From the NCBI RefSeq assembly GCF_028330965.1, contig NZ_JAQMUB010000052.1, forward strand, positions 62,001-126,000: a stretch of 64,000 nucleotides of DNA, read 5' to 3'. This document shows, piece by piece, positions 1 to 64,000 of this stretch (position 1 is its first letter; each line of letters starts with the position of its first letter). Position numbers and translations under genes: made by a program. The notes under the pieces were generated by a model. That model did not search any database and had not been told where the DNA came from. It saw nothing but the letters and a program-made list of their open reading frames with translations. The stretch is from Oscillatoria sp. CS-180 (GTDB lineage: Bacteria > Cyanobacteriota > Cyanobacteriia > Phormidesmidales > Phormidesmidaceae).

Positions 1-24
1 ACTACCATAGCCCTCGGTGCTGAA

Positions 25-642
25 ATGAGAGTAATGGAAAATCGTACCTGGCTTGTGAACGATAATGCCTCGCTGCAAGCGTTGGAAACTGCTGATGTTG
101 AAGAACCGCAGCAAACCTATCGCCTCTATCGTTTCTTGACTGAACTAGAGGATATTCTCAGTGGTGTGAAAGAAGACCCTAAACGGTTAGTGGCGATCGC
201 TCCCCTGGTTCGCAAGCTACTGATCAGTTCCTACTGGCTACAGATGGAATATAAAGAACCTGACCCCAAGACGGGCTGGGGCGTTCATTTCCTCTATCGC
301 GAATTTCAGTTCCCGCTAACAATCCAAATGGTGAGCTGGAGTCCAGGAACGGCCTCCACTGTCCATAACCACGCCACTTGGGGACTAGTCGCCATGTTGG
401 GAGGGCAAGAGAAAAATCGCATCTGGCGCAGAGTTCCTACCCAAGAGAACCCTCACAAAATCAAGCTTGTTGATGAAATCGTACTTTCCCCTGGTGATAT
501 CATCACGTTCACTCCAGGCGCCATCCACCAGGTTGAACCCTATGGAGATGAGCCAACTATCTCGTTTAACCTTTATGGCGTGACTGACTTCAAAAATCGC
601 TACGTTTTCAACATCAACGACAACACCGCAAAGCTGTTTTGA
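25..642 (+). CDS. Cupin-fold protein, cysteine dioxygenase-like
   Basis: A 205-residue soluble protein. The N-terminal half is helical and the C-terminal half is a cupin barrel. The cupin metal-site pattern is visible: H114 and H116 in VHNHATWG, followed by a Gly-rich turn, and H168 in the second motif (GAIHQVEP). This arrangement is found in cysteine dioxygenase-type and related cupins that bind one Fe(II), so a thiol or small-molecule dioxygenase role is the best guess. The substrate cannot be read from sequence. A second in-frame ATG lies three codons downstream (position 34) and neither start has a strong ribosome binding site. The next gene is convergent, so this gene is probably transcribed alone or with something upstream of the window. 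Confidence 0.75.
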   Translation: MRVMENRTWLVNDNASLQALETADVEEPQQTYRLYRFLTELEDILSGVKEDPKRLVAIAPLVRKLLISSYWLQMEYKEPDPKTGWGVHFLYREFQFPLTIQMVSWSPGTASTVHNHATWGLVAMLGGQEKNRIWRRVPTQENPHKIKLVDEIVLSPGDIITFTPGAIHQVEPYGDEPTISFNLYGVTDFKNRYVFNINDNTAKLF

Positions 643-787
643 CGTCGTCGCAATTGTGGGGTTCAGCTACCGACCAAAAATGGGATGGGATGCATGATGC
701 CAGCGAGTCTTCGCCTCTACACAACACCGCACCCCATCTCAAAGCTGAGACGTTTATTCCCTTCAAAGCCAATGCAGAAACGAACGA

Positions 788-1786
<999 letters not shown>

Positions 1787-1920
1787 TCAAACGTAGAGGT
1801 GTGTTAACACTGTTTAGGATTGCACATCTTTCATAACCTTCCTGGCGATGAAATAAACCTTTAGATGGATGAATGAATGTCTTCATCATCCATAGAGAGA
1901 GGGATAGAGGGGGATTTCTG

Positions 1921-3702
1921 TCATTGATCACGCGGCGGCAGCTCTATCAAACCCTGGGTGCCATCCAGTCTTATGGACTGACCTGATTGGAGAAGCGGGC
2001 GCTCGTTGGGCATCAGTAGAACAACGGGTAAGCCGTATTCTCGTGCGGCGATCGCACCATTGGACAACTGCCCTCCAGTCTCGATAATCAACCCTTGCAG
2101 TTGGGCTAAAGCAGGTACCTCATGGGCTTTGAGGTGAGGCACCACAAGAATGGTGTTTGAGGAAATCGCTGAGGAAGCTGAGTGCTCGTCTGGCACAATA
2201 ACTTTTCCATCGGTTTGTCCAGGACTAATAGGCATTCCGATAAGGCGCTGGCTCTTTTCATAGGTGAGGGAAGTTGAGGAACCCGGCAGCGCTGGCATCT
2301 CTGAAGGGCGGTCAGGGCTGGGGGGAATTAAGGGGCGACTTTGGAGAAGCCATAGGCGATCGCCATCAAAACTCCATTCCATAACTTGAGGCACCCCCCG
2401 ATATCGTCGTTCCACGTGACGGGCTAAGAAAGCCACTTCTTCGAGCAGTCGTTTAGGCGTGTCCCCGGTCCCTTCCACCGCGAACGTGAGGGCTTCAGGG
2501 AGCTGCCAGCTATCAGGGCTATTGAGCTGATCGGGTAGATCATTTTCTTGTACCAGGACACGGTAACGGTCTGGGTTGGATGTGCCTGAAGTCACTTGCT
2601 GTGCCGGACCGAGCAGGGCTTCAATGATCACAGCATCACCCTGGCAGGTAAACGGGTCACGGCTACAGGCAACACCACTACATAGGCCCTGAATCTGCTG
2701 CTGGACAATGACCGCCAAGCGATTTTCTGGGAGGGCGCGATCGCGACGATACTGAATTGCACTCCCTCGGTTATAAGACTGAAAAACCTGGTTGATGGCA
2801 ACGAGTAACGCTTCTTGAGAGGTGACGTCAAGTACCGCGCTGTACTGTCCGGCGGCGGACGCCAGCAATGGATTATCCCCAATCGCGGACGCTCTCACGA
2901 TCACGGGAGACTTACCGGAAGGGCGGGTAATCTCAAGTAGCATGGCGGGATCATCCCCTGCCGGCAGGACGTAGCCTTTGGGGACTGGGTAGTCCCACGC
3001 TGTGAGCTGCGCTAGCGTGGCCGCTTTGCTGCCAACGGTGTCCCGGCTTAACGCCTGATCCAGTGAAAAGAGGGCGCGATCGCTCCGAAAAAATCCGAAT
3101 AGACGGCGGGATTCCAGACGAGTGGAGGCCGAAGGGAGTTCTAAGTCTTCTGGAACCTTTTGATAAATCCAACCCATCAGACCACATAAACAGGCCGTCA
3201 GCAGAATTTGCATCCCGTTCTGCTGACTCAGTGCTGTGATCACCGGAAACAGCACCAGAACCAGTAAACGCCCCTGCTGTTTCTCGCGAAATATCGTGAA
3301 GCCTAGAAAGCTAATCAGCAGGGTTAGTCCGGCTGCAACTGGACTGTGGATTGTTGATCCCCACAAAATGCTGGTCGTACCCACTGATTTTGCCGCCCAA
3401 TAGCGCCCCATTAGTAAGGCAATTAGCGCCACCACTTCCCAACTCGCATCCGCTGGAAAGTAGTAACGGGCAAGCAGTACGGTGCCGATACCTTTTGCTG
3501 CCTCAAGGATAATGGCCAAAACGCCTGCAAAGGTTCCACCAGCCTCAAAAACGGTTGGGATGCCGATGGCGCGATCGCGCTCCTGCATTGGCTGTGCTCC
3601 ACCCGTTGGAGGCAGTACGAATCGGGTTAATGGCAGTGCCCCCAAGAGTGGACAGACCACAAAAATCAGTAGGGCACCCCAGACTTGAGTAAGGGTCAGC
3701 AT
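1921..3702 (-). CDS. PlsY-like membrane domain fused to a PEP-utilising (PPDK-like) module, catalytic His replaced
   Basis: 593 residues. Residues 1-170 are hydrophobic with several membrane segments and resemble the glycerol-3-phosphate acyltransferase PlsY fold (LGALPLTRF, EAAKGIGTVLLARYYF), but the glycine-rich substrate loops (GSxNxGATN and GGKG) are absent. From about residue 215 the sequence follows the pyruvate phosphate dikinase/PEP synthase nucleotide-binding domain (VGSKAATLAQL, VRASAIGDN, SAAGQYSAVLDV, LWLLQSRPL). The C-terminal swivelling domain carries GGQLSNGAIAARE at about 543-555, where the family has GGxLSHGAIxARE. The phosphorylated His is therefore Asn548 (codon AAT at 2059-2061). 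Both halves look catalytically altered, which suggests a regulatory or binding role. The family identity is clear but the function is unknown. Confidence 0.7.
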   Translation of the reverse strand: MLTLTQVWGALLIFVVCPLLGALPLTRFVLPPTGGAQPMQERDRAIGIPTVFEAGGTFAGVLAIILEAAKGIGTVLLARYYFPADASWEVVALIALLMGRYWAAKSVGTTSILWGSTIHSPVAAGLTLLISFLGFTIFREKQQGRLLVLVLFPVITALSQQNGMQILLTACLCGLMGWIYQKVPEDLELPSASTRLESRRLFGFFRSDRALFSLDQALSRDTVGSKAATLAQLTAWDYPVPKGYVLPAGDDPAMLLEITRPSGKSPVIVRASAIGDNPLLASAAGQYSAVLDVTSQEALLVAINQVFQSYNRGSAIQYRRDRALPENRLAVIVQQQIQGLCSGVACSRDPFTCQGDAVIIEALLGPAQQVTSGTSNPDRYRVLVQENDLPDQLNSPDSWQLPEALTFAVEGTGDTPKRLLEEVAFLARHVERRYRGVPQVMEWSFDGDRLWLLQSRPLIPPSPDRPSEMPALPGSSTSLTYEKSQRLIGMPISPGQTDGKVIVPDEHSASSAISSNTILVVPHLKAHEVPALAQLQGLIIETGGQLSNGAIAAREYGLPVVLLMPNERPLLQSGQSIRLDGTQGLIELPPRDQ

Positions 3703-3728
3703 AAATCGACAATGACCTTGTCGTTATT

Positions 3729-3874
3729 AAGGATAAAGGTAGAAGGGTCGTCATCAGGATATAGACGCTATTGGCTTCTTGAAGTGTAGGCCAGGGCTAA
3801 GGAAGGAATGAATTTTAAGTTCTCAGTTTTGAGTTTTGAATGATTGAGTCATCGGCAAATCCAAAGTTCAAAGT
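3729..3874. repeat. Heptanucleotide short tandem repeats (STRR) in the 3703-4023 spacer
   Basis: The 321-bp spacer between the PEP-utiliser fusion and the SDR gene has no credible ORF but holds phased 7-mers: AAGGATA/AAGGTAG/AAGGGTC at 3729-3749, AGTTCTC/AGTTTTG/AGTTTTG/AATGATT at 3818-3845, and CCAAAGT/TCAAAGT at 3861-3874. Degenerate heptamer tracts of this kind are known in cyanobacterial intergenic DNA. The two flanking genes diverge from this spacer, so their promoters must also lie here. Confidence 0.6.
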
Positions 3875-4023
3875 TGATACTTAAATACGTTCCCGTTGCT
3901 AAAAAAGGAAGGGTTAAATCGACAATAGACCCAGTCTGCTATCTGTCGCTAGTAATAAGCTTCCTTCAAAAAAATTCGCCATACTAATCGGAGAGGGTAA
4001 CGGCAAGCTTTAAAGGAAACTTC

Positions 4024-4806
4024 ATGACAACAGCATTGGTGACTGGCGCATCTTCGGGAATCGGCGCTGTGTTTGCAGATAAATTGGCAGCGCGAGGATA
4101 CGATCTTGTTTTAGTTGCGCGATCGCAGGACAAGTTGGAGGCGATCGCGGGTTCCCTCAATGAGCAATACGGCGTCAAAACTACTGTCATCGTCCAGGAC
4201 CTTATCGCTCCTGAAGCCAGCGAAACTATCTTTCAAAAACTTGATCAGCAGGGCATCGAGATTGATGTGTTGATCAACAATGCTGGATTTGGCAGCTATG
4301 GAGAGTTTGCAGAGAGTGAGTTGAACACTGCTCTTAACATGGTTCAACTCAACATTTCGGCGCTTGTCGAGTTGGCCTATCGATGCTTGAAAAGCATGAA
4401 AGCACGGCAATCAGGCAGCATTGTCAACATCAGCTCTACAGCTGCTTTTCAACCCATTCCTTACTTTGCCATTTATTCAGCGTCCAAAGCTTTTGTCCTC
4501 AGCTTCAGCGAATCGCTTTGGTATGAGTGCAAACCGTACAATATCAAAGTGTTAGGCGTTTGCCCTGGTCCAACCAAAACTCAGTTCTTTAAAGCGGCTG
4601 ATTTTCCTGACAGCATGGAGGCTAGTGTCGGGCAGAATTACGACACACCTGAGGATGTCGTTGAATCAGCTCTCAAAGCGCTTGATCGCGGTGACTCTAA
4701 CGTCGTAACAGGTGGATTCAACAAAATATTGGTGAATGCTAACCGCTTTTTACCGAGAGAGTTACTGGTCAATACGGTGGGTCGCATGTTCAAAGCCGGC
4801 CAATAA
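4024..4806 (+). CDS. Short-chain dehydrogenase/reductase (classical SDR, DltE-like)
   Basis: A 260-residue NAD(P)-dependent oxidoreductase with a single Rossmann domain. The cofactor motif TGASSGIG is at residues 7-14, NNAG is at about 85-88, the catalytic Ser lies in the NISST region (about 137) and the YxxxK pair is Y151/K155 in YSASK. The region after the PGPTKT motif matches the COG0300-type SDRs often annotated as DltE or fatty-acyl reductase-like. The substrate is not predictable. The gene is preceded by a repeat-rich spacer and followed by a 21-bp palindrome, so it appears monocistronic. Confidence 0.85.
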   Translation: MTTALVTGASSGIGAVFADKLAARGYDLVLVARSQDKLEAIAGSLNEQYGVKTTVIVQDLIAPEASETIFQKLDQQGIEIDVLINNAGFGSYGEFAESELNTALNMVQLNISALVELAYRCLKSMKARQSGSIVNISSTAAFQPIPYFAIYSASKAFVLSFSESLWYECKPYNIKVLGVCPGPTKTQFFKAADFPDSMEASVGQNYDTPEDVVESALKALDRGDSNVVTGGFNKILVNANRFLPRELLVNTVGRMFKAGQ

Positions 4807-4843
4807 TCGTCCGTGCTGCGGGTCTATACTCTGGCTCGCTGAA

Positions 4844-4864
4844 CTCATTCAAGTCTTGAATGAG
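4844..4864. other. Perfect inverted repeat downstream of the SDR gene
   Basis: CTCATTCAAG and CTTGAATGAG, 10-bp arms around one T. It lies 38 bp after the SDR stop codon. There is no U tract on either strand, so it is not a canonical intrinsic terminator. It may act as a transcript-stabilising hairpin or a protein-binding palindrome. Confidence 0.5.
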
Positions 4865-4965
4865 ACTGACGTCAATGAGCTATCGAAGTTGTACAGCTAG
4901 CGTGAGATGAACAGCACCCATCGACCGGTGAATATTCTGTGTCAGCCTTGCTGAGGGAGAGCGTC

Positions 4966-5487
4966 TCATGGCCAGACAAATCCTTCTGGTAGCGTGGCCC
5001 CATCGAGGGTAGCTCCATCCAAAATTGCTTCTTCCAGATTGGTGCTGGCAAGATTGGCTCCAGTTAAATTGGCATCGGTGAAATCAGCATCAGTTAAGTT
5101 TGCCCCTCGTAGATAGGCTTCGCTGAGGTCAGCCCCCTTCAAGTTTGCCCCTGCAAGATTGGCAGACGTTAGTGCCGATTGGGTGAGATTGGCATTAGAG
5201 AGATCTGCATTTTGCAAATCAACGTTGTCCATGAGCGCATTGTTTAAATCTGCGCCAGACAGCTTGGCACTGCTCAGATTGGAGCGGTTGAATCGAGCTT
5301 CCTTTAAGCTCTGCCCAGATAGATCGATTCCTGCCAGATCGCAATCTAGGCATTCACCCGCGCTGGCTTTGGCGATCGCATCCTCCGGTCCACCGCTGCC
5401 TCTTTGCGAGGAGCAACCTGCAGCGGCAATCCCAGTAAAAGCAATTAGGCCTAGAGCTAATCCTGAAAAGATGCGGTTTGCTTTCAT
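4966..5487 (-). CDS. Pentapeptide-repeat lipoprotein
   Basis: 173 residues. A lipoprotein signal peptide is present: MKANR, a hydrophobic core and the lipobox AAAGC with the lipidated Cys at residue 24. The mature protein starts with a short linker (SSQRGSGGPED). From about residue 45 it consists of pentapeptide repeats of the A(D/N)Lxx type (SGADLNNALMDN, ANLTQ, ANLAGANL, ADLSE, ANLTG), which should form a right-handed quadrilateral beta-helix of roughly five coils. It is probably anchored in a membrane facing the periplasm or lumen. Such proteins are abundant in cyanobacteria and mostly uncharacterised. Confidence 0.85.
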   Translation of the reverse strand: MKANRIFSGLALGLIAFTGIAAAGCSSQRGSGGPEDAIAKASAGECLDCDLAGIDLSGQSLKEARFNRSNLSSAKLSGADLNNALMDNVDLQNADLSNANLTQSALTSANLAGANLKGADLSEAYLRGANLTDADFTDANLTGANLASTNLEEAILDGATLDGATLPEGFVWP

Positions 5488-5789
5488 AGTTATCGATCAA
5501 AACTTACAGTCACAGTTTAAGGCTACAAAATCTCTAAGGCGTTCTAGGCTAACACCTCTAGACGGAGTCGCCTGTCATTAAAGATGAGTTTTGCCAAATT
5601 TCTAGATCTGCTCAGATTGGGCTTGTGAGCCAACGTGACTTGCCCTTAATATGCTGTTCTAAGCAGCCAGTTGCAAATAGATGCCAATAGGCAAGTTATA
5701 TTGGTGTCGGGCTAATGTTATGCATAATCAATAGCCTCGGGGTTAATCGCTGCCTATCTTTGTCAGCGTCATTAAAGTTGGAGTCATTT

Positions 5790-6590
5790 GTGCAATTCCG
5801 CCAGCCTAAGAAAAGAGTACTTGTGCCCATGGCTGTGTTTGCACTATCCGTGATCTCTCATGGGCTACTGCTGACGGTTCCTTTGCCTAAAGCTGAAGAG
5901 AAGGAAGCGATACCAATAGCAGAGTCTTCCGAACAACCTAGAACTGAGGACGTTACGGTCGTTATTTTGCCTGAACAACCTGAAGAGTCAGCGGCAAAGG
6001 AAGCTGCTTCAGAAGATTCGGTGACGCGATCGCCAGAGCCTCCTTCGGTCGATAACCTCTTGCAAAATTCTGTCATTTCTGGAACTGGCTTTCCAGAAGC
6101 TGCCGAACCCCAACCCGAGCTCGATAATACCGTTTTTCCACCCGCAGAGGATACACCTGCGCAAGAAGATCCTGTTCTAGAGGATGTACCAACCGAGGAA
6201 TCCCCTACTCCCGCCTATGGCGATCCTGTGTCTGGTTCAGAGGGGCCACTCAGGGGCTACAGCAGTGACTTTCCGCATGTTGAGGGTTCTGTGACGGGCT
6301 GCTTTGGTCTCAGTGATTGTCGGCGGGTTAGCTCAGCGGTCAGCTATCGTTCGGTTGGTAGATCAATCGTTTCAGGACTAGAAGACCAAGGCTACAGCGT
6401 CGATTTGCGGGACGATCTTGAAGACACTGGACGTAATGTCTATGAGTTAATTCATCCTGACGAAGGGGGTACCGTCAAATATTTAATCGTTTTTTCCGAT
6501 GTGGATGGCTCGGCTGTTTATGTGATGAGCAATGAAATTTTGACATTAGGAGATTTACAAGCGCTTCAGCAATCCATACCAGCTGGTTAG
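5790..6590 (+). CDS. TonB-like membrane-anchored envelope protein of unknown function
   Basis: 266 residues from a GTG start at 5790, preferred over an upstream in-frame ATG at 5715 because GGAG lies 6 bp upstream and the protein then begins with a basic stretch (QFRQPKKR) followed by one membrane segment (VLVPMAVFALSVISHGLLLTV). Residues 40-165 are low-complexity, rich in Pro, Glu and Ser, as in TonB-type periplasm-spanning linkers. A compact C-terminal domain of about 95 residues follows (VEGSVTGCFGLSDCRR to the end) with two Cys. It is followed by futB 87 bp downstream on the same strand, so a link with iron uptake is possible, but the C-terminal domain is not recognisably TonB_C. Confidence 0.6.
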   Translation: MQFRQPKKRVLVPMAVFALSVISHGLLLTVPLPKAEEKEAIPIAESSEQPRTEDVTVVILPEQPEESAAKEAASEDSVTRSPEPPSVDNLLQNSVISGTGFPEAAEPQPELDNTVFPPAEDTPAQEDPVLEDVPTEESPTPAYGDPVSGSEGPLRGYSSDFPHVEGSVTGCFGLSDCRRVSSAVSYRSVGRSIVSGLEDQGYSVDLRDDLEDTGRNVYELIHPDEGGTVKYLIVFSDVDGSAVYVMSNEILTLGDLQALQQSIPAG

Positions 6591-6677
6591 CCCCACTCAC
6601 GCTGTGAAGCAACAGCGACCTGCACTCCTGGCGCTGTCCCAGAGTCGGCCTCGCCACCTATCTATCCTTTTGAACTC

Positions 6678-8429
6678 ATGTCTTTGGTCAAGTCAGGGAA
6701 TTCGTTTCACCAACGTCATCGTCAGCCTAAGCAAGTTGCAGGATGGTCAATCGTCGTCTTGGCAATTGCTTTCCTAATAGCCTCGCCCATCATTGCTGTT
6801 CTGATGACTGCGGTGATTCATCTGGGGGATGAGACAGCGAATGAGATTTGGGGGCACTTGGTTGAAACCGTTCTGCTTAACTATATTGCCAACTCTTTAG
6901 GGCTAATGTTCGGAGTTGGCTTTGGCGTTCTCCTGTTGGGGATCAGTACCGCTTGGTTGGTGACAATGTGTCGATTTCCGGGACGGCGCGTTTATGAGTG
7001 GGCACTGCTGCTGCCCTTAGCATCCCCTGCTTACTTACTGGCTTACACGTACACCGATTTTTTGGAGTATTACGGGCCGGTTCAGACCTTTCTACGGACT
7101 ACGTTTGACTGGCAAAGCGCAACGGACTATTGGTTCCCCAACATCCGATCGCTAGGGGGAGCTATTGTGTTGTTCAGCCTAGTACTCTATCCCTACGTCT
7201 ACATGCTGGCGCGAGTGGCCTTTCAAGAACAATCGCTTTGTGCGCTGGAAGCAAGCCGCTCTCTGGGATGCAACCCGTGGCGTAGCTTTGCTACCGTGGC
7301 GTTGCCGCTGGCCCGACCTGCGATCGCGGCAGGCACTGCTCTGGCTCTGATGGAAACTCTGAATGATTTCGGGACAGTGGAGTATTTCAGCGTTCGTACC
7401 TTTACCACGGGCATTTATCGCACTTGGTTTGGCATGGGCGATCGCCTAGCCGCAACACAACTAGCCTGTATTTTGCTGACCTTTATTGTGGTGCTGGTCA
7501 CTTTGGAACGAGTCTCGCGGAGGCAGGCTCGCTACTACCAAGCTGTCGGCAGTCAGCAAAGTCTGTCAACGTTCGATCTCAGCGGTGTGAGGGCGATCGC
7601 AGCAAGTCTGACATGCGCACTGCCTATCGCTTTGGGCCTGTTATTGCCTGCTGCGCTCCTGCTGTGGATGGCACTTGCAAATTGGCAAAAGTCCTTCGAC
7701 CGAGAATTTTTTGAACTAGCTAGCCATAGCTTCATCCTGGCAGGTATCACGGCCTGCTTGGGCATTGCCCTATCGTTAGCGCTGGCTTATGGTGCTCGTC
7801 TACAGTCCGGCAAGAGCGTGCAGTGGGGTGTGCAGGTAGCGTCTTTGGGATATGCCGTTCCTGGAGCCGTTATTGCGGTGGGCATCATGATGCCGATTGG
7901 TCGTTTAGATAATGCGATCGCGGCCCTCTCTGAAAGCCTGTTTGGGATTTCTACGGGGCTGCTTCTGAGTGGCACTGTTGTAGCCCTTATCTTTGCCTAC
8001 CTCGTTAGGTTTCTGGCCATCTCCGTCAGCACCGTTCAGGCGGGATTGACCAAAATTCGCCCGACGCTGGATGACGCTTCCCGCAGTTTGGGGAATGGCC
8101 CAACTCAGACGCTGGCCCAAGTGCATGCACCTCTTCTAAGCGGCAGCTTACTGACTGCGGCTGTTCTCATCTTTGTGGACGTGATGAAGGAATTGCCTGC
8201 GACGATGGTGATTCGCCCGTTTAACTTCGATACGCTGGCCGTCCGCGTCTTTCAATATGCCTCTGATGAACGTCTGGTCGATGCGGCTGTTCCGGCGATC
8301 GCTATTCTCATTGTGGGCGTTATCCCCGTCATTTTTCTCAGCTATCAAATTGCCCGCGATCGCCCTACTCAGAAGCCTGTTTCCCAAACGACTCACCTTT
8401 CGGATAAAACGACGAATCGCACTGTCTAA
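6678..8429 (+). CDS. futB: Ferric iron ABC transporter permease
   Basis: 583 residues with about twelve membrane segments made of two tandem binding-protein-dependent permease domains (roughly 55-290 and 330-560). Each carries an EAA-type loop for the ATPase: EASRSLGCNPWRSFATVALPLARPA in the first half and DDASRSLGNGPTQTLAQVHAPLLSGSL in the second (quoted as loops, not as exact motifs). This duplicated layout defines the FbpB/SfuB/FutB family, which imports Fe(III) delivered by a periplasmic binding protein. The binding protein and ATPase genes are not in the window, as is common for the scattered fut genes of cyanobacteria. The C-terminal tail is basic and cytoplasmic. Confidence 0.9.
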   Translation: MSLVKSGNSFHQRHRQPKQVAGWSIVVLAIAFLIASPIIAVLMTAVIHLGDETANEIWGHLVETVLLNYIANSLGLMFGVGFGVLLLGISTAWLVTMCRFPGRRVYEWALLLPLASPAYLLAYTYTDFLEYYGPVQTFLRTTFDWQSATDYWFPNIRSLGGAIVLFSLVLYPYVYMLARVAFQEQSLCALEASRSLGCNPWRSFATVALPLARPAIAAGTALALMETLNDFGTVEYFSVRTFTTGIYRTWFGMGDRLAATQLACILLTFIVVLVTLERVSRRQARYYQAVGSQQSLSTFDLSGVRAIAASLTCALPIALGLLLPAALLLWMALANWQKSFDREFFELASHSFILAGITACLGIALSLALAYGARLQSGKSVQWGVQVASLGYAVPGAVIAVGIMMPIGRLDNAIAALSESLFGISTGLLLSGTVVALIFAYLVRFLAISVSTVQAGLTKIRPTLDDASRSLGNGPTQTLAQVHAPLLSGSLLTAAVLIFVDVMKELPATMVIRPFNFDTLAVRVFQYASDERLVDAAVPAIAILIVGVIPVIFLSYQIARDRPTQKPVSQTTHLSDKTTNRTV

Positions 8430-8490
8430 AGGGGGAGGCTTTGTTTTATGATGGTCAATACGCTGTGAATTCTCGCTTTTTAACAAACTT

Positions 8491-8580
8491 ATGGATATTC
8501 TGTCTCTGGGCTGGGTTTCGCTTCTCGTCGTTTTCACGTTCTCTTTGTCTATGGTGGTTTGGGGTCGTAACGGCTTCTAA
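8491..8580 (+). CDS. petN: Cytochrome b6-f complex subunit VIII (PetN)
   Basis: A 29-codon gene beginning [15 protein letters not shown] and ending [10 protein letters not shown], the nearly invariant PetN sequence. It is a single-span thylakoid membrane subunit needed for assembly and stability of the cytochrome b6-f complex. It is too short for most ORF callers, and a longer overlapping ORF in another frame (8441-8641) hides it. No strong Shine-Dalgarno is visible before the ATG. It lies 61 bp after futB and 44 bp before the next small membrane protein gene. Confidence 0.95.
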
Positions 8581-8624
8581 TTCCAGAAAGACCCGGTTTG
8601 CGGGGTTCGTTGTTGGCTTGACCC

Positions 8625-8813
8625 ATGGATACAGCTTTTGAGGCACAAACTTTTACAGTCTTGGCAGTTTTAGCTGCTGCACTGTTGCTCCTAGTTACGG
8701 GAGGCGTCATTTATTTGACTGCTGTTGATTGGCGCGATCGCCGTCGTCGTCAGCGTGAACAGCAAGCTAACAAGCCCCGTATCAGCCCTAAAAATAGGAA
8801 GAAAAAGAAGTAG
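8625..8813 (+). CDS. Small single-span membrane protein with basic tail
   Basis: 62 residues: a short acidic N-terminus, one hydrophobic helix (TFTVLAVLAAALLLLVTGG continuing to IYLTAV) and a strongly basic tail (DWRDRRRRQREQQ, then KNRKKKK), so by the positive-inside rule the tail is cytoplasmic. Not recognised as a named family. It sits between petN and rsmB, 21 bp before the rsmB start, and is probably co-transcribed with one or both. Confidence 0.65.
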   Translation: MDTAFEAQTFTVLAVLAAALLLLVTGGVIYLTAVDWRDRRRRQREQQANKPRISPKNRKKKK

Positions 8814-8834
8814 TCGTTAGCCTCTCTGTATCTC

Positions 8835-10202
8835 GTGTCTGTTCAGTCTCAACCTGCCTCAAATGCAGCTTCGCCAGCCAGACGGTTGGCGTTTGAAGCT
8901 TTAAAGGAAGTCCATCAAGGAGGATTTGCCGATGTGGTGCTGCACCGCCTTCTACATCGACATGACTTGAATTCCCTTGATCGGCAATTTGCCACCGAGC
9001 TAGTTTATGGAACAGTGCGGCGCCAGCGGACGCTGGATGCGCTGATTGATCAGCTCGGCAAAAAGAGCGCACAGCATCAACCTCTAGACCTGCGAATCGT
9101 TCTGCATTTGGGGCTTTATCAGCTGAGGTTTCTAACACAGGTGCCTGAATCAGCTGCTGTGAATACCAGCGTTGAACTGATGAAGGCGGCTGGCAAAACT
9201 AAGCTTTCTGGTGTTGTCAACGGTATCCTGCGTCAATATATTCGGCTGCAACAAGCCAGTGTGGATCCCTTGCAGTTACCTGATGATCGCACTCAGGCGC
9301 TGGCGATCGCCCACAGCTATCCCGATTGGATCGTCAAGCTCTGGCAAACTCAGCTCAACGAATCAGGAGTCGAGGCGCTGTGTAAGTGGTTTAACCAGGC
9401 CCCGTCAATTGATCTGCGAGTCAATCGCTTAAAAATTTCGGTCGAAGAACTGGCTCAAAAGTTTTCCCATGCGGGGATTGAAACCATTCGCCTGCCGCAA
9501 CTACCGCAAGCACTACGTCTTGTTAGACACGTAGGAGCGATTCGAAATCTACCTGGCTATGCTGAAGGCCTGTGGACTATTCAGGATGCCAGCGCTCAGC
9601 TGGTCAGCCATTTCGTGAGTCCACAACCGGGAGATGTGGTTATTGATGCCTGCGCGGCGCCCGGTGGAAAGACAACTCATCTAGCAGAACTCATGGGCGA
9701 TCAAGGTCTAATTTGGGCCTGCGATCGCACCACCTCTCGGCTCAACAAGGTCAAACAAAATATCAAACGGCTAGAGCTTAGTAGCATCAAAACTTTCACT
9801 GGAGATAGCACCGTAATTACACGATTCGAGCAGCAGGGCGATCGCGTGATTGTCGATGCCCCCTGTTCTGGTCTTGGCACCCTGCATCGACATGCCGATG
9901 CTCGCTGGCGCCAAACGCCAGAAACAGTTGCAGAACTGGCGACACTTCAGACACGCTTATTAGCGCAGGTGGCTACTTGGGTAAAATCCAACGGCACCCT
10001 CATTTATTCAACCTGCACCCTCCACCCCAGCGAGAACGAAGCGGTTGTTCAGCAGTTTTTACAATCCCATCCTGAATGGAGAATCGTGCCACCTGCTGTC
10101 GATGAACTCGCCGCTGCTTATACGACGCCTGCCGGCACCGTCAAAGTGTGGCCTCATCAACACGATATGGACGGATTTTTCATGGCGCGTTTGAGAAGGT
10201 AA
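8835..10202 (+). CDS. rsmB: 16S rRNA m5C967 methyltransferase
   Basis: 455 residues from a GTG start. Residues 10-150 form a NusB-like RNA-binding domain (ARRLAFEALKEV, DRQFATELVYGTVRR), followed by the Rossmann SAM-dependent methyltransferase domain. Visible motifs are DACAAPGGKTTHLAEL (SAM binding), DAPCSGLGTL with the motif IV Cys, and YSTCTLHPSENE with the second catalytic Cys. This domain order and length are those of RsmB (Sun/Fmu), which methylates C967 of 16S rRNA during small-subunit maturation. It is downstream of petN and the small membrane protein in the same direction. Confidence 0.95.
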   Translation: MSVQSQPASNAASPARRLAFEALKEVHQGGFADVVLHRLLHRHDLNSLDRQFATELVYGTVRRQRTLDALIDQLGKKSAQHQPLDLRIVLHLGLYQLRFLTQVPESAAVNTSVELMKAAGKTKLSGVVNGILRQYIRLQQASVDPLQLPDDRTQALAIAHSYPDWIVKLWQTQLNESGVEALCKWFNQAPSIDLRVNRLKISVEELAQKFSHAGIETIRLPQLPQALRLVRHVGAIRNLPGYAEGLWTIQDASAQLVSHFVSPQPGDVVIDACAAPGGKTTHLAELMGDQGLIWACDRTTSRLNKVKQNIKRLELSSIKTFTGDSTVITRFEQQGDRVIVDAPCSGLGTLHRHADARWRQTPETVAELATLQTRLLAQVATWVKSNGTLIYSTCTLHPSENEAVVQQFLQSHPEWRIVPPAVDELAAAYTTPAGTVKVWPHQHDMDGFFMARLRR

Positions 10203-10251
10203 CGCCAGAGAAGGTCGTGCCAGGAAAGGTATTCCAGTAGAGGTAGCTGAT

Positions 10252-10494
10252 TTAGGCAGCCATCTTCAAGCCAGCCATGAGCTTGTTTTCCAGGTACGTA
10301 TAGAGTCCTTCGCTAGCTTCGAAATACAGGCTAAGGCGATCGCCGTCTTGCTCAGCAGAAACAATATCGGCTCGATAATGAGGCGTCACCAGAAAGTTCA
10401 GCCAGTCTGCTGCCTGGGTTGCGGGTACCTTTAAACGTCCAAGCCGATACCCGTCAATGACTTCGACTCTAAACGTTACGGTTTGAGGTGCCAT
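10252..10494 (-). CDS. Conserved hypothetical small protein
   Basis: 80 residues if translation begins at the ATG at 10494 (MAPQTVTFRVEV); an in-frame ATG at 10524 would add MCTHQGGRKP. AAGG lies about 15 bp before the internal ATG, which makes neither start decisive. The sequence alternates beta strands and helices (RVEVIDGYRLGRLKV, DWLNFLV, RADIVSAEQDGDRLSLYFE) with no membrane segment. It resembles small cyanobacterium-restricted proteins, but I cannot name the family. It is convergent with rsmB, ending 49 bp from it. Confidence 0.6.
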   Translation of the reverse strand: MAPQTVTFRVEVIDGYRLGRLKVPATQAADWLNFLVTPHYRADIVSAEQDGDRLSLYFEASEGLYTYLENKLMAGLKMAA

Positions 10495-10690
10495 GGGTTT
10501 TCTACCGCCTTGATGAGTACACATGAACTATATACAGTTTCTCTGTAATTGCTGGAATGTGCAAGCGATCGCACAAGCTGTTACAGTCAGGTCGCACTGA
10601 GGCTAGGTTATCTTTGACAGGGGTTTGTCCCCGTTGCTTAAGACGTATCAATACTTTTACGATTTATTCTGTTCCCTTCTACCCAACACC

Positions 10691-12043
10691 ATGACTGGAC
10701 CACTCCTTCAAATCACAGAATCCCCGCCAAATCAGCAGTTGACCGTATCCGTGCCTGCGGCGGGAATTGCTCTCCGAGGCCGTATTCAGGTGCCTGGCGA
10801 TAAATCAATTTCTCATCGAGCGCTGATGCTAGGTGCGATCGCCCAAGGCGAAACGCGGATTCAGGGCTTGTTGTTGGGGGAAGATCCCCGCAGCACTGCT
10901 CAGTGTTTCCAATCCATGGGTGTAACACTATCTGATTTGGAAGACGACTGGGTGATCGTGAAGGGAGTCGGCTTAGGACATTTGCAAGAACCTGCTGATG
11001 TCCTGGATGCTGGGAACTCAGGTACGACGTTGCGGCTGATGTTGGGGTTGTTGGCCTCTCACCCAGACCGTTATTTTGCAGTAACCGGGGACAGTTCGCT
11101 GCGATCGCGTCCAATGGGGCGAGTGATTAAACCGCTCGCTGAGATGGGCGCAAAGATTTGGGGGCGGCAGAATAACACCCTGGCGCCTTTAGCGATTCAA
11201 GGTCAAGCCCTGAAGCCTATCCATTACCATTCCCCAATGGCCTCAGCACAAGTCAAGTCTTGCGTCTTGCTGGCCGGGCTGCTAACTGACGGGAAAACGA
11301 CCGTTACAGAACCCAGCCTGTCCCGAGACCATAGTGAGCGGATGCTCCAGGCGTTTGGCGCTGACCTCACCGTCGATCAGCCCAACCGCACAGTGACGGT
11401 CAACGGACCCGCTACTTTAACGGGACAAACCGTTGTCGTTCCTGGTGACATTAGTTCCGCAGCGTTTTGGTTGGTGGGTGCTGCCATCACGCCAGGATCT
11501 GAATTGGTTATCGAAAATGTAGGCGTCAACCCTACTCGAACAGGCATTTTAGAAGCGCTTCAGGCCATGAATGCCGACATCACACTGGAGAATGAGCGGC
11601 TTGTCACTGGCGAACCCGTTGCAGACCTGCGAGTGCGATACGGACCACTCACTGCTGCAACCTTCAGCGGTGATCTCATCCCTAGAATGATTGATGAAAT
11701 TCCGGTTCTGGCGGTTGCTGCTCTCTTTGCCAAGGGCACCACGGTGATTAAGGATGCGGCTGAATTGCGGGTCAAGGAAAGCGATCGCCTCGCAGTGATG
11801 GCTTCGCAGCTTAACCAAATGGGGGCCCACATCACTGAACTTCCTGATGGCTTAGAAATCTCGGGTGGGTTCTCCGCTTTAGAAGGGGCAGAAGTGGATA
11901 GCTATACCGATCACCGGGTAAGCATGAGCTTGGCGATCGCCGCCCTCCAAGCCAAGGGAAAAACAATCCTGAGACGGGCAGAGGCAGCGTCAATTTCCTA
12001 TCCCAACTTTCTGGACACGCTTGACCAAGTTTGTAGTTTGTAG
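10691..12043 (+). CDS. aroA: 3-phosphoshikimate 1-carboxyvinyltransferase (EPSP synthase)
   Basis: Transfers enolpyruvate from PEP to shikimate-3-phosphate in aromatic amino acid synthesis. 450 residues from the ATG at 10691; an earlier in-frame TTG (10625) would add a stretch that does not look like family sequence. Two inverse alpha/beta domains are evident. Motifs include [14 protein letters not shown] (shikimate-3-phosphate/PEP binding), [56 protein letters not shown] with the catalytic Asp/Glu, and [11 protein letters not shown]. The SAQVK form resembles the class II/Bacillus-like branch rather than the E. coli SSQ form. The 106-bp repeat element begins within 10 bp of the stop codon. 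Confidence 0.95.
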
Positions 12044-12050
12044 AGTGCTT

Positions 12051-12156
12051 ATCGCTGTCGTCAGTTCCGTTAGGACAAGACGGCGAGCCATCTGCCGATA
12101 CACTGAGTACCCGGATGCTATTGGGGCATAGGCTTAGATGGCTAAAGTCACACTAT
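12051..12156 (+). repeat. Dispersed ~105-bp element, copy 1
   Basis: One of six related copies in this window (others near 21037, 33124, 40821, 41034 and 46472). It shares the blocks CAGTTCCGTTAGGACAAGA, CGGCGAGCCATCTG, CGGATGCTATT and TAGATGGCTAAAGT with the other copies. It immediately follows aroA. Its outer ends are degenerate compared with copies 3-6. Confidence 0.75.
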
Positions 12157-12201
12157 CCGGCTTTTCTATCCTGTATCTGTCGGCTTGAGACATTGAATTA
12201 A

Positions 12202-12258
12202 ATCATTTTCAGCAGGTTTATTCTTAATAAAGCCAAACATGAAGCCTGCGAAAATGAT
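12202..12258. other. Long imperfect stem-loop in the aroA-EAL gene spacer
   Basis: The left arm ATCATTTTCAGCAGGTTT pairs with the right arm AAGCCTGCGAAAATGAT, with one bulged A and one mismatch, around a loop of about 22 nt. It has no U tract in the + direction. It may be a structured 5' leader, a terminator-like hairpin after aroA or a relic palindromic element. No known riboswitch motif was recognised in this 485-bp spacer. Confidence 0.5.
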
Positions 12259-12441
12259 TGAAAGTAGGCTCTTATTTCAAACCAGAAGAATTGCCTTAAT
12301 TTAATCTTTCGTCTCTCAAGCATTGTCTAGGCGCTCTTGCTATCACCGGCAAAGAAATGTACTGCACCGTGCCTTTAGTCAAGACTCTATCTGTTAGGAA
12401 AAAATTGCAAACTCTCTGCAGAGACTGTTAGCAGCTAGGGC

Positions 12442-12522
12442 ATGATTGAGACACGTCAACTGCAATATGGCGTCTTAGACCCTCAGGCTAAACAACGTTA
12501 CTCTCCGAAAAAGTACGTCTGA
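12442..12522 (+). CDS. Possible 26-residue leader peptide
   Basis: ATG at 12442 opens a 26-codon frame (MIETRQLQYGVLDPQAKQRY, then SPKKYV) that stops 6 bp before the ATG of the receiver-GGDEF-EAL gene. The composition is protein-like and rich in Gln, Tyr and Lys. Only a weak TAGGG precedes the ATG. It could be a translated leader coupled to the downstream gene, or chance. Confidence 0.3.
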   Translation: MIETRQLQYGVLDPQAKQRYSPKKYV

Positions 12523-12528
12523 ATTATT

Positions 12529-14229
12529 ATGCGAAAAATTTTGGTCATTGAAGCAAATGGGGAACAACACGATTGTCATCTTTCCGCTTTGACCAAGGAA
12601 GGTTATGAGATTATTCAAGCTGAGACTATTCCAGCAGCTTTAGAGATGGCTCGCACCCACAATCCAGATCTGATCTTGTGCGGTCTGGAACTTACGGGCG
12701 GCGATAACTTTGAACTGCTGCAATATCTGCAAGGTAAGCCGGATCTGCTCTCCATTCCCATCATCTTATTAACGCCCATTGACAACACCCTACGCTGGCG
12801 GCAGTGCGTTGCCTTGGGGGCCGATGATTGTTTGGTCACTCCATTTACAGAGCGGGATCTCTTAGAGGCGATCGCGGGGCGCTTACGCAAGCAAGATGCG
12901 CTGACTAATCGCTACAACACCCTCATGCGATACACCGCAGAGCGGCTCAACCGGCTATCTCATTACGACAGCCTAACGGACCTACCCAACTATCAACTTC
13001 TAAGGCAGCGACTCATGCAAGCGATGCGTCGTGCTGCCAATGGCAATCAGCGGGTGGCCCTGCTAACCCTTAGCATTGACAGGCTTCGACAAGTGAACAA
13101 CACGCTGGGGTATACGGCTGGAGATACTTTGCTGAGAGCCACCGCTCGACGGCTAACCGGCATCCTGCCACCCTCAACCGCAGTCGCCCGACTGACCGGC
13201 AATCAGTTTGCGATTGTAGTGCCTGCGCCTCAGGATCGGGACACGATTGTTGCGATCGCCGAGCAGATTTTTGAAAGCTTAGGACACTCATTTTCGTTAC
13301 CCGGTCAGGAAGTCTTTATGACTGCCAGCATTGGCATTGCTTTATTTCCCGATGATTCAGAAGACATCAATGTCTTGCTGCGACAGGCGGATGCGGCCCT
13401 CGACTGGGCAAAGATACAAAAGAGTCATTCTTATCGGTTCTATCGCAAAGATATGCCCGTCGTTTCTGGAGATGAGTTGCAGTTGGAAACTTGGCTTCGC
13501 TATGCCTTAGAACGAGACGAATTCGAAGTATGGTATCAGCCCAAATACAGCCTTAGCGAGGATCGCATTGTTGGCGCAGAAGCACTCATTCGCTGGCAAC
13601 ATCCCGAAAGTGGCTATATTTCTCCAGGTCATTTTGTACCCCTAGCAGAAAACACTGGACTGATTGTGCCTGTTGGTGACTGGGTATTGAGAACAGTCTG
13701 CGACCAAACAGCAGCTTGGCTTCGCAGTGGACAGCCTGTGGTCGCGATCGCCGTCAATCTTTCCAGCGTTCAACTTAATCAGTCGCGATTAGCCCAGTCA
13801 ATTCAGAATATCTTGACCACAACTCAGCTGCCCCCAGAGCATCTAGAACTGGAGGTGACAGAAACCGCTCTCATGCAGGATATTGAATCGGCTATCGATC
13901 TCCTGCAAGGGTTGAAAGCGCTGGGCGTCAAGATTGCGATCGATGATTTCGGAACGGGCTATGCATCGTTGGCTTACTTAAGACAGTTGCCCATTGACAT
14001 TCTCAAAATCGATACATCCTTCGTTCGTGACATACCGACAGAGACTAAAAACCAAATCATTGTCAAACGTGTCACGACAATGGCCCATGATCTAGGTCTG
14101 AAGGTCATCGCCGAAGGGGTTGAGACTGAGGAAGAAATGGCAGTTTTAAAGTCCTACGGTTGCGATTTGATTCAGGGCTATTGGGTGGGAACCCCAATGG
14201 TGGCTGAGGAATTAGCCAAGCGTTTGTAA
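12529..14229 (+). CDS. Pseudo-receiver / degenerate GGDEF / EAL phosphodiesterase
   Basis: 566 residues in three parts. Residues 1-125 are a response-regulator receiver in which the phospho-acceptor Asp is Gly52 (DLILCGLEL) and the conserved Lys is Thr104 (LVTPF), so phosphorylation is unlikely. Residues 150-310 are a GGDEF domain whose signature is TGNQF at 223-227, so cyclase activity is not expected. Residues 320-566 form an EAL domain with intact E351-A352-L353, DDFGTGYASL and EGVETEEE, expected to hydrolyse c-di-GMP. It is probably a cytosolic c-di-GMP phosphodiesterase controlled by protein contacts or GTP binding to the degenerate GGDEF rather than by phosphorelay. It has a long 5' leader with a stem-loop and a possible small ORF. 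Confidence 0.9.
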   Translation: MRKILVIEANGEQHDCHLSALTKEGYEIIQAETIPAALEMARTHNPDLILCGLELTGGDNFELLQYLQGKPDLLSIPIILLTPIDNTLRWRQCVALGADDCLVTPFTERDLLEAIAGRLRKQDALTNRYNTLMRYTAERLNRLSHYDSLTDLPNYQLLRQRLMQAMRRAANGNQRVALLTLSIDRLRQVNNTLGYTAGDTLLRATARRLTGILPPSTAVARLTGNQFAIVVPAPQDRDTIVAIAEQIFESLGHSFSLPGQEVFMTASIGIALFPDDSEDINVLLRQADAALDWAKIQKSHSYRFYRKDMPVVSGDELQLETWLRYALERDEFEVWYQPKYSLSEDRIVGAEALIRWQHPESGYISPGHFVPLAENTGLIVPVGDWVLRTVCDQTAAWLRSGQPVVAIAVNLSSVQLNQSRLAQSIQNILTTTQLPPEHLELEVTETALMQDIESAIDLLQGLKALGVKIAIDDFGTGYASLAYLRQLPIDILKIDTSFVRDIPTETKNQIIVKRVTTMAHDLGLKVIAEGVETEEEMAVLKSYGCDLIQGYWVGTPMVAEELAKRL

Positions 14230-14305
14230 AAGATGACAATCGTTCCTTTCCGAGATAGCGCTAAACTGCAAGCGTCAACCTCAGCAAAACAGGCTAGGCT
14301 TCTCA

Positions 14306-14635
14306 GTGATAAAGCTCGTTATTGGCTTCAATCTTGTGATCGCTCTGTTTGGGTTTTATGTCGCTTGGCGCATTTGGCAGATGAAGCGATGGCTGATGTC
14401 ATTCACAGTCGTGCTGACATCTTGGGAACGCAACACCCATCGTGTTTTGAATCCTGAGAGGACGCCTGAGTTAATTTTGCGGGGGCAACAAGCGACGGCA
14501 GCATCCCGGCAAAAGTTTGCTCAGTTAGCAAGACAGCTTCAGCAGTTGCAGCAAATCTTAGCGGTTGCTTTGATAGGAATACGATTATTTCGAGCACGGA
14601 CCCAAAGACAGCACAGTAGAATCCGAAATAACTGA
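14306..14635 (+). CDS. Small membrane protein with a coiled C-terminal region
   Basis: 109 residues from a GTG start (IKLVIGFNLVIALFGFYVAW follows the initiator). There is one N-terminal membrane segment, then a Gln-rich amphipathic region (KFAQLARQLQQLQQILAVAL) and a basic tail. The frame opens upstream at 14237 but contains no earlier ATG. An overlapping ORF at 14233-14457 in another frame is less protein-like. It is first in a run of three co-directional envelope genes (with 14723 and 15080), which supports its reality. No known domain is recognised. Confidence 0.65.
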   Translation: MIKLVIGFNLVIALFGFYVAWRIWQMKRWLMSFTVVLTSWERNTHRVLNPERTPELILRGQQATAASRQKFAQLARQLQQLQQILAVALIGIRLFRARTQRQHSRIRNN

Positions 14636-14722
14636 CGGATTCGGTGATTAAACGATAGAGAGTCTACAAAGCAAGGCAAACTTAGAAAAGAACCGTTGAG
14701 GTTGAACAAGGAGTTTGAGCAT

Positions 14723-15055
14723 ATGGCAGACAATAAATCGGGTGCGTTCTTAGGAGGCGTTGTCATCGGAACCGCGATTGGAACCGTCACAGGTCTGCTC
14801 ATCGCCCCAAAGCCCGGTCGAGAAACTCGGCAATTCCTTCGCAAATCAGCCGATGCTCTCCCAGAGATGGTGGAAGATTTAGCCACGTCTCTGCAGCTAC
14901 AAACTGACCGCCTTTCTGAAACGACTCTCCGCAAGTGGGAGAGTACACTGGTGCGCTTGAGAGAGGCGATCGCAGCAGGGCAGGAAGCCTCCGAAAATCA
15001 GTACTCCACCTTGGTGAGTCAGGACGCACCCGCATCGCCCGAATACAAGAACTAG
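14723..15055 (+). CDS. YtxH-domain membrane protein
   Basis: 110 residues from the ATG at 14723, chosen because AAGGAG lies 9-10 bp upstream; an upstream TTG at 14696 is less likely. It has the YtxH signature: a glycine-rich membrane segment (SGAFLGGVVIGTAIGTVTG, then LLIAPKPGRETR) followed by a helical, amphipathic soluble part. YtxH proteins are general-stress-associated envelope proteins of unknown biochemical role. The DUF948 gene starts 24 bp downstream, and the YtxH-DUF948 pairing is common in bacteria. Confidence 0.8.
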   Translation: MADNKSGAFLGGVVIGTAIGTVTGLLIAPKPGRETRQFLRKSADALPEMVEDLATSLQLQTDRLSETTLRKWESTLVRLREAIAAGQEASENQYSTLVSQDAPASPEYKN

Positions 15056-15079
15056 CGTTTCCACAGCTTCAGACAAGCC

Positions 15080-15736
15080 GTGATTAATCCCCTCTTCTGG
15101 TTGTTTCTCTCATTCTTGCTGGTGTCAATGAGTTTGACAGCGGTGCTAGTGGTTTTGGTTCCTGCTGTGCGGGAACTGAGTCGGGCTGCTCGCAGTGTCG
15201 AAAAGCTCTGCGATACCCTAAGCCGTGACCTGCCCCCCACACTAGAATCTATTCGGTTGACCAGCATTGAGATTAACAACCTGACGGACGACGTGAATGA
15301 AGGGGTCCAAAGCGCCAGCCGCGTTGCTCAGCAAGTTGATCAAAGCGTTGGTAATGTTCGTGTCCAAGCCAAGCGAGTACAGGTTGGCACCCGCAGCTTG
15401 ATGGCTGGTTTTAGCGCCGCTTGGACAGCCTTTAACCGGCCCAAAGAAGGACGAGAACGGTCTTTATCTAAAAAGAGTCGATCGCCTCAACCTGATGTGA
15501 CTGCCTATCGTCCTCAATCCACTCCGCTACAGCAATCACCAAATCACTATACGGCATCTCCTAGACAATCCGCCGGACAACCTGTACAAGATCCTACTCA
15601 GTTACCGACTGCTCAAAAAGAGGTGCCTGAACTGCTTCCTGGCGACTCTACCGAGGTCGATTTTTCGTCGGGTCAGCCCTCTCAAGACGCTGCCAATACT
15701 CGCCGCTCAACCCACCCTCCAGAAGCGCCTCGTTAA
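15080..15736 (+). CDS. DUF948-type membrane protein
   Basis: 218 residues from a GTG start. There is one N-terminal membrane helix (PLFWLFLSFLLVSMSLTAVL) followed by a coiled-coil region of the DUF948 type (ELSRAARSVEKLCDTLSRDL, EINNLTDDVNEGVQSASRVA, QQVDQSVGNV), which resembles a methyl-accepting-protein-like helix without known signalling residues. Residues 125-218 are a disordered Pro/Ser/Gln tail. It forms a likely operon with the two preceding small membrane genes. Confidence 0.8.
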   Translation: MINPLFWLFLSFLLVSMSLTAVLVVLVPAVRELSRAARSVEKLCDTLSRDLPPTLESIRLTSIEINNLTDDVNEGVQSASRVAQQVDQSVGNVRVQAKRVQVGTRSLMAGFSAAWTAFNRPKEGRERSLSKKSRSPQPDVTAYRPQSTPLQQSPNHYTASPRQSAGQPVQDPTQLPTAQKEVPELLPGDSTEVDFSSGQPSQDAANTRRSTHPPEAPR

Positions 15737-15840
15737 TCATTCTCTGAGAATTTACCCATAGATCCCTTAGAATACAGTAAACATCTGTAAACAAATGAGG
15801 ACTTCTGCTGAGTAAGTTCTCTAATAGTTAAAAGGCGATC

Positions 15841-16671
15841 GTGAAATATATGGGCATTTCGATGGAGTCTCAGATCATGCAGCGGTCTCTACGATGGGTT
15901 GTGGCAATGTTCGTAGGGCTAATGTGCTGGTCCTCTATAACGGCCCCGGCTGCTGCTTACAACAATCCAGATTTGTTGCCTGATGAGCCAACCCTGGTTA
16001 TTGATTTAGCGAAGTCTCTCACTAGCCTAGAGGAAGAACAGCTCAACGAGCGACTCCAGGCGTTTGAAGATGAAAGTGGTTGGAAGCTCCGGGTGCTGAC
16101 TCAATATGATCGCACTCCAGGACGCGCCGTCAAAGAATATTGGGGCCTAGACGATCGCAGCGTGATGCTCATTGCCGATCCTCGCGGTGGCAACCTACTC
16201 AATTTCAGCGTTGGCGATGCCTTGTTTGACCTATTGCCACGAACCTTTTGGATTGAACTCCAAACCCGCTATGGCAATCAGTTCTTTGTCCGCGATAATG
16301 GCGAAGACCGCGCCATCATTGAAGCGCTGGAGTCCATTGAAATCTGTCTCCGTCGCGATGGCTGCGCTGTGGTTCCGGGTCTACCTCAAGAGCAGTGGAT
16401 TCTAACGCTGATTACCTCGATCGTGGGTGGCGTTATCTGTGGCTTTGCCGCGCATCCTCGCAAGTCGGGTCAAGTCATTGCTTGGCAATGGGTGCTCATT
16501 TTTTCACCGCTGTGGGGCATCCTGTTCCTGGCTTTTGGTGTTGGTCCTGTCGTCACTCGTACCAGCGACTGGATTCCGCTCACTCGAAACATTGCAGGCT
16601 TTGCCATTGGGTTCTTAGTGGCTTTCCTGAGTCCTGGCCTTGATGGTTCCTCATCAACCTCTGAGACTTGA
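15841..16671 (+). CDS. psb32: TPM-domain protein, Psb32-like
   Basis: Up to 276 residues. Possible starts are the GTG at 15841 and ATGs at 15850, 15862 and 15877; the last leaves a compact signal peptide (MQRSLRWVVAMFVGLMCW, then cleavage near APAAAY). Residues 45-180 form the TPM/TLP18.3 domain (LVIDLAKSLTSLEEEQLNER, YDRTPGRAVKEYWGLDDRSV, GDALFDLLPRTFWIELQTRY). Two C-terminal membrane segments follow. The architecture is that of the Psb32 protein of cyanobacteria, the counterpart of plant TLP18.3, implicated in photosystem II repair and photoprotection. The domain call is firm; the symbol rests on architecture. Confidence 0.8.
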   Translation: MKYMGISMESQIMQRSLRWVVAMFVGLMCWSSITAPAAAYNNPDLLPDEPTLVIDLAKSLTSLEEEQLNERLQAFEDESGWKLRVLTQYDRTPGRAVKEYWGLDDRSVMLIADPRGGNLLNFSVGDALFDLLPRTFWIELQTRYGNQFFVRDNGEDRAIIEALESIEICLRRDGCAVVPGLPQEQWILTLITSIVGGVICGFAAHPRKSGQVIAWQWVLIFSPLWGILFLAFGVGPVVTRTSDWIPLTRNIAGFAIGFLVAFLSPGLDGSSSTSET

Positions 16672-16805
16672 TAGGGGTCGAGAGCGTCCGCACCACGAGA
16701 ACAGGTTTTACTCAGACACGCTCAGAAGCGATCGCTGTAGCCAATCGCTAGTACCCTAGGGCGAGGGATTCATCCTGCTGTCATCCTGCCGCCTTTATTA
16801 GGGAT

Positions 16806-19040
16806 ATGGATCTGTTTGCCCATCATCGAAATGCCCAAGTCGAAGCGGAAGCTCCGTTGGCGGCTCGGATGCGTCCGCGAACCCTAGACGAATTTATTGG
16901 GCAGGACGACGTAGTGGGTCCTGGGCGCTTACTGCGCCGGGCCATTCAAGCGGATCAGCTATCGTCACTAATTTTTTATGGTCCACCCGGCACAGGGAAA
17001 ACTACGCTAGCGCAGATCATCGCGAATACAACTAGTGCTCAATTCATTGCGCTGAATGCTGTTCTAGCTGGGGTGAAAGACATTCGGGAAGCGATCGCTC
17101 AGGCGCAAGATCTGCGAGGACAGTTCGGGCGACGCACCATCCTGTTCATCGACGAAGTGCATCGCTTCAACAAGGCTCAGCAGGATGCCCTACTGCCGTG
17201 GGTAGAAAACGGCACCGTACTGCTGATTGGGGCCACTACCGAGAATCCATTCTTCGAGGTCAACAAAGCGCTCGTTAGTCGATCGCGCGTTTTTCAGCTC
17301 AAATCTTTGCAACGAGACGACCTGTATCGAGTGGTGCAGCAGGTTTTGGACGATCCGGTGCGGGGCTATGGTCAGCAAGCCATCCACATTGCCGAAGAGG
17401 CCCTCACTCATTTGGTCAACGTTGCTAACGGAGATGCCCGGGCTCTGCTCAACGCTCTGGAGTTGGCTGTGGAGACCACTGAACCAGATGCTACAGGGCA
17501 GATTCACATTCCGCTCTCAGTGGCAGAGGAATCGATTCAGCAGCGAGCAGTGCTGTATGACAAAGAAGGGGACGCTCATTTTGATACCATCAGCGCTTTT
17601 ATCAAAAGTGTGCGCGGCTCTGACCCCGATGCTGCTCTCTATTGGCTGGCCCGCATGGTCTATGCCGGAGAAGACCCGCGCTACATTTTTCGACGACTGG
17701 TAATTCTGGCCAGTGAGGATATTGGCCTAGCGGATCCCCAGGCGGTGACCGTTGCCACGAGTTGCGCCGCTGCCTTTGATCGAGTTGGGATGCCGGAAGG
17801 CCGTTATCCCCTGGCTCAAGCTACGCTCTATCTGGCGACGGCTCCCAAGTCCAACAGCGTGATGGCCTTTTTCGATGCCCTCTCCACGGTCGAAAAGGAA
17901 CAGCAGAAAGATATCCCTAACCCTTTGCGGGATGCCACTCGGGATAAGCATGGATTTGGACATGGCAAGGGATATCTCTATCCTCACTCCTATCGGGAGC
18001 ATTGGGTGGAACAGCAATATCTCCCCAACGGCCTACAGGGACAGGTGTTTTATCAACCGTCTAGCCAGGGGTACGAGCAGTCGATTCAGGCGCAAGTGGT
18101 GAGACGACGAGAGGCTCAGCTCGCTGCGATGGTCGAGGGCACCAGCACGCCTACCTTAGAGGCATTGACCTATAGTCCTGACGATCCAGCTCGCGATCGC
18201 TGGCTGCAGCGCACCCTCAGCCAAACTGGAGAACGGCTAGCTCAAGTGCGCGATCGCCTCTTCACCGCTGTGGCTCCCCAACGACACCATATGCTGCTAG
18301 ATCTCAATGCCCGCAGCGGGCTACTCACTTGGGAGGCTGTCCGACGAGTTCCAGAAGGCGGTGTCTATGCGCGGGTAGAGACCCAGAAGGATCGAGTGGC
18401 GTTGGCTGAGCAAGCTGCCCTATTGCCTGAACTGGATCGCCCTGTTATCGTGCAAACTGCCCTGGAGACGCTGGCAGACGCCCTTGCCCAATCAGCGGTA
18501 GGTATCACCTTTAATGGTGTGGTGGGTCGAAATGTGTTCAGCGCGATCGCCCCGACCTCAGACCTGCTGCAATTCATCGCAACGCTGCTGCATCCCGGCG
18601 GTCACCTTGCCCTCATGGAAACCATTCCCCGTCAAACTCAGCGACTCTCGTCTCTCGTCTCAGGTAGGGGTATGAATGCAGATCTCCGCGATCGCTGGCA
18701 AGCAGCTGAAGCCTCTATCTATACCAATCCCGCCGATCCGCGTTTTAGCTGGGATGGTGCCAGCCTTGCTGCTCTATGTGAAGGGGCTGGATTCTCTGTG
18801 CAGTGGTCCGAAGAGACCGTACAGAGCGATCTGTTTATCAGCGAAAAGCTGTGCGATCGCTGGTTTGACATCAACAATCCCACCAGCTACCGCAACCAGC
18901 TATCTCAGTCCCTTCATTCCAAGGACCTGAAAGCAATAGAAAAGCGCCTACGGCAAAAGCTACAAAGCCAAACCGTTGTTTGGCAATCTACTCAAGTTTT
19001 CTTGGTGGGAGGAATTAACGAAAGTCAGCAGGCAAGCTGA
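16806..19040 (+). CDS. rarA: RarA/MgsA-type AAA+ ATPase fused to a methyltransferase-like domain
   Basis: 744 residues. Residues 1-430 are a complete RarA (MgsA/WRNIP1) replication-associated AAA+ ATPase: Walker A GPPGTGKTT, Walker B ILFIDEVHRFNKAQQD, sensor GATTENPFFEVN, and the C-terminal tetramerisation domain (DPDAALYWLARMVYAGEDPR, ASEDIGLADPQA, HGKGYLYPHSYREHWVEQQY). Residues 440-744 are an extra domain with a Rossmann methyltransferase look (LLDLNARSGLLTWEAVRRVP, GGVYARVE, LLHPGGHLALMETIP) but a weak SAM-binding glycine loop. This long RarA fusion is known in cyanobacteria, with the added domain uncharacterised. It acts at stalled replication forks in related bacteria. Confidence 0.9.
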   Translation: MDLFAHHRNAQVEAEAPLAARMRPRTLDEFIGQDDVVGPGRLLRRAIQADQLSSLIFYGPPGTGKTTLAQIIANTTSAQFIALNAVLAGVKDIREAIAQAQDLRGQFGRRTILFIDEVHRFNKAQQDALLPWVENGTVLLIGATTENPFFEVNKALVSRSRVFQLKSLQRDDLYRVVQQVLDDPVRGYGQQAIHIAEEALTHLVNVANGDARALLNALELAVETTEPDATGQIHIPLSVAEESIQQRAVLYDKEGDAHFDTISAFIKSVRGSDPDAALYWLARMVYAGEDPRYIFRRLVILASEDIGLADPQAVTVATSCAAAFDRVGMPEGRYPLAQATLYLATAPKSNSVMAFFDALSTVEKEQQKDIPNPLRDATRDKHGFGHGKGYLYPHSYREHWVEQQYLPNGLQGQVFYQPSSQGYEQSIQAQVVRRREAQLAAMVEGTSTPTLEALTYSPDDPARDRWLQRTLSQTGERLAQVRDRLFTAVAPQRHHMLLDLNARSGLLTWEAVRRVPEGGVYARVETQKDRVALAEQAALLPELDRPVIVQTALETLADALAQSAVGITFNGVVGRNVFSAIAPTSDLLQFIATLLHPGGHLALMETIPRQTQRLSSLVSGRGMNADLRDRWQAAEASIYTNPADPRFSWDGASLAALCEGAGFSVQWSEETVQSDLFISEKLCDRWFDINNPTSYRNQLSQSLHSKDLKAIEKRLRQKLQSQTVVWQSTQVFLVGGINESQQAS

Positions 19041-19289
19041 ATCAACCTCTTGCAGGACCGGCGCAGGAGATTGATCACCTCACGACTATTCATTAACCAC
19101 TGACCGGACAAAACAACGGCTTGTCAGGTTGATGTTGAACACAAAACTCCAGCATCAGCAGGGGTTCCGCTAGGTTTTTCCGACGCCAACCTAAGCCGCA
19201 CGTTCGGGAAAGTTAATCCCTACTTATCCCAACTGTAGAAAGTTCACTGTTCCAGTACCGGAATAGTGCTTAATATCGGCTCACGTTGC

Positions 19290-19421
19290 TTAATCTTCGT
19301 GCTCATCGAACGGATCTACCAGCTGCTTAGCGGGAGGGCCAAAAGCCGTGTAGACAGCGAACATGGTGAAGGCGACAACGAGCGCCCCAACGGAAATAAT
19401 AAGAACTGTTGCGGGTTGCAT
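19290..19421 (-). CDS. psbN: PsbN protein
   Basis: A 43-residue gene on the strand opposite psbH, starting MQPATVLIISVGALVVAF and ending FGPPAKQLVDPFDEHED, which is the conserved PsbN pattern (one membrane helix and the FGPPxxxLxDPFxEHED tail). PsbN is not a photosystem II subunit but is needed for PSII assembly and repair in chloroplast work. Its start codon is 77 bp from that of psbH, head to head, the usual cyanobacterial and plastid arrangement. It is too short for typical ORF lists. Confidence 0.95.
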   Translation of the reverse strand: MQPATVLIISVGALVVAFTMFAVYTAFGPPAKQLVDPFDEHED

Positions 19422-19431
19422 GAGATTTTGT

Positions 19432-19459
19432 TTGTTCTAAAACACTCTAATCTTATAAT
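19432..19459 (+). promoter_or_regulatory. Candidate psbH promoter
   Basis: TATAAT (19454-19459) is a perfect -10 hexamer. TTGTTC (19432-19437) is a weak -35, with 16 bp between them. A start site near 19466 would give a leader of about 33 nt before the psbH ATG. The segment also contains AT-rich inverted symmetry (TAATATT/AATATTA), so it may serve psbN on the other strand as well. Confidence 0.5.
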
Positions 19460-19498
19460 ATTACGGAATATTAAAGTGGCGCATAGGTTCAGATACTC

Positions 19499-19702
19499 AT
19501 GGCACAACAAACGCGGCTAGGCAATCTGCTTAAGCCTCTTAATTCTGAGTACGGTAAGGTTTCTCCAGGTTGGGGCACGACCCCGCTAATGGCTGTTTTT
19601 ATGGGGCTGTTCTTCGTATTCCTGCTCATTATTCTCCAGCTCTATAATTCTTCTTTGATTTTGCAGAACGTAGACGTGGATTGGCGTAGCTTGGGTATCT
19701 AG
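19499..19702 (+). CDS. psbH: Photosystem II phosphoprotein PsbH
   Basis: 67 residues: a basic stromal N-terminus ([20 protein letters not shown]), the [13 protein letters not shown] motif, one membrane helix ([20 protein letters not shown]) and a lumenal tail ending VDWRSLGI. It is a small PSII core subunit near the CP47/QB side, needed for PSII stability and electron flow. The cyanobacterial form lacks the plant phosphorylation-site extension. It is followed by a terminator-like hairpin and then tatA, a conserved gene order. Confidence 0.97.
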
Positions 19703-19732
19703 GTCTGCTTCTGATACGGATAAATGAGTGAG

Positions 19733-19758
19733 GGGTAGAGGGTTTGCGCCTTCTACCC
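19733..19758 (+). terminator. Terminator-like hairpin after psbH
   Basis: GGGTAGAGGG and CCTTCTACCC form a stem of about 9-10 bp around a 6-nt loop, 31 bp after the psbH stop. The following sequence is only moderately T-rich (TTCAGTGTTTTA), so termination may be partial. Confidence 0.5.
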
Positions 19759-19829
19759 TTCAGTGTTTTATCCTCGTCTGTCTTTTGCTATAAGGTGTGG
19801 GTGTGGATGAGTACGGTTAGGGAAAGAGT

Positions 19830-20174
19830 ATGAACGTTTTTGGCATTGGGCTTCCAGAGATGGCCTTGATTTTGGTCGTTGCACTGCTGGTTTTTGGCCC
19901 CAAAAAGCTGCCGGAAGTAGGGCGCAGTATGGCTCAAGCCCTCAACAGTTTTAAGAAGGCTCAGCAAGAATTTGAGAGCGAAATCAAAAAAGAAACGGAA
20001 GATCTTCAGAAGTCGATGAATACGTCGATGAAGGCGGAAATTGAGCGACCTGAACCCAAAGCTTTAGCGCCTCAAGAAGAGGACTCTCAAACGGAAGAGG
20101 GTGTTGCAGCGAACGAGGTTGAAGTTGAACCAGAATCAGCAGCCGTCCCTGATTCTCAAACGACTGCATCTTAG
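19830..20174 (+). CDS. tatA: Sec-independent protein translocase subunit TatA
   Basis: 114 residues. An N-terminal membrane helix (LPEMALILVVALLVFGPKKL) is followed by the invariant FGPKKLPEVGRSMAQAL hinge and amphipathic helix, then a highly charged, disordered acidic tail. TatA forms the pore-like component that moves folded proteins across thylakoid and plasma membranes. The FGPKK hinge and the LPEM segment fit TatA better than TatB, although cyanobacterial TatA and TatB are hard to separate by eye. It sits between psbH and pth, a conserved cyanobacterial arrangement. Confidence 0.9.
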   Translation: MNVFGIGLPEMALILVVALLVFGPKKLPEVGRSMAQALNSFKKAQQEFESEIKKETEDLQKSMNTSMKAEIERPEPKALAPQEEDSQTEEGVAANEVEVEPESAAVPDSQTTAS

Positions 20175-20356
20175 AAAGCTGTTTTACCGAACAGACCCTC
20201 TTGGCTCTAGCGTCTTGAATGGGTGTACGCATCCCGGTTCTATCTTGTCTAGCTAGAACTGACAATTGAAGACATTTGAGAACGTCGGAGTTCATACTGT
20301 GTAAGGCATTGATTCTGCCTTTTTTCTGACGGATATCGCCCTTAAACTCTGCATCC

Positions 20357-20968
20357 ATGACTCAAGAACCTGCTGTCCCTCTCCGTGTGATTGTGGGACT
20401 TGGAAACCCTGGAGAAAAATACGCTCGCACTCGCCACAACGTAGGTTTTGATGTTCTCGATGCCCTTGCCCAGCGATGGCATATCGGGCTAAGCGAAAAT
20501 CGTAAGTTTCAAGGAACGTTTGGTGAGGGCATGGCGATCGCTAACCACAAAATTGCCTTGCTGAAGCCGATGACCTACATGAATCGTTCGGGTCAGTCCG
20601 TTCGAGCTGTCATTGATTGGTACAAGTTTGCACCAGAATCTGTCCTAGTTGTTTATGACGAGATGGCACTGCCCTTAGGACGATTGAGGGTGCGACCCAG
20701 CGGTTCAGCAGGGGGTCACAACGGCATGAAATCTGTCATTACCCATTTGGGAACGCAGGAGTTTCCGCGAGTGCGGGTGGGTATTGGCAGCACAGAACAG
20801 GTTGGCGATCGCGATAAAGCGGTCGTGGCTCACGTTCTAGGAAAATTTTCCCCTGATGAAAAACCCTTGGTAAAGACTGCAATTGACTGGGCCGTGGAGG
20901 CGATCGAAACTATCCTGCTGAAAGGAACAGAGCCAGCCATGAGCGCATTTAATGGTCGAACGGCCTAA
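20357..20968 (+). CDS. pth: Peptidyl-tRNA hydrolase
   Basis: 203 residues. Releases peptides from peptidyl-tRNA lost by stalled ribosomes. Family motifs are visible in order: VGLGNPGEKYARTRHNVGFD (catalytic His in HNVG), KPMTYMNRSGQSV, VVYDEMALPLG (catalytic Asp) and SGSAGGHNGMKSV. The C-terminal lid (DKAVVAHVLGKFSPDE) is present. Length is standard for bacterial Pth. It begins 182 bp after tatA on the same strand. Confidence 0.97.
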   Translation: MTQEPAVPLRVIVGLGNPGEKYARTRHNVGFDVLDALAQRWHIGLSENRKFQGTFGEGMAIANHKIALLKPMTYMNRSGQSVRAVIDWYKFAPESVLVVYDEMALPLGRLRVRPSGSAGGHNGMKSVITHLGTQEFPRVRVGIGSTEQVGDRDKAVVAHVLGKFSPDEKPLVKTAIDWAVEAIETILLKGTEPAMSAFNGRTA

Positions 20969-21036
20969 CTTGACCTGACTACCAACTGATTCAAATCCTA
21001 CAAAACCTCATGTTGCTTGAGTGGATAGACCGTTCT

Positions 21037-21138
21037 GTAGCGGTCACCGGTTCCGTTAGAACCCGATAGCAAGACATCTGGCTTTGTCTTCAGCCCTAGA
21101 TGCTATTAGGTGCACGCGCCTAATTAGCTGAAGCTAGC
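21037..21138 (+). repeat. Dispersed ~105-bp element, copy 2
   Basis: Same orientation as copy 1. Shared blocks are GGTTCCGTTAGAAC, AGACATCTGG, TAGATGCTATTAGGTGCA and TAATTAGCTGAAG. This is the most diverged copy: its central CGGCxxxCCATC block is altered. It lies between pth and the convergent DUF1825 gene. Confidence 0.65.
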
Positions 21139-21166
21139 GTGTCATCCAGCAGGAAACGAAAAAAGG

Positions 21167-21484
21167 CTACTGCTCGATTTCAGACTTCATTCGCTCTAAA
21201 GTCATGTGCATCTGTTCGAACATTTGCTGAGGGGTCATTCCAGCTTGGCTGAGTTGAGTTTTGAGCTGCTCAACCGTCATTTTTGCCATGAAGTCGTCAG
21301 ATAATTCAAACCGCTTCATGAATATCCGATAGCGATCTAGAACAGCTTCCATCTGCTCGATGTAGAGCTTCTTCCCTTCACGATCAAACTTGCCGTAGCT
21401 GTTTCCCATCTGCATCAGGTTTTGATAGTCCTGAAACAAGGACATCGCTTCCTGCTGAACAATTTCAGAATCAAAAATTCCCAT
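21167..21484 (-). CDS. DUF1825 family protein
   Basis: 105 residues, all helical, starting MGIFDSEIVQQEAMSLFQDY and ending with an acidic amphipathic helix (MTPQQMFEQMHMTLERMKSE). This is the cyanobacterium- and plastid-restricted DUF1825 family (about 105-115 residues, function unknown). It is soluble with no catalytic motifs visible. It is upstream, in the same direction, of nothing obvious: the next minus-strand gene (DnaJ-TPR) lies on its promoter side, 197 bp away. Confidence 0.85.
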   Translation of the reverse strand: MGIFDSEIVQQEAMSLFQDYQNLMQMGNSYGKFDREGKKLYIEQMEAVLDRYRIFMKRFELSDDFMAKMTVEQLKTQLSQAGMTPQQMFEQMHMTLERMKSEIEQ

Positions 21485-21680
21485 ATTACCTATTGCTTTT
21501 CAGTCACTCGGTTGAAAAGAGAAGCGCAACGTTCTTACAACAGCTTTGGCCCCATGAGCTAATGAGATAGCTATGGCAAGCTATCAAAACCATGACGTTT
21601 CTTCGGTTGCGATGCCACTTCCAGTGTGTAATAACTACACATTAGAAAGAAATTCAGTTTCTGGAAAAGGGGAGATAACC

Positions 21681-22634
21681 CTACTTAGCTGCCCGCTTTC
21701 GGTTAAAGAAGCTGAAGAGTCCACCTGACTTACGATGACCATTCGTCTTGGACTGTTTGTTGTCTTTTGCTTGAGGTCGTTGAATGTCAAGTTCCAGCTG
21801 CTTGGCGTATTTGCGAGCAATCGGGTTTTGAGCGTCTAGCTTGAGGGCGTGGCGGATATGAACTTTAGCCATACCAACCATTTTCTGCATCAGGTAGGCT
21901 TGCCCTAGCATGGTGTGATAGTTGCTATTTTCAGGTTCAATCCGAACTGCATCTTGCAGTTCTCGAATGGCCTCGGGAAAACATTTGCTGGCAATGTAGG
22001 TTTTAGCGCGAATGACGTGACGCTGAGCGTAGTCAACTTGAGGCGGTTCTTCTTTAACAGGAGTAGCTGTACCATCTCCCCCCATAGGCGTAGGGGTAGC
22101 ATTGACGCTGGCGGCTGGCACCAACCCAGCCCTTTTGTTGCGAATGACAGGTGTTTTTAGCGTTCGCTGTAGGTAGGTGAGATTGAGTTCTGCGATCGCC
22201 AACGTCTGTTCAGTAAACGACTCAACCGAAGTATGTTGTGCGTCAGAAAGCTCCGCCAAGAAGTTTTCATATAAAACCTCGACTTCGGCTTCATCAACTT
22301 GTGACAGTCTCTTAGCCAAATCGCGGCTAGGAATTAGCTTTTCTTCTCGGCTCAAACGGCGAACTTTGAAGCGCAATGTCGCCAGGGTCTCATCTCTACC
22401 CTTATCTTGCTTGAGCCGCTGGTAAGCAGGGTTAACTAACTGAGTCAACGTCTGATTGGCAAATTTTCGGGCATCTTCGTCAGCTTGCATTTGCTGATCA
22501 GGATGAAGTTGCTTGGCCACTTGGCGATAACGCTTTGAGATGCGCCGTTCGTCAGCAGTCACCGCAACACCTAGAATTGCGTAAGGGTCAGAAAACTGCT
22601 TGATCCAATCTGGAGAGAAAGCGGTTGATGTCAT
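21681..22634 (-). CDS. J-domain and TPR protein
   Basis: 317 residues. Residues 15-75 are a J domain with the HPD tripeptide that activates DnaK ATPase (YAILGVAVTADERRISKRYR, then QLHPDQ). A middle region of about 100 residues is helical and unassigned. Residues 205-285 hold two to three tetratricopeptide-like repeats (AKTYIASKCFPEAIRELQDA, NYHTMLGQAYLMQKMVGMAK). A basic tail follows. It is probably a co-chaperone recruiting DnaK to specific clients. The J-TPR arrangement without the zinc-finger domain marks it as a class III J protein. Confidence 0.85.
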   Translation of the reverse strand: MTSTAFSPDWIKQFSDPYAILGVAVTADERRISKRYRQVAKQLHPDQQMQADEDARKFANQTLTQLVNPAYQRLKQDKGRDETLATLRFKVRRLSREEKLIPSRDLAKRLSQVDEAEVEVLYENFLAELSDAQHTSVESFTEQTLAIAELNLTYLQRTLKTPVIRNKRAGLVPAASVNATPTPMGGDGTATPVKEEPPQVDYAQRHVIRAKTYIASKCFPEAIRELQDAVRIEPENSNYHTMLGQAYLMQKMVGMAKVHIRHALKLDAQNPIARKYAKQLELDIQRPQAKDNKQSKTNGHRKSGGLFSFFNRKRAAK

Positions 22635-23060
22635 GCAAACAAAGCAAGAAGGGGCAAACGCAGAAGGGGGAGAAAAGGAACAGAGAACGATTTCTAAGGC
22701 TGTTGAAGCTCTAAATCATCAACACTGCACATCCTGTAGGCTTCATCAAGACCAGACTTTCTTTCAGACAATAAAGTGCCAGTCCAGTCTTAATTGTAAG
22801 CAGATTTACGGTTAGTTACTTGCTATCAATTCAGTATATGTACTTAAGTTGACGATATCTCCCTGACAGATATTTGTCGCAGATGCCCACTATGGATTCG
22901 GATTTTTATTCAGGAGTTCTCTGTTTAAATAGAGAAAAATTCTCCTCTTCAAGCCTATCGTAGTCTAACGTTTAGATGACGCAGTGCGGTTTCAGTAAAC
23001 GCCCGTCTTTATTCATACTTCTCGCATCGGTTTACTTTGACAGGAAGGTTAGCGGTATTC
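22635..23060. other. Intergenic spacer without recognised gene
   Basis: The 426 bp between the divergent DnaJ-TPR and TM2 genes. Both promoters must lie here. The one plus-strand ORF (22600-22815) overlaps the DnaJ start and looks like a shadow. A short hairpin (GAGAAAAATTCTC near 22932-22944) is visible. No RNA gene was recognised. Confidence 0.4.
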
Positions 23061-23489
23061 ATGGCAGGCTGGTCAACCTCATTCACTAGATTTCAAGGCG
23101 GTGAAGCGGCGCAATTCTCCCGTCAGTATAAAATTGCGGCTAGCTTAGCGTTTGCAGGTGCGTTCAACCCACTGCCATTTCCCCTGACCGGACTACATAA
23201 GTTTTATCTAGGACAGCCTATCTGGGGTGGCTTCTATTTGCTCTTGGGATGGACACACATTCCTCGGGTTGCGTGCGCTGTTGAAGGGTTTTGGTACTTG
23301 TTTCAGCTACAGCGGGGGGATGCCTCGAACTCAACCACAACTGATGCTGCCGCAGGGATTGCCCTGTCTCAGCAAACCCAAGCGATCGCCTCAGCCCTGC
23401 GAGAACTAGAAAAGTTGCGTCAGGAAGGCCTCATTTCTGAGCAAGAGTTCGAACAAAACCGCCGGAGTTTGCTCGACAAATTGATATAA
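23061..23489 (+). CDS. TM2-domain protein with C-terminal SHOCT motif
   Basis: 142 residues from the ATG at 23061; AGGAAGG about 12 bp upstream favours it over a TTG at 23037. Residues 25-80 form a TM2 domain: two membrane segments joined by GLHKFYLGQPIWGGFYLLLG, the typical G-x-HrFYLG pattern. The C-terminus (LRELEKLRQEGLISEQEFEQ, then NRRSLLDKL) is a SHOCT short helical motif, thought to mediate oligomerisation. The function of such proteins is unknown. The ComEA-like gene starts 22 bp downstream on the same strand. Confidence 0.8.
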   Translation: MAGWSTSFTRFQGGEAAQFSRQYKIAASLAFAGAFNPLPFPLTGLHKFYLGQPIWGGFYLLLGWTHIPRVACAVEGFWYLFQLQRGDASNSTTTDAAAGIALSQQTQAIASALRELEKLRQEGLISEQEFEQNRRSLLDKLI

Positions 23490-23511
23490 CTGCCCCACGA
23501 TTGGCCTATTG

Positions 23512-24081
23512 ATGTCTAAGCCGCCTATCCTTCAACTCAGCTTGTCTCGCTTGCAGCTTTCGACTTGGCGACGGCGCTTTCACCCTGTCCGAGATCGCCT
23601 GCGACGCAATCCTTTAGCCAGACTGATGAATATCGAGGAGGTATCAATAGCGGCAGAATTGGGAATTGCGATTGATGTTAATCAGGCCACAGTAGATGAC
23701 TGGTTACGATTGCCGGATGTCTCTATCCATCAAGCTCGCACCTTGACAGCCCTGAGTCAGAGTGGCGTCGCGTTTCACTGCGTTGAAGATGTGGCGGCAG
23801 CGCTGAGTGTTTCCTGCGATCGCCTCTACCCATTGGCTCCAATTCTGGCGTTTCGCTACTACGACCCCGGCAACGCGGTAGCCCCTACTCCCGTCTCTTT
23901 GAATCAAGCAACGGTTGCTCAACTGATGCTCATCCCTGGAATGTCATCCACCATGGTTGAGCGGATTTTGAATGAGCGACGACGAGTGCCCTTTACGCAT
24001 TGGCAGGAGGTACAACACCGTCTACGGTTGACTGCTGAGCAAATAGGAGAGTGGACGCACTATTTAAGAGTTGGCGGATAA
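23512..24081 (+). CDS. Helix-hairpin-helix protein (ComEA-like repeats)
   Basis: 189 residues from the ATG at 23512 (a TTG immediately precedes it). It has a basic N-terminal region (WRRRFHPVRDRLRRNPLARL) and then two HhH modules of the ComEA/T2SK type: IDVNQATVDDWLRLPDVSIH at about 55-75 and SLNQATVAQLMLIPGMSSTM at about 130-150. No signal peptide or membrane segment is evident, so unlike ComEA it is probably cytoplasmic. DNA or protein binding is the expected activity. It is likely co-transcribed with the TM2 gene. Confidence 0.75.
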   Translation: MSKPPILQLSLSRLQLSTWRRRFHPVRDRLRRNPLARLMNIEEVSIAAELGIAIDVNQATVDDWLRLPDVSIHQARTLTALSQSGVAFHCVEDVAAALSVSCDRLYPLAPILAFRYYDPGNAVAPTPVSLNQATVAQLMLIPGMSSTMVERILNERRRVPFTHWQEVQHRLRLTAEQIGEWTHYLRVGG

Positions 24082-24102
24082 GTCGCAAAGGGCGATAGTT
24101 TC

Positions 24103-24723
24103 CTAAACCGTTCCTACTCTAGATAAGGGCCAAAATCGCAGCCGAGCAACGCCAATAATATTTTTGTCTGGCAGCACGCCCCAAACGTGAGAATCGTTGC
24201 TGTCGTTGCGATTATCTCCCATGACAAAAACACTGTTGGGGGGAACGGTTACTGCGCCCATGATGTAGTCAGGGGGTTCTAAGATGTAGCGTTCTTGCAG
24301 CGGGATACCGTCGATGAAAACACGATTGTCTGATACCGTGACCGTCTCGCCAGGGGTAGCAATGACTCGTTTAATAAAAGCCTGCTTGCCGGTATAGCCA
24401 TACTCTCTCAGTTGAGCTGGCGGCTCAAAGACAACAATGTCTCCTGCATGGGGTGGATTTAGGTAATAGGAGACTTTTTCGACCAGCAAGCGATCGCCGA
24501 TATGGAGTGTCGGCTCCATAGAGTTGGAGGGAATAAAGCGAGGCTCGGCGACAAAAATCCGCAGAACAATCGCAATCACGAGCGCGAGCGCAAGAATGCG
24601 GACGTTTTCTTTTTGATCGATCCAAAGGCGTTTCCAGAGCGGTTCTGAAGCTGTTTCTAGAAAGTCTGAGTCTTGATTGACGGGTCGTTTTTGAGTTGAG
24701 ACGTCATTGTGATCAGATTTCAT
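24103..24723 (-). CDS. lepB: Type I signal peptidase
   Basis: 206 residues. Removes Sec and Tat signal peptides at the outer face of plasma or thylakoid membranes. One membrane anchor (ILALALVIAIVLRIFVAEPR) is followed by box B with the catalytic Ser (IPSNSMEPTL), box C (GDRLLVEK), box D with the catalytic Lys (FIKRVIATPGE) and box E (GDNRNDSNDSHVWG). Length matches cyanobacterial LepB proteins. It starts 12 bp after the TamB stop codon, so the two envelope-biogenesis genes are almost certainly one operon. Confidence 0.96.
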   Translation of the reverse strand: MKSDHNDVSTQKRPVNQDSDFLETASEPLWKRLWIDQKENVRILALALVIAIVLRIFVAEPRFIPSNSMEPTLHIGDRLLVEKVSYYLNPPHAGDIVVFEPPAQLREYGYTGKQAFIKRVIATPGETVTVSDNRVFIDGIPLQERYILEPPDYIMGAVTVPPNSVFVMGDNRNDSNDSHVWGVLPDKNIIGVARLRFWPLSRVGTV

Positions 24724-24735
24724 TGGACCTATTGC

Positions 24736-27700
24736 CTAGAACCGTGTTTCATACTCTAGCAGGACTCCTGTGCGATCGTTAAAGTCTTCATAGCTAGTCG
24801 TTCCGCGTACAGTGAACTGGTCACTCAAACGATAGCGAACATTAAACTGGAACGGCGAATCGTTCGTCAACACTTTGAGAACAGAGACTGAGATGTTGGA
24901 ACTCACGTCGAATCCAATTTCTCCTCCAATATCTTCAGAATCGTTCACATCTCCACTACCTTCTGCCACCTGGAAGATTCTGAACTCGCTCAGAGGCACA
25001 GTATCGCCTAAAAAGTCGCGGACGCTGTTGAGTAATGCCGATCCCAAAAATGTTCCAATGCCCGTCAGCGCGTTGTCTCCGTCTTCTAAGGAACCGAGTG
25101 CACCAATTACATTGCCACTTAGCAGCGTCACAATCTCCTGATCGGAACGAGGTGGAGAACTACTCAATTCTAGATTCCTGCGTAAACTTGTCGGATCGCT
25201 AGCCAAATTGGCGAGATTGCTAGCGGGACCGGTATAGCGGGCATTAATCCGCACGAGGCGGTTCCCTTGCTGAGTTAAACCGATATTGCCAATTGGTGTA
25301 TCGGCAACTTCGTTGCGTGGGAAGGGACTGTTATTGGTTTGAATTCCTGATGCAAAGGCTGAGGCATCGGGTAGCGATGTTTGTAAGGTGACATCCAGAA
25401 TTGGATCAGTATCTCCGCGAAATTCAGCGCGATCGTTCTCCCCTGCCAGTCTCAAAGAAGCACCAAATAATCCCACCCGGCCAGATGGCAAGCGAATATT
25501 ACCAGTTGGTCTGATATTGTTGATGCTTCCGTCTACTCTTAAACCACCTCGGGCATTGACATCTAAGAAAGACCCCAGCACAACATTGATGTTTCGGGTT
25601 AGCGCAATTCGTAAATTGTCGAATCGTAGCGGTGGAATAATACCGGGTTCTTCCGAACCTGAAGCTTCTGTGGTCGTCTGATTGTCGCCCTCAAGGATGG
25701 TGATTGTTCCTCTGGATAAATCAATTTCGCCTGAGAGCGCAGGGCCACTAAGTAGACTACCACCCAGCTGAATTTGCCCGTCCACTTGGCCTGCATAGAG
25801 ACCTCGCACAGCCAGGTCAATATTATCTAGGGTGACAGCTAGCGGAGTGGAACGCAGGGCAAGCGAGGGGGGCGTGCCACTTTCGACATCGGGTATTTCG
25901 CCATCAGGACGATCACCATCAGGCACTTCAACATCCGATTCCTCAACATCGGGAATTTGGACATCAGGGACGTCAACGGCATTTTCGGCTGAAGGATCTG
26001 GCTCTGAGGGGGCTTCCGCATCCACGGCGTTACCCGATGTGTCGGCGTCCTCCGGGACTACCAGCGGAGTAATCAGCGGGAACGTGCCTCTGGCCGCTAG
26101 CTGTCCGTCACTAAATTGCCCTGTTAGCTCGTCCACAACGACTAGAAAGTCTTCACGGACAAGACGAACACGACCAGTGAGACCAGTGATGGGAGCACCC
26201 GGGAGATTTCGTACAGAAACCGTGGCCCCATTGAGCAAAACCAGCCCATCAAACCTTTCAGGAATTAGGCTTTCTTCAAAGTTGCCTTCAAGATTCAGGA
26301 GGAGACTGCCTTCACCAGATTCCCAAGCAATTTGACGAGTAAACAGGTTTAAGAGGGCAAAACCTTCGTCTTTCACATTGGCTTGAATGGAGAAACTTTG
26401 ATCAGTGGGTTCGACCTCAACAAAATCTAATTGGTAAGGTACTCGGGCTGATAGCGTTAGCGGATCATCAGACCCGATTAGTAGCAGTTCGGCATCTAAC
26501 CCAGCACGAGCATCCCTATAGGACAAATTAGCTCGTGCCCCATCAATGGGATTGTTATTGAGCGTGCCATTGACAACTTCAAAGTCTCCTGCCAAGTCTG
26601 GATCAGACAACCGCCCGCGTAGGGTTGCATTGCCGTTCAGCCGGCCACCCAAATCGAAGGGAAGATTAGCTAGATCTTTGACTTCATCAATAGGAACATT
26701 GACCACCTCCAAGTTCATGACCCGATCGCGCTGCTCTTCTGGATCGATCGCAAACTCACCGGTCAGGGCAATGTAAGCCGTTTCAGCATCGATTTCTGAG
26801 ATGAACTGCACCGGAGATAAGGTGACCAATCCATCTTCATAGCTGCCTTGGGCAATCACAGAATCAGCGCTAAGAGCTGGTCCCCAGGTCCACGAGTTGC
26901 CTTCAATATCAAACTCAATTTCAACGTCGTCCGGTAGCGTTGCTGAAAAATTAACCTCTCCTTCAAAAGAACCTTCAAGTTCGCTCAGGGGAGGAATGGG
27001 TGCCCGCTCCGCCTGAATTTCGTCCTGGATTTGCAGCTCTCTAATTTCCGCTAGGCGGCGTAGCTGGTTCAGTAAGCTACCGTCAGGATCCCCGGCTGGT
27101 GTTGTGGCAAGAATGGCTTCAGCCTCTGCTTGGGATGCCGGAATGAAGCCCTCCTCAGGGGTAAGACCGCGCCTAAAATCAGCCAGCTCTTGAATTTTGA
27201 GAACAGTGAAAATGTCCCGCAATTCACCTTCCTCGGTTGACAACGTAGCCTGTAGTTGAGGTATTTGGTTAATGGCATAACGCCCAGATAAGTTGTAGGC
27301 TCGACTCTCTGTTATCACGCCCCGAGCATCTCGATCAGACAGGGTGAATTGAGCGTCGTTGAGTCGAGCAATGCCATTCATGTAGGAAAAGCCGCCTGCC
27401 AAGCTGTCGACGGTGTAGTAACTGATGCCTAGGTTGTCGATGTAGAACTGCCCAACGGTGTTGAGCGTATTGAGGTTGACGGTGGCGTTGGCAAAGGCCA
27501 CTTGGCCGCGTAGAGGACCATAGGCTGAGTTTTCGGGAGGAATATTGAGGATTGAAATAGGAAAGTTGTAGAGCTGCGTTTCTAGAAGATCGCCTTCCGT
27601 TTCTCCGATCGCGATCGCGGCGACAGCCTCTCCCGTTGCTGGATCAACTTCGTTGATGTTAGTTGCTCGAATGGAGAAATCGATATCTCTGGCAGCGATA

Positions 27701-30390
27701 TCGTAATCGATAAGGATCTCGTCTTCTTGACCGCTTAGCGCGACATTGATGCCGTCTTGAGTCGAAAAATCGATATCGCCAGTCAGCAACGGCTCGAACA
27801 CCAAGTCATTTAAGGCGAGGTTGGCAAGTGCTAAGTTGCCATCCAAATTGAGGTTATTGGGAGTTCCCGTTAAACGCCCTTGAAAATCAGCCTGTCCTTG
27901 CAGTCCCACAACTGGCGGTAATGTGACGGGTAATGCTGCTAGCGCATAGTCCTCAGCTGCAATATTGAGATCGATAGCGGCAATGCTGGGTGCGCCACCG
28001 CCGGTGAAATCAGGAGTAATGGTGCCATCAGCCGAAAGTCCTGCCGTTTCCAGACTGTTCACCTGGAGCTGACGACCATCCCAAGCCAGATTGGTTTCGA
28101 GGGGCGATCGCGCTTGAGCTAAGTTTGGATTAATGGCAGCGGCAGTGGCTAATCCCTCAGACAGTCTGACGTTGGCCCGGCCTCGAATACCCGCCGGGGT
28201 GAGGTTATCTAGATTGCCCGCTAGCTGGAAGGTCGCTTCGCCTGTTCCCTGCAATTCTGCCGCTAGCTGCCTAAGCTGCACATTGGTAGCCCGACCATCA
28301 GCTTGCCAAGTGCCGTTTGCCAGAATGAAATCGCTGACCACGGTGCCGCCTGCGATCGCGGTCGATGCAGTGCCCTCTCCTTGAATCGCATCCAAACTGA
28401 AATTGTCTACGCTGCCTGACAGGCGGGCGTCAGCTGTCACGCTGTTGATGGGGGCATCAGGGGCAAACTGCCCAATGGGGAAATCACGAGTTTGAATGTC
28501 AGCGTTCCACAGACCATTGGCTAAGGCGACCTGACTGTTAAGCGTGCCACCTCGCAGGGACGTCGTAATATTGCCATCGCCCTGAATGCCGCGCAGAGAA
28601 AAGTCGTCTGTACGCCCCGCCAAGCGGACATCACCTCCCGCAGTGATACCCGCTAGTGAAGTATTAAAAACCCCCAGCTGTAGTCCCTGTGCGGCAACGT
28701 CGGCAGTCCACTGCCCTGCCGCCAGTGTCCCTGTCCCAGAGAGCGTCCCGCCAGCGATTTCAGCATTGCGAATGCGAACGGTGTTCGCTGCCACTTCCGC
28801 TGTGCCCCGAGTAGGGTAAGTGCCCTCAGGAGCGTCCCAAGACACAACTCCATTCAGGCCATCGAGGGGACCTGAAATATCCGCCTCCAGATCCACAGTG
28901 CCGATCACAAATTCTTCCGGTAAACCGTAGGGGCGTCCGATAGCATCTGCGGGCAAATTGCGGCCTTGTAAATTCAATGCCAAGGTGGCAGGCCGGGTAA
29001 AGTTAAAGCTGCCGTCCCCTGTCAGCACGCCCCCTACTAGAGGTTCGGCCTCTACATTGGACAAACTGATGGCATTGGAAGCATAGGTCAATTGCCCAGT
29101 AAGGTTGGCAAACTGAACTTTATCGAGCGTAACGACATCGGTTGAGAGAATTTGGCCTGAGACTGCGGGTTCTGCTAAGGGACCGGTGAGGCGAACGTCT
29201 TCAGCTTGAAGGGTACCTTCTGCTTCAATCGGGAGATCAAAGTTGAATGCACTGGCGATTTCGGGAATAGCGACAGGCGCGATTGTGCCTGTCAAATCGT
29301 AACCGTTGCGAAAGTCAATATCACCCTCAGCGCTGGCCGACAGTGCACCATAGTCTGCCCTTGTATTTTCTAGGGCCACCCGATTGCCCAAAAAGCGAGC
29401 TTGCGTCGCAATATCAGTAAATGGAGTAGCTAAGGCATTAAGCTTGAGTTCACCTTCCGTAAGTCTTGCTGTGCCCGTCAGAGTCGGCTCCTCCTGAGGA
29501 ACAATTTCAACCTCCAAGTTGGCATCCAACAACCCTGAATCAATCGACAATGGCACATCCTGAGGCAAGCTAGTGAACAAGACCGGAGTGAGTACGGCAA
29601 GGTCGATCTGTTGAGCTTGAATCGCCAGATTAGCGTTGACCGCCCCGTCTGTTTCAGGGGATTCATCGTCGCCAAAATCAGGCTGCTGAACCACCCCGCT
29701 TACGTCTAAAGTGCCAGCGTTCTCAGGTTCAGCGGTCACATCAAAGGTAATCTCTTGAGCTTCTACCTGAGAGTCCTGATTCCGAAAATCGGCAGTGTCA
29801 ACTTGATCAATCGTAATTTCGCCGTTAATCGCACCGATAGTTAATGGAATCGCAGTGGCATCGCTGCTGTAGGGCAATGCGGTTAACTCACCGGCTTCTA
29901 GCACAATAGTGGGATTGACTTGTAGAAAAGGATCTTCGTCCTCTTCGTCGTCATCTTCATCATCAAAATCGAAACTAATCCACTCGCCTTGGGCATTTTG
30001 CTCAACGTAGGCGACTGGATTGACAAAGGTGATTTGAGGTCTAATAGTGCGAGTTAGTAGCTGTAAAGGATTGAGATCGATTTCAACCGCTTCTACAAAC
30101 AGCTCATCTGGGGCATCTTCTGTGGGGGGCATTGCTGACGGACCAAATCGCACTCCTGTCAGAGACGCTCGCTCAACTTCACCTAAATAAACGGGACGAT
30201 CAAGGGTATCGCTGAGCTGTTCTGAAGCCCAAGGCGAAAGCCTTTCATTCACAAAAAACCAAGCCCACCATGCACCACCGGCAACACCTAAAGTCGCGAT
30301 CGCGCCCAAAGTTAAGCCTGTCGTTGCCCAAAGACGACGACGTTTACTGGGTTGAGTTGATTGTGGTTCGCTCGGTGGCTCGTTGGTCAT
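24736..30390 (-). CDS. tamB: Giant TamB/Tic236-family translocation and assembly protein
   Basis: 1884 residues from the ATG at 30390; a GTG four codons upstream is less likely. There is one N-terminal membrane anchor (TTGLTLGAIATLGVAGGAWW), then a long series of beta-rich AsmA/TamB-like repeats, and a C-terminal DUF490/TamB domain (about 1500-1884) ending in an aromatic Phe (VLLEYETRF), as in proteins engaging Omp85. In cyanobacteria and plastids (Tic236) it bridges inner and outer envelope for lipid or outer-membrane-protein transport with an Omp85 partner. Two odd low-complexity stretches occur: an acidic run (DDEDDDEEDED) near residue 150 and an Asp/Pro-rich block encoded at about 25881-25990. 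It is upstream of lepB in one operon. Confidence 0.93.
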   Translation of the reverse strand: MTNEPPSEPQSTQPSKRRRLWATTGLTLGAIATLGVAGGAWWAWFFVNERLSPWASEQLSDTLDRPVYLGEVERASLTGVRFGPSAMPPTEDAPDELFVEAVEIDLNPLQLLTRTIRPQITFVNPVAYVEQNAQGEWISFDFDDEDDDEEDEDPFLQVNPTIVLEAGELTALPYSSDATAIPLTIGAINGEITIDQVDTADFRNQDSQVEAQEITFDVTAEPENAGTLDVSGVVQQPDFGDDESPETDGAVNANLAIQAQQIDLAVLTPVLFTSLPQDVPLSIDSGLLDANLEVEIVPQEEPTLTGTARLTEGELKLNALATPFTDIATQARFLGNRVALENTRADYGALSASAEGDIDFRNGYDLTGTIAPVAIPEIASAFNFDLPIEAEGTLQAEDVRLTGPLAEPAVSGQILSTDVVTLDKVQFANLTGQLTYASNAISLSNVEAEPLVGGVLTGDGSFNFTRPATLALNLQGRNLPADAIGRPYGLPEEFVIGTVDLEADISGPLDGLNGVVSWDAPEGTYPTRGTAEVAANTVRIRNAEIAGGTLSGTGTLAAGQWTADVAAQGLQLGVFNTSLAGITAGGDVRLAGRTDDFSLRGIQGDGNITTSLRGGTLNSQVALANGLWNADIQTRDFPIGQFAPDAPINSVTADARLSGSVDNFSLDAIQGEGTASTAIAGGTVVSDFILANGTWQADGRATNVQLRQLAAELQGTGEATFQLAGNLDNLTPAGIRGRANVRLSEGLATAAAINPNLAQARSPLETNLAWDGRQLQVNSLETAGLSADGTITPDFTGGGAPSIAAIDLNIAAEDYALAALPVTLPPVVGLQGQADFQGRLTGTPNNLNLDGNLALANLALNDLVFEPLLTGDIDFSTQDGINVALSGQEDEILIDYDIAARDIDFSIRATNINEVDPATGEAVAAIAIGETEGDLLETQLYNFPISILNIPPENSAYGPLRGQVAFANATVNLNTLNTVGQFYIDNLGISYYTVDSLAGGFSYMNGIARLNDAQFTLSDRDARGVITESRAYNLSGRYAINQIPQLQATLSTEEGELRDIFTVLKIQELADFRRGLTPEEGFIPASQAEAEAILATTPAGDPDGSLLNQLRRLAEIRELQIQDEIQAERAPIPPLSELEGSFEGEVNFSATLPDDVEIEFDIEGNSWTWGPALSADSVIAQGSYEDGLVTLSPVQFISEIDAETAYIALTGEFAIDPEEQRDRVMNLEVVNVPIDEVKDLANLPFDLGGRLNGNATLRGRLSDPDLAGDFEVVNGTLNNNPIDGARANLSYRDARAGLDAELLLIGSDDPLTLSARVPYQLDFVEVEPTDQSFSIQANVKDEGFALLNLFTRQIAWESGEGSLLLNLEGNFEESLIPERFDGLVLLNGATVSVRNLPGAPITGLTGRVRLVREDFLVVVDELTGQFSDGQLAARGTFPLITPLVVPEDADTSGNAVDAEAPSEPDPSAENAVDVPDVQIPDVEESDVEVPDGDRPDGEIPDVESGTPPSLALRSTPLAVTLDNIDLAVRGLYAGQVDGQIQLGGSLLSGPALSGEIDLSRGTITILEGDNQTTTEASGSEEPGIIPPLRFDNLRIALTRNINVVLGSFLDVNARGGLRVDGSINNIRPTGNIRLPSGRVGLFGASLRLAGENDRAEFRGDTDPILDVTLQTSLPDASAFASGIQTNNSPFPRNEVADTPIGNIGLTQQGNRLVRINARYTGPASNLANLASDPTSLRRNLELSSSPPRSDQEIVTLLSGNVIGALGSLEDGDNALTGIGTFLGSALLNSVRDFLGDTVPLSEFRIFQVAEGSGDVNDSEDIGGEIGFDVSSNISVSVLKVLTNDSPFQFNVRYRLSDQFTVRGTTSYEDFNDRTGVLLEYETRF

Positions 30391-30597
30391 GACCCCACAC
30401 ACCTGCTCGTATGTCGCTCTGTATCCATCCTTAGCGTTGCCCAGACATCATAAAGGACATTACCCATTCTTGAGAGGTTCAACATCGTTTTTCATGCCTC
30501 GGCCACTTAATTTAAGCCAGTTTTTCTGCTGAGCTAGCCTAGCTGCACATAAGATACTTAAAATTAACAATTACGGATAAAAACGGATTAGAGACTC

Positions 30598-30987
30598 ATG
30601 CAAGTCTACGTGCTCTTGTTCAACGCGGGGACCGACAATGAAGGAATTCACTCGTTGCAGGCGAATGGGCGAAATACAGTGCTGATGTTCGAAAACGAAG
30701 ACGATGCAACCCGTTTCGGACTCATGTTAGAAGCACAGGATTTTCCAGTTCCGACTGTAGAGGAATTCGACCAGAGTGAGATTGAAGATTTCTGTTCTGA
30801 AGCCGGATTCGACTATAAGTTGATTCCTTCAGGAGCACTCATGGTTCCCCCAGAAAGCATTGTCAACAAAACAGACTGGGATCCAGACGGTGTCTACGAA
30901 GAGGAAGTTCCACCTACAGCTGATGAGTCTCGGTTGTCGAATGAAGAGTTGAATGATATCCGCCAACGATTAGAAAAGCTGCTCTAG
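30598..30987 (+). CDS. DUF3110 family protein
   Basis: 129 residues, soluble and acidic. It starts MQVYVLLFNAGTDNEGIHSL and contains VLMFENEDDATRFGLMLEAQ followed by DFPVPTVE, matching the DUF3110 family conserved in cyanobacteria and plastids. No catalytic motif is apparent, and the acidic C-terminus (EEEVPPTADE) is probably disordered. It is divergent from the TamB-lepB operon across a 207-bp spacer. Confidence 0.85.
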   Translation: MQVYVLLFNAGTDNEGIHSLQANGRNTVLMFENEDDATRFGLMLEAQDFPVPTVEEFDQSEIEDFCSEAGFDYKLIPSGALMVPPESIVNKTDWDPDGVYEEEVPPTADESRLSNEELNDIRQRLEKLL

Positions 30988-31244
30988 GTTAAGCGTCCGG
31001 AGACGCAATAACGTAACTTGGCTTATTGAGCAGCCATACCCACGGCGTTTTCTGTGAGGACGTTCACGTTAGTCATGCACCAAGCAATGCGCTAGATTGA
31101 TTCAGCCATAAGCACGATCAGAAGTAGAGTATCGTCAGGTGCGTTTACGTCGGCACCCTATCTATTCTTCAAAGGGCAACGCACCGCCAACCGTGGCATA
31201 GTGATCTGAGCGGTAAGTCGTGACTTTTCAGGAGAGTCTGGATA

Positions 31245-32189
31245 ATGTCATCCCCTACACCCGATGCAGATAGATTGGTAGATCGAGGACATTTATTAAC
31301 AGAGCAGGCGAACCCAGCCAGCCGCAACCTTGATCAACTCTCCCCTCTAGCATTTGTCGATTTGGTGAATGCAGAAGACCAAAAGACACTGAGCGCGATC
31401 GCAGGCGCGCGAGAAGACCTCGCTGAGGCGATCGCGCTCACAGCCGCCGCTCTGCGCGAAGGGGGACGGCTCTTTTACATTGGTGCAGGTACGAGTGGCA
31501 GATTAGGTGTTCTTGATGCGTCAGAATGTCCGCCAACCTTTTGTACGTCCCCTGAGTTGGTGCAGGGCATCATTGCGGGTGGCGCTGGAGCCTTGGTGCG
31601 GAGCTCCGAAGGTTTAGAAGACATTGCTGAGGATGGTGAAACTGTGATCCACGAGCACCGGCTCCATGAGCATGATGTGGTTGTTGGCATCACGGCTGGG
31701 GGCACGACGCCCTACGTTCACGGAGCTTTGAAAGCCGCTCAACAGCGGGGTGCCACTGCCATCTTCATGGCCTGTGTGCCTCAAGATCAGGTATCTACTG
31801 ACTACGACGTCGATATTCGTTTGTTAGTTGGGCCAGAGATCTTAGCTGGATCGACACGCTTGAAAGCGGGCACTGCAACCAAGATGGCACTCAACATTCT
31901 GTCGACTGGCGTCATGGTGCAGCTAGGCAAGGTCTACGGCAACCGAATGGTAGACGTGTCGGTGACGAATACAAAGCTGCGCGATCGCGCTATTCGTATT
32001 CTCAAAGACCTAACAAACTTGGATCGAACTGCTGCAGGGGATCTGCTTGACCGCAGCGGGCAACGGGTGAAGCTAGCCTTACTTATGCATTGGGGAGACC
32101 TTACTCCCAACCAAGCAGAAGAGTGTCTGAACCGGCATCATGGGCAGCTTCGTCAGGCCGTGAATAGTCTTAAGGATCCAAAAAGATAG
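31245..32189 (+). CDS. murQ: N-acetylmuramic acid 6-phosphate etherase
   Basis: 314 residues. Cleaves the lactyl ether of MurNAc-6-phosphate to GlcNAc-6-phosphate and lactate in peptidoglycan recycling. SIS-fold motifs are visible: YIGAGTSGRLGVLDASECPP with the catalytic Glu in SECPP, RSSEGLEDIAEDG with the second Glu, GITAGGTTPYVHGAL, and GSTRLKAGTATKMALNILST. Length matches the family. The stop codon directly abuts the 3' end of rnpB on the other strand, so the two transcripts are convergent and probably overlap. Confidence 0.95.
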   Translation: MSSPTPDADRLVDRGHLLTEQANPASRNLDQLSPLAFVDLVNAEDQKTLSAIAGAREDLAEAIALTAAALREGGRLFYIGAGTSGRLGVLDASECPPTFCTSPELVQGIIAGGAGALVRSSEGLEDIAEDGETVIHEHRLHEHDVVVGITAGGTTPYVHGALKAAQQRGATAIFMACVPQDQVSTDYDVDIRLLVGPEILAGSTRLKAGTATKMALNILSTGVMVQLGKVYGNRMVDVSVTNTKLRDRAIRILKDLTNLDRTAAGDLLDRSGQRVKLALLMHWGDLTPNQAEECLNRHHGQLRQAVNSLKDPKR

Positions 32190-32615
32190 GAAGGAGTTAG
32201 TCATAAGCCGGGTTCTGTTCTTCCGAGGGATTCCCGAAAGGGCAATCATCTATCTAGGACGACTGTTACCAATCGCCTCATGCGGTACACCAATAGCGGG
32301 GCTGGAAAAAAGACCAACCGTGGCCCCTGCGACCTTGCTTCCAACCGGGGTTTACCGAGCCAGCACCTCTCGATGCTGCTGGTGCGCTCTTACCGCACCC
32401 TTGCACCCTTACCTGTAAAGGGTTGAAGGATAAAGGATAAGACGGAGTTCCGCCCTCTGCCTTCGACCTTCTGCCTTTCATCGGCGGTATGTTTCTGTGG
32501 CACTCTCCTCACGGTCACCCGCACTGGGCGTTACCCAGCAAGTCTGGTCCTTAGGAAGCCCGGACTTTCCTCAGGCTGGAAACCCAACCCGCGATCGCCT
32601 CACTAACTCCTTCCT
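32190..32615 (-). ncRNA. rnpB: RNase P RNA, bacterial type A
   Basis: On the minus strand the molecule begins AGGAAGGAGTTAGTGAGG and contains the universally conserved GAGGAAAGTCCGGGCTTC (CR-I/P4) near its 5' end and ACAGAACCCGGCTTA (CR-V/P4) near its 3' end. The ends AGGAAGGAGTTAGT and ACTAACTCCTTCCT pair to form P1. The catalytic RNA matures tRNA 5' ends. At about 426 nt it is on the long side because of an insertion made of heptanucleotide repeats (32420-32479). Exact ends are set by the P1 helix and may be off by a few bases. Confidence 0.95.
32420..32479 (-). repeat. Heptanucleotide STRR insertion inside rnpB
   Basis: On the minus strand the stretch reads as heptads AAGGCAG/AAGGTCG/AAGGCAG/AGGGCGG, a short centre (AACTCCG), and complementary heptads CTTATCC/TTTATCC/TTCAACC, so it can fold as an extended helical arm. 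STRR insertions in RNase P RNA are described in filamentous heterocystous cyanobacteria. Confidence 0.75.
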
Positions 32616-32669
32616 GTTTCTAGTCTAAAAGCTAAAGCGTCCGCATCCTTCATCTTTTGCTATTCCCTA

Positions 32670-32792
32670 GGGCCTGTCGTCATTTAGATCTGCAATGCTT
32701 CAGCAATGACGGCTTCAGTCCCTAGTTTATGAATCTGGGGCGGGGTCATGCTTATGCCAAAAGACCTCTGGCATTCATTAATGACGCGCCCT
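32670..32792. repeat. Possible relic miniature element
   Basis: The left end GGGCCTGTCGTCATTTA and the right end TTAATGACGCGCCC (reverse complement GGGCGCGTCATTAA) are imperfect terminal inverted repeats flanked by CTA on both sides. An inner inverted repeat, CTAGGG...CCCTAG with GTCATT...AATGAC, adds structure. The style resembles ends of IS5-like non-autonomous elements, but only one copy is in the window. Confidence 0.3.
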
Positions 32793-32877
32793 ATGTGAAC
32801 GCGATCACAGGCTCATTTCCCGACTTCCTCCCAGTTACTCCTTAACCTTGCACCTATCACTTCACAGGAGCAACACC

Positions 32878-33039
32878 ATGAAATCTCAAGTCTCTCAAAC
32901 CTCGCTTCAGCGTCATTTTGAAGCTCAAATAACGCCTGGCGGTTTTGGTCGCCGACCGCTTAGACCTCGCCCCCAGTTGACTGCCAAGTGGGTGGTCGGT
33001 AAAGACGGTGAGCTGATCTGCCAGTGGACCCAACGATAG
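32878..33039 (+). CDS. Small conserved hypothetical protein
   Basis: 53 residues from the ATG at 32878, which has CAGGAG 7-8 bp upstream and is preferred to an earlier in-frame ATG at 32848. The N-terminus is polar, a Gly/Arg/Pro-rich centre follows (TPGGFGRRPLRPRPQ) and the end is a short hydrophobic strand (LTAKWVVGKDGELICQWTQR). The terminal xAKWVxxxxGxLxCQW pattern looks like other tiny cyanobacterial proteins I cannot assign to a named family. Confidence 0.6.
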   Translation: MKSQVSQTSLQRHFEAQITPGGFGRRPLRPRPQLTAKWVVGKDGELICQWTQR

Positions 33040-33123
33040 CTGCTTACGGTTGCTCAGACTTCTCAGGCAGGGTTTATGTCCCGCTGATGAACTGATCAGG
33101 AAAGGTTCAGGAGTGAACCTCAC

Positions 33124-33231
33124 TATATAGCTTTAGCCATCTAGGCTTGTGCATCCATTAGCATCCGGGTGCTTAGCACATCGCCAGATGGCTCGCCGTC
33201 TTGTCCTAATGGAACTGGCAACAGCTATAGA
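33124..33231 (-). repeat. Dispersed ~105-bp element, copy 3 (opposite orientation)
   Basis: A well-preserved copy. The left end CTATATAGCTTTAGCCATCT and right end GGAACTGGCAACAGCTATAG form imperfect terminal inverted repeats (CTATAGCxxxxGCCA). Internal blocks TTAGCATCCGGGTGCTTAGC and CGCCAGATGGCTCGCCGTCT match the other copies in reverse complement. It lies 44 bp upstream of the DUF4278 start. Confidence 0.8.
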
Positions 33232-33274
33232 ACTCAAGACAGATGAAACCCTACCCATTCGGAGTGGCAATCTC

Positions 33275-33451
33275 ATGAAACTCACGTATCGCGGCGTATC
33301 TTATGATGCTTTCATTGCCGGTCGTACCGCTACTGAAACCACCGAAATAGGTACCTTTCGAGGCAAGAACTACGCCATCAAACAGTCACCTCTTCGTTTC
33401 CAAAAACCTGCCGAGGAATTTGTTTACCGAGGTATTCGATATAGCCGATAG
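33275..33451 (+). CDS. DUF4278 family small protein
   Basis: 58 residues from the ATG at 33275 (GGAG 10 bp upstream); a longer in-frame extension to 33149 would run through the repeat element and is rejected. The sequence has the DUF4278 pattern: MKLTYRGVSY at the start and a second YRGIRYSR at the end, with a short basic middle (GKNYAIKQSPLRF). These cyanobacterial proteins are of unknown function. A strong terminator follows 57 bp downstream. Confidence 0.8.
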   Translation: MKLTYRGVSYDAFIAGRTATETTEIGTFRGKNYAIKQSPLRFQKPAEEFVYRGIRYSR

Positions 33452-33507
33452 GGCTAGCACCTTTCGCTTTTCTCCCTTCTACAAAGGCAGCACACAAACC
33501 CTCCTCT

Positions 33508-33541
33508 GTCCTTCTCATCCAGTTAAATGAGAGGGACTTTT
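33508..33541 (+). terminator. Intrinsic terminator after the DUF4278 gene
   Basis: GTCCTTCTCAT and ATGAGAGGGAC form an 11-bp stem (one G-T wobble) around an 8-nt loop, followed directly by TTTT. Position and orientation fit the end of the DUF4278 transcript. Confidence 0.8.
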
Positions 33542-33919
33542 ATGGATAGATTCGGTCTTCCTAATGTAGGCAAAGCTTCAGGGTTAACGGCTGAAAAATG
33601 AGCTTGAGTTCAATGCACTATTTTGCGATCGCCGACAAAACCATAAAAAAGTCACTTCAAAATAAAGTTACGCTTTTTGAAAGCAGGTCCGTCTTCAGAT
33701 AGAAAAAGATGAGTCTATTTATCCTCAAAAAGACGTATGAAATCTCTATCTAAAGCTGATATTTCCTTTTTTAGGCGCAGTGGTATTGCCCTCTATCCTT
33801 AGATTCGATACGTTACTAACAAATAGAACGGTGAAGCAGGTTAAGACGAGCAGCTGTTTTGCCCGTATGAGCATAGTTGAATTAAGTTCTTTTGAAGTTT
33901 GAAGATAAGGAGGAAATTT
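33542..33919. other. Intergenic spacer upstream of the Sll1863-like gene
   Basis: 378 bp, AT-rich. No convincing ORF on either strand: a 61-codon minus-strand frame at 33746-33931 overlaps the next gene's start and lacks family character. It presumably carries the promoter and leader of the 33920 gene, whose Shine-Dalgarno is strong. Confidence 0.4.
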
Positions 33920-34252
33920 ATGGCTACTCAAATACCCGATAAAATGCCCAAGATCCCAGCAGCAGAGACAAGAGAAGTCTATGAGGAAAGAGTTAAGGCT
34001 GAACTAGATCGGCTAAATGCTCGCATTGATGAGTTTAAGGCAAAAGCGGATCAGGCTAAAGCTGAAGCCGAAATCAACTATCGCAATGCAATGGAAGAAA
34101 TTACTGCCAAGCGAGACGCTTTAGCTCTTAAATGGGAAGAGATGAACTCCTCTGGAGAAGCGGCTTGGAAGGAATTGCAGAAAGGCTTTGAATCTGCTTG
34201 GAATGAGCTTGCTAATTCTTTTGAAAAAGCGTCTAAAAAGTTTGATTGGTAA
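33920..34252 (+). CDS. Sll1863-family stress-response protein
   Basis: 110 residues from the ATG at 33920, with TAAGGAGG 6-8 bp upstream. Almost entirely charged helix, predicted coiled coil: YEERVKAELDRLNARIDEFK, AKADQAKAEAEINYRNAMEE, then an aromatic C-terminal section (AAWKELQKGFESAWNELANS). This is the pattern of the small Sll1863 family, induced under light or osmotic stress in cyanobacteria. No enzymatic motif. It has its own strong terminator 84 bp after the stop, so it is monocistronic. Confidence 0.85.
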   Translation: MATQIPDKMPKIPAAETREVYEERVKAELDRLNARIDEFKAKADQAKAEAEINYRNAMEEITAKRDALALKWEEMNSSGEAAWKELQKGFESAWNELANSFEKASKKFDW

Positions 34253-34335
34253 AAGTTGATGACGCACTTAATCAGCCTAGTGCTGGTATTGGATACTACT
34301 GACATTGATTAATTAGTACTCAATCATCGAAAGTT

Positions 34336-34364
34336 GGAAGGTTTTTATCGAAACCTTCCTTTTT
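34336..34364 (+). terminator. Intrinsic terminator after the Sll1863-like gene
   Basis: GGAAGGTTT and AAACCTTCC form a perfect 9-bp stem around TTATCG, followed by TTTTT. A textbook rho-independent terminator. Confidence 0.9.
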
Positions 34365-34500
34365 GTTATTTCAATCTACGGTTTGGAAATATGTCGCGTT
34401 GGTTATTATCAGTTGTTCGTTATCAAGTTTGTTAACTGTCTGGGTACAAACTGAGCAATCTGGCACGCTAAGCTAATGTCAGCAGTATTTGTCAATTTTT

Positions 34501-35871
34501 ATGAAAACCGTCCCTACGCCTAAAACGTCTCCTTATCTTCAACTGCTCAATTGGATTTTTCGTCCGCTGGAGTACATGGAGGCGAATTTCCAGCGTTGTG
34601 GAGATTTGTTTTTGGCGCGATGGGGGATGCTGGAGTGGATCTTAGTGAGTCATCCAGACGCTCTAAAAACAATTCTGACTCAGGATAGCGGTGACGTAGT
34701 AAGCGCGCCGGGAGAAGTCAGTGCTATTCTCAAACCCTTGTTGGGAGACAATTCTGTCATTTTGCAAAGTGGTGACAAACATCGCCAGCGACGCAAGCTA
34801 ATCATGCCGCCTTTTCACGGCGAACGATTGAAGGTCTACGCTGACTTGATCCAAAACATCACCCGATCGCTCATGGGCGAGATGAGGGATGGTCAAACTT
34901 TCCAGGCGAGAGACCTGACACAGAAACTTGCTATGCGGGTCATTTTGCAAGCGGTGTTTGGGCTGCATGAGGGCGATCGCTACCGCCGCTTAGAAACGCT
35001 GTTGGCAGAACGTTTGGATATGCTCAGCAGCCCAATTGCATCTACCCTGATCTTTTTCCCGGCGCTGCAAAGGAACTATGGCGCTTGGAGTCCAGGAGCC
35101 AAAATAGCTCAGCAGTCGCAAGAGATTGATTCGCTTCTCTATGCTGAAATCAAAGCCCGTAGAGCATCTCTAGATCCGACACGCAAAGACATCTTGTCCT
35201 TGCTGCTGCTGGCCAAGGATGACGCTGGCAACGGGTTGACTGATGAAGAACTGCGGGATGAACTGATGACGCTGCTGGTTGCAGGTCATGAAACGACCGC
35301 CACAGCCCTAGCCTGGAGCCTCTACTGGACCCACCATCACCCACAGATCAAGGAGAAAGTTCGGCAAGAAATTGAGGCAGACGGGGCCATTGATAATGCG
35401 ATCGCCCTCACGAAGCTGCCTTACCTAGAAGCCGTTTGTAATGAAACGCTGCGCATTTATCCAGTGGCAATGCTGACTTTTGGTCGTATGATTCATCAGC
35501 CAATCACCCTGTTGGATTACACCCTTGATGAGCCGGGACGGTTGCTCGTTGGCTGCATTTATCTGCTCCACCGGCGAGAAGATCTTTACCCTCAACCTCA
35601 AGAATTTCGTCCCGAGCGTTTTCTGGAACGCCAATATTCGGCCTATGAGTTCATGCCCTTTGGAGGGGGAGCACGGCGCTGCATTGGCTATGCTCTAGCA
35701 ATGTATGAACTGAAAATTGCGCTGGGGACGTTGCTGACTCACTACGATTTGGAGATGGCGAGCGATCGCCCCGTGCGTCCCGAACGTCGCGGCCTTACTT
35801 TGGGAATGAAGGGTGGCGTCGAGATGGTCTTCAAGGGCAAACGATCCGTTCCAACTCCAGCAATGGTCTAG
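34501..35871 (+). CDS. Cytochrome P450, CYP110-like
   Basis: 456 residues from the ATG at 34501 (a TTG 12 bp upstream is in frame). Haem-thiolate monooxygenase signatures are complete: I-helix AGHETTATALAW, K-helix ETLR, the PERF segment (FRPERFLER) and the haem loop FMPFGGGARRCIGYALA with the axial Cys at residue 394. Overall similarity by eye is to the CYP110 family, the most widespread P450 family in cyanobacteria, linked to fatty-acid, alkane or terpenoid hydroxylation. No N-terminal membrane anchor is obvious. No redox partner or terpene synthase gene is adjacent, so the substrate is unknown. Confidence 0.92.
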   Translation: MKTVPTPKTSPYLQLLNWIFRPLEYMEANFQRCGDLFLARWGMLEWILVSHPDALKTILTQDSGDVVSAPGEVSAILKPLLGDNSVILQSGDKHRQRRKLIMPPFHGERLKVYADLIQNITRSLMGEMRDGQTFQARDLTQKLAMRVILQAVFGLHEGDRYRRLETLLAERLDMLSSPIASTLIFFPALQRNYGAWSPGAKIAQQSQEIDSLLYAEIKARRASLDPTRKDILSLLLLAKDDAGNGLTDEELRDELMTLLVAGHETTATALAWSLYWTHHHPQIKEKVRQEIEADGAIDNAIALTKLPYLEAVCNETLRIYPVAMLTFGRMIHQPITLLDYTLDEPGRLLVGCIYLLHRREDLYPQPQEFRPERFLERQYSAYEFMPFGGGARRCIGYALAMYELKIALGTLLTHYDLEMASDRPVRPERRGLTLGMKGGVEMVFKGKRSVPTPAMV

Positions 35872-36030
35872 CTCGAATGAAAAAGAACTAGGAGAACAGG
35901 GTTTAGGTTGCTGTGGCGGAGCAATAGGACAAAACCTGACGCCTCAACCCTGACTTCTCTGTAGCGGATACTCGACTCGGCACGTCTTTCTACTAGATAC
36001 TAGAGTTAGCAGCTTAAACCATGCAGCACC

Positions 36031-37341
36031 ATGAAAAAGCGCAGGCAGCCTTGGGGATGGATATTGGCCAGCATCCTAGCTTGGGGGGCAACGTTGGAAC
36101 TGACTCGTTCAGCAACCCCACCTCCCGACGTGGATACAACAGGCGATGAAACGACAGAAACGGCTTTCTCTGAAGAAGATCCTCTAGGGACAGCTTTTGA
36201 AAACGCCATAAGAGCTGCCAATCTGGCTCAGTCTGCCGAAACGCCTGAGGATTGGAGTGCTGTCGCGATCGCTTGGTCCGCAGCAATTCAGGCTCTGCAA
36301 GCCGTTCCACCCGATAGCCCCGAATGGCTCTTTGCTCAGCGGAAAACCAGAGAATATTTAACGAATCAAGAGATCGCCCTGCAACGGGCGGAAGCCGCAG
36401 GGACCTCAGCTGTGTTTCCAACCCTCGGAAACCCGGTTTTGGATGAACAGCTGGCGGTGTATTTATCTTATGTAGCAACGTTTGGTCCCCCTGATGTGTT
36501 GGTCATTGGCAGTTCCCGAGCACTACAGGGATTGAATCCCCAGATTTTGCAGCAGCGTCTCAGCCAGCAAGGAATTGAATCGCCTCGGGCTTATACCTTT
36601 GCCGTGAACGGTGCAACGGCTCAGGTCGTGAGCTTTATTCTGCGACAGCTTTTGACGCAGGAACAGATGCCGGAAATGATTGTTTGGGCGGGCGGATCGC
36701 GCTCTTTTAATAGCGGTCGAGTGGATCGGACCTTTGCCAGAATTCTAGAATCACCAGGTTATGCTGCACTGCAGGCTGGCGATCGCCCTAAAATTGATGA
36801 CCCGGAGGAAACAACCGATTCAGAAGACTCGGAAGACGATAAAAACAGTCTTTTACCAGTGACGACCATCAATAGCTATGGTTTTCTAAGGGTCAGTGAT
36901 GTCTTTGAACCCAGTGTTTACTACCAAAACTTTCCTCGGGTTGCGGGCTTGTATGATTCTTCTTACCAGGCATTTAACTTGGATGGCGTGCAGACTATGT
37001 CTTTCAGGGCGATCGCTAATTTTGCTCAGGCCAACGATATTCCCTTGATCTTTGTCAATCTTCCGCTTAGCGCTGACTACCTTGATGAAACGCGCCTTTT
37101 CTATGAACAGCAGTTTCAGCAATACCTAGAAACGGAATCGCGCTCGGGTGGATTTACGGTCGTAGACCTGCTCCAAGAATGGCCTGATCGCAACAATATC
37201 TTTGCGGATCCCAGCCATCTTAATCAGGTTGGAGCCGCTCAGGTTGCGATGAAAATTGCTGCCGACCCCTCCATTCCCTGGGATCGTCTTAACGAGAGTG
37301 AGGCGTTGAGCGAGGCTGATGAAGAGGAAGCAGCAGAATAA
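36031..37341 (+). CDS. Exported or anchored SGNH-like (DUF1574-type) protein
   Basis: 436 residues. The N-terminus (MKKRRQPWGWILASILAW) is a signal peptide or membrane anchor. Residues 30-110 are acidic and helical. From about residue 145 an SGNH-hydrolase-like fold is suggested by VLVIGSSRALQGLNPQ (block I Ser in GSSR), a central AGGSRSF and the C-terminal DPSHLNQVGA, where Asp and His fit block V. This pattern resembles DUF1574/AlgX-like acetylation-pathway proteins of the cell surface. An acidic linker (EETTDSEDSEDDKN) interrupts the domain at about 255-270. The substrate is unknown; polysaccharide O-acetyl handling is a guess. Confidence 0.65.
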   Translation: MKKRRQPWGWILASILAWGATLELTRSATPPPDVDTTGDETTETAFSEEDPLGTAFENAIRAANLAQSAETPEDWSAVAIAWSAAIQALQAVPPDSPEWLFAQRKTREYLTNQEIALQRAEAAGTSAVFPTLGNPVLDEQLAVYLSYVATFGPPDVLVIGSSRALQGLNPQILQQRLSQQGIESPRAYTFAVNGATAQVVSFILRQLLTQEQMPEMIVWAGGSRSFNSGRVDRTFARILESPGYAALQAGDRPKIDDPEETTDSEDSEDDKNSLLPVTTINSYGFLRVSDVFEPSVYYQNFPRVAGLYDSSYQAFNLDGVQTMSFRAIANFAQANDIPLIFVNLPLSADYLDETRLFYEQQFQQYLETESRSGGFTVVDLLQEWPDRNNIFADPSHLNQVGAAQVAMKIAADPSIPWDRLNESEALSEADEEEAAE

Positions 37342-37406
37342 ACGGTCTTAGGACAAACATGAAACTGGCGACGCCATAACTTAGACTGCTCCCCTGAATT
37401 TTGTCC

Positions 37407-40400
37407 TCAACGGTTTGCTTTTGGCAAAACTAACTCTGCAACAGCGATCGCCAGCGTTTCGGGCTGTACGGGTTTAGTAATGTGTTTTTGAAAGCCACTG
37501 TCGAGCGCGTGCTGATAGTCTTCTTGACGAGCATAGGCTGTTAGGGCGATCGCAGGAATTGTTCCTCCCTGTTCGGGCGAGCGTGATCGCAGCTGTCGAA
37601 TTAATGCATAACCATCCATATCAGGCATGCCGATATCACTGATTAAAATATCTGGGATAAACGTTTCGAGTGCGCTCAAGGCCGCTTTGGCAGACGTGAA
37701 AACGATCACCTCAGCCCCATATTGGCTCAGTATGACTTTCGTCATCTCCAACGAATCAGGACTGTCATCAACTGCAACGACTTGCACATGGCTGAGATCT
37801 ACTTGCTCCTGAGAGAGCCGACTAGGCAACTGAGCCGTTGACGAGTCTTTCAGCAACGGGAGACTAACTGTAAAGGTGGCTCCATGCCCTTCGCCTAAAC
37901 TAGCGGCTTTGATATTGCCGCCGTGAGCTTCTACCAAATAGCGAACGATCGCCAGCCCTAAGCCCAATCCACCAAACTGACGGGTGATGGAGGTATCTTC
38001 TTGGCGAAACGATTCAAAAATGTGAGGCAAGAAGTCTGGGGGAATTCCGATACCCGTATCTGACACAATGATGTGCGCCTGTTTTCGCTTGCGAACTAAC
38101 TTGACCTCGATTCGCCCATTATTGGGTGTGAACTTGATGGCATTGGACAATAAATTCCAAACGACCTGCTGGAGTCTAGCCATATCTCCTTGGATCTGTC
38201 CCACGTCTGATAAGTCTAGGTGTATCTCGATCTCCTTCGCTTTGGCTGCTGACTTGACGGTTTCCAGAGCCGCTTCAATAACGGATATGGGGTCGACGGG
38301 GACGGTTTCTAGTTTGAGCTTGCCCCGTAAAATACGAGCAACATCCAATAAATCATCAATTAGTTGGCTCTGTAGCTTGGCGTTTCGTTCAATTGTTTCA
38401 AGGGCTTGAGCTGTCTTCTCAGCACTGAGTCGATTGGTTTGCAATAGACTGGCCCAGCCTAAGATCGGGTTGAGGGGCGATCGCAGTTCGTGAGAAAGAA
38501 TAGCTAAAAACTCATCTTTAATACGATTGGCCCGCTCCGCATCTTCTCTAGCGGCTAGTTCTCGCTGAAGTGATTTCTCCCTTTCGGCTTCAATCTGCTT
38601 ACGAGCGCTGATCTCCTTAAACAAAACGGCAACTCTATGATCTTCGGGAGCGGCAATTGGAAAAGCGTGCACCTCAAACCAACGATCTATTGCCTCGGCA
38701 GCGTTTTCAAAGCGCATCGGTTCGCCCGTAGCCACGATGCGCCCATAAATTTCAGGCCAATGGCTTTCCAGATTCGGAACCAACTGACGGGCTGTCTTAC
38801 CGGCTGCTTGCTGAAGTCCGGTCTGACGCTCAAATGCAGGATTGACTTCTAGGAATAGATAGTCAACTGGCTGATTATCATCATCAAACAAGACTTCGAT
38901 GACGCAGAAACCGTCTTCCATTGACTCAAAGAGCGTACGATAGCGTTCCTCTGATTGACTTAACGCAGTTTCCACCCGTTTTCGATCCGTCAAGTCAGTC
39001 AGTGCTCCTGGAAAGGCGATCGCCTTTCCAGCCAAGTCATATTCTGCTCGACCCCGTGCTAGAACCCATCGCTCTTCACCTCGGGCATTATGAACCCGAA
39101 ACTCCGTTGAGTAATTTCCACGAGTGACGATCGCTCGACTAATGTCCGCTTCGACTTGGGGGCGATCGTCGGGGTGCATTGCGTCTAGAAACTTTTCGAT
39201 AGGCAGACCTGTTTTTGCTTGATTGGGGTCAACACCAAACAGATCGGCGCAACTGCTATCCGTAGTCACCAGATTGTGTACAATGTCCCAGCGCCAAGTG
39301 GAAATAGCCCCTGCCAATAAAGCTGCTTCTAGCTGAATGTGAGCTTCCTTCAGAGCTAGCTCAGTGCGTTTGATATCGGTGACTTCTTCACAAACGGTAC
39401 TAATTCCAATGATTTGATTTCCGTCCTTCAAAGGGACGAAGTTTTCCCGCCAGATACGCTTCACGCCTGGCGAAGCCGGAGTTTCACCCTCAATTTCAAC
39501 GTTCAGAAGGGGTTCTCCATTTTGAAGAATGGGAAACAAAAACTGTTCCGCCTCATCGGCCAAATCAGGGAGCAGTTCACGAATGGTGTAGCCTAGATGG
39601 GCCTCAGCTGACGGACCGTTCATCTCTGCCAATCGTTGGTTGATCCGCACAAACCTGAGGTCTCGGTCAAACACTGCGAGGCCAATGGGGGCTGTTTGAT
39701 AGATGGCTTCTAGCTCAGCGAGTTGCTGGCGTAATTTGACCTGATTCTCTTGTAATGAAGCTTCTGCCTGAATACGTTCGGTGATATCAACACCCGAGGG
39801 AATTAAATACTCGACTTGTCCGTCGGCATCAAATAAAGGAACTAACGCAAAATCAATGGTGATGAACCGATCAGGCCCTAATCGAATCCTGGCGTCGTAG
39901 CGCACCTTGTCTCCACTTGCAGCCCTCTGTATCGCCGTTCTGAGAAGCTGTTGCACACTCGCATCATAAGACCACCAATAGGTTTGCTCGAAAGGTTGAC
40001 TCAAGACTTCAATGGGTTGCAGAGAGGCAGATACTAAAGCCATTTGATTGACTTCAATCAAAATTCCGTCTGGAGTCAACACACCAACAAAGCTTTGCAA
40101 GCTGTCCAGAACTCGCCGCAGATTCTTTTCATCGCTTTTCAACGCTGTTTCAGCCTGCTTGGATTGACAGTAAGTCTCCAACAGTCTATTTTCTTCCACC
40201 GTTGAAAACGGTTCGAGCGACTGTCGCTGAGGCAACGCTCCATTGCCGTCAGTTGGGCTACTGAGATAATCAATCCGAAAATCAACGATCTCGCCTGCAT
40301 CATCTCGAATGGCTGAAAACACCCCACAGCAATTACCCTCATTTCCGGCAGGCAGTACAGAGAGTTCTGGATTAGAGAGATGATCGAACTGTAATTCAGT

Positions 40401-40781
40401 GCTTGTAACCGCAGTACGAAGTGCGTTGCATAGACTGTCCGGCGTCAATTGATCTTTGACGAGATAGTCAGCTGCACCCGCTTTAATGACTGCCACTGCC
40501 GTTTGAATATCCTCGTCGCCAATGACGATAATTGGAGGACGTATTGCTTTCCAATAGACTTTGATCTGAGCCAGCAGGTCTAGGCTGTCTTGCTTAGAAA
40601 AAGCTTCTATTAGAACGACATTGACCTCATGGAATCGGCGTTCTGCTAAGGAAAGACTATGCCGCTGCACCTCAACTAGTCGATAGGAAATGGTGGAGTC
40701 TTGTTGTAAGAAACGCTCATAGCTTTCGGTGAGTGTTTGAGCGCTACCAATAACCAGAATAGTCCGGTCAAGCCTAGTCAT
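37407..40781 (-). CDS. Hybrid sensor histidine kinase with multiple PAS domains
   Basis: 1124 residues. Residues 1-130 are a receiver-like domain whose phospho-acceptor position is Glu59 (VVLIEAF) though Lys109 is kept. A series of about four PAS/PAC domains follows (for example ERYRTLFESMEDGFCVIEVL and the DLTDRKR and DITERIQ linkers). The HisKA helix carries H764 in ILSHELRSPLNPILGW. The HATPase domain has the N-box NLLSNAIKFTP, VSDTGIGIPPDFL and GGLGLGLAIVRYLVEAHGG. The C-terminal receiver is complete (VVAVDDSPDS, ISDIGMPDMDGY, ITKPVQP). No membrane segment is seen, so it is a cytosolic sensor of an unknown, possibly redox or light, signal. No cognate regulator is adjacent. Confidence 0.92.
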   Translation of the reverse strand: MTRLDRTILVIGSAQTLTESYERFLQQDSTISYRLVEVQRHSLSLAERRFHEVNVVLIEAFSKQDSLDLLAQIKVYWKAIRPPIIVIGDEDIQTAVAVIKAGAADYLVKDQLTPDSLCNALRTAVTSTELQFDHLSNPELSVLPAGNEGNCCGVFSAIRDDAGEIVDFRIDYLSSPTDGNGALPQRQSLEPFSTVEENRLLETYCQSKQAETALKSDEKNLRRVLDSLQSFVGVLTPDGILIEVNQMALVSASLQPIEVLSQPFEQTYWWSYDASVQQLLRTAIQRAASGDKVRYDARIRLGPDRFITIDFALVPLFDADGQVEYLIPSGVDITERIQAEASLQENQVKLRQQLAELEAIYQTAPIGLAVFDRDLRFVRINQRLAEMNGPSAEAHLGYTIRELLPDLADEAEQFLFPILQNGEPLLNVEIEGETPASPGVKRIWRENFVPLKDGNQIIGISTVCEEVTDIKRTELALKEAHIQLEAALLAGAISTWRWDIVHNLVTTDSSCADLFGVDPNQAKTGLPIEKFLDAMHPDDRPQVEADISRAIVTRGNYSTEFRVHNARGEERWVLARGRAEYDLAGKAIAFPGALTDLTDRKRVETALSQSEERYRTLFESMEDGFCVIEVLFDDDNQPVDYLFLEVNPAFERQTGLQQAAGKTARQLVPNLESHWPEIYGRIVATGEPMRFENAAEAIDRWFEVHAFPIAAPEDHRVAVLFKEISARKQIEAEREKSLQRELAAREDAERANRIKDEFLAILSHELRSPLNPILGWASLLQTNRLSAEKTAQALETIERNAKLQSQLIDDLLDVARILRGKLKLETVPVDPISVIEAALETVKSAAKAKEIEIHLDLSDVGQIQGDMARLQQVVWNLLSNAIKFTPNNGRIEVKLVRKRKQAHIIVSDTGIGIPPDFLPHIFESFRQEDTSITRQFGGLGLGLAIVRYLVEAHGGNIKAASLGEGHGATFTVSLPLLKDSSTAQLPSRLSQEQVDLSHVQVVAVDDSPDSLEMTKVILSQYGAEVIVFTSAKAALSALETFIPDILISDIGMPDMDGYALIRQLRSRSPEQGGTIPAIALTAYARQEDYQHALDSGFQKHITKPVQPETLAIAVAELVLPKANR

Positions 40782-40820
40782 AGTGTTATTTGAGTCTCCA
40801 GAGACTAGTTATTTGCCAAG

Positions 40821-40926
40821 ATATAGCGTTAGCCATTTAACTTAGTACGCCTAGAAGCTACTCAACTTAGCGCATAGCCGAATGGCTGACCGCCTTGGCC
40901 TAACGGAACTGGCGAGGGCTATAGCT
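40821..40926 (-). repeat. Dispersed ~105-bp element, copy 4
   Basis: Ends are ATATAGCGTTAGCCATTTAA and GGAACTGGCGAGGGCTATAG. The middle block TTAGCGCATAGCCGAATGGC is diverged from the CGCCAGATGGC form. It lies 39 bp upstream of the hybrid kinase start codon, so it may affect that gene's transcription. Confidence 0.75.
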
Positions 40927-41033
40927 CAAGATACATACACGTCATTTACTTTTACCATCTTCTAAATAGTGCTGAATCTATCTCATGGGGGATGTTATTC
41001 TCTCAGCCAGCATCGTTGCTGCGGGCTACTTTG

Positions 41034-41265
41034 CTATAGCTCTGGCCATCTAGACTTGTGTAACCCGATAGCGTCTGGTACCGCTACGCGGAATTCAAAA
41101 TTCAAAATACTCTGCGAGAAGAGCAAAGCTCTACAAAACTAAGGCAGATAAGCTTTCTCAGTGTTTTAAATGGTGAGCCTATTCCTGCCGCAGTGTACTA
41201 GGTGCTTGACTCATAGCCCGATAGCTCACCGTCTTGGCCTAACGAAACTGATGACGGCTATTAAA
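41034..41265 (-). repeat. Dispersed ~105-bp element, copy 5/6, split by a second repeat
   Basis: The left part 41034-41079 (CTATAGCTCTGGCCATCTAG, then GATAGCGTCTGGT) matches the left half of copy 3. The right part 41199-41265 (TAGGTGCTTGACTCATAGCC, then CCGTCTTGGCCTAACGAAAC) matches its right half. About 120 bp lie between, opening with TACCGCTACGCGGAATTCAA and the heptads AATTCAA/AATTCAA. The simplest reading is one element interrupted by another intergenic repeat. The rest of the 40782-41285 spacer (504 bp) has no gene. Confidence 0.65.
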
Positions 41266-41285
41266 GCCGCCTTAATGGTTTGCTG

Positions 41286-41546
41286 CTATTTTTCTAAGCG
41301 AATTGCGAACCACTGCATTGCCTGACCAGGCCGCAGTTCAAAGTCACAAGCAGTGGCAATCAAATACTTGGCCTGCTCCTGAATAGAGGAAAACTTCGCC
41401 AGGTCGCGAGGGAGATTAGATTGGCGATCGCTCAATATTTGCTCAAGCTTTTGGCGAAGTTCCTCAGCCGTTAAAATCTGCTCCTCTTCTCCCGGCATGA
41501 GCAGAACGAAGTATTCTTCTTCATACATCAATGAGTAGTCAGGCAT
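41286..41546 (-). CDS. Chlororespiratory reduction protein 7 (CRR7) family
   Basis: 86 residues, soluble and acidic. MPDYSLMYEEEYFVLL at the start, LTAEELRQKLEQILSDRQ in the middle and a C-terminal MQWFAIRLEK match the CRR7 family of cyanobacteria and plastids. In plants CRR7 is needed for assembly of the chloroplast NAD(P)H dehydrogenase-like complex. The cyanobacterial role is less clear. It starts 12 bp after the secA stop on the same strand, so the two are probably co-transcribed. Confidence 0.8.
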   Translation of the reverse strand: MPDYSLMYEEEYFVLLMPGEEEQILTAEELRQKLEQILSDRQSNLPRDLAKFSSIQEQAKYLIATACDFELRPGQAMQWFAIRLEK

Positions 41547-41558
41547 GATGGGATTCCA

Positions 41559-44345
41559 CTAACCAACTTCCTGAGAGGTCTTGACTTGAGGTTGGGCTTG
41601 AGGCTGGAACTGGAACAGGGTGTAGACAACATTTCGTCGGATGCCCGTCATCATATCCAGGAAGACCTCATAGCCTTCACTCTTGTATTCGATGAGGGGA
41701 TCCTTCTGTCCATATCCTCGCAGACCTACCGTTTCTCGCAGGGCATCCATCTGCTGAAGATGTTCTCGCCAAAGGGTATCAATTTGCTGAAGGATGAAGA
41801 AGCGCTCAGCTTCTCGCATCAAACCCGGCTTCATTTGGTCTACCTGAGCCTCTTTCATGTCGTAAGCCGTGCGGACCTGCTCATGCAGAAACGTCTTGAT
41901 CTCCCCAATCGAAAGATCCTCTAGCTGCTCTGGCTCCATGTCAGACAGCAGGTAAACAAATTCCTTCACCTTCTCAACCATTTCAGGCAGCTTCCATTCC
42001 TCGGATGGCAGCTCAGGGTTGATGTAGGCTTCCACGATGTCATCCATCGTGCGTTCAGCATAAGAGATAACTAATTCCTTTAGGTCTTGCCCTTCTAGGA
42101 CGCGCCGCCGTTCAGCATAAATGGCTCGCCGCTGGTTGTTCATCACTTCGTCGTATTCGAATACCTGTTTACGAATGTCGTAGTAGTAGGTTTCGACTTT
42201 CTTCTGAGCGCCTTCGAGCGAGCGCGTCAGCATTCCCGATTCGATGGGCATGTCCTCTTCAACGCGGAACATGTTCATCAGACCAGCAACACGATCGCCC
42301 CCAAAAATCCGCAGCAGGTTATCTTCCAAACTCAGGAAGAATCGAGTAGAGCCTGGGTCGCCCTGTCGTCCAGCCCGACCCCGCAGTTGATTGTCAACCC
42401 GACGAGATTCGTGACGTTCTGTACCAATAACGTGCAGTCCACCTAGTTCAATCACTTTGTCGTGTTCGGCGTCAGTGAAGCGCTCGTACTCCGACAAAAT
42501 TAGTGTGTAAACGTCTCGCAGTTTTTCGACAACCGGATCGTCAGTGGGTGCTTTCTCTGCCGCGATCGCCACTTTTTCCTCAGCTTCCAACTCCGGTAAA
42601 CTGCGATCGCCATAGGTTTCGACCGCAAAATCCACGGCTTCTTTCAAAGCCCTTTCCGCCTCATTGGAAAGCTCAGTCGGGAAAATATCGGGTGAAGCCT
42701 TCCAAGTCTTCACTTTCTTCTTAGTGTCTCCAAAGCCTTGAGATTTAGTTCGTCCCTTAGTACCGGGGACCGAAACCATCATGTCATCTTCTTCGGGCTT
42801 CACAATTCGCGGCAGCAAGTATTCCCGAATCTTCAGACGCGCCATGTAGTCGGCGTTACCACCCAAGATAATATCTGTTCCGCGTCCTGCCATGTTGGTG
42901 GCGATCGTGACGGCCCCACCTCGACCCGCCTGTGCGACAATCTCAGCTTCCCGCTCTACATTCTCTGGCTTTGCGTTCAGCAGATTATGGGGAATTTCCT
43001 GTTCTGCTAGCAGAGTCGATAGCAATTCCGACTTTTCAACACTTGTGGTTCCAACCAAAACTGGGCGATCCGCTTCGTGCATTTCAGCACATTCGCTGGC
43101 AACAGCCTTCCACTTCGCCATCTCAGTTTTATAAACCACGTCAGCCAAGTCCCGCCGCCGAGAAGGCTTATTGGTCTCGATGACAGTGACTTCTAGGTCG
43201 TAGATCTTTTCAAATTCCGCTTCTTCCGTTTTGGCTGTCCCTGTCATACCGGACAACTTAGGATACAGCAAGAAGAAGTTTTGATAAGTAATGCTGGCTA
43301 GAGTCTGGGTTTCAGGCTGAATTTCAGTGTGCTCTTTGGCCTCAATGGCTTGGTGCAGTCCATCACTCCAGCGACGGCCCGGCATCACCCGCCCAGTAAA
43401 TTCATCCACGATGACAACTTCGCCATTGCGAACAATGTAGTTGACATCTTTAGTAAACAGTTCCTTGGCCTTGATAGCATTGAAAACGTAGTGCGCCCAA
43501 GGATCTTTCGGGTCGAACAAGTCTTGTACGCCTAACAGTTCCTCAGCTCGGATAAAACCCTCATCGGTGAGCAATACATTGCGGGCCTTCTCATCGGTTT
43601 CGTAGTGATCTTCACCATTGAGAGCCGCTGCTACTTCTGCGGCCTGAGTATATTTTTCACTCGGACGTTCAACCTGACCTGAGATGATCAAAGGTGTCCG
43701 AGCTTCATCGATCAGGATGGAGTCAACTTCGTCAATGACGCAGAAATTGAAAGGACGCTGAACAACATCGGCGATCGCCGTTGCCATATTGTCCCTCAAG
43801 TAGTCAAAGCCAAATTCGCTGTTGGTGCCGTAAGTAATATCGCAGGCGTAGTTCTTCTTCCGCTCAGTCGGACTCATCCCCTGCTGAATCAGCCCCACAT
43901 TCAATCCCAGAAAGCGGTGAACCTGTCCCATCCACTCGGCGTCCCGTCGGGCTAGATAGTCGTTCACCGTAACAACGTGGGCACCCTTGCCTGTCAGCGC
44001 GTTGAGATAGCTAGGTAGGGTGGCCACCAGTGTTTTACCCTCACCCGTCTTCATCTCGGCAATCTGCCCCTCGTGGAGCACCATGCCACCAATCATCTGA
44101 ACATCGAAGTGGCGCATCCCTAGAACGCGCTTAGACGCTTCTCGCACCACTGCAAAAGCTTCAGGAAGAAGGTCATCTAGAGACTCACCTTTCTCCAAAC
44201 GCTGCTTGAACTCACCCGTCTTAGCGGTTAGTTCTTCATCTGACAACGGCTGGATGTCTTCTTCCAGCAGGTTGATTTCCACTACGTCAGGTTTGTAGCG
44301 CTTGAGTTTGCGAACGTTTGGATCACCAAGCAGTGCTTTGAGCAT
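41559..44345 (-). CDS. secA: Preprotein translocase ATPase SecA
   Basis: 928 residues. The motor of the Sec translocon in plasma and thylakoid membranes. All landmarks are present: [20 protein letters not shown] (Walker A), [20 protein letters not shown] (DEAD-type Walker B), the preprotein-crosslinking domain, [40 protein letters not shown] (motif VI), the helical scaffold and two-helix finger. Cyanobacterium-style insertions occur around residues 535-610 ([20 protein letters not shown]). The C-terminus ends QVKTSQEVG, without the zinc-binding SecB-interaction tail, as usual in cyanobacteria, which lack SecB. Confidence 0.98.
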
Positions 44346-44874
44346 ATGTCCGGAGACGATTAATTAACTGAATCTTTAGTAAAACGAAAATTTCAAGGCT
44401 GCACAAGGGGCGATCGCCGCACCTTCAACTGAAATCACCTTTACTACATTAAATCGATACTACCACCTGACTCTATAAATCAGAGAACGCTGACTTTTCA
44501 AGATGTTTTAAGCCCTCCCTCTAAAATTCGTGCTTAAATGTGTTCAGTCTGAACATTCAAGTTTTAAAGATCAGGGTTTGCGAGTGCGCCATTTCTTCTC
44601 CAATGCTTCAACGAAGACGGTAGGGAGGTCCTTTGGGCTTCTGATGGACCGTTTTGGGGTGACTGGCGTATCAGCACGAAGACTAGGCTTTTTGAGACTT
44701 TGCCGAGGACGGCTGAGCACACGACGACGAAGATACGGCGTTTGATCTTAGAGTTTGGGCGGCTTTCCCCATGTCCAAATCGATCTAGCGCCAGTCTTCT
44801 GCTCTAGCGATGGTTAGCTTCGCTGGCATCATTGCGTCATTTTTGCTTGTCAGACAATATTTGGACAATTTTCT
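44346..44874. other. Spacer between divergent secA and the acetyltransferase gene
   Basis: 529 bp holding the promoters of secA (minus) and the GNAT gene (plus). One weak candidate small gene is listed separately at 44571-44720. A HIP1 site lies at about 44411. No RNA gene or repeat element of the dispersed family was seen. Confidence 0.4.
44571..44720 (-). CDS. Possible small basic protein or gene remnant
   Basis: 49 codons from a GTG, very basic: VLSRPRQSLKKPSLRADTPV, then TPKRSIRSPKDLPTVFVEAL and EKKWRTRKP. The frame extends a few codons further upstream without an ATG. The C-terminal DLPTVFVEALEKKWRTRKP looks protein-like, but no Shine-Dalgarno or known family supports it. A same-length frame on the plus strand (44530-44745) is the alternative. 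Confidence 0.25.
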   Translation of the reverse strand: MLSRPRQSLKKPSLRADTPVTPKRSIRSPKDLPTVFVEALEKKWRTRKP

Positions 44875-45354
44875 ATGGACTGCAGCAACATTCAGTTTCA
44901 GTATGTTGACTTTCTGGAGACTGATCAGCTGAATCAGCTCATCGGCCTATTTGAAGCAGCTGCTTTCTGGGCCTGTGAGCGCGCTTCGGAAGATATGGCT
45001 ATTGCGATCGCTCACAGCCATCCGGTTGTTATTGCTTGGGACAGCAACGAGCTTATTGGGTTTGCTCGCGCAACATCTGATGGCATTTATCGCGCCACCA
45101 TTTGGGATGTGGTGATTCACCCTAACTATCAGGGTGCTGGTCTCGGACGCAAACTTGTACAAACGGTTTTGGGACATCCCCACATGAGCCGAATCGAGCG
45201 CGTTTACCTGATGACAACCCGCCAGCAAGCGTTTTATAAACGCATTGGATTTCAAGAGAATGAAACAACTACGATGGTTCTGTTTCATCAAGAAATTGAA
45301 CCCGTGCCCGATTTCACAGTTGTTGAATCAGGCGTTGCATCTTCCAAAGGCTAG
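44875..45354 (+). CDS. GNAT-family N-acetyltransferase
   Basis: 159 residues. The GNAT acetyl-CoA pattern is clear: IWDVVIHPNYQGAGLGRKLV (motif A, QGAGLG pyrophosphate loop) preceded by a beta strand with VIAWDSNELIGFARATSD. C-terminal motif B contains YKRIGFQEN, typical of members that acetylate small molecules or N-termini. The acceptor is unknown. The gene faces away from secA and ends about 60 bp before the convergent glycosyltransferase-like gene. Confidence 0.85.
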   Translation: MDCSNIQFQYVDFLETDQLNQLIGLFEAAAFWACERASEDMAIAIAHSHPVVIAWDSNELIGFARATSDGIYRATIWDVVIHPNYQGAGLGRKLVQTVLGHPHMSRIERVYLMTTRQQAFYKRIGFQENETTTMVLFHQEIEPVPDFTVVESGVASSKG

Positions 45355-45411
45355 AGTTTATGAGCTTCGGAGTAAGCAGTCTCCCTCAAGACAACCCTTC
45401 ACCTTGATGGT

Positions 45412-46410
45412 TTAGGAACTCAACTTTCTTAAAATCCGGCGTCCCAAGCTGGGCTTCGTTGGCTCAGTGCTGACCAGAGGACCTTCAAAGCTTGGACGCT
45501 GCTGGGGAGCATGTAAATAGCGATAGTGGAGAAAAGTATTGCGATAAGGAATATCGAGATTCTCACCTTCGCACAAACGAGCGATCAGCTTTGAGGAAAT
45601 GCCAATGTAGTGTAGGTAAAGCAGCCGCAGATCGCCATCAAAAACGACGTTATCCCGTTCCTCAAAATGAGTTGAGGTCACAGAATTACCCGTACGTTCT
45701 TCCCTCGATAAAGCGATCGCCAAGTTAGCCGATTCTATGGGCCGTCGGAGGACAAAGTAGTTCAGAATGGTCTGATCAGGAGCCATCGGATAAAGGACTT
45801 CAGCTTCCCCCTGAGCAAGACGCTGAAGATACCATTCAATATCGTCTTGAGCAACGGCACCTAACTTGGCACCATAGAAACCTGAACAAAACGTTTTCAT
45901 CTCCAGCGCTTTTTCAGAGAAAAGGCTTTTGAGTTTGGGGGAACTTAGATCGAAAACATGACTCAGGTTTTTGTACTGAAAGTCATAGGTTACCCAATCG
46001 ACATAATCTAATGCTTTGAAAATGGTCTCAGGAGAGCTCAGCAAAAGCGTATCGGCGTCCATGTATATGAAGCGATCAAAAGGACCTTCAAAGGCACAGA
46101 AACGGCGATGGGTTCCCATTCGGTGAATGCCAGATTTTCCATTGATCGCCAACCATTTTTCAGCTGCTGTGGGATGATGGCTCCATATTTGATGGACCCA
46201 TTGGTCCCAACGTTCAATGATCGCTTTCTCCTCGAATAGATGTAGGTGAGGACGAGATGCCGCTAGCTGTCTTAACTTATCTAAGCGATCGTCGTAAGGA
46301 TAAATACAAACTGGAAAAGATTTGCCAGCATGAACTTCAATACTATTCAGAAGGGCAACAATTTGGTCATATACGTTGTCATTACCCAGCGTACAAATGC
46401 CGTCTATCAT
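45412..46410 (-). CDS. Npun_R2821/R2823-type glycosyltransferase-like protein
   Basis: 332 residues. The N-terminus (MIDGICTLGNDNVYDQIVAL) and the DxD-bearing block (FDRFIYMDADTLLLSSPETI) indicate a GT-A fold nucleotide-sugar enzyme of the GT8-like type; AVAQDDIEWY and MAPDQTILNYF fit the acceptor-side region. The protein resembles the Npun_R2821/Npun_R2823 family known from cyanobacteria. No membrane segment. It is downstream of the ABC exporter and GT4 genes on the same strand, separated by 326 bp that contain a repeat element, suggesting a role in surface glycan synthesis. Confidence 0.75.
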   Translation of the reverse strand: MIDGICTLGNDNVYDQIVALLNSIEVHAGKSFPVCIYPYDDRLDKLRQLAASRPHLHLFEEKAIIERWDQWVHQIWSHHPTAAEKWLAINGKSGIHRMGTHRRFCAFEGPFDRFIYMDADTLLLSSPETIFKALDYVDWVTYDFQYKNLSHVFDLSSPKLKSLFSEKALEMKTFCSGFYGAKLGAVAQDDIEWYLQRLAQGEAEVLYPMAPDQTILNYFVLRRPIESANLAIALSREERTGNSVTSTHFEERDNVVFDGDLRLLYLHYIGISSKLIARLCEGENLDIPYRNTFLHYRYLHAPQQRPSFEGPLVSTEPTKPSLGRRILRKLSS

Positions 46411-46471
46411 TGGGACTTTCTCCTGAAAAGTTATTAGGATTCCACTGTTTTTGGAACTAAATTGGTTCTAG

Positions 46472-46577
46472 ATATAGCCGTCGCCAGTTTCGTTAGGTCA
46501 AGACGGCAAACCATCTGGCGATATGCTTAGCACCAGATGCTATTAGGTGCACTAGTCTAGATAACTAAAGTGATAGC
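46472..46577 (+). repeat. Dispersed ~105-bp element, copy near 46.5 kb
   Basis: ATATAGCCGTCGCCAGTTTC at one end and ATAACTAAAGTGATAGC at the other. Internal blocks GACGGCAAACCATCTGGCGA and CACCAGATGCTATTAGGTGC carry an inner hairpin, CATCTGG/CCAGATG. Same orientation as copies 1 and 2. It fills much of the 46411-46736 spacer upstream of the Npun_R2821-like gene. Confidence 0.8.
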
Positions 46578-46736
46578 TCAGGCGGTCAAAAACTTTTAGA
46601 CAGCAATCAGGTATCCATAGCACAGTTAAAACAATCTAGTTAAAAGAAGTATGCCCTTAAATCTTCAATTAATGACGTTATGGAAATAGACGCTAGGAGT
46701 TACGAGTCTTGGTTTTCTCATTTTTATGGATCAAAC

Positions 46737-48809
46737 TTAATAGTCTTGATTTTCAAGCACTTTGAGTGCCTCAAGAATATTCTGTGCCGATCGCTGAATA
46801 TCATCTAAAACGAGTTCTCGTTCTTCATCAGTTTCCAGCAAATTATCAGAGATAAGGCTTAAAGCCCCCAGCATAGAATTCAGGTTAGTGCGCGCATAAT
46901 AAGACGTTTCAGACAGCTTTTGTCCCCCTTTCTTGGTGGTCAAAAGCTGATCGCCAAATTGCATTTCACAGAGTTCACGATACTTTCCACCTAGGCTAAG
47001 CAGTTCTTCATGAGTGCCAACTTCCACTACTTTTCCCTGGTCCATTACGGCTATCTGATCCGCATTACGGACAGTGGAGAGTCGGTGAGCAATGACGAGG
47101 ATCGTGCGGTCATGGCTGAGTTCATCGATCGCCTGCTGCACTAAGCGTTCTGAAACCGTGTCTAAAGCACTCGTGGCTTCATCCAGAATCAAAATTTCAG
47201 GATCTTGGAGAATAGCTCGGGCGATCGCCAATCTTTGACGTTGTCCACCTGATAGCATGACACCGCGATCGCCAATTAAGGTATCCCACTGCTGCGGCAG
47301 CTCTAGGATGAAATCGTAGGCATTTGCCCGCTTCGCCGCTGCAAAGATAGCCTGATCGCTAGCGTCTGGCTTGGGGTAGCAGATATTATTCCGCACGGTC
47401 TCATTGAACAAAAAGGTATCCTGGCTGACCACTCCCATTGACCGACGCAAACTTGCCAAGTCAAACATCTTCATATCAACACCATCAATCATGATGCAGC
47501 CCGCAGTTGGGTCATAGAAACGGGCTAGAAGATCCGCCAACGTAGACTTTCCAGAACCAGAACTACCCACTAATGCAAGCGTTTGACCTTTTGGCAAAGT
47601 CAAGCTCACTTGGCTGAGCACAAGCTTTTCATGGCTAGGGTAGTGAAAGGTAATATCCTTAAATTCAATGTTGTGTTCAAGTCCTTGAAAGCACGTTTGT
47701 CCTCGAAGCATAAAAGGTTTGTTATCGAGGCTGATAAAGTCTTGCATGACTTCAACACTGGCGGAAGAATTGCCCAGCTGATTGCGAATTGCGTTGAGCT
47801 GCCCCACAAAAGGCAGCATCCGAAACAGAATCACCAAATAGACCAGAAGAACCGCTGAAAAGGCATCTACCTTGTCAGCAAAAAATATTCTGGCAAAGAG
47901 AATAATGAGGATGACCGAAACAATTCCTGTAATTTCATTAATAGGCCCAATCGCAGCCGCATTCATCTGACTCTTAAATTCTGTTTTTTCTTGAGAAAAA
48001 ATCAGGTGAACAAGCTTTTGATATTCTCGATTCTCAGTCCCTACAGTTCTAATAAGGCGCATGCCATTCAGAACTTCTAAGAGATGAACTGAGATGGCAC
48101 GATTCGCTTCGCTGAGTTGACGGCCTAGCTTTTTAGCTCGACGATTGTATAGCTGACTGGGAAGCAGTGTGGCAGTTGCAACCAAGGTTGCAGCGATGGT
48201 TAGTGGCCACGAAAGCGAAACTAAAATCCCCAGAAAAACTAGGATAGTGATAACAACATTGATGGCTTTGACATAAGAGATGATAGCGTTCACAGCTCGA
48301 TTGACTTCGACATTGAGGCGGCGGGTGATGTCTCCAATTTGCATCTGGTCAAAATAAGCCAGATCGACATCCATTAGCATCCTAAAACCATTGGCTCGAA
48401 CGGTATTAACCAAACCTCGTCGAAGCGATACATTCGTCAGCGTATTGAGATAAGTGACCATCCCTTTCAAAACAATCGTTCCTAAAATTGCCAAGAGCAT
48501 GACAGTCAAGCGATATTGCTCAGGAACGGCTTCAAACGGTTGGGTCAAATACTGCAATAGCTTGGGTAGGCTTTGATATTGAGCTTCTTGCCCTAACAGC
48601 TGTAATAAAATAGGAAAAATTAGAGCAATGTTAATTCCGTTAAATAAAGCTCCAGAAAAGCCGAGAAGAACGCTGAGAAAAATTCTTCCTGGAAATTGTC
48701 TAGCTAACTTAAGCATGAATTCATTCTGAGAATTCTGCTTCCGATCAAATGCATAAGATCGTTTTTTGCCGCTTACGATACTAGTCATTAATTTCCGAGT
48801 TTTCTTCAA
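46737..48809 (-). CDS. Type I ABC exporter with a histidine-kinase-like C-terminal tail
   Basis: 690 residues. Residues 40-350 are a six-helix exporter membrane domain. Residues 370-610 are the ATPase: VGSSGSGKSTLADLLARFYD (Walker A), VSQDTFLFN (Q loop), MLSGGQRQRLAIARA (signature), ILILDEATSALD (Walker B) and IAHRLSTV (H loop). It resembles lipid/oligosaccharide exporters of the MsbA/HepA type. Unusually, residues 632-688 (SYYARTNLNSMLGALSLISD, then ERELVLDDIQRSAQNILEAL) align with the dimerisation helices of histidine kinases (SHELRTPLNSILG...), with the phospho-His replaced by Tyr. It starts 30 bp after the GT4 gene, in one operon. Confidence 0.9.
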   Translation of the reverse strand: MKKTRKLMTSIVSGKKRSYAFDRKQNSQNEFMLKLARQFPGRIFLSVLLGFSGALFNGINIALIFPILLQLLGQEAQYQSLPKLLQYLTQPFEAVPEQYRLTVMLLAILGTIVLKGMVTYLNTLTNVSLRRGLVNTVRANGFRMLMDVDLAYFDQMQIGDITRRLNVEVNRAVNAIISYVKAINVVITILVFLGILVSLSWPLTIAATLVATATLLPSQLYNRRAKKLGRQLSEANRAISVHLLEVLNGMRLIRTVGTENREYQKLVHLIFSQEKTEFKSQMNAAAIGPINEITGIVSVILIILFARIFFADKVDAFSAVLLVYLVILFRMLPFVGQLNAIRNQLGNSSASVEVMQDFISLDNKPFMLRGQTCFQGLEHNIEFKDITFHYPSHEKLVLSQVSLTLPKGQTLALVGSSGSGKSTLADLLARFYDPTAGCIMIDGVDMKMFDLASLRRSMGVVSQDTFLFNETVRNNICYPKPDASDQAIFAAAKRANAYDFILELPQQWDTLIGDRGVMLSGGQRQRLAIARAILQDPEILILDEATSALDTVSERLVQQAIDELSHDRTILVIAHRLSTVRNADQIAVMDQGKVVEVGTHEELLSLGGKYRELCEMQFGDQLLTTKKGGQKLSETSYYARTNLNSMLGALSLISDNLLETDEERELVLDDIQRSAQNILEALKVLENQDY

Positions 48810-48839
48810 AATTAACTAAAATAAATTTGAGGGCTTAAT

Positions 48840-50075
48840 CTAACTAGCTGTGACGTTGTGCTTGACCAAGTAGGAGTCGAGCAGGGGCTTTAGAGTGTGA
48901 CTCATGTTGAGAATACTAAAATTTTGCTGGCACCGAAAACGAGCAAGCTTTGCTTTTTCTAAAGCGGAAGAATAGGACGCAAAAACATGGTCAATTTTTT
49001 CTGCAAGTTGCTGAGGCGCATTAGGCTCCACTAAATAACCTGTTTGGCCCAGAATGTTGGGGATATCCCCCACATGACTCGCTACAATAGGCTTTGCCAT
49101 TGACATCCCGTCCGTTAATTTGAGGGGAAATTGTGCTCTTGTTGCGGGATCATCTCGCTGTGGAACTACCACGATGTGAGCAGCTGCAATATGTCGGGGC
49201 ATATCTTCATACTTGGCTTTGGGCAACTGAATAAGCCACCGCCCCCACCGCTGACGAAGATGCTTATCGTAGTCATCATAGGGACTACCACCGACAATGA
49301 CGAGTCGTAAGTCAGGCTGGTTTAAGCGATCAAGGGCCGTCAAGACATCTTCGACGCCTTTGTAGGGTCTGGGCGCACCTGGAAACATCAGGACTCGATA
49401 ATCCGAAAGCCCCAAAGCTGCACGGCAGGTTTCGGGATCATATTGGTCAGGATCGAACAACTCCGTATCTTTACCGTTGGGTAAATAAGTGCCCCCAAAC
49501 CGATTTTGCAAAAACAAATTGTGCGTTGTGATGTGATCGGCACGATCCGTCCACTTTTCCATCCATTGGAGATAGAGGGGATGTTCTGGATTTCGCAGCG
49601 CTCCACCTGTCTTAAAGGTATCTCTGAACAATTGTTTGGGGGTAGGCCGATAGCGCCAGCTATCTCCTCCGTGCCAACTCAATTCCCAATCATCAATATC
49701 AAGCAGTAAGGGTTTGTGGTGACGCTGTCGATGGAGCAATGCGAGTCCGAAGCTGCCTGGCTTGAGCTTATAGGCATAGATCAAATCACCCGTCAGCGAT
49801 CGCAACATCTGACGAGCGGAACGCCACAGGTGAACGCCTTGCTGAAGCGGAATGATGCGAATAGGAATATCATCCGACGTCCCTTTTAGGGAAGTCTCGT
49901 GGCTGAACCCAATAATTTCTGGCGTATATCCAGCCTGCTGAATAGCTTTAGCGAGCAAAAATGGACGTACTGCACCTGACCAACGTCCGGCACCTTTGCT
50001 GGAAAGATCGCTGACCAAGATTGAGATACGTGGGGATGCTGATCGTTGATCAGGCTTAGTAAGGGCAGTTGTCAT
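48840..50075 (-). CDS. Family 4 glycosyltransferase
   Basis: 411 residues from the ATG at 50075 (MTTALTKPDQRSASPRISIL); a TTG 63 bp upstream is in frame but unlikely. It has the GT-B fold: an N-terminal Rossmann domain (SDLSSKGAGRWSGAVRPFLL, LIYAYKLKPGSFGLALL) and a C-terminal GT4 domain (RVLMFPGAPRPYKGVEDVL, LRLVIVGGSPYDDYD, VVVPQRDDPATRAQFPLKLT, then DGMSMAKPIVASHVGDI). A retaining sugar transferase, probably for a surface polysaccharide, given the co-directional ABC exporter 30 bp downstream. Donor and acceptor unknown. Confidence 0.88.
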   Translation of the reverse strand: MTTALTKPDQRSASPRISILVSDLSSKGAGRWSGAVRPFLLAKAIQQAGYTPEIIGFSHETSLKGTSDDIPIRIIPLQQGVHLWRSARQMLRSLTGDLIYAYKLKPGSFGLALLHRQRHHKPLLLDIDDWELSWHGGDSWRYRPTPKQLFRDTFKTGGALRNPEHPLYLQWMEKWTDRADHITTHNLFLQNRFGGTYLPNGKDTELFDPDQYDPETCRAALGLSDYRVLMFPGAPRPYKGVEDVLTALDRLNQPDLRLVIVGGSPYDDYDKHLRQRWGRWLIQLPKAKYEDMPRHIAAAHIVVVPQRDDPATRAQFPLKLTDGMSMAKPIVASHVGDIPNILGQTGYLVEPNAPQQLAEKIDHVFASYSSALEKAKLARFRCQQNFSILNMSHTLKPLLDSYLVKHNVTAS

Positions 50076-50421
50076 CGTTTCCAGAGTCGGATTGGGTTCA
50101 ATCGTTTCAGCATTGTGCAGTGCGATCGCCAAGCACAATGAGCAAATGGCTGCTAAGGGGGCTTGCTTTTGCCTCAGAACCTACGCATTTTGCTTCCAAA
50201 TCCCTTTAGAAGAGGAATTATTGGAAACTGACCCTCGTAGGGTTGGCAGATAGGATCCGGAACCAACCTTCACGACGTCAGTCCTGTCCCTGATAAACAC
50301 GATAAAGGTTCTACAAACCGCTACTTTCCTCTAGTGAGAATACCCGGACAGTTAATGAAAAACGATATTCCTGCTCATCCTCACACTCATCGAAAGTAGA
50401 TCTTTAAGAATGGGATTGACG

Positions 50422-51282
50422 TTAGGCAGGCGGCCATTCAAGAGGAAGATTGCCCAAATGACCGACTCGATAATCATGAAGCAGACTACGGGCTGCACGC
50501 TCGCGATCGCCTTGATAGCGAATCTCAGCCATTTGTTGTAAATAAGATTCGCCTGTTTGGTCCGCTAGAGCAATTCCATAGCGATCGTGCAAAGCCTCTA
50601 TATAAGCTGCATCTGTCGCTTGATTCTCTAAAGATTTGAACAGGTCAACGAGACTAGCAGCAATTCTTTGGTTATCGTAGGCAGCTTGTCCAATGTCATC
50701 GCAAATCGCTAGCCTAAGGGCGGCTTTCTGATCCTTTAACTGGGCAGGAAGGATACCAGGGGCATCTAGTAGCTCAAGGTCGTCAGAGATACGAATCCAG
50801 CGAAGCTGACGAGTAACGCCAGGCTTACGAGCACTATCAACCACTTTGCGATTCAGTAAACGATTGATGAGAGCCGACTTTCCTACGTTGGGAAAGCCGA
50901 TAACAACAGCGCGAACTGCTCTGGGACGCATGCCGCGATTCCGTCGCCGTTGGTTCATACTCGTCCCCGCAGACTTAGCCGCTTTGGCAATACCGGCAAC
51001 CCCCTTTCCCTGTTGAGCATTCGCAAAATAGGGTGTATCGCCCTGATCCCTAAACCAAGTCTCCCAAGCTGTTCTGGCCTGGGCCGAAATCATATCGACT
51101 CGATTGACGACGAGAATTTTCTCCTTGCTTCCTACCCAATTGCCAATCTGAGGATGACACGTCGCTAGGGGAATGCGGGCATCTCTTACTTCTAGGATCA
51201 CATCGACTCGCTTCAACTGCTCTAGCAGAGACCTCTCCGCTTTAGCAATATGGCCGGGGTACCACTGGATAGCAGGTGTCAT
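50422..51282 (-). CDS. rbgA: Ribosome biogenesis GTPase YlqF/RbgA
   Basis: 286 residues. A circularly permuted GTPase that helps mature the 50S subunit. G motifs appear in permuted order: VVNRVDMI (G4, NxxD variant) first, then GFPNVGKSALINRLLNR (G1, P loop) and DAPGILPAQ (G3). The N-terminal IQWYPGHIAKAERSL is the YlqF signature. The spacer 50076-50421 upstream of the GT4 gene has only a short GGTTGG/CCAACC hairpin near 50237-50270. Confidence 0.93.
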   Translation of the reverse strand: MTPAIQWYPGHIAKAERSLLEQLKRVDVILEVRDARIPLATCHPQIGNWVGSKEKILVVNRVDMISAQARTAWETWFRDQGDTPYFANAQQGKGVAGIAKAAKSAGTSMNQRRRNRGMRPRAVRAVVIGFPNVGKSALINRLLNRKVVDSARKPGVTRQLRWIRISDDLELLDAPGILPAQLKDQKAALRLAICDDIGQAAYDNQRIAASLVDLFKSLENQATDAAYIEALHDRYGIALADQTGESYLQQMAEIRYQGDRERAARSLLHDYRVGHLGNLPLEWPPA

Positions 51283-51855
51283 TGCAAAGAAGGGTCAGTA
51301 CTAGAAATAAAAAGAAAACCGGTGCGATCGCCCTGATTCAGGCCCCTGGTCTCAAATCTTGAGATATCCGTGAAGAGTCCTGAAAACTGGCAAACTTCAG
51401 GAGAGTTCGAACACACAACCTTCACCGACATCGATTCTTGACAATATTGGTGTAGGCCAAGATTGTAACTTGCCAACGCAGTTAATCAGTACTGTGCTCC
51501 TATAGGTTTGCTCGCAGACCTACTCTACACAATGCAAATACGAAAGGCATATTCCTTTTTTAGTGGGCTGTAGGCGTTCAAAATGCCCCTTCCAAAAGGA
51601 ACAGGAGATATTGTTTCACCAAGCTTCAGACCGTGAAAAGAAACGATTATCGATCCCAGCATTAGCGATAAATTATACCCAGAGTTATATCCGGAAAAGG
51701 ACAAAATCAACTACTATTCTTTACTGGATCTTAAATCTTCATCAATAGTATTGTGTGGATTGATGCTCCTAGCTTTCCAAAAGGAATACAGAAGAATTTA
51801 TGCCTAAGGAAAGACTGCTATTGATGATTCTTTGACATTTTCTGGAGGACTTTAT
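51283..51855. other. Intergenic spacer upstream of the BON-like gene
   Basis: 573 bp between divergent rbgA and the 51856 gene. Overlapping 61-codon frames on both strands (51525-51710 and 51563-51748) look like chance. A small inverted repeat, TAGGTTTGCTCGCAGACCTA, lies at about 51504-51523. Both promoters must be here. Confidence 0.4.
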
Positions 51856-52191
51856 ATGGGTTTTTTAGGTAGGCTGTTTGGGAAAAAAGAGGAAGAGAAG
51901 GCAAAAGCTGCGCCTCAGATCTCTGTCGCGAAAGCTGCGAAGGATAATTCAATTCCACCTGAGAAAGTGGGGTTGGACGGTAAGTTTGACGAAAGTGGAC
52001 TGGCCAAACGTGTCGCTAAAGCCCTAGACGATGCGGGCATTTCCGATGATGTTGGCCTCTGGGTAGCCCAAAAAGGAGACACAGTTGTTCTAAAATATAA
52101 CCCTGATGCAGAATCTATTCTAGCTCGTGCTGAACAAGTAGCTAAACGCGTGGATGGTGCAGGTGGATGTGAAACGGTACCTAACTCTTAG
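51856..52191 (+). CDS. Small BON-like domain protein
   Basis: 111 residues from the ATG at 51856 (GGAGG 7-8 bp upstream). The N-terminus GFLGRLFGKKEEEKAKA is a short amphipathic, strongly charged segment; a linker follows. Residues 50-108 resemble a BON domain: FDESGLAKRVAKALDDAGI, VGLWVAQKGDTVVLKYNPDA and ILARAEQVAKRVDG. BON domains bind membranes or proteins, often with LysM domains, but no LysM or signal peptide is present. A strong terminator follows, so it is monocistronic. Confidence 0.6.
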   Translation: MGFLGRLFGKKEEEKAKAAPQISVAKAAKDNSIPPEKVGLDGKFDESGLAKRVAKALDDAGISDDVGLWVAQKGDTVVLKYNPDAESILARAEQVAKRVDGAGGCETVPNS

Positions 52192-52222
52192 GCTCTTTTT
52201 TATACGGAGCTAAGTGTTTGTA

Positions 52223-52260
52223 AAGTGTGCAGGTGTTTTCTATTACCTACACACTTTTTT
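52223..52260 (+). terminator. Intrinsic terminator after the BON-like gene
   Basis: AAGTGTGCAGGT and ACCTACACACTT pair over 12 bp with one mismatch around a 10-nt loop, followed by a T run ending TTTTTT. It lies 31 bp after the stop codon. Confidence 0.9.
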
Positions 52261-52310
52261 AGTACTGATTCAATAGACTGGCAAAGAAGTTGTTTAGTAA
52301 ATCCAGTTGT

Positions 52311-53210
52311 ATGAAACAAGCCCAAACCGATTCAAAAATTGCGTTAATTACGCTGAGTTATGCTCCCGATTTTGAACGATGTAAGTTATTAGTTGAATCA
52401 GTTGAGCGTTGTCTTACCGATGACGTCCATCACTACATCATCGTTGACCGGCGCGATGTTGCTTTGTTTAAGCCACTCGTCTCTTCTAGGTCGTCATTAC
52501 GAGTCGTGGAGGATTTGCTTCCATCCTGGATGTTTAGAGTTTCTGGACTCAACAAATGGTGGATGAGTTTACGGACATTGCCCGTCCGAAACTGGATCAT
52601 GCAGCAACTTGTGAAGATGTCAATATTCGACGCGATTGATGAAGATGTTGCTGTTTTCTGTGATTCGGATAATACCTTCATCCGTCCTGTTGACCTGAGT
52701 TCGTATCTTTTGAAAGGCGATCAGGTCGCTTTCCTAAAGGTTGATTATCAAAGTAAAGACATTCAGAAGTGGATCATTGCCTCTCAAAGACTACTAGGAC
52801 TAGAGAGCGTTCAAATTCAACCCGCCAACTATATTTCAAATCTCATTGCGTGGCGACGAGACAATGTCAAAGCCATGCTCGATCGCATAGAGAAGACTAA
52901 CAATGTCAGTTGGATGCGTGCTGTTTGTCAGCACCGAACCATTTCTGAATACATGATATACGGCATTTTTGTGGATTATATTTTGGGACTCGAATCTGCC
53001 AACCATTTTCTATTTGACACTGAATTAGTAAAGCCCTCATGGTCTATACCCCTATCAACACAATCTGAGGTTGATGACTTTTTTGGGGATCTTAAAGACA
53101 GTCATGTGGGCGTAATGATTCATTCTAAAGACGGTATTCCTGTCGAGCGATACCGCGATCAGGTTGAAGCTTTGTGGTCACAATCTACGCAAAAATCCCT
53201 CTCCGTATAG
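52311..53210 (+). CDS. DUF6492-type glycosyltransferase-like protein
   Basis: 299 residues from the ATG at 52311; a TTG at 52290 would add seven residues. The N-terminus KIALITLSYAPDFERCKLLV starts a GT-A-like Rossmann core. VAVFCDSDNTFIRPVDLSSY contains a DxD-like motif (CDSDN), and SEYMIYGIFVDYILGLESAN is a family-typical helix. This pattern fits DUF6492, a small nucleotide-diphospho-sugar transferase-like family common near surface-glycan genes. It stands alone between a terminator and a long spacer. Confidence 0.7.
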   Translation: MKQAQTDSKIALITLSYAPDFERCKLLVESVERCLTDDVHHYIIVDRRDVALFKPLVSSRSSLRVVEDLLPSWMFRVSGLNKWWMSLRTLPVRNWIMQQLVKMSIFDAIDEDVAVFCDSDNTFIRPVDLSSYLLKGDQVAFLKVDYQSKDIQKWIIASQRLLGLESVQIQPANYISNLIAWRRDNVKAMLDRIEKTNNVSWMRAVCQHRTISEYMIYGIFVDYILGLESANHFLFDTELVKPSWSIPLSTQSEVDDFFGDLKDSHVGVMIHSKDGIPVERYRDQVEALWSQSTQKSLSV

Positions 53211-53643
53211 ATGTTTCCTTCTGGCTTAATGAGATGGCTATATAAGCACAGAAGGAGATGAAATTCTGGAGATACAGCTAAAAGAGCGTGCAATTTCTCT
53301 AGTTAATGATTGCGATTGATATGCTTCGATTCTTGTTGGCAATTTTTGTCGAAGTTTCATTCATTTTTTGTTGCTAGAGAATTGAAAGCCTTGGTTTTTG
53401 AAAGTTTCAGTGCTACTGATTACTTCAATCGCTCTCGGCTTGGTATACGATAAAGAGCAGCTAGACTAGTGGAAATTTGTGAGTAAATTGCGAAAGCAGA
53501 TTCGAAGTTGAGCTTTACAGCGTCATGATTTTTATCTAGATTAAAAGTCTTGACGTTCTTTATAAGCTGGCGTTGTCCAGTTAGCCCATCCTCTTCGTTA
53601 ACAATAGAGGCTTCTTTCAAAGCTTGCTTTCAGCAACTTTTGG
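53211..53643. other. Intergenic spacer upstream of the TPR gene
   Basis: 433 bp, AT-rich. A 66-codon minus-strand frame (53420-53620) begins with TTG and has no Shine-Dalgarno; it is not called. No repeat element or RNA gene was recognised. Confidence 0.4.
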
Positions 53644-54747
53644 GTGCTGTCATCGATGAACGGTAACGATTTATTCTCCAATGGCAATTTTCTCTCGGAA
53701 GCTGCGTTGCAGCATCGGCTAGCGCATTGCGAGAAATTGTTGGCTAAGGGGGAATATACCGCCGAGCTTTGGCAGCAGCACGGCTATTATTTAGCGCGAC
53801 TGGAGCGTTATGCAGAGGCGATCGCCAGCTACAAGAAATCTCTGTTCATCGACCCTCAGGACGCGAAGGCTTGGTGCAATTACGCTAGCGCGTTAGCAGC
53901 GGCAGGACAGCCCCAAGAAGCGGTCGATGCCTATGATCATGCACTCAATCTTGCACCTGGCTATACAAATGTTTGGCGGCGACGCGGCAGAGTGCTCTAC
54001 CAGCTCGGTGAATATACGCAAGCAATTGAGAGCTATGACTACGCCCTAACAATATCACCTGCGGACAGTCGGCTTTGGCATGCCAAGGGATTAGCCGTTT
54101 ATCGCCTGCAGCAGTATGACGAAGCGATCGCTTGTTTGCATGCTGCGATTGCTCATGCGCCGGGCAATCGCGAAGCCTATCTGGCACTGGCGCGGGTTTT
54201 TATTGATTGTCATCGCCATGACGAAGCGCTCTCCTGTGTGCAGCCCTGGATTGTTAGGGGATGGAATGATGCTCGGTTGTTTGACTGTTATGCCTATTTG
54301 CTACAGCAGCAAGGACATGATCAAATCGCTTTAGAGTATTTAGAAGAAGCCATCTTCATCAAACCTAAAGACGCTAATTTGTGGTTTCATAAAGGGCTTA
54401 TTCTCACTCGCTTGAATCAATATCCAGAGGCTCACGATGCGTTTCGAGAAGCACTGAGGAGACAAGCAAATCATGCTGACAGTTGGCTAGCACTAGGCAT
54501 TGTCCTACGACAATTATCTGAACCAGAAGAGGCGATCGCGGCCTTTGAAAAAGCTTTAGCTATTATTCCAAGTCATCCTTTGGCATTTTTCCACCAGGCA
54601 GGTTGCTACGCTGTCTTGGGTCGCCATGAGTGGGCAGAAGAACACCTCAGAAGAGCACTCTCGCTGGATGCTCAGAATTATTTAACGAAAGCTCAGCGCG
54701 ATCCTGTTCTCAGCTCTTTTGAACCCTCAGAGATGCTCAGCTCTTAG
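53644..54747 (+). CDS. Tetratricopeptide-repeat protein
   Basis: 367 residues from a GTG, or 363 from the in-frame ATG at 53656; neither has a strong Shine-Dalgarno. The protein is almost wholly TPR: about nine 34-residue repeats with the canonical W/L-G-Y-A-F-A-P pattern (YLARLERYAEAIASYKKSLF, VLYQLGEYTQAIESYDYALT, LVLRQLSEPEEAIAAFEKAL types). No signal peptide or fused catalytic domain, so it is probably a cytosolic scaffold. The partner is unknown and neighbours give no clue. Confidence 0.9.
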   Translation: MLSSMNGNDLFSNGNFLSEAALQHRLAHCEKLLAKGEYTAELWQQHGYYLARLERYAEAIASYKKSLFIDPQDAKAWCNYASALAAAGQPQEAVDAYDHALNLAPGYTNVWRRRGRVLYQLGEYTQAIESYDYALTISPADSRLWHAKGLAVYRLQQYDEAIACLHAAIAHAPGNREAYLALARVFIDCHRHDEALSCVQPWIVRGWNDARLFDCYAYLLQQQGHDQIALEYLEEAIFIKPKDANLWFHKGLILTRLNQYPEAHDAFREALRRQANHADSWLALGIVLRQLSEPEEAIAAFEKALAIIPSHPLAFFHQAGCYAVLGRHEWAEEHLRRALSLDAQNYLTKAQRDPVLSSFEPSEMLSS

Positions 54748-54893
54748 GAGATCTCCAGGAAAGAATTTACCGCTGATAGGGTGTCATGAGCGCAGCGTAA
54801 TGCACCACAGCCGGGTATTTTTATTTTCAGAACCCCCTTAACGGACAAAGATATAGCCCTGTGCAACTTGGTTAAGTACATCTCAGTGTCTTC

Positions 54894-55002
54894 AGGGAGC
54901 AGGGAATAAGGAACGGGGAATGGGGTGTGCTCGACTCAAATGGATGTCGCTATGTAAGTCCGTCAAGAGTTCTAAGCCGTTAGGGAGCAAGGCAGTAAGG
55001 AG
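54894..55002 (+). repeat. Purine-rich heptanucleotide STRR tracts
   Basis: AGGGAGC/AGGGAAT/AAGGAAC/GGGGAAT/GGGGTGT at 54894-54928, and AGGGAGC/AAGGCAG/TAAGGAG at 54982-55002. They occupy the 406-bp spacer (54748-55153) upstream of the repeat-protein gene and share the AAGGCAG heptad with the rnpB insertion. Confidence 0.65.
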
Positions 55003-55153
55003 CAGATTGCTACCAATGCCCACTGTATACCGCTCAGTTTTCTCATGAAGTGATTAAGAGAGGTTCATTTTGAAGTCAGGTCAGGTTCAGGAAGGCATCG
55101 CACTATGGAACTCAAGATGATTGAAGTGATAAATCAATTCAAGGAGTTCAATT

Positions 55154-55543
55154 ATGAAACGCATTGCATTAGCCCTCACCGCTCTGACTGCTGTTTCCAT
55201 CGCTGTTGTTCCAGCCGCCTATGCTGCTCCTGACTTCGACGAGTTGCGCCGCGAGAACTTAGACAAAGACGCAGTGAACTTCGATGAGTTACGCCGCGAG
55301 AACTTGGACAAAGACGCGGTGGCTGAGATTCAAATCAAGGGTATCGATTTCGACGAGTTACGCCGCGAGAACTTAGACAAAGACGCAGTGAACTTCGACG
55401 AATTGCGCCGCGAGAACTTGGACAAGGACGCGGTGGCTGAGATTCAAGTCAAGGGTATCGATTTCGACGAGCTACGCCGTGAGAACTTAGACAAGGACGC
55501 TAGTGGCTTCGAAGAGCAGCGTCGGATCATCACCAAGTCATAA
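55154..55543 (+). CDS. Exported protein with tandem FDELRRENLDKDA repeats
   Basis: 129 residues with AAGGAG 8 bp before the ATG. Residues 1-25 are a Sec signal peptide (MKRIALALTALTAVSIAVVP, cleavage near AYA). The mature part consists of five near-identical copies of (D/N)FDELRRENLDKDA and one decayed copy (GFEEQRRIITKS). Copies alternate with and without a spacer AEIQ(I/V)KGI, giving a 38-residue higher-order unit repeated twice (residues 27-64 and 65-102). Charged, helix-forming and acidic. No Cys, no membrane segment, no known domain. I do not recognise the family. A strong terminator follows, so it is a single-gene unit. Confidence 0.85.
   Translation: MKRIALALTALTAVSIAVVPAAYAAPDFDELRRENLDKDAVNFDELRRENLDKDAVAEIQIKGIDFDELRRENLDKDAVNFDELRRENLDKDAVAEIQVKGIDFDELRRENLDKDASGFEEQRRIITKS
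55232..55504 (+). repeat. Intragenic tandem repeat of the FDELRREN gene
   Basis: Two 114-bp units (55232-55345 and 55346-55459) followed by a 45-bp partial unit. Most differences between units are synonymous (tta/ttg, gac/gat, aaa/aag), and one changes Ile to Val. Each unit itself contains two 45-bp sub-repeats. Confidence 0.9.
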
Positions 55544-55578
55544 TCTTGGTCCACTGCCCACTTTCCTCTCTACGTATC

Positions 55579-55614
55579 AGCCTGCTCAACGATTGCAATT
55601 GAGCAGGCTTTCTT
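55579..55614. terminator. Bidirectional terminator between the repeat-protein gene and the ProA-like gene
   Basis: AGCCTGCTCAA and TTGAGCAGGCT form a perfect 11-bp stem around a 9-nt loop, followed by TTCTT on the plus strand. It can serve both convergent genes. Confidence 0.8.
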
Positions 55615-55623
55615 AGTACAGAC

Positions 55624-56874
55624 TTATTGCACCAATCCTTGAATAACGGCCTTGTGGGTGAGCAGCGACTCTAAAGTGATACGTCCGCCTTTGAGCCCGC
55701 GCTGAGCTGACATCCCCAGCGCGATCGCGTTAGCTTGAGCAGCATTCCGCTTAAAGCGGGGAGAAGCATTGACATAGATGGACGCGCTGCGAACCTGGCT
55801 AGCAAACTGTACGCTTTCCTGGTAAGAGTTAGTCACGATGCAATCGGCATGACCGTTGCTGTAGCGATTGATCAGAGCGATCGCCGTTGATAGATCAGTC
55901 ACCCGCGAAACGACAACAGAATAATTAAGCTGTGCTTCCTGCCAAAGTTCCTCCTCCTCAGGAGCAATAAATGGAACGATAGAGGGCACCTCGACATCTA
56001 TCGGCTTCAAGCCTCGTTCTTGCAGCAATTGGAAAAGCTCATCCATTGCAATTGGAGAGACTCGGTTATCAACCAAAATTTTTTCGATTCCATTGACGGG
56101 CTCTGGATTACCTCGACGGCTGTCCAGGACAATCTCAGCAACGACGTCAGCTGGAGCCGTGTGTGCCCAATACAGGTAGCAGTTGGCGATCGCAATCGAC
56201 AGGCTAGGCGAATTAGCTTCTCTGACCACCTGCTGCACCAAGCTGGCTCGTCCATAGGGGATCAGCAAATCCAGCTCGGTCGTCTGCATTAGCCAGCGAC
56301 GGGCAGCTTCGCCTTCGCTAGGGGAAATGGTCAGAATTGCAGCTTCGGGTAAAGACACCCGAGCCAACACTGTTTGGAAAACCTCTGCAATCACCTGATT
56401 AGTCTGACTGGCTTCGTGACCGCCTTTGAGAATGAGACCGTTTCCTGCCCGCAAGCACAGTCCCGCTGCTACGATGGCAAGCTCGGGTAAGGCTTCGTAA
56501 ACAAAAGCAATGACGCCCAAGGGTTCGCCTAACAAATAGGAATGAGAAATGGAGGCGATCGCTAGCTGAGAACTGTAAACAGAACTCGTTACCGAATCTA
56601 AGTTAGCTAACCTTTCCAAAATGGTAATGGCCGTATTGAGCCGCTCCGGCGTGAGCTTAAGCCACTCAACAACCAGCTCAGGCACTGCCATTTCTAAACT
56701 CGCTTCCAAGTCCAGCGTATTGGCTTCCAAGATGGCATCTGTTTCTTCTCGGAAGGTCTGAGTGGCTAAATGAAGGACCTCTGTCACCTTTTCGACCTTC
56801 TCTAAGGCCTTGGCTGCGTAGCGGACTTGTCGGATAAGCGCCGATAGCTCGGCCAAAGACTGAACAGAAGTCAT
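55624..56874 (-). CDS. ProA (glutamate-5-semialdehyde dehydrogenase) paralogue lacking the catalytic Cys
   Basis: 416 residues of the ProA branch of the aldehyde dehydrogenase fold: LGEPLGVIAFVYEALPELAI, AAGLCLRAGNGLILKGGHEA (nucleotide-binding region) and VNASPRFKR near the C-terminus. True ProA has the active-site Cys in a CNAxETLLV motif. Here the matching segment is VNGIEKILV, with Val260 in place of Cys (codon GTC at 56095-56097). The C-terminal HARGPMGL-type motif is also changed (QRGLKGGRITL). Aldehyde oxidation or acyl-phosphate reduction by the usual thioester route is therefore unlikely. Many automated annotations would call it proA. Confidence 0.8.
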   Translation of the reverse strand: MTSVQSLAELSALIRQVRYAAKALEKVEKVTEVLHLATQTFREETDAILEANTLDLEASLEMAVPELVVEWLKLTPERLNTAITILERLANLDSVTSSVYSSQLAIASISHSYLLGEPLGVIAFVYEALPELAIVAAGLCLRAGNGLILKGGHEASQTNQVIAEVFQTVLARVSLPEAAILTISPSEGEAARRWLMQTTELDLLIPYGRASLVQQVVREANSPSLSIAIANCYLYWAHTAPADVVAEIVLDSRRGNPEPVNGIEKILVDNRVSPIAMDELFQLLQERGLKPIDVEVPSIVPFIAPEEEELWQEAQLNYSVVVSRVTDLSTAIALINRYSNGHADCIVTNSYQESVQFASQVRSASIYVNASPRFKRNAAQANAIALGMSAQRGLKGGRITLESLLTHKAVIQGLVQ

Positions 56875-56903
56875 TTACATCATCCAGGAAAACAAGAGGA
56901 CGT

Positions 56904-57320
56904 CTAGCGACGACAAGAAAGCCAAAAAACAACTAGAAACAGTAGCGCAACAGCCGCAACCGTGAGCAACCGGAGAAACATTCCTAAGCTGTTAGGCGGC
57001 TGCAATATCGCCAACAATAGAACAAACATGCCAACCCCAAACAACATGGTTGCCAGGGGTAAGTAGTGATTACTCAAAACAGAGTGGTCAAGACGCCATT
57101 GACTGCCCGTCCAATACCACACCCGTTTGTAGGGATAATGGGTCGAAAGCTGCTCCAGCAGATAGCCGTCTTCTTTGATTACGAAGATTTGTTGGCAGCG
57201 GTTGCAACCAAACGCTTCGGTCAGCGCAATGGGGACCAGGGTGCCATTGCGACGGCAGGGGCAGGGGTACTCTGCTTGGAGGTCAATCTTTTGAGCTTTT
57301 CTAGAGCGCACAGATCGCAA
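56904..57320 (-). CDS. Zinc-ribbon and two-helix membrane protein
   Basis: 138 residues. The N-terminal soluble part has two Cys pairs, CPCR and CNRC, spaced like a small zinc ribbon (residues 20-42), followed by VIKEDGYLLEQL and an aromatic YKRVWYWTGSQWRL. Two membrane segments follow (LPLATMLFGVGMFVLLLAIL and FLRLLTVAAVALLFLVVFWL). No known family name. It lies 29 bp upstream of the ProA-like gene on the same strand, so they are likely co-transcribed. Confidence 0.7.
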   Translation of the reverse strand: MRSVRSRKAQKIDLQAEYPCPCRRNGTLVPIALTEAFGCNRCQQIFVIKEDGYLLEQLSTHYPYKRVWYWTGSQWRLDHSVLSNHYLPLATMLFGVGMFVLLLAILQPPNSLGMFLRLLTVAAVALLFLVVFWLSCRR

Positions 57321-57490
57321 TTGTCGAGGATGTCTGAAAATGCATCGGTCTACCCTGTGTGGGGATTCTCACACCATAGCTAACCCCCCATAAGAAGGCA
57401 AGAGCGTCGCTTACACGACACATCATATTTGCCTCCTGTCTCAATCATGCCGCTTAAAAATGATTTCCGGAAGCTGTTTAACCAATTCGA

Positions 57491-59251
57491 TCAAATCGTC
57501 TGAAGCAGCAGTCGCCAACAGGGAATGAAATACTCAGCCAGCACATTATCAATTTTCCAAAATTCAGCATAGCTATCCCCAGAACAATAGTTGCTGACGA
57601 AAACAATCAGCAAGTCTTGAAAGGGCAATGGAGCCTGCTCGGTAAACTGAGCGTCAGTGTACAGAGTGTTAATCACGTTCTGTAGCTGCAAAAGATTGAG
57701 CGCAATTTCTGCAAAAAGGCTTTCTTCCGTTTCGATCACCGGTAAGTAGGCCGTGTAATATTCATCGATGAAAATCTGATAAAGCTGAGCGATCGCTCGC
57801 TTCAAGTTGACCTCCAAGCGAGGCACCTGGTCAGAGGACAATTGCTGGATGGAGGACTCGGTTAGCAGTGCAATCTCCAGAGGTGAGGTTTTGAGTGGCG
57901 ACAAGTGAATTTCGAGCAGGGGTTGCAGCACTCGCAGGAACAGAAAGTCGAGGTCTGCCAGACTGAGATCAAGGTTAGCCGGATAATCCGTAAATGCCGA
58001 TGAGCTCGGCAGCTGATGGGCTGATTCAGGATTCGTCCAGGTGAATTTGAACTCAGCAATATCGGCTACAAGTTCTCCCAATAGATGCGTGAATAAGAGC
58101 CCTAGACGCTGACGCACTTCACCATGAAAAAACTGTCTAGCTCGCCCTTCATCGACTAGGACATCAGCGTTGGAAAACTGAAACAGCTCACGGAAGGTGA
58201 GAGGGCCTTGAGGCGTATAAGCGGTTTCTTGCAGTCGCAGCGCCTCACCACAATCTGCCAACGTGACATAATCGCTGTCAAACTGGCTGAAGAGGAGTTG
58301 CCAGTAGTGCCCCCAGATATCGTGAACCAAAAACATCTCAGCATCTTTTGCAGGTAGGACGCCAATACTTTTAGACAATCTCTGGATAACCTGCTCCGGC
58401 GTCACTGAACTGAGAGACGGAGACTGATCCTTGAAGCGATCGCAAACGGTCTGTGCCCACTCCCAGTTAATGCCTGCCGGGTCACAGGGTCCAAATGTTG
58501 GAAAGCGTTTGAACTTTTGAAAGCTGAAATCAGAAAGTTTCTGATGCAGGTCTCTCAAGTCAGCCTGATACTCGGGAGCACTCAAATTTCCCCACGCTAG
58601 AAAATCTTCTAAGGGTGGAAAGTCTATACAAAAGTGCAGCTGCGTGGGAGTGAAGATGACTGAGAGTCTGTCGGCGTTGACGACAACACCATTGAACAGG
58701 TTTTGAAAAAGCAGGGCAAAAGGGTCGATAGGCAGCGGTTCTGGCATATCTGCCGCTAGCCCCACCGATTGTAAAACTGCGTTTATTAACTGGCGCTGCT
58801 GAGCAATTTCTGTGTCTACCTGCTTGAGGGTGTGAGCAATATCCTCCATCACCTCTTTAGGCAGTGCAAAGCGATCGCCCATCACCGCTATGCCTGTGGT
58901 CGTTTCCCAAACGGGAGGTGTGGGATCAGGGCGATAGCCCGCCAGCGTTGGCGATTCGAAGGTGCCCCGCCAGCCCACACCCCCAACTGCAAAGTAGCGA
59001 CTGACCAACAGCGTTGATTGCACAAATGCCTGGCGCACCCCTAACGGAATCGATTCAGGTGCACACAAATCCCGACGGATGGGATGGGTGCAAGCCTGCA
59101 ATTCCTGTTGAAGGGTGCGTAAGCGATCGCGCCGCCGCTGCACCAATGACTCATCCGCCGTACTCGATTCAGCAATCAGAAATCGGGAGAGCGTCAGCGC
59201 CTCAGCCATGCGCGATCGCTGAACACCTGTCAAACGTGATGTCATATTCAA
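57491..59251 (-). CDS. Conserved hypothetical protein with HDxWGH and HxxxExxxDxxE motifs
   Basis: 586 residues, soluble and mostly helical; not a family I can name. Two clusters of potential metal ligands stand out: HDIWGHYW at residues 310-317, and H389, E393, D397 and E400 in a single helix (FTHLLGELVADIAEFKFTW). The spacing suits a di-metal or haem-like site buried between helices. The N-terminal region has SRYFAVGGVGWRGTFESP, and residues 225-270 have an aromatic FQKFKRFPTFGPCDPAG. No signal peptide. It is transcribed alone on the minus strand, divergent from the ComFB-like region across 637 bp. Confidence 0.75.
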   Translation of the reverse strand: MNMTSRLTGVQRSRMAEALTLSRFLIAESSTADESLVQRRRDRLRTLQQELQACTHPIRRDLCAPESIPLGVRQAFVQSTLLVSRYFAVGGVGWRGTFESPTLAGYRPDPTPPVWETTTGIAVMGDRFALPKEVMEDIAHTLKQVDTEIAQQRQLINAVLQSVGLAADMPEPLPIDPFALLFQNLFNGVVVNADRLSVIFTPTQLHFCIDFPPLEDFLAWGNLSAPEYQADLRDLHQKLSDFSFQKFKRFPTFGPCDPAGINWEWAQTVCDRFKDQSPSLSSVTPEQVIQRLSKSIGVLPAKDAEMFLVHDIWGHYWQLLFSQFDSDYVTLADCGEALRLQETAYTPQGPLTFRELFQFSNADVLVDEGRARQFFHGEVRQRLGLLFTHLLGELVADIAEFKFTWTNPESAHQLPSSSAFTDYPANLDLSLADLDFLFLRVLQPLLEIHLSPLKTSPLEIALLTESSIQQLSSDQVPRLEVNLKRAIAQLYQIFIDEYYTAYLPVIETEESLFAEIALNLLQLQNVINTLYTDAQFTEQAPLPFQDLLIVFVSNYCSGDSYAEFWKIDNVLAEYFIPCWRLLLQTI

Positions 59252-59375
59252 GACCGTGCTTTTGTACTACTAGCTGGCAATCCTTTAATCTAGTGATGCC
59301 CCGCAACCAATGCCTCACAACGCTCAAAGATTCTAACCTGTACTAACTGAGTTCATGGCAGATAGCGATCGCTAG

Positions 59376-59411
59376 AAAAACTTTTCTCAATCCTGACTGA
59401 GAAAAGTTTTT
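59376..59411. terminator. Symmetrical terminator hairpin
   Basis: AAAAACTTTTCTCA and TGAGAAAAGTTTTT form a perfect 14-bp stem around an 8-nt loop; both strands read into a T5 run. On the minus strand it lies about 230 bp downstream of the small candidate gene at 59641-59832. A second perfect palindrome, TTCTCTGGTCAGAGAA, is at 59454-59469. Confidence 0.75.
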
Positions 59412-59640
59412 GGTCACGAAAAATAGCAGTCAATTACCTGTAGGGGATCCAATTTCTCTGGTCAGAGAAGCTCCGCTATCGCAACCGTAAACTTGGATAT
59501 CGCTCTATGGAGAAATGCTAATTAAATGGTTTCTTCTTAGAAGGAAAAAGGGAATTTTTATAAAACATAGATATAGCTATTGACTTGATAGGACACGATA
59601 GCAACAGATCATTTTCAGATTGTTGAACGGATAGTCCAAT

Positions 59641-59832
59641 TCAATGAATTCTCAAATTCCATCTGGGATCAACTGTTATTTCTCGAAAGGAGATGATCCC
59701 AGATGCAACCTTGAAAGTAATTGAATCCTTTTTTACTGTTCCGCTTACATCTGCTAAAGCAAGTCCTTGAGCGCAAAGGCTTGAAATACTTTGTGTCAAA
59801 AGAATTTGCTTCTGTTTGAGATACTGAGTCAT
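59641..59832 (-). CDS. Possible small protein, minus strand
   Basis: 63 residues from the ATG at 59832 (MTQYLKQKQILLTQSISSLC), with AAAGG about 9 bp upstream. The C-terminal half alternates beta strands (DSITFKVASGIISFREITVD, then PRWNLRIH). No known family. A terminator on the same strand lies downstream, which supports a transcript. A longer overlapping minus-strand frame (59669-59935) runs into the next gene's start and is rejected. Confidence 0.35.
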   Translation of the reverse strand: MTQYLKQKQILLTQSISSLCAQGLALADVSGTVKKDSITFKVASGIISFREITVDPRWNLRIH

Positions 59833-59888
59833 TTGACGAGCCTTTGCAGGTCCGAAGAAGCTCGATAGACGCATTTGGAGTTAATACA

Positions 59889-60245
59889 ATGGCACAAGAA
59901 ATCGTAAACGTATCCTTGCCTGTTGTTACCAACAAAGTGGAAGAAGTCCTTAGTAATTACACTACGGCCCACTATCAAACAGCTCTCTCGTCTAAAATCT
60001 TGCGAGAGAAGCTAGTCGCTTACGTTTTGAGGCGCATGCCAACGTTTTACACGACAGCTGAAACCTCCCATAGCTGCTCCGCTGAAAATCTGACTCACTG
60101 CTTTTCGCAAGAGCAGCAGATCATCATGGATGATCTGATTCATGAAGGGATTCAGCATTTGACGGCGCGCCAAGCTCCTTGGGAATCGATCACTCAAGGG
60201 GCTCCCCAAAGCTGTGGTTCTTTGCCATCACACTGGTTTGGTTAG
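59889..60245 (+). CDS. ComFB-like protein
   Basis: 118 residues from the ATG at 59889; an upstream in-frame start would extend through the spacer. VNVSLPVVTNKVEEVLSNYT, then LREKLVAYVLRRMPTFYTTA, follow the late-competence ComFB pattern (N-terminal helix, then xAxxLNRLPPxY, here VLRRMPTFY), though the usual Cys motif between them is missing. Cyanobacterial ComFB-type proteins have recently been reported as cyclic-dinucleotide receptors. The last 50 residues (CSAENLTHCFSQEQQI) are extra. A histidine kinase follows 137 bp downstream on the same strand. Confidence 0.55.
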   Translation: MAQEIVNVSLPVVTNKVEEVLSNYTTAHYQTALSSKILREKLVAYVLRRMPTFYTTAETSHSCSAENLTHCFSQEQQIIMDDLIHEGIQHLTARQAPWESITQGAPQSCGSLPSHWFG

Positions 60246-60382
60246 AAACCCGTTCTCGTTCCGTTCGGTTCTACACCTAACAAATACGCTGTCCTTCCAG
60301 TAGGCTCTACTTATTGGAGTGTGTGCTTGCTGACACACAGCGCCCTCTCAAGGGGTGATTTCAGTAGGGCAGGGAGGCGTTT

Positions 60383-61918
60383 GTGGATACCGCTAACTAC
60401 ACGAGTTTAAGCGATCTTCTGAGTGATATGGAGTGTTTCTCGGGTTCTTGGAATCAGAGAAATACATCCCGGCAATCTGAACAGCGCTCTCTTCAGGGGG
60501 CTGAGGCAGAATGGCGGGCGGCGATCGCAGCGCTCACTGATGTTTTGCCCCATTTACCTCGTCGAACTAGCCGAACAGCTCATCCAGCAGATTTAGCGAA
60601 AGGTCTTATTCTGTCAGGACCTCTTCCAGTTCTGAGTGATGCAACGCTCGACCAGCGGTTGGAAAAATGGGTGATTACGCCGCAGCCCATTGCTGATGCC
60701 CTACAGGGGCAGAAAACTCTGCTGCCGTCATCCTCAGAATGCCCTGTGGCTGTGAACGTAGGGGAAGCGCTTCAGGTGATTCCTCTGTCCCATGACGATC
60801 CCCTACTAACAGAGCGATTTTGTTTAGTGATCACGCCTGCTTTCAGCGTAGGTCTTGTTTTAGGACAACCCACAGGGGCGAGTCCCCGTCTACAATATTC
60901 ATTCGATCCACAAACTCTATTGTCTCTCTGGCAGCAAATTCAAATTCATGTGTCGCGAGCAGGTGCATTGTCAAGCCTTGATGCATTGGATGAACGTATT
61001 ACAAAGACGATCGCGGCTCCTGATTATCGAGCGATCGCCCAATTTACGCAGGCTCTACTAGCTCATCTACCCCACCGTACAGACGAGGGTTGGCCTTCTG
61101 AGGCATCCTCAGCTCAGGGATCTGAGTTCAGAATTCCAGACAGTAATAGTCATGTTCGGTTTGCTGCTGCCACTGCGTTGGATGGTAACACCGAAACGCC
61201 TGCCGAGAAGGATACTGAACTGTTGCAGGCCATGGCCCATGAGATTCGTACACCCTTGACGACAATTCGGACCCTAACGCGATCGCTCTTACGTCGAAAA
61301 GATCTCGCTGCCGAAGTTAAGAAACGCCTAGCTCGAATCGATCAGGAATGTACTCAGCAAATTGATCGCTTCAATCTCATTTTTCGCGCCGTTGAGTTAG
61401 AAACCGCTGAACGTAATCACCCGCGCTCCTCGTTGACCCCTATTGCCTTGACTCAGATCTTTCAAGATGCCATTCCTCGCTGGCAGCAGCAGGCGCAGCG
61501 CCGTAATCTTAATCTAGATGTGACCTTACCGCCTAATTTACCCCGTGTCACGAGTGACCCCACGCTGCTCAATGAAGTTCTGGCAGGGGTTGTTGAGTGG
61601 TTTACTCAGTGTTTGCCCCCCCATAGCCACGTCCACATGACCGTCATGCTGGCAGGACATCAGCTGAAGTTACAGTTTGAATCAGAAAATGGCGCTTCTG
61701 GTTGTCCCCTCGAAAATGGCTTTGCTAGCAAGCGCCAGTCTGTTAAATCAGTCGGACAGCTGCTGACTATCGTTCCAGAGACGGGAGGCGTGAGCTTGAA
61801 TTTAGACGTTACGAAGAGCCTGTTCCAGTTCCTTGGAGGTAAGCTCATCCTGCGACAAAAGCCGGAGCAAGGAGATGTTTTGACGGCGTTTCTACCTTTG
61901 GATACTCGTGAAATATAA
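60383..61918 (+). CDS. Sensor histidine kinase with degenerate ATPase domain
   Basis: 511 residues from a GTG start. Residues 1-270 form a sensory region without membrane segments, possibly GAF/DICT-like (LTERFCLVITPAFSVGLVLG). The HisKA box is intact: MAHEIRTPLTTIRTLTRSLL with H286. The ATPase domain is atypical: the N-box position reads NEVLAGVVEWFTQCLPPHSH and no DxGxG or GxGLGL loop is visible (FESENGASGCPLENG, FLGGKLILRQKPEQGDVLTA). ATP binding is doubtful, so it may act as a phosphotransfer or scaffold protein. It precedes the VKOR gene by 92 bp on the same strand. Confidence 0.85.
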   Translation: MDTANYTSLSDLLSDMECFSGSWNQRNTSRQSEQRSLQGAEAEWRAAIAALTDVLPHLPRRTSRTAHPADLAKGLILSGPLPVLSDATLDQRLEKWVITPQPIADALQGQKTLLPSSSECPVAVNVGEALQVIPLSHDDPLLTERFCLVITPAFSVGLVLGQPTGASPRLQYSFDPQTLLSLWQQIQIHVSRAGALSSLDALDERITKTIAAPDYRAIAQFTQALLAHLPHRTDEGWPSEASSAQGSEFRIPDSNSHVRFAAATALDGNTETPAEKDTELLQAMAHEIRTPLTTIRTLTRSLLRRKDLAAEVKKRLARIDQECTQQIDRFNLIFRAVELETAERNHPRSSLTPIALTQIFQDAIPRWQQQAQRRNLNLDVTLPPNLPRVTSDPTLLNEVLAGVVEWFTQCLPPHSHVHMTVMLAGHQLKLQFESENGASGCPLENGFASKRQSVKSVGQLLTIVPETGGVSLNLDVTKSLFQFLGGKLILRQKPEQGDVLTAFLPLDTREI

Positions 61919-62010
61919 CGTGTATTGACAATGAGTTCTTTGAGAGCCTGTCATAGATTGAGGCCATGAGGCAAAATAGGAAAGAAATTTGCTGACAGAC
62001 TTGCTAGGAA

Positions 62011-62943
62011 ATGACTTACATACGCCGACGTCGTCAAGAAGCCTCATGGATTCAGCGGTGGTCTCGCTGGATCATCGGAGCGATCGCTCTAATGGGCGCC
62101 TTAGGAACCGCCTACCTGACTGTCGTTAAGCTCATGGAAGGCGATGTTACCTGTCCGACGGGTGGATGCGATCGCGTCCTCTCCAGCGAATATGCTCGCG
62201 TCTTTGGCCAACCTTTAACGCTGTTTGGGTGTCTGGGATACTTGGGAATGGCCACGATGGCACTGTCTCCCTTTGCCATTAATCCAGACAAGAATAAAGA
62301 TTTACGGCGGAAATTAGAAAACATTACTTGGCCGCTGTTGTTCATGGGCGCAACTGCAATGCTGGTCTTCAGCGCCTATCTGATGTACCTATTGGCGTTT
62401 GAAATCAAGGCTCCCTGTCTTTACTGCATTACATCGGCAGTCTTTGCAGCGACGATGTTTGTGGTGACTATCATTGGTCGGCGCTGGGACGATGTGGGGC
62501 AGTTAGCCTTCATGGGGGTGATTGTTGCCATGGTGACGCTGATTGGCACCCTAGCCGTCTATGCGCCTATCAATAATCCCCAACTCGCTCAAGAGGGCGG
62601 GCCTGGCGAGGTAGGGCCACCGATTTCCACCCAGTCTAGTGAGTCAGAATTGCAGCTTGCTAACCACTTAACTGACATTGATGCCAAGATGTATGGCGCT
62701 TGGTGGTGTCCTCATTGCCATGATCAAAAGCAACTCTTTGGACAAGAAGCCGCAAAGGCTATTCCCTACGTTGAATGTGCTGAGGACGGACAGAACTCAC
62801 AGACGCAGCTCTGTCGTTCAGTGCCTGAGGTCGAAGGGTTCCCGACGTGGGAAGTCAACGGTGAATTTTTCGTGGGTGCCCAATCTCTCGAAACACTGGC
62901 GGATGCGTCTGGTTACACCGGTCCGCGCAATTTTCAGAACTAA
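62011..62943 (+). CDS. VKOR-thioredoxin fusion, thiol oxidoreductase
   Basis: 310 residues. Residues 20-195 are a vitamin K epoxide reductase domain of about five membrane helices with the loop Cys pair (VTCPTGGCDRVLSSEYARVF) and the quinone-linked CLYC active site. Residues 225-310 are a thioredoxin-like domain with WWCPHCHDQK, then PEVEGFPTWEVNGEFFVGAQ. It makes disulfide bonds in lumenal and periplasmic proteins and passes electrons to quinone, the bacterial DsbB plus DsbA equivalent. In cyanobacteria and plastids (LTO1) it supports photosystem II assembly. Confidence 0.95.
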   Translation: MTYIRRRRQEASWIQRWSRWIIGAIALMGALGTAYLTVVKLMEGDVTCPTGGCDRVLSSEYARVFGQPLTLFGCLGYLGMATMALSPFAINPDKNKDLRRKLENITWPLLFMGATAMLVFSAYLMYLLAFEIKAPCLYCITSAVFAATMFVVTIIGRRWDDVGQLAFMGVIVAMVTLIGTLAVYAPINNPQLAQEGGPGEVGPPISTQSSESELQLANHLTDIDAKMYGAWWCPHCHDQKQLFGQEAAKAIPYVECAEDGQNSQTQLCRSVPEVEGFPTWEVNGEFFVGAQSLETLADASGYTGPRNFQN

Positions 62944-63081
62944 GGCTCAATTTCCACTACATTCATTAGGCCGATGGAAAATACGACGGCCTGATAGATG
63001 ACTCTTGAATAGTCTGAAACAGACCCAGTAGTAGGAGTCCTCAGTGCGACACATAGCATTGGGGACTCGTGTTTTGAAAAC

Positions 63082-63270
63082 CTATCCTGCGTAATCGGTT
63101 GTGATCGCAACTTCGAGGGTGTCTTCGTCAACGGTGATGTAGAGCTGGTTAGGACGACAACAAACCTGGCAGTCTTCGATGTAGCTCTGTTGGAATCCGC
63201 CCGAGAGGTCAATGAAAGTCGTGTTGGATTCACCACAAAATGCACAAATGTAATCGGCTGTAGTCTGCAT
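63082..63270 (-). CDS. CPXCG-motif cysteine-rich small protein
   Basis: 62 residues: a CAFCGES knuckle near the N-terminus and DCQVCCRPN near the middle form a zinc-ribbon pattern, followed by LYITVDEDTLEVAIT. This matches the small Cys-rich CPXCG family found in many bacteria; function unknown. It lies 46 bp downstream of the NatE/LivF-type gene on the same strand, probably in one transcript. Confidence 0.85.
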   Translation of the reverse strand: MQTTADYICAFCGESNTTFIDLSGGFQQSYIEDCQVCCRPNQLYITVDEDTLEVAITTDYAG

Positions 63271-63316
63271 TGTCAGTTCGAATCGTGAGTTGTAGACCTT
63301 TCAAGAGTCTACTAGC

Positions 63317-64000
63317 TCACCCTCCCAAAAACATCTTGGCAATATCAGGATTTGTCAGAATATTGGGGCCTGTGTCTTCAAAGCGGTTCGCCCCCATGGC
63401 TAGCACGTAGCCACGATGAGCCATGCTGAGAGCCTGTTTAGCGTTTTGCTCAACCATTAAGACGCTGATGCCTTGACGATTGATATCTTCGACGATCGCA
63501 AATATCTGCTCAACGTAGAGCGGCGATAGCCCCGCTGTCGGTTCGTCTAACAAGAGCAGCTTCGGTTTGACCATCAGTGCTCGCCCCATGGCAACCATTT
63601 GTCGCTGTCCTCCAGATAGGGTGCCAGCAGTTTGCGATCGCTTCTGCTTCAAATCGGGGAACAGACCATACACCTCCTCTAGTTGGGAACGAAAGTCATC
63701 TTCACGAATAAACGCGCCCATTTCTAGGTTTTCTTGCACGGTCAAGCTAGGAAAGACATTGCTGACCTGAGGGACATAGCAGATACCGGCTTGAACGAGG
63801 CGATCAGTTCTTAAGTGAGTGATATCGCGATCGCGCCATAGGATTTCCCCCTGATGGACTTGGGCTAGGCCAAACAGGGATTTCAGCACCGTGGACTTGC
63901 CTGCTCCGTTAGGGCCCACAATGACAATAATCTCTCCAACATCGACTGTTAGATTCAGGCCCTTGAGGATATCCACTTCTCCATAGCCGCTGTATAAGTC
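63317..64000 (-). CDS. Branched-chain/neutral amino acid ABC transporter ATPase (LivF/NatE type), 5' end outside window
   Basis: The frame is open to the window edge (upstream residues DLYSGYGEVDILKGL), so about 10-20 N-terminal residues are missing. The LivF-type ATPase is clear: VGPNGAGKSTVLKSLFGLAQ (Walker A), YVPQVSNVFPSLTVQENLEM (Q loop with the LivF-style N/VFPSLTV), TLSGGQRQMVAMGRALM (signature), LLLLDEPTAGLSP (Walker B) and LMVEQNAKQALSMAHRGYVL (H-loop position, where family members use Q/N). It powers uptake of branched-chain or neutral amino acids with LivG, LivH and LivM partners. NatE is the cyanobacterial name; UrtE (urea) is an alternative. Confidence 0.88.
   Translation of the reverse strand, partial: DLYSGYGEVDILKGLNLTVDVGEIIVIVGPNGAGKSTVLKSLFGLAQVHQGEILWRDRDITHLRTDRLVQAGICYVPQVSNVFPSLTVQENLEMGAFIREDDFRSQLEEVYGLFPDLKQKRSQTAGTLSGGQRQMVAMGRALMVKPKLLLLDEPTAGLSPLYVEQIFAIVEDINRQGISVLMVEQNAKQALSMAHRGYVLAMGANRFEDTGPNILTNPDIAKMFLGG

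Follow-up and report, generated by a model that had tools for sequence, protein, structure and literature searches.

A short charged repeat core appears to leave filamentous cyanobacteria in two forms that very probably carry one peptide module: as many copies within Sec-exported proteins, and singly, as a peptide delivered behind a double-glycine (GG) leader. Demonstrable from the sequences are the two export signals, the one core, its two-repeat module, the matching of cores by lineage, the constraint on the units and a common promoter element ahead of many of the Sec-type genes. The complete proposal, in which this two-form anatomy is joined to an extracellular matrix or adhesion function, is given a probability of roughly 0.4.

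The window gene and its secreted family

Within the window, the whole stretch of 64,000 nucleotides that was analysed, an open reading frame of 129 aa on the plus strand (55154..55543) encodes a Sec-type repeat protein and is preceded by a ribosome-binding site, AAGGAG, 8 bp 5' of the ATG (55141..55146, plus strand). By inspection, the N-terminus (MKR, a hydrophobic stretch and AYA ahead of APDF) reads as a Sec signal peptide of residues 1-24 (55154..55225), and similar N-termini occur in the paralogues. The earlier note had described five repeat copies and a decayed one behind this signal, and the translation bears it out: the exact repeat FDELRRENLDKDA occupies residues 28-40 (55235..55273), 43-55 (55280..55318), 66-78 (55349..55387), 81-93 (55394..55432) and 104-116 (55463..55501), followed by the decayed copy FEEQRRIITK at residues 119-128 (55508..55537), with the linkers VAEIQIKGID (55319..55348) and VAEIQVKGID (55433..55462) after the second and fourth copies, all on the plus strand. 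The proposed higher-order unit of 38 residues is likewise real, consisting of a repeat pair (28 aa) and a 10-aa linker, VAEIQ[I/V]KGID, a spacing that accounts for the 114-bp period returned by Tandem Repeats Finder (2.4 copies, 92% matches, score 470); the pair organisation matters because the pair is also the core of the GG form.

The window gene has neither a GG leader nor an adjacent exporter, and its neighbours are TPR, DUF6492 and ProA-like genes. Behind it, an inverted repeat followed by TTCTT (55579..55609, plus strand, read by eye) is a possible terminator; a terminator scan with a loop limit of 8 returned nothing for this stretch, in which the loop is 9. The downstream neighbour (55624-56874, minus strand) resembles glutamate-5-semialdehyde dehydrogenase (ProA) at 241.9 bits, below the equivalog cut-off of 289, and may be a diverged paralogue.

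The family had been called unrecognised, and this description stands. Profile searches of Pfam and NCBIfam with the window protein gave no model above cut-off (the weak Pfam matches, to HTH_37, DUF7348 and others, all lay below it), no chain was matched in a PDB sequence search, and in the literature searched the core strings brought up no relevant paper, a clinical trial protocol being the sole item; neither a characterised family for the motif nor strains without synonymous bias turned up. The best NCBIfam match, to the pentapeptide MXKDX repeat protein TIGR02953, which also has short secreted charged repeats, reaches 29.1 bits, below the cut-off of 41. Two AlphaFold (AF2) predictions are helical and of low confidence (mean pLDDT 52.8 and 59.7). 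Assembly through coiled coils or amphipathic helices, suggested by repeat lengths of 15 and 18, was rejected, as none of seven arrays showed hydrophobic periodicity near 3.6-3.75 residues at a shuffle p < 0.05 (p 0.17-0.89).

The window gene is one of eight dispersed Sec-type genes in its own genome (6.5 Mb, 102 contigs), the others lying on contigs C64, C34, C40, C69, C45, C41 and C29, the last being a more diverged member. Of 192 related genomes, 49 gave a match with an E-value of at most 0.1, many of these matches being close to that threshold and doubtful, and a scan of one genome per species (84,980 species) yielded 68 loci, all cyanobacterial, in Leptolyngbya sp. SIOISBB, Halomicronema, Nodosilinea, Phormidium tenue and others. 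The arrays differ in repeat number and spacing, comprising tandem 13-mers, tandem 15-mers and linker-spaced pairs. Phage and plasmid origins were both rejected: the sole phage match, LR745206.1, carries a different repeat, YSEYLAENLDKN, none of the 26 stretches that fit a pattern in viral_contigs encodes a relative, and the sole plasmid match, 25% identical, is to a pentapeptide protein of Priestia. What emerges is a multigene secreted family of filamentous cyanobacteria (Halomicronema/Leptolyngbya, Nodosilinea and others) that is absent from the family libraries searched.

About 80 bp of upstream sequence, with TCAG or TTAA boxes followed by a CACTATAG-like box, is common to seven of the eight own-genome Sec-type genes. 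At the window gene this putative promoter element spans 55033..55113 (plus strand), with TCAG/TTAA-type boxes in an 11-bp register and then CACTATGG (55101); the pattern match, with 1 mismatch, covers 55043-55090. The element is missing at the diverged gene on C29 and at several Sec-type loci of other genera. In a class-wide sample, the exact pattern was found in 38 of 388 genomes, the reversed control being unmatched among the matches listed, and 32 of 40 distinct places inspected precede a Sec-type gene under an ATG rule; the other eight are L338, L343, L345, L350, L355, L358, L372 and L377, and at L345 the rule missed a known Sec-type gene. The phosphate box (YTTAAYYW with 3-base gaps; PMC9846622) is equally spaced and differs in consensus, and no paper on a regulator with 11-bp repeats came up in the literature searched.

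Several other places touch on this element. A second copy in the window (33063-33110, 1 mismatch; region 33052-33451) precedes a DUF4278 gene (33275-33451; 47.3 bits, cut-off 25.3), which could possibly be co-regulated with the Sec-type genes. Elsewhere in the own genome, an exact element with a leader-like stretch and no repeat gene behind it (L269, G000:C30:139068-139115) looks like the relic of a lost Sec-type gene. The element also stands ahead of a DEP-domain gene (L330, G034:C11:4607968) and, at L355 (G042:C817:2535), ahead of a gene that is similar to it by eye. In a Nodosilinea/Phormidium subgroup, Sec-type genes without the 11-bp element (L074, L075, L076, L112, L113, L116 and L119) share other upstream sequence, with repeated GGAACG-like boxes.

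The double-glycine form and the neighbouring exporter

Many relatives also have the repeat behind a double-glycine leader. The own genome holds one such gene (contig C7, locus L045), whose peptide reads, leader then core, MTEQAKKDANPKGEQLSDDQLKDVSGG|VNFDELRRENLDKDATNFDELRRENLDKD. The core consists of two repeats in the 16 GG precursors first aligned, of which three hold a second leader-like segment with a second two-repeat core and three a short tail. Two outlying GG peptides near cNMP genes were also seen, one with three 13- to 17-residue repeats resembling STKEEFEAGLGNK (L208, G065:C187) and one with an odd core ending in RFREMRRENRDK (L194, G051:C116).

Divergent beside the own GG gene lie genes for a protein with two cNMP domains, an HlyD-like protein, a C39-peptidase ABC exporter and a second ABC protein. 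The exporter matches TIGR03796 at 1103 bits (cut-off 853), the second ABC protein TIGR03797 at 993 bits (cut-off 709) and the cyclic-nucleotide-binding protein, with two cNMP_binding stretches, TIGR03896 at 209.7 bits (cut-off 161), and the HlyD-like protein stays below cut-off for TIGR03794 (71.6 bits, cut-off 156.2). By eye, the gene beyond this operon (L045:559-2841) looks like a Wzc-type exopolysaccharide chain-length protein. The own GG gene lacks the promoter element of the Sec-type genes, so nothing suggests that the two are co-regulated.

A tally of 41 chosen GG loci found an exporter-type gene no farther than 2.5 kb away in 30, a count that includes two weak matches to generic ABC proteins (L126 and L305) and three loci retrieved via the exporter (L379-L381). 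No nearby exporter was seen at the other 11 (L104, L123, L129, L133, L139, L140, L194, L223, L224, L225 and L235), among which L194 failed the GG pattern despite its near cNMP gene and several others are short pieces.

The GG half is a known kind of cluster. Cyanobacterial peptides with a double-glycine leader usually receive a bacteriocin annotation, and a tested role is known for few of them. The arrangement at the own locus matches that of the group V bacteriocin clusters, with a two-CAP_ED protein, a short C39 ABC transporter, a peptidase-free second ABC transporter and HlyD (Wang et al. 2011, PMC3140520). Core peptides are described there as barely conserved, and the word "repeat" is absent from the paper's main text (PMC3140520), whereas the core described here is conserved, repeated and common to Sec-exported proteins. 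Among four GG precursors compared with the CTB family bacteriocin model NF038167, one reaches the cut-off of 32 (L104, 32.3 bits) and three do not (L045, L132, L134), the own-genome peptide scoring 14.5 bits; what is shared is the GG leader, and the match lies mainly within it. The bacteriocin_sig model TIGR01847 is reached by two of the four (L104 and L132), and the window protein matches neither model. In the literature searched, as far as its text was accessible, no Sec-exported multi-copy partner, no two-form lineage-specific core and no promoter of this kind is described.

Lineage matching and constraint on the units

Different lineages use different cores, and both forms follow. Genera g2 and g13 (same family) have another GG core, e.g. 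NSIHQRRLEHLDNQSKSVKDIQETRLEHLDNQSK, and many Sec-type genes of the same kind. In family f24, a different core, LTQRFEDARLENLDKG, is common to both forms in G124, as are the cores LNERFEDARDVILNK and LNDRFRDSYRDNLNS in G539, with related cores in G577 and G589. A first matching table placed the best Sec partner in the own class for 19 of 20 GG cores. The first Sec-type matches of g2, g13 and G183 came from a GG peptide as query; because the Sec-type genes of two classes were thus found through the GG form, reliance is placed on the promoter and exporter tests, which are blind to the core, rather than on this table. The Sec-type genes of G183 matched weakly (E 0.008-0.49) and lack the promoter pattern.

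The core-blind promoter search (at most 1 mismatch, six genomes) found 30 places in G006, G012, G034 and G124 and none in G033 or G183. At 29 of the 30 the pattern precedes a Sec-type gene of the genome's own core class, and at the remaining one a DEP-domain gene. The exporter-guided search, through cNMP-gene neighbourhoods in 13 genomes, found GG cores that match the genome's own Sec-type genes in G539, G577 and G589. No matching GG peptide was found in seven of ten new Sec-positive genomes (G531, G164, G566, G585, G009, G007 and G022), of which G009 has a contig end 420 bases from the gene, and in G032 and G059 the GG form alone was seen. That one form only was seen in several genomes speaks against an obligate coupling of the two.

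A pairing test covered 17 genomes of eight genera, chosen for having both forms and with the Sec-type loci of some genomes partly used. Of the 40,320 possible assignments, the own-genus pairing scored highest, at 0.687, where the mean was 0.421. The own genus ranks first in five of eight genera (g2, g8, g56, g77 and g204) and second, third and fourth in g1, g12 and g10, so that it is not the best within the F-core genera; on sequence, those in the FDxLRRENLDKD class are too alike to be separated. The signal therefore comes from the core classes and not from eight independent genera, and the statistic ignores shared phylogeny.

The differences between units had been noted as mostly synonymous. 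Among the exact copies in the window gene, all 10 pairwise comparisons together give 42 synonymous and 0 non-synonymous differences. The own genome's seven close Sec-type genes hold 50 units (the diverged gene on C29 being kept apart); their within-gene pS runs from 0.55 in the window gene to 1.11, and pN from 0 to 0.045; in the other six genes pS is 0.85-1.11, values above 1 being an artefact of Leu and Arg codon counting that means saturation. The own Sec units differ from the two GG units at pS 0.98-1.14 and pN 0.03-0.04. The same comparison gives pS 0.85-0.98 and pN 0.05-0.09 in G012, G005 and G003, and is more divergent in G006 (pN 0.27, few units).

Near-saturated synonymous sites with pN of about 0.03 in this genome mean that recent homogenisation or gene conversion does not account for unit identity, which is old and maintained by selection on the protein, in agreement with the earlier reading that the protein sequence is selected. 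The accompanying suggestion that the array expands or homogenises survives in part: the lower pS of 0.55 suggests that the window array alone is a more recent expansion, while homogenisation finds no support in paralogues at pS 0.85-1.11.

Candidate functions of the shared core

The core would most likely belong to a self-recognising matrix or adhesion peptide, by analogy with EbfG, the precursor of a peptide pheromone being the main rival; both a surface or matrix protein and a released signal, roles that the earlier note had raised, are candidates. Under the matrix reading, the GG leader would deliver the module singly through the NHLM-type C39-peptidase ABC exporter, and the Sec-type proteins would carry many copies of the same module. 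Cleavage at GG and at AXA would be followed by arrival outside, which for the Sec-type proteins assumes passage of the outer membrane, Sec export alone leading to the periplasm. Outside the cytoplasm the core may recognise itself or one shared partner, with the Sec-type proteins making up, in multivalent form, the bulk of an extracellular matrix or adhesion layer and the GG form as a small unit released by the exporter (seed, cap or diffusible subunit). Such co-assembly would need matched cores within a lineage, and a deviant unit would harm assembly, so that the 50 seemingly redundant own-genome units would stay constrained.

Secreted repeats with a minor partner bearing like repeats are familiar from curli (CsgA/CsgB) and other Sec-exported repeat matrix proteins. 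Curli subunits use one export route, as against two here, and the window protein matches no Pfam model above cut-off; curli serve as a model of how such a system could work. In Synechococcus elongatus PCC 7942, EbfG1-4 are small proteins with a GG motif whose secretion involves a C39-peptidase ABC transporter, EbfG4 being found at the cell surface and in the matrix and EbfG1-3 forming amyloid structures (PMC4997328, PMC9981879), and the GG form here might take an EbfG1-4-like role. Likened by description, the EbfG/PteB system has the GG motif and C39 exporter in common with the GG form and not with the window gene; the accessible text of those papers mentions no repeat core or Sec-exported multi-copy partner, and the precursors here differ in adjoining a two-ABC operon with a two-cNMP-domain protein. 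The low-confidence structure predictions, the lack of helix periodicity in seven of seven arrays and the finding of the forms apart all count against the matrix model, as do the own-genus ranks within the F-core genera, the wider Sec-GG divergence in G006 and the missing promoter element at the GG gene.

A peptide pheromone, possible and still rather unlikely, would have the Sec-type proteins as polyproteins whose linkers are cut once outside the cytoplasm, the GG form being the ready-made pheromone, with a lineage-specific receptor keeping the cores matched. It would suit the lineage-matched cores, the numerous paralogues (which would increase dose), the GG core as one two-repeat module, present twice in some precursors, each behind a leader-like segment, and the F-class Sec proteins, in which the pair lies between similarly patterned linkers. 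Against it, linker-free Sec arrays exist (13-mers, e.g. L360; 15-mers, e.g. L103), so that no family-wide cleavage site is apparent, and if dose alone mattered the units in the 50-unit pool should drift, which they do not. It is this last point, that a dose-only unit should drift and an assembly unit should not, together with the action of EbfG1-4 in the biofilm matrix, that favours the matrix role.

An improbable reading is that of a periplasmic or surface protectant, hydrophilin- or LEA-like or an ion-binding polymer, which acts by bulk chemistry and has the GG relative as a side branch. The mature window protein, cysteine-free, with 32 acidic and 20 basic of 104 residues (pI 4.46, computed charge -12) and no confident predicted fold, would fit this, but neither a sequence fixed at pN near 0.03 with near-saturated synonymous sites nor the lineage matching of cores with an exported peptide is needed for bulk chemistry. 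The earlier idea of a purely acidic metal-binding polymer is disfavoured, since invariant alignment columns include R, N, L and K besides acids.

Less probable again is a bacteriocin role for the GG peptide, with the Sec-type proteins, which bear its core, as decoys or self-protection. The GG peptides sit in clusters annotated as bacteriocin export, and attack with protection would fit lineage-specific matching; yet the peptides are acidic and cysteine-free, no antimicrobial activity is known for GG peptides of this type, Sec-type arrays are present where the GG form was not found, and the tested relatives in kind (EbfG) act, by the accessible accounts, in biofilm formation. Lineage-matched cores with no functional tie would likewise result if Sec and GG genes had undergone gene conversion or been recently re-copied from one another, a reading that is scarcely credible for units that are near saturation in the own genome (pS 0.98-1.14) and differ in third-position GC (0.61 in Sec, 0.33 in GG).

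Returning to the matrix or adhesion peptide, the pattern of the sequences points to an unrecognised extracellular peptide system. A core that travels in two secretory pathways and differs in step by lineage would have to match itself or one shared partner, which makes its function directly testable. Tentatively, this would be a self-recognition system of filamentous cyanobacteria built on one peptide "word" for each lineage. The word would leave the cell by two independent routes, alone through the NHLM peptidase exporter and in multivalent Sec arrays with their own promoter element, and both forms would have to carry the same one; it would serve the mat as a tag of kin or species and change in both forms at lineage splits.
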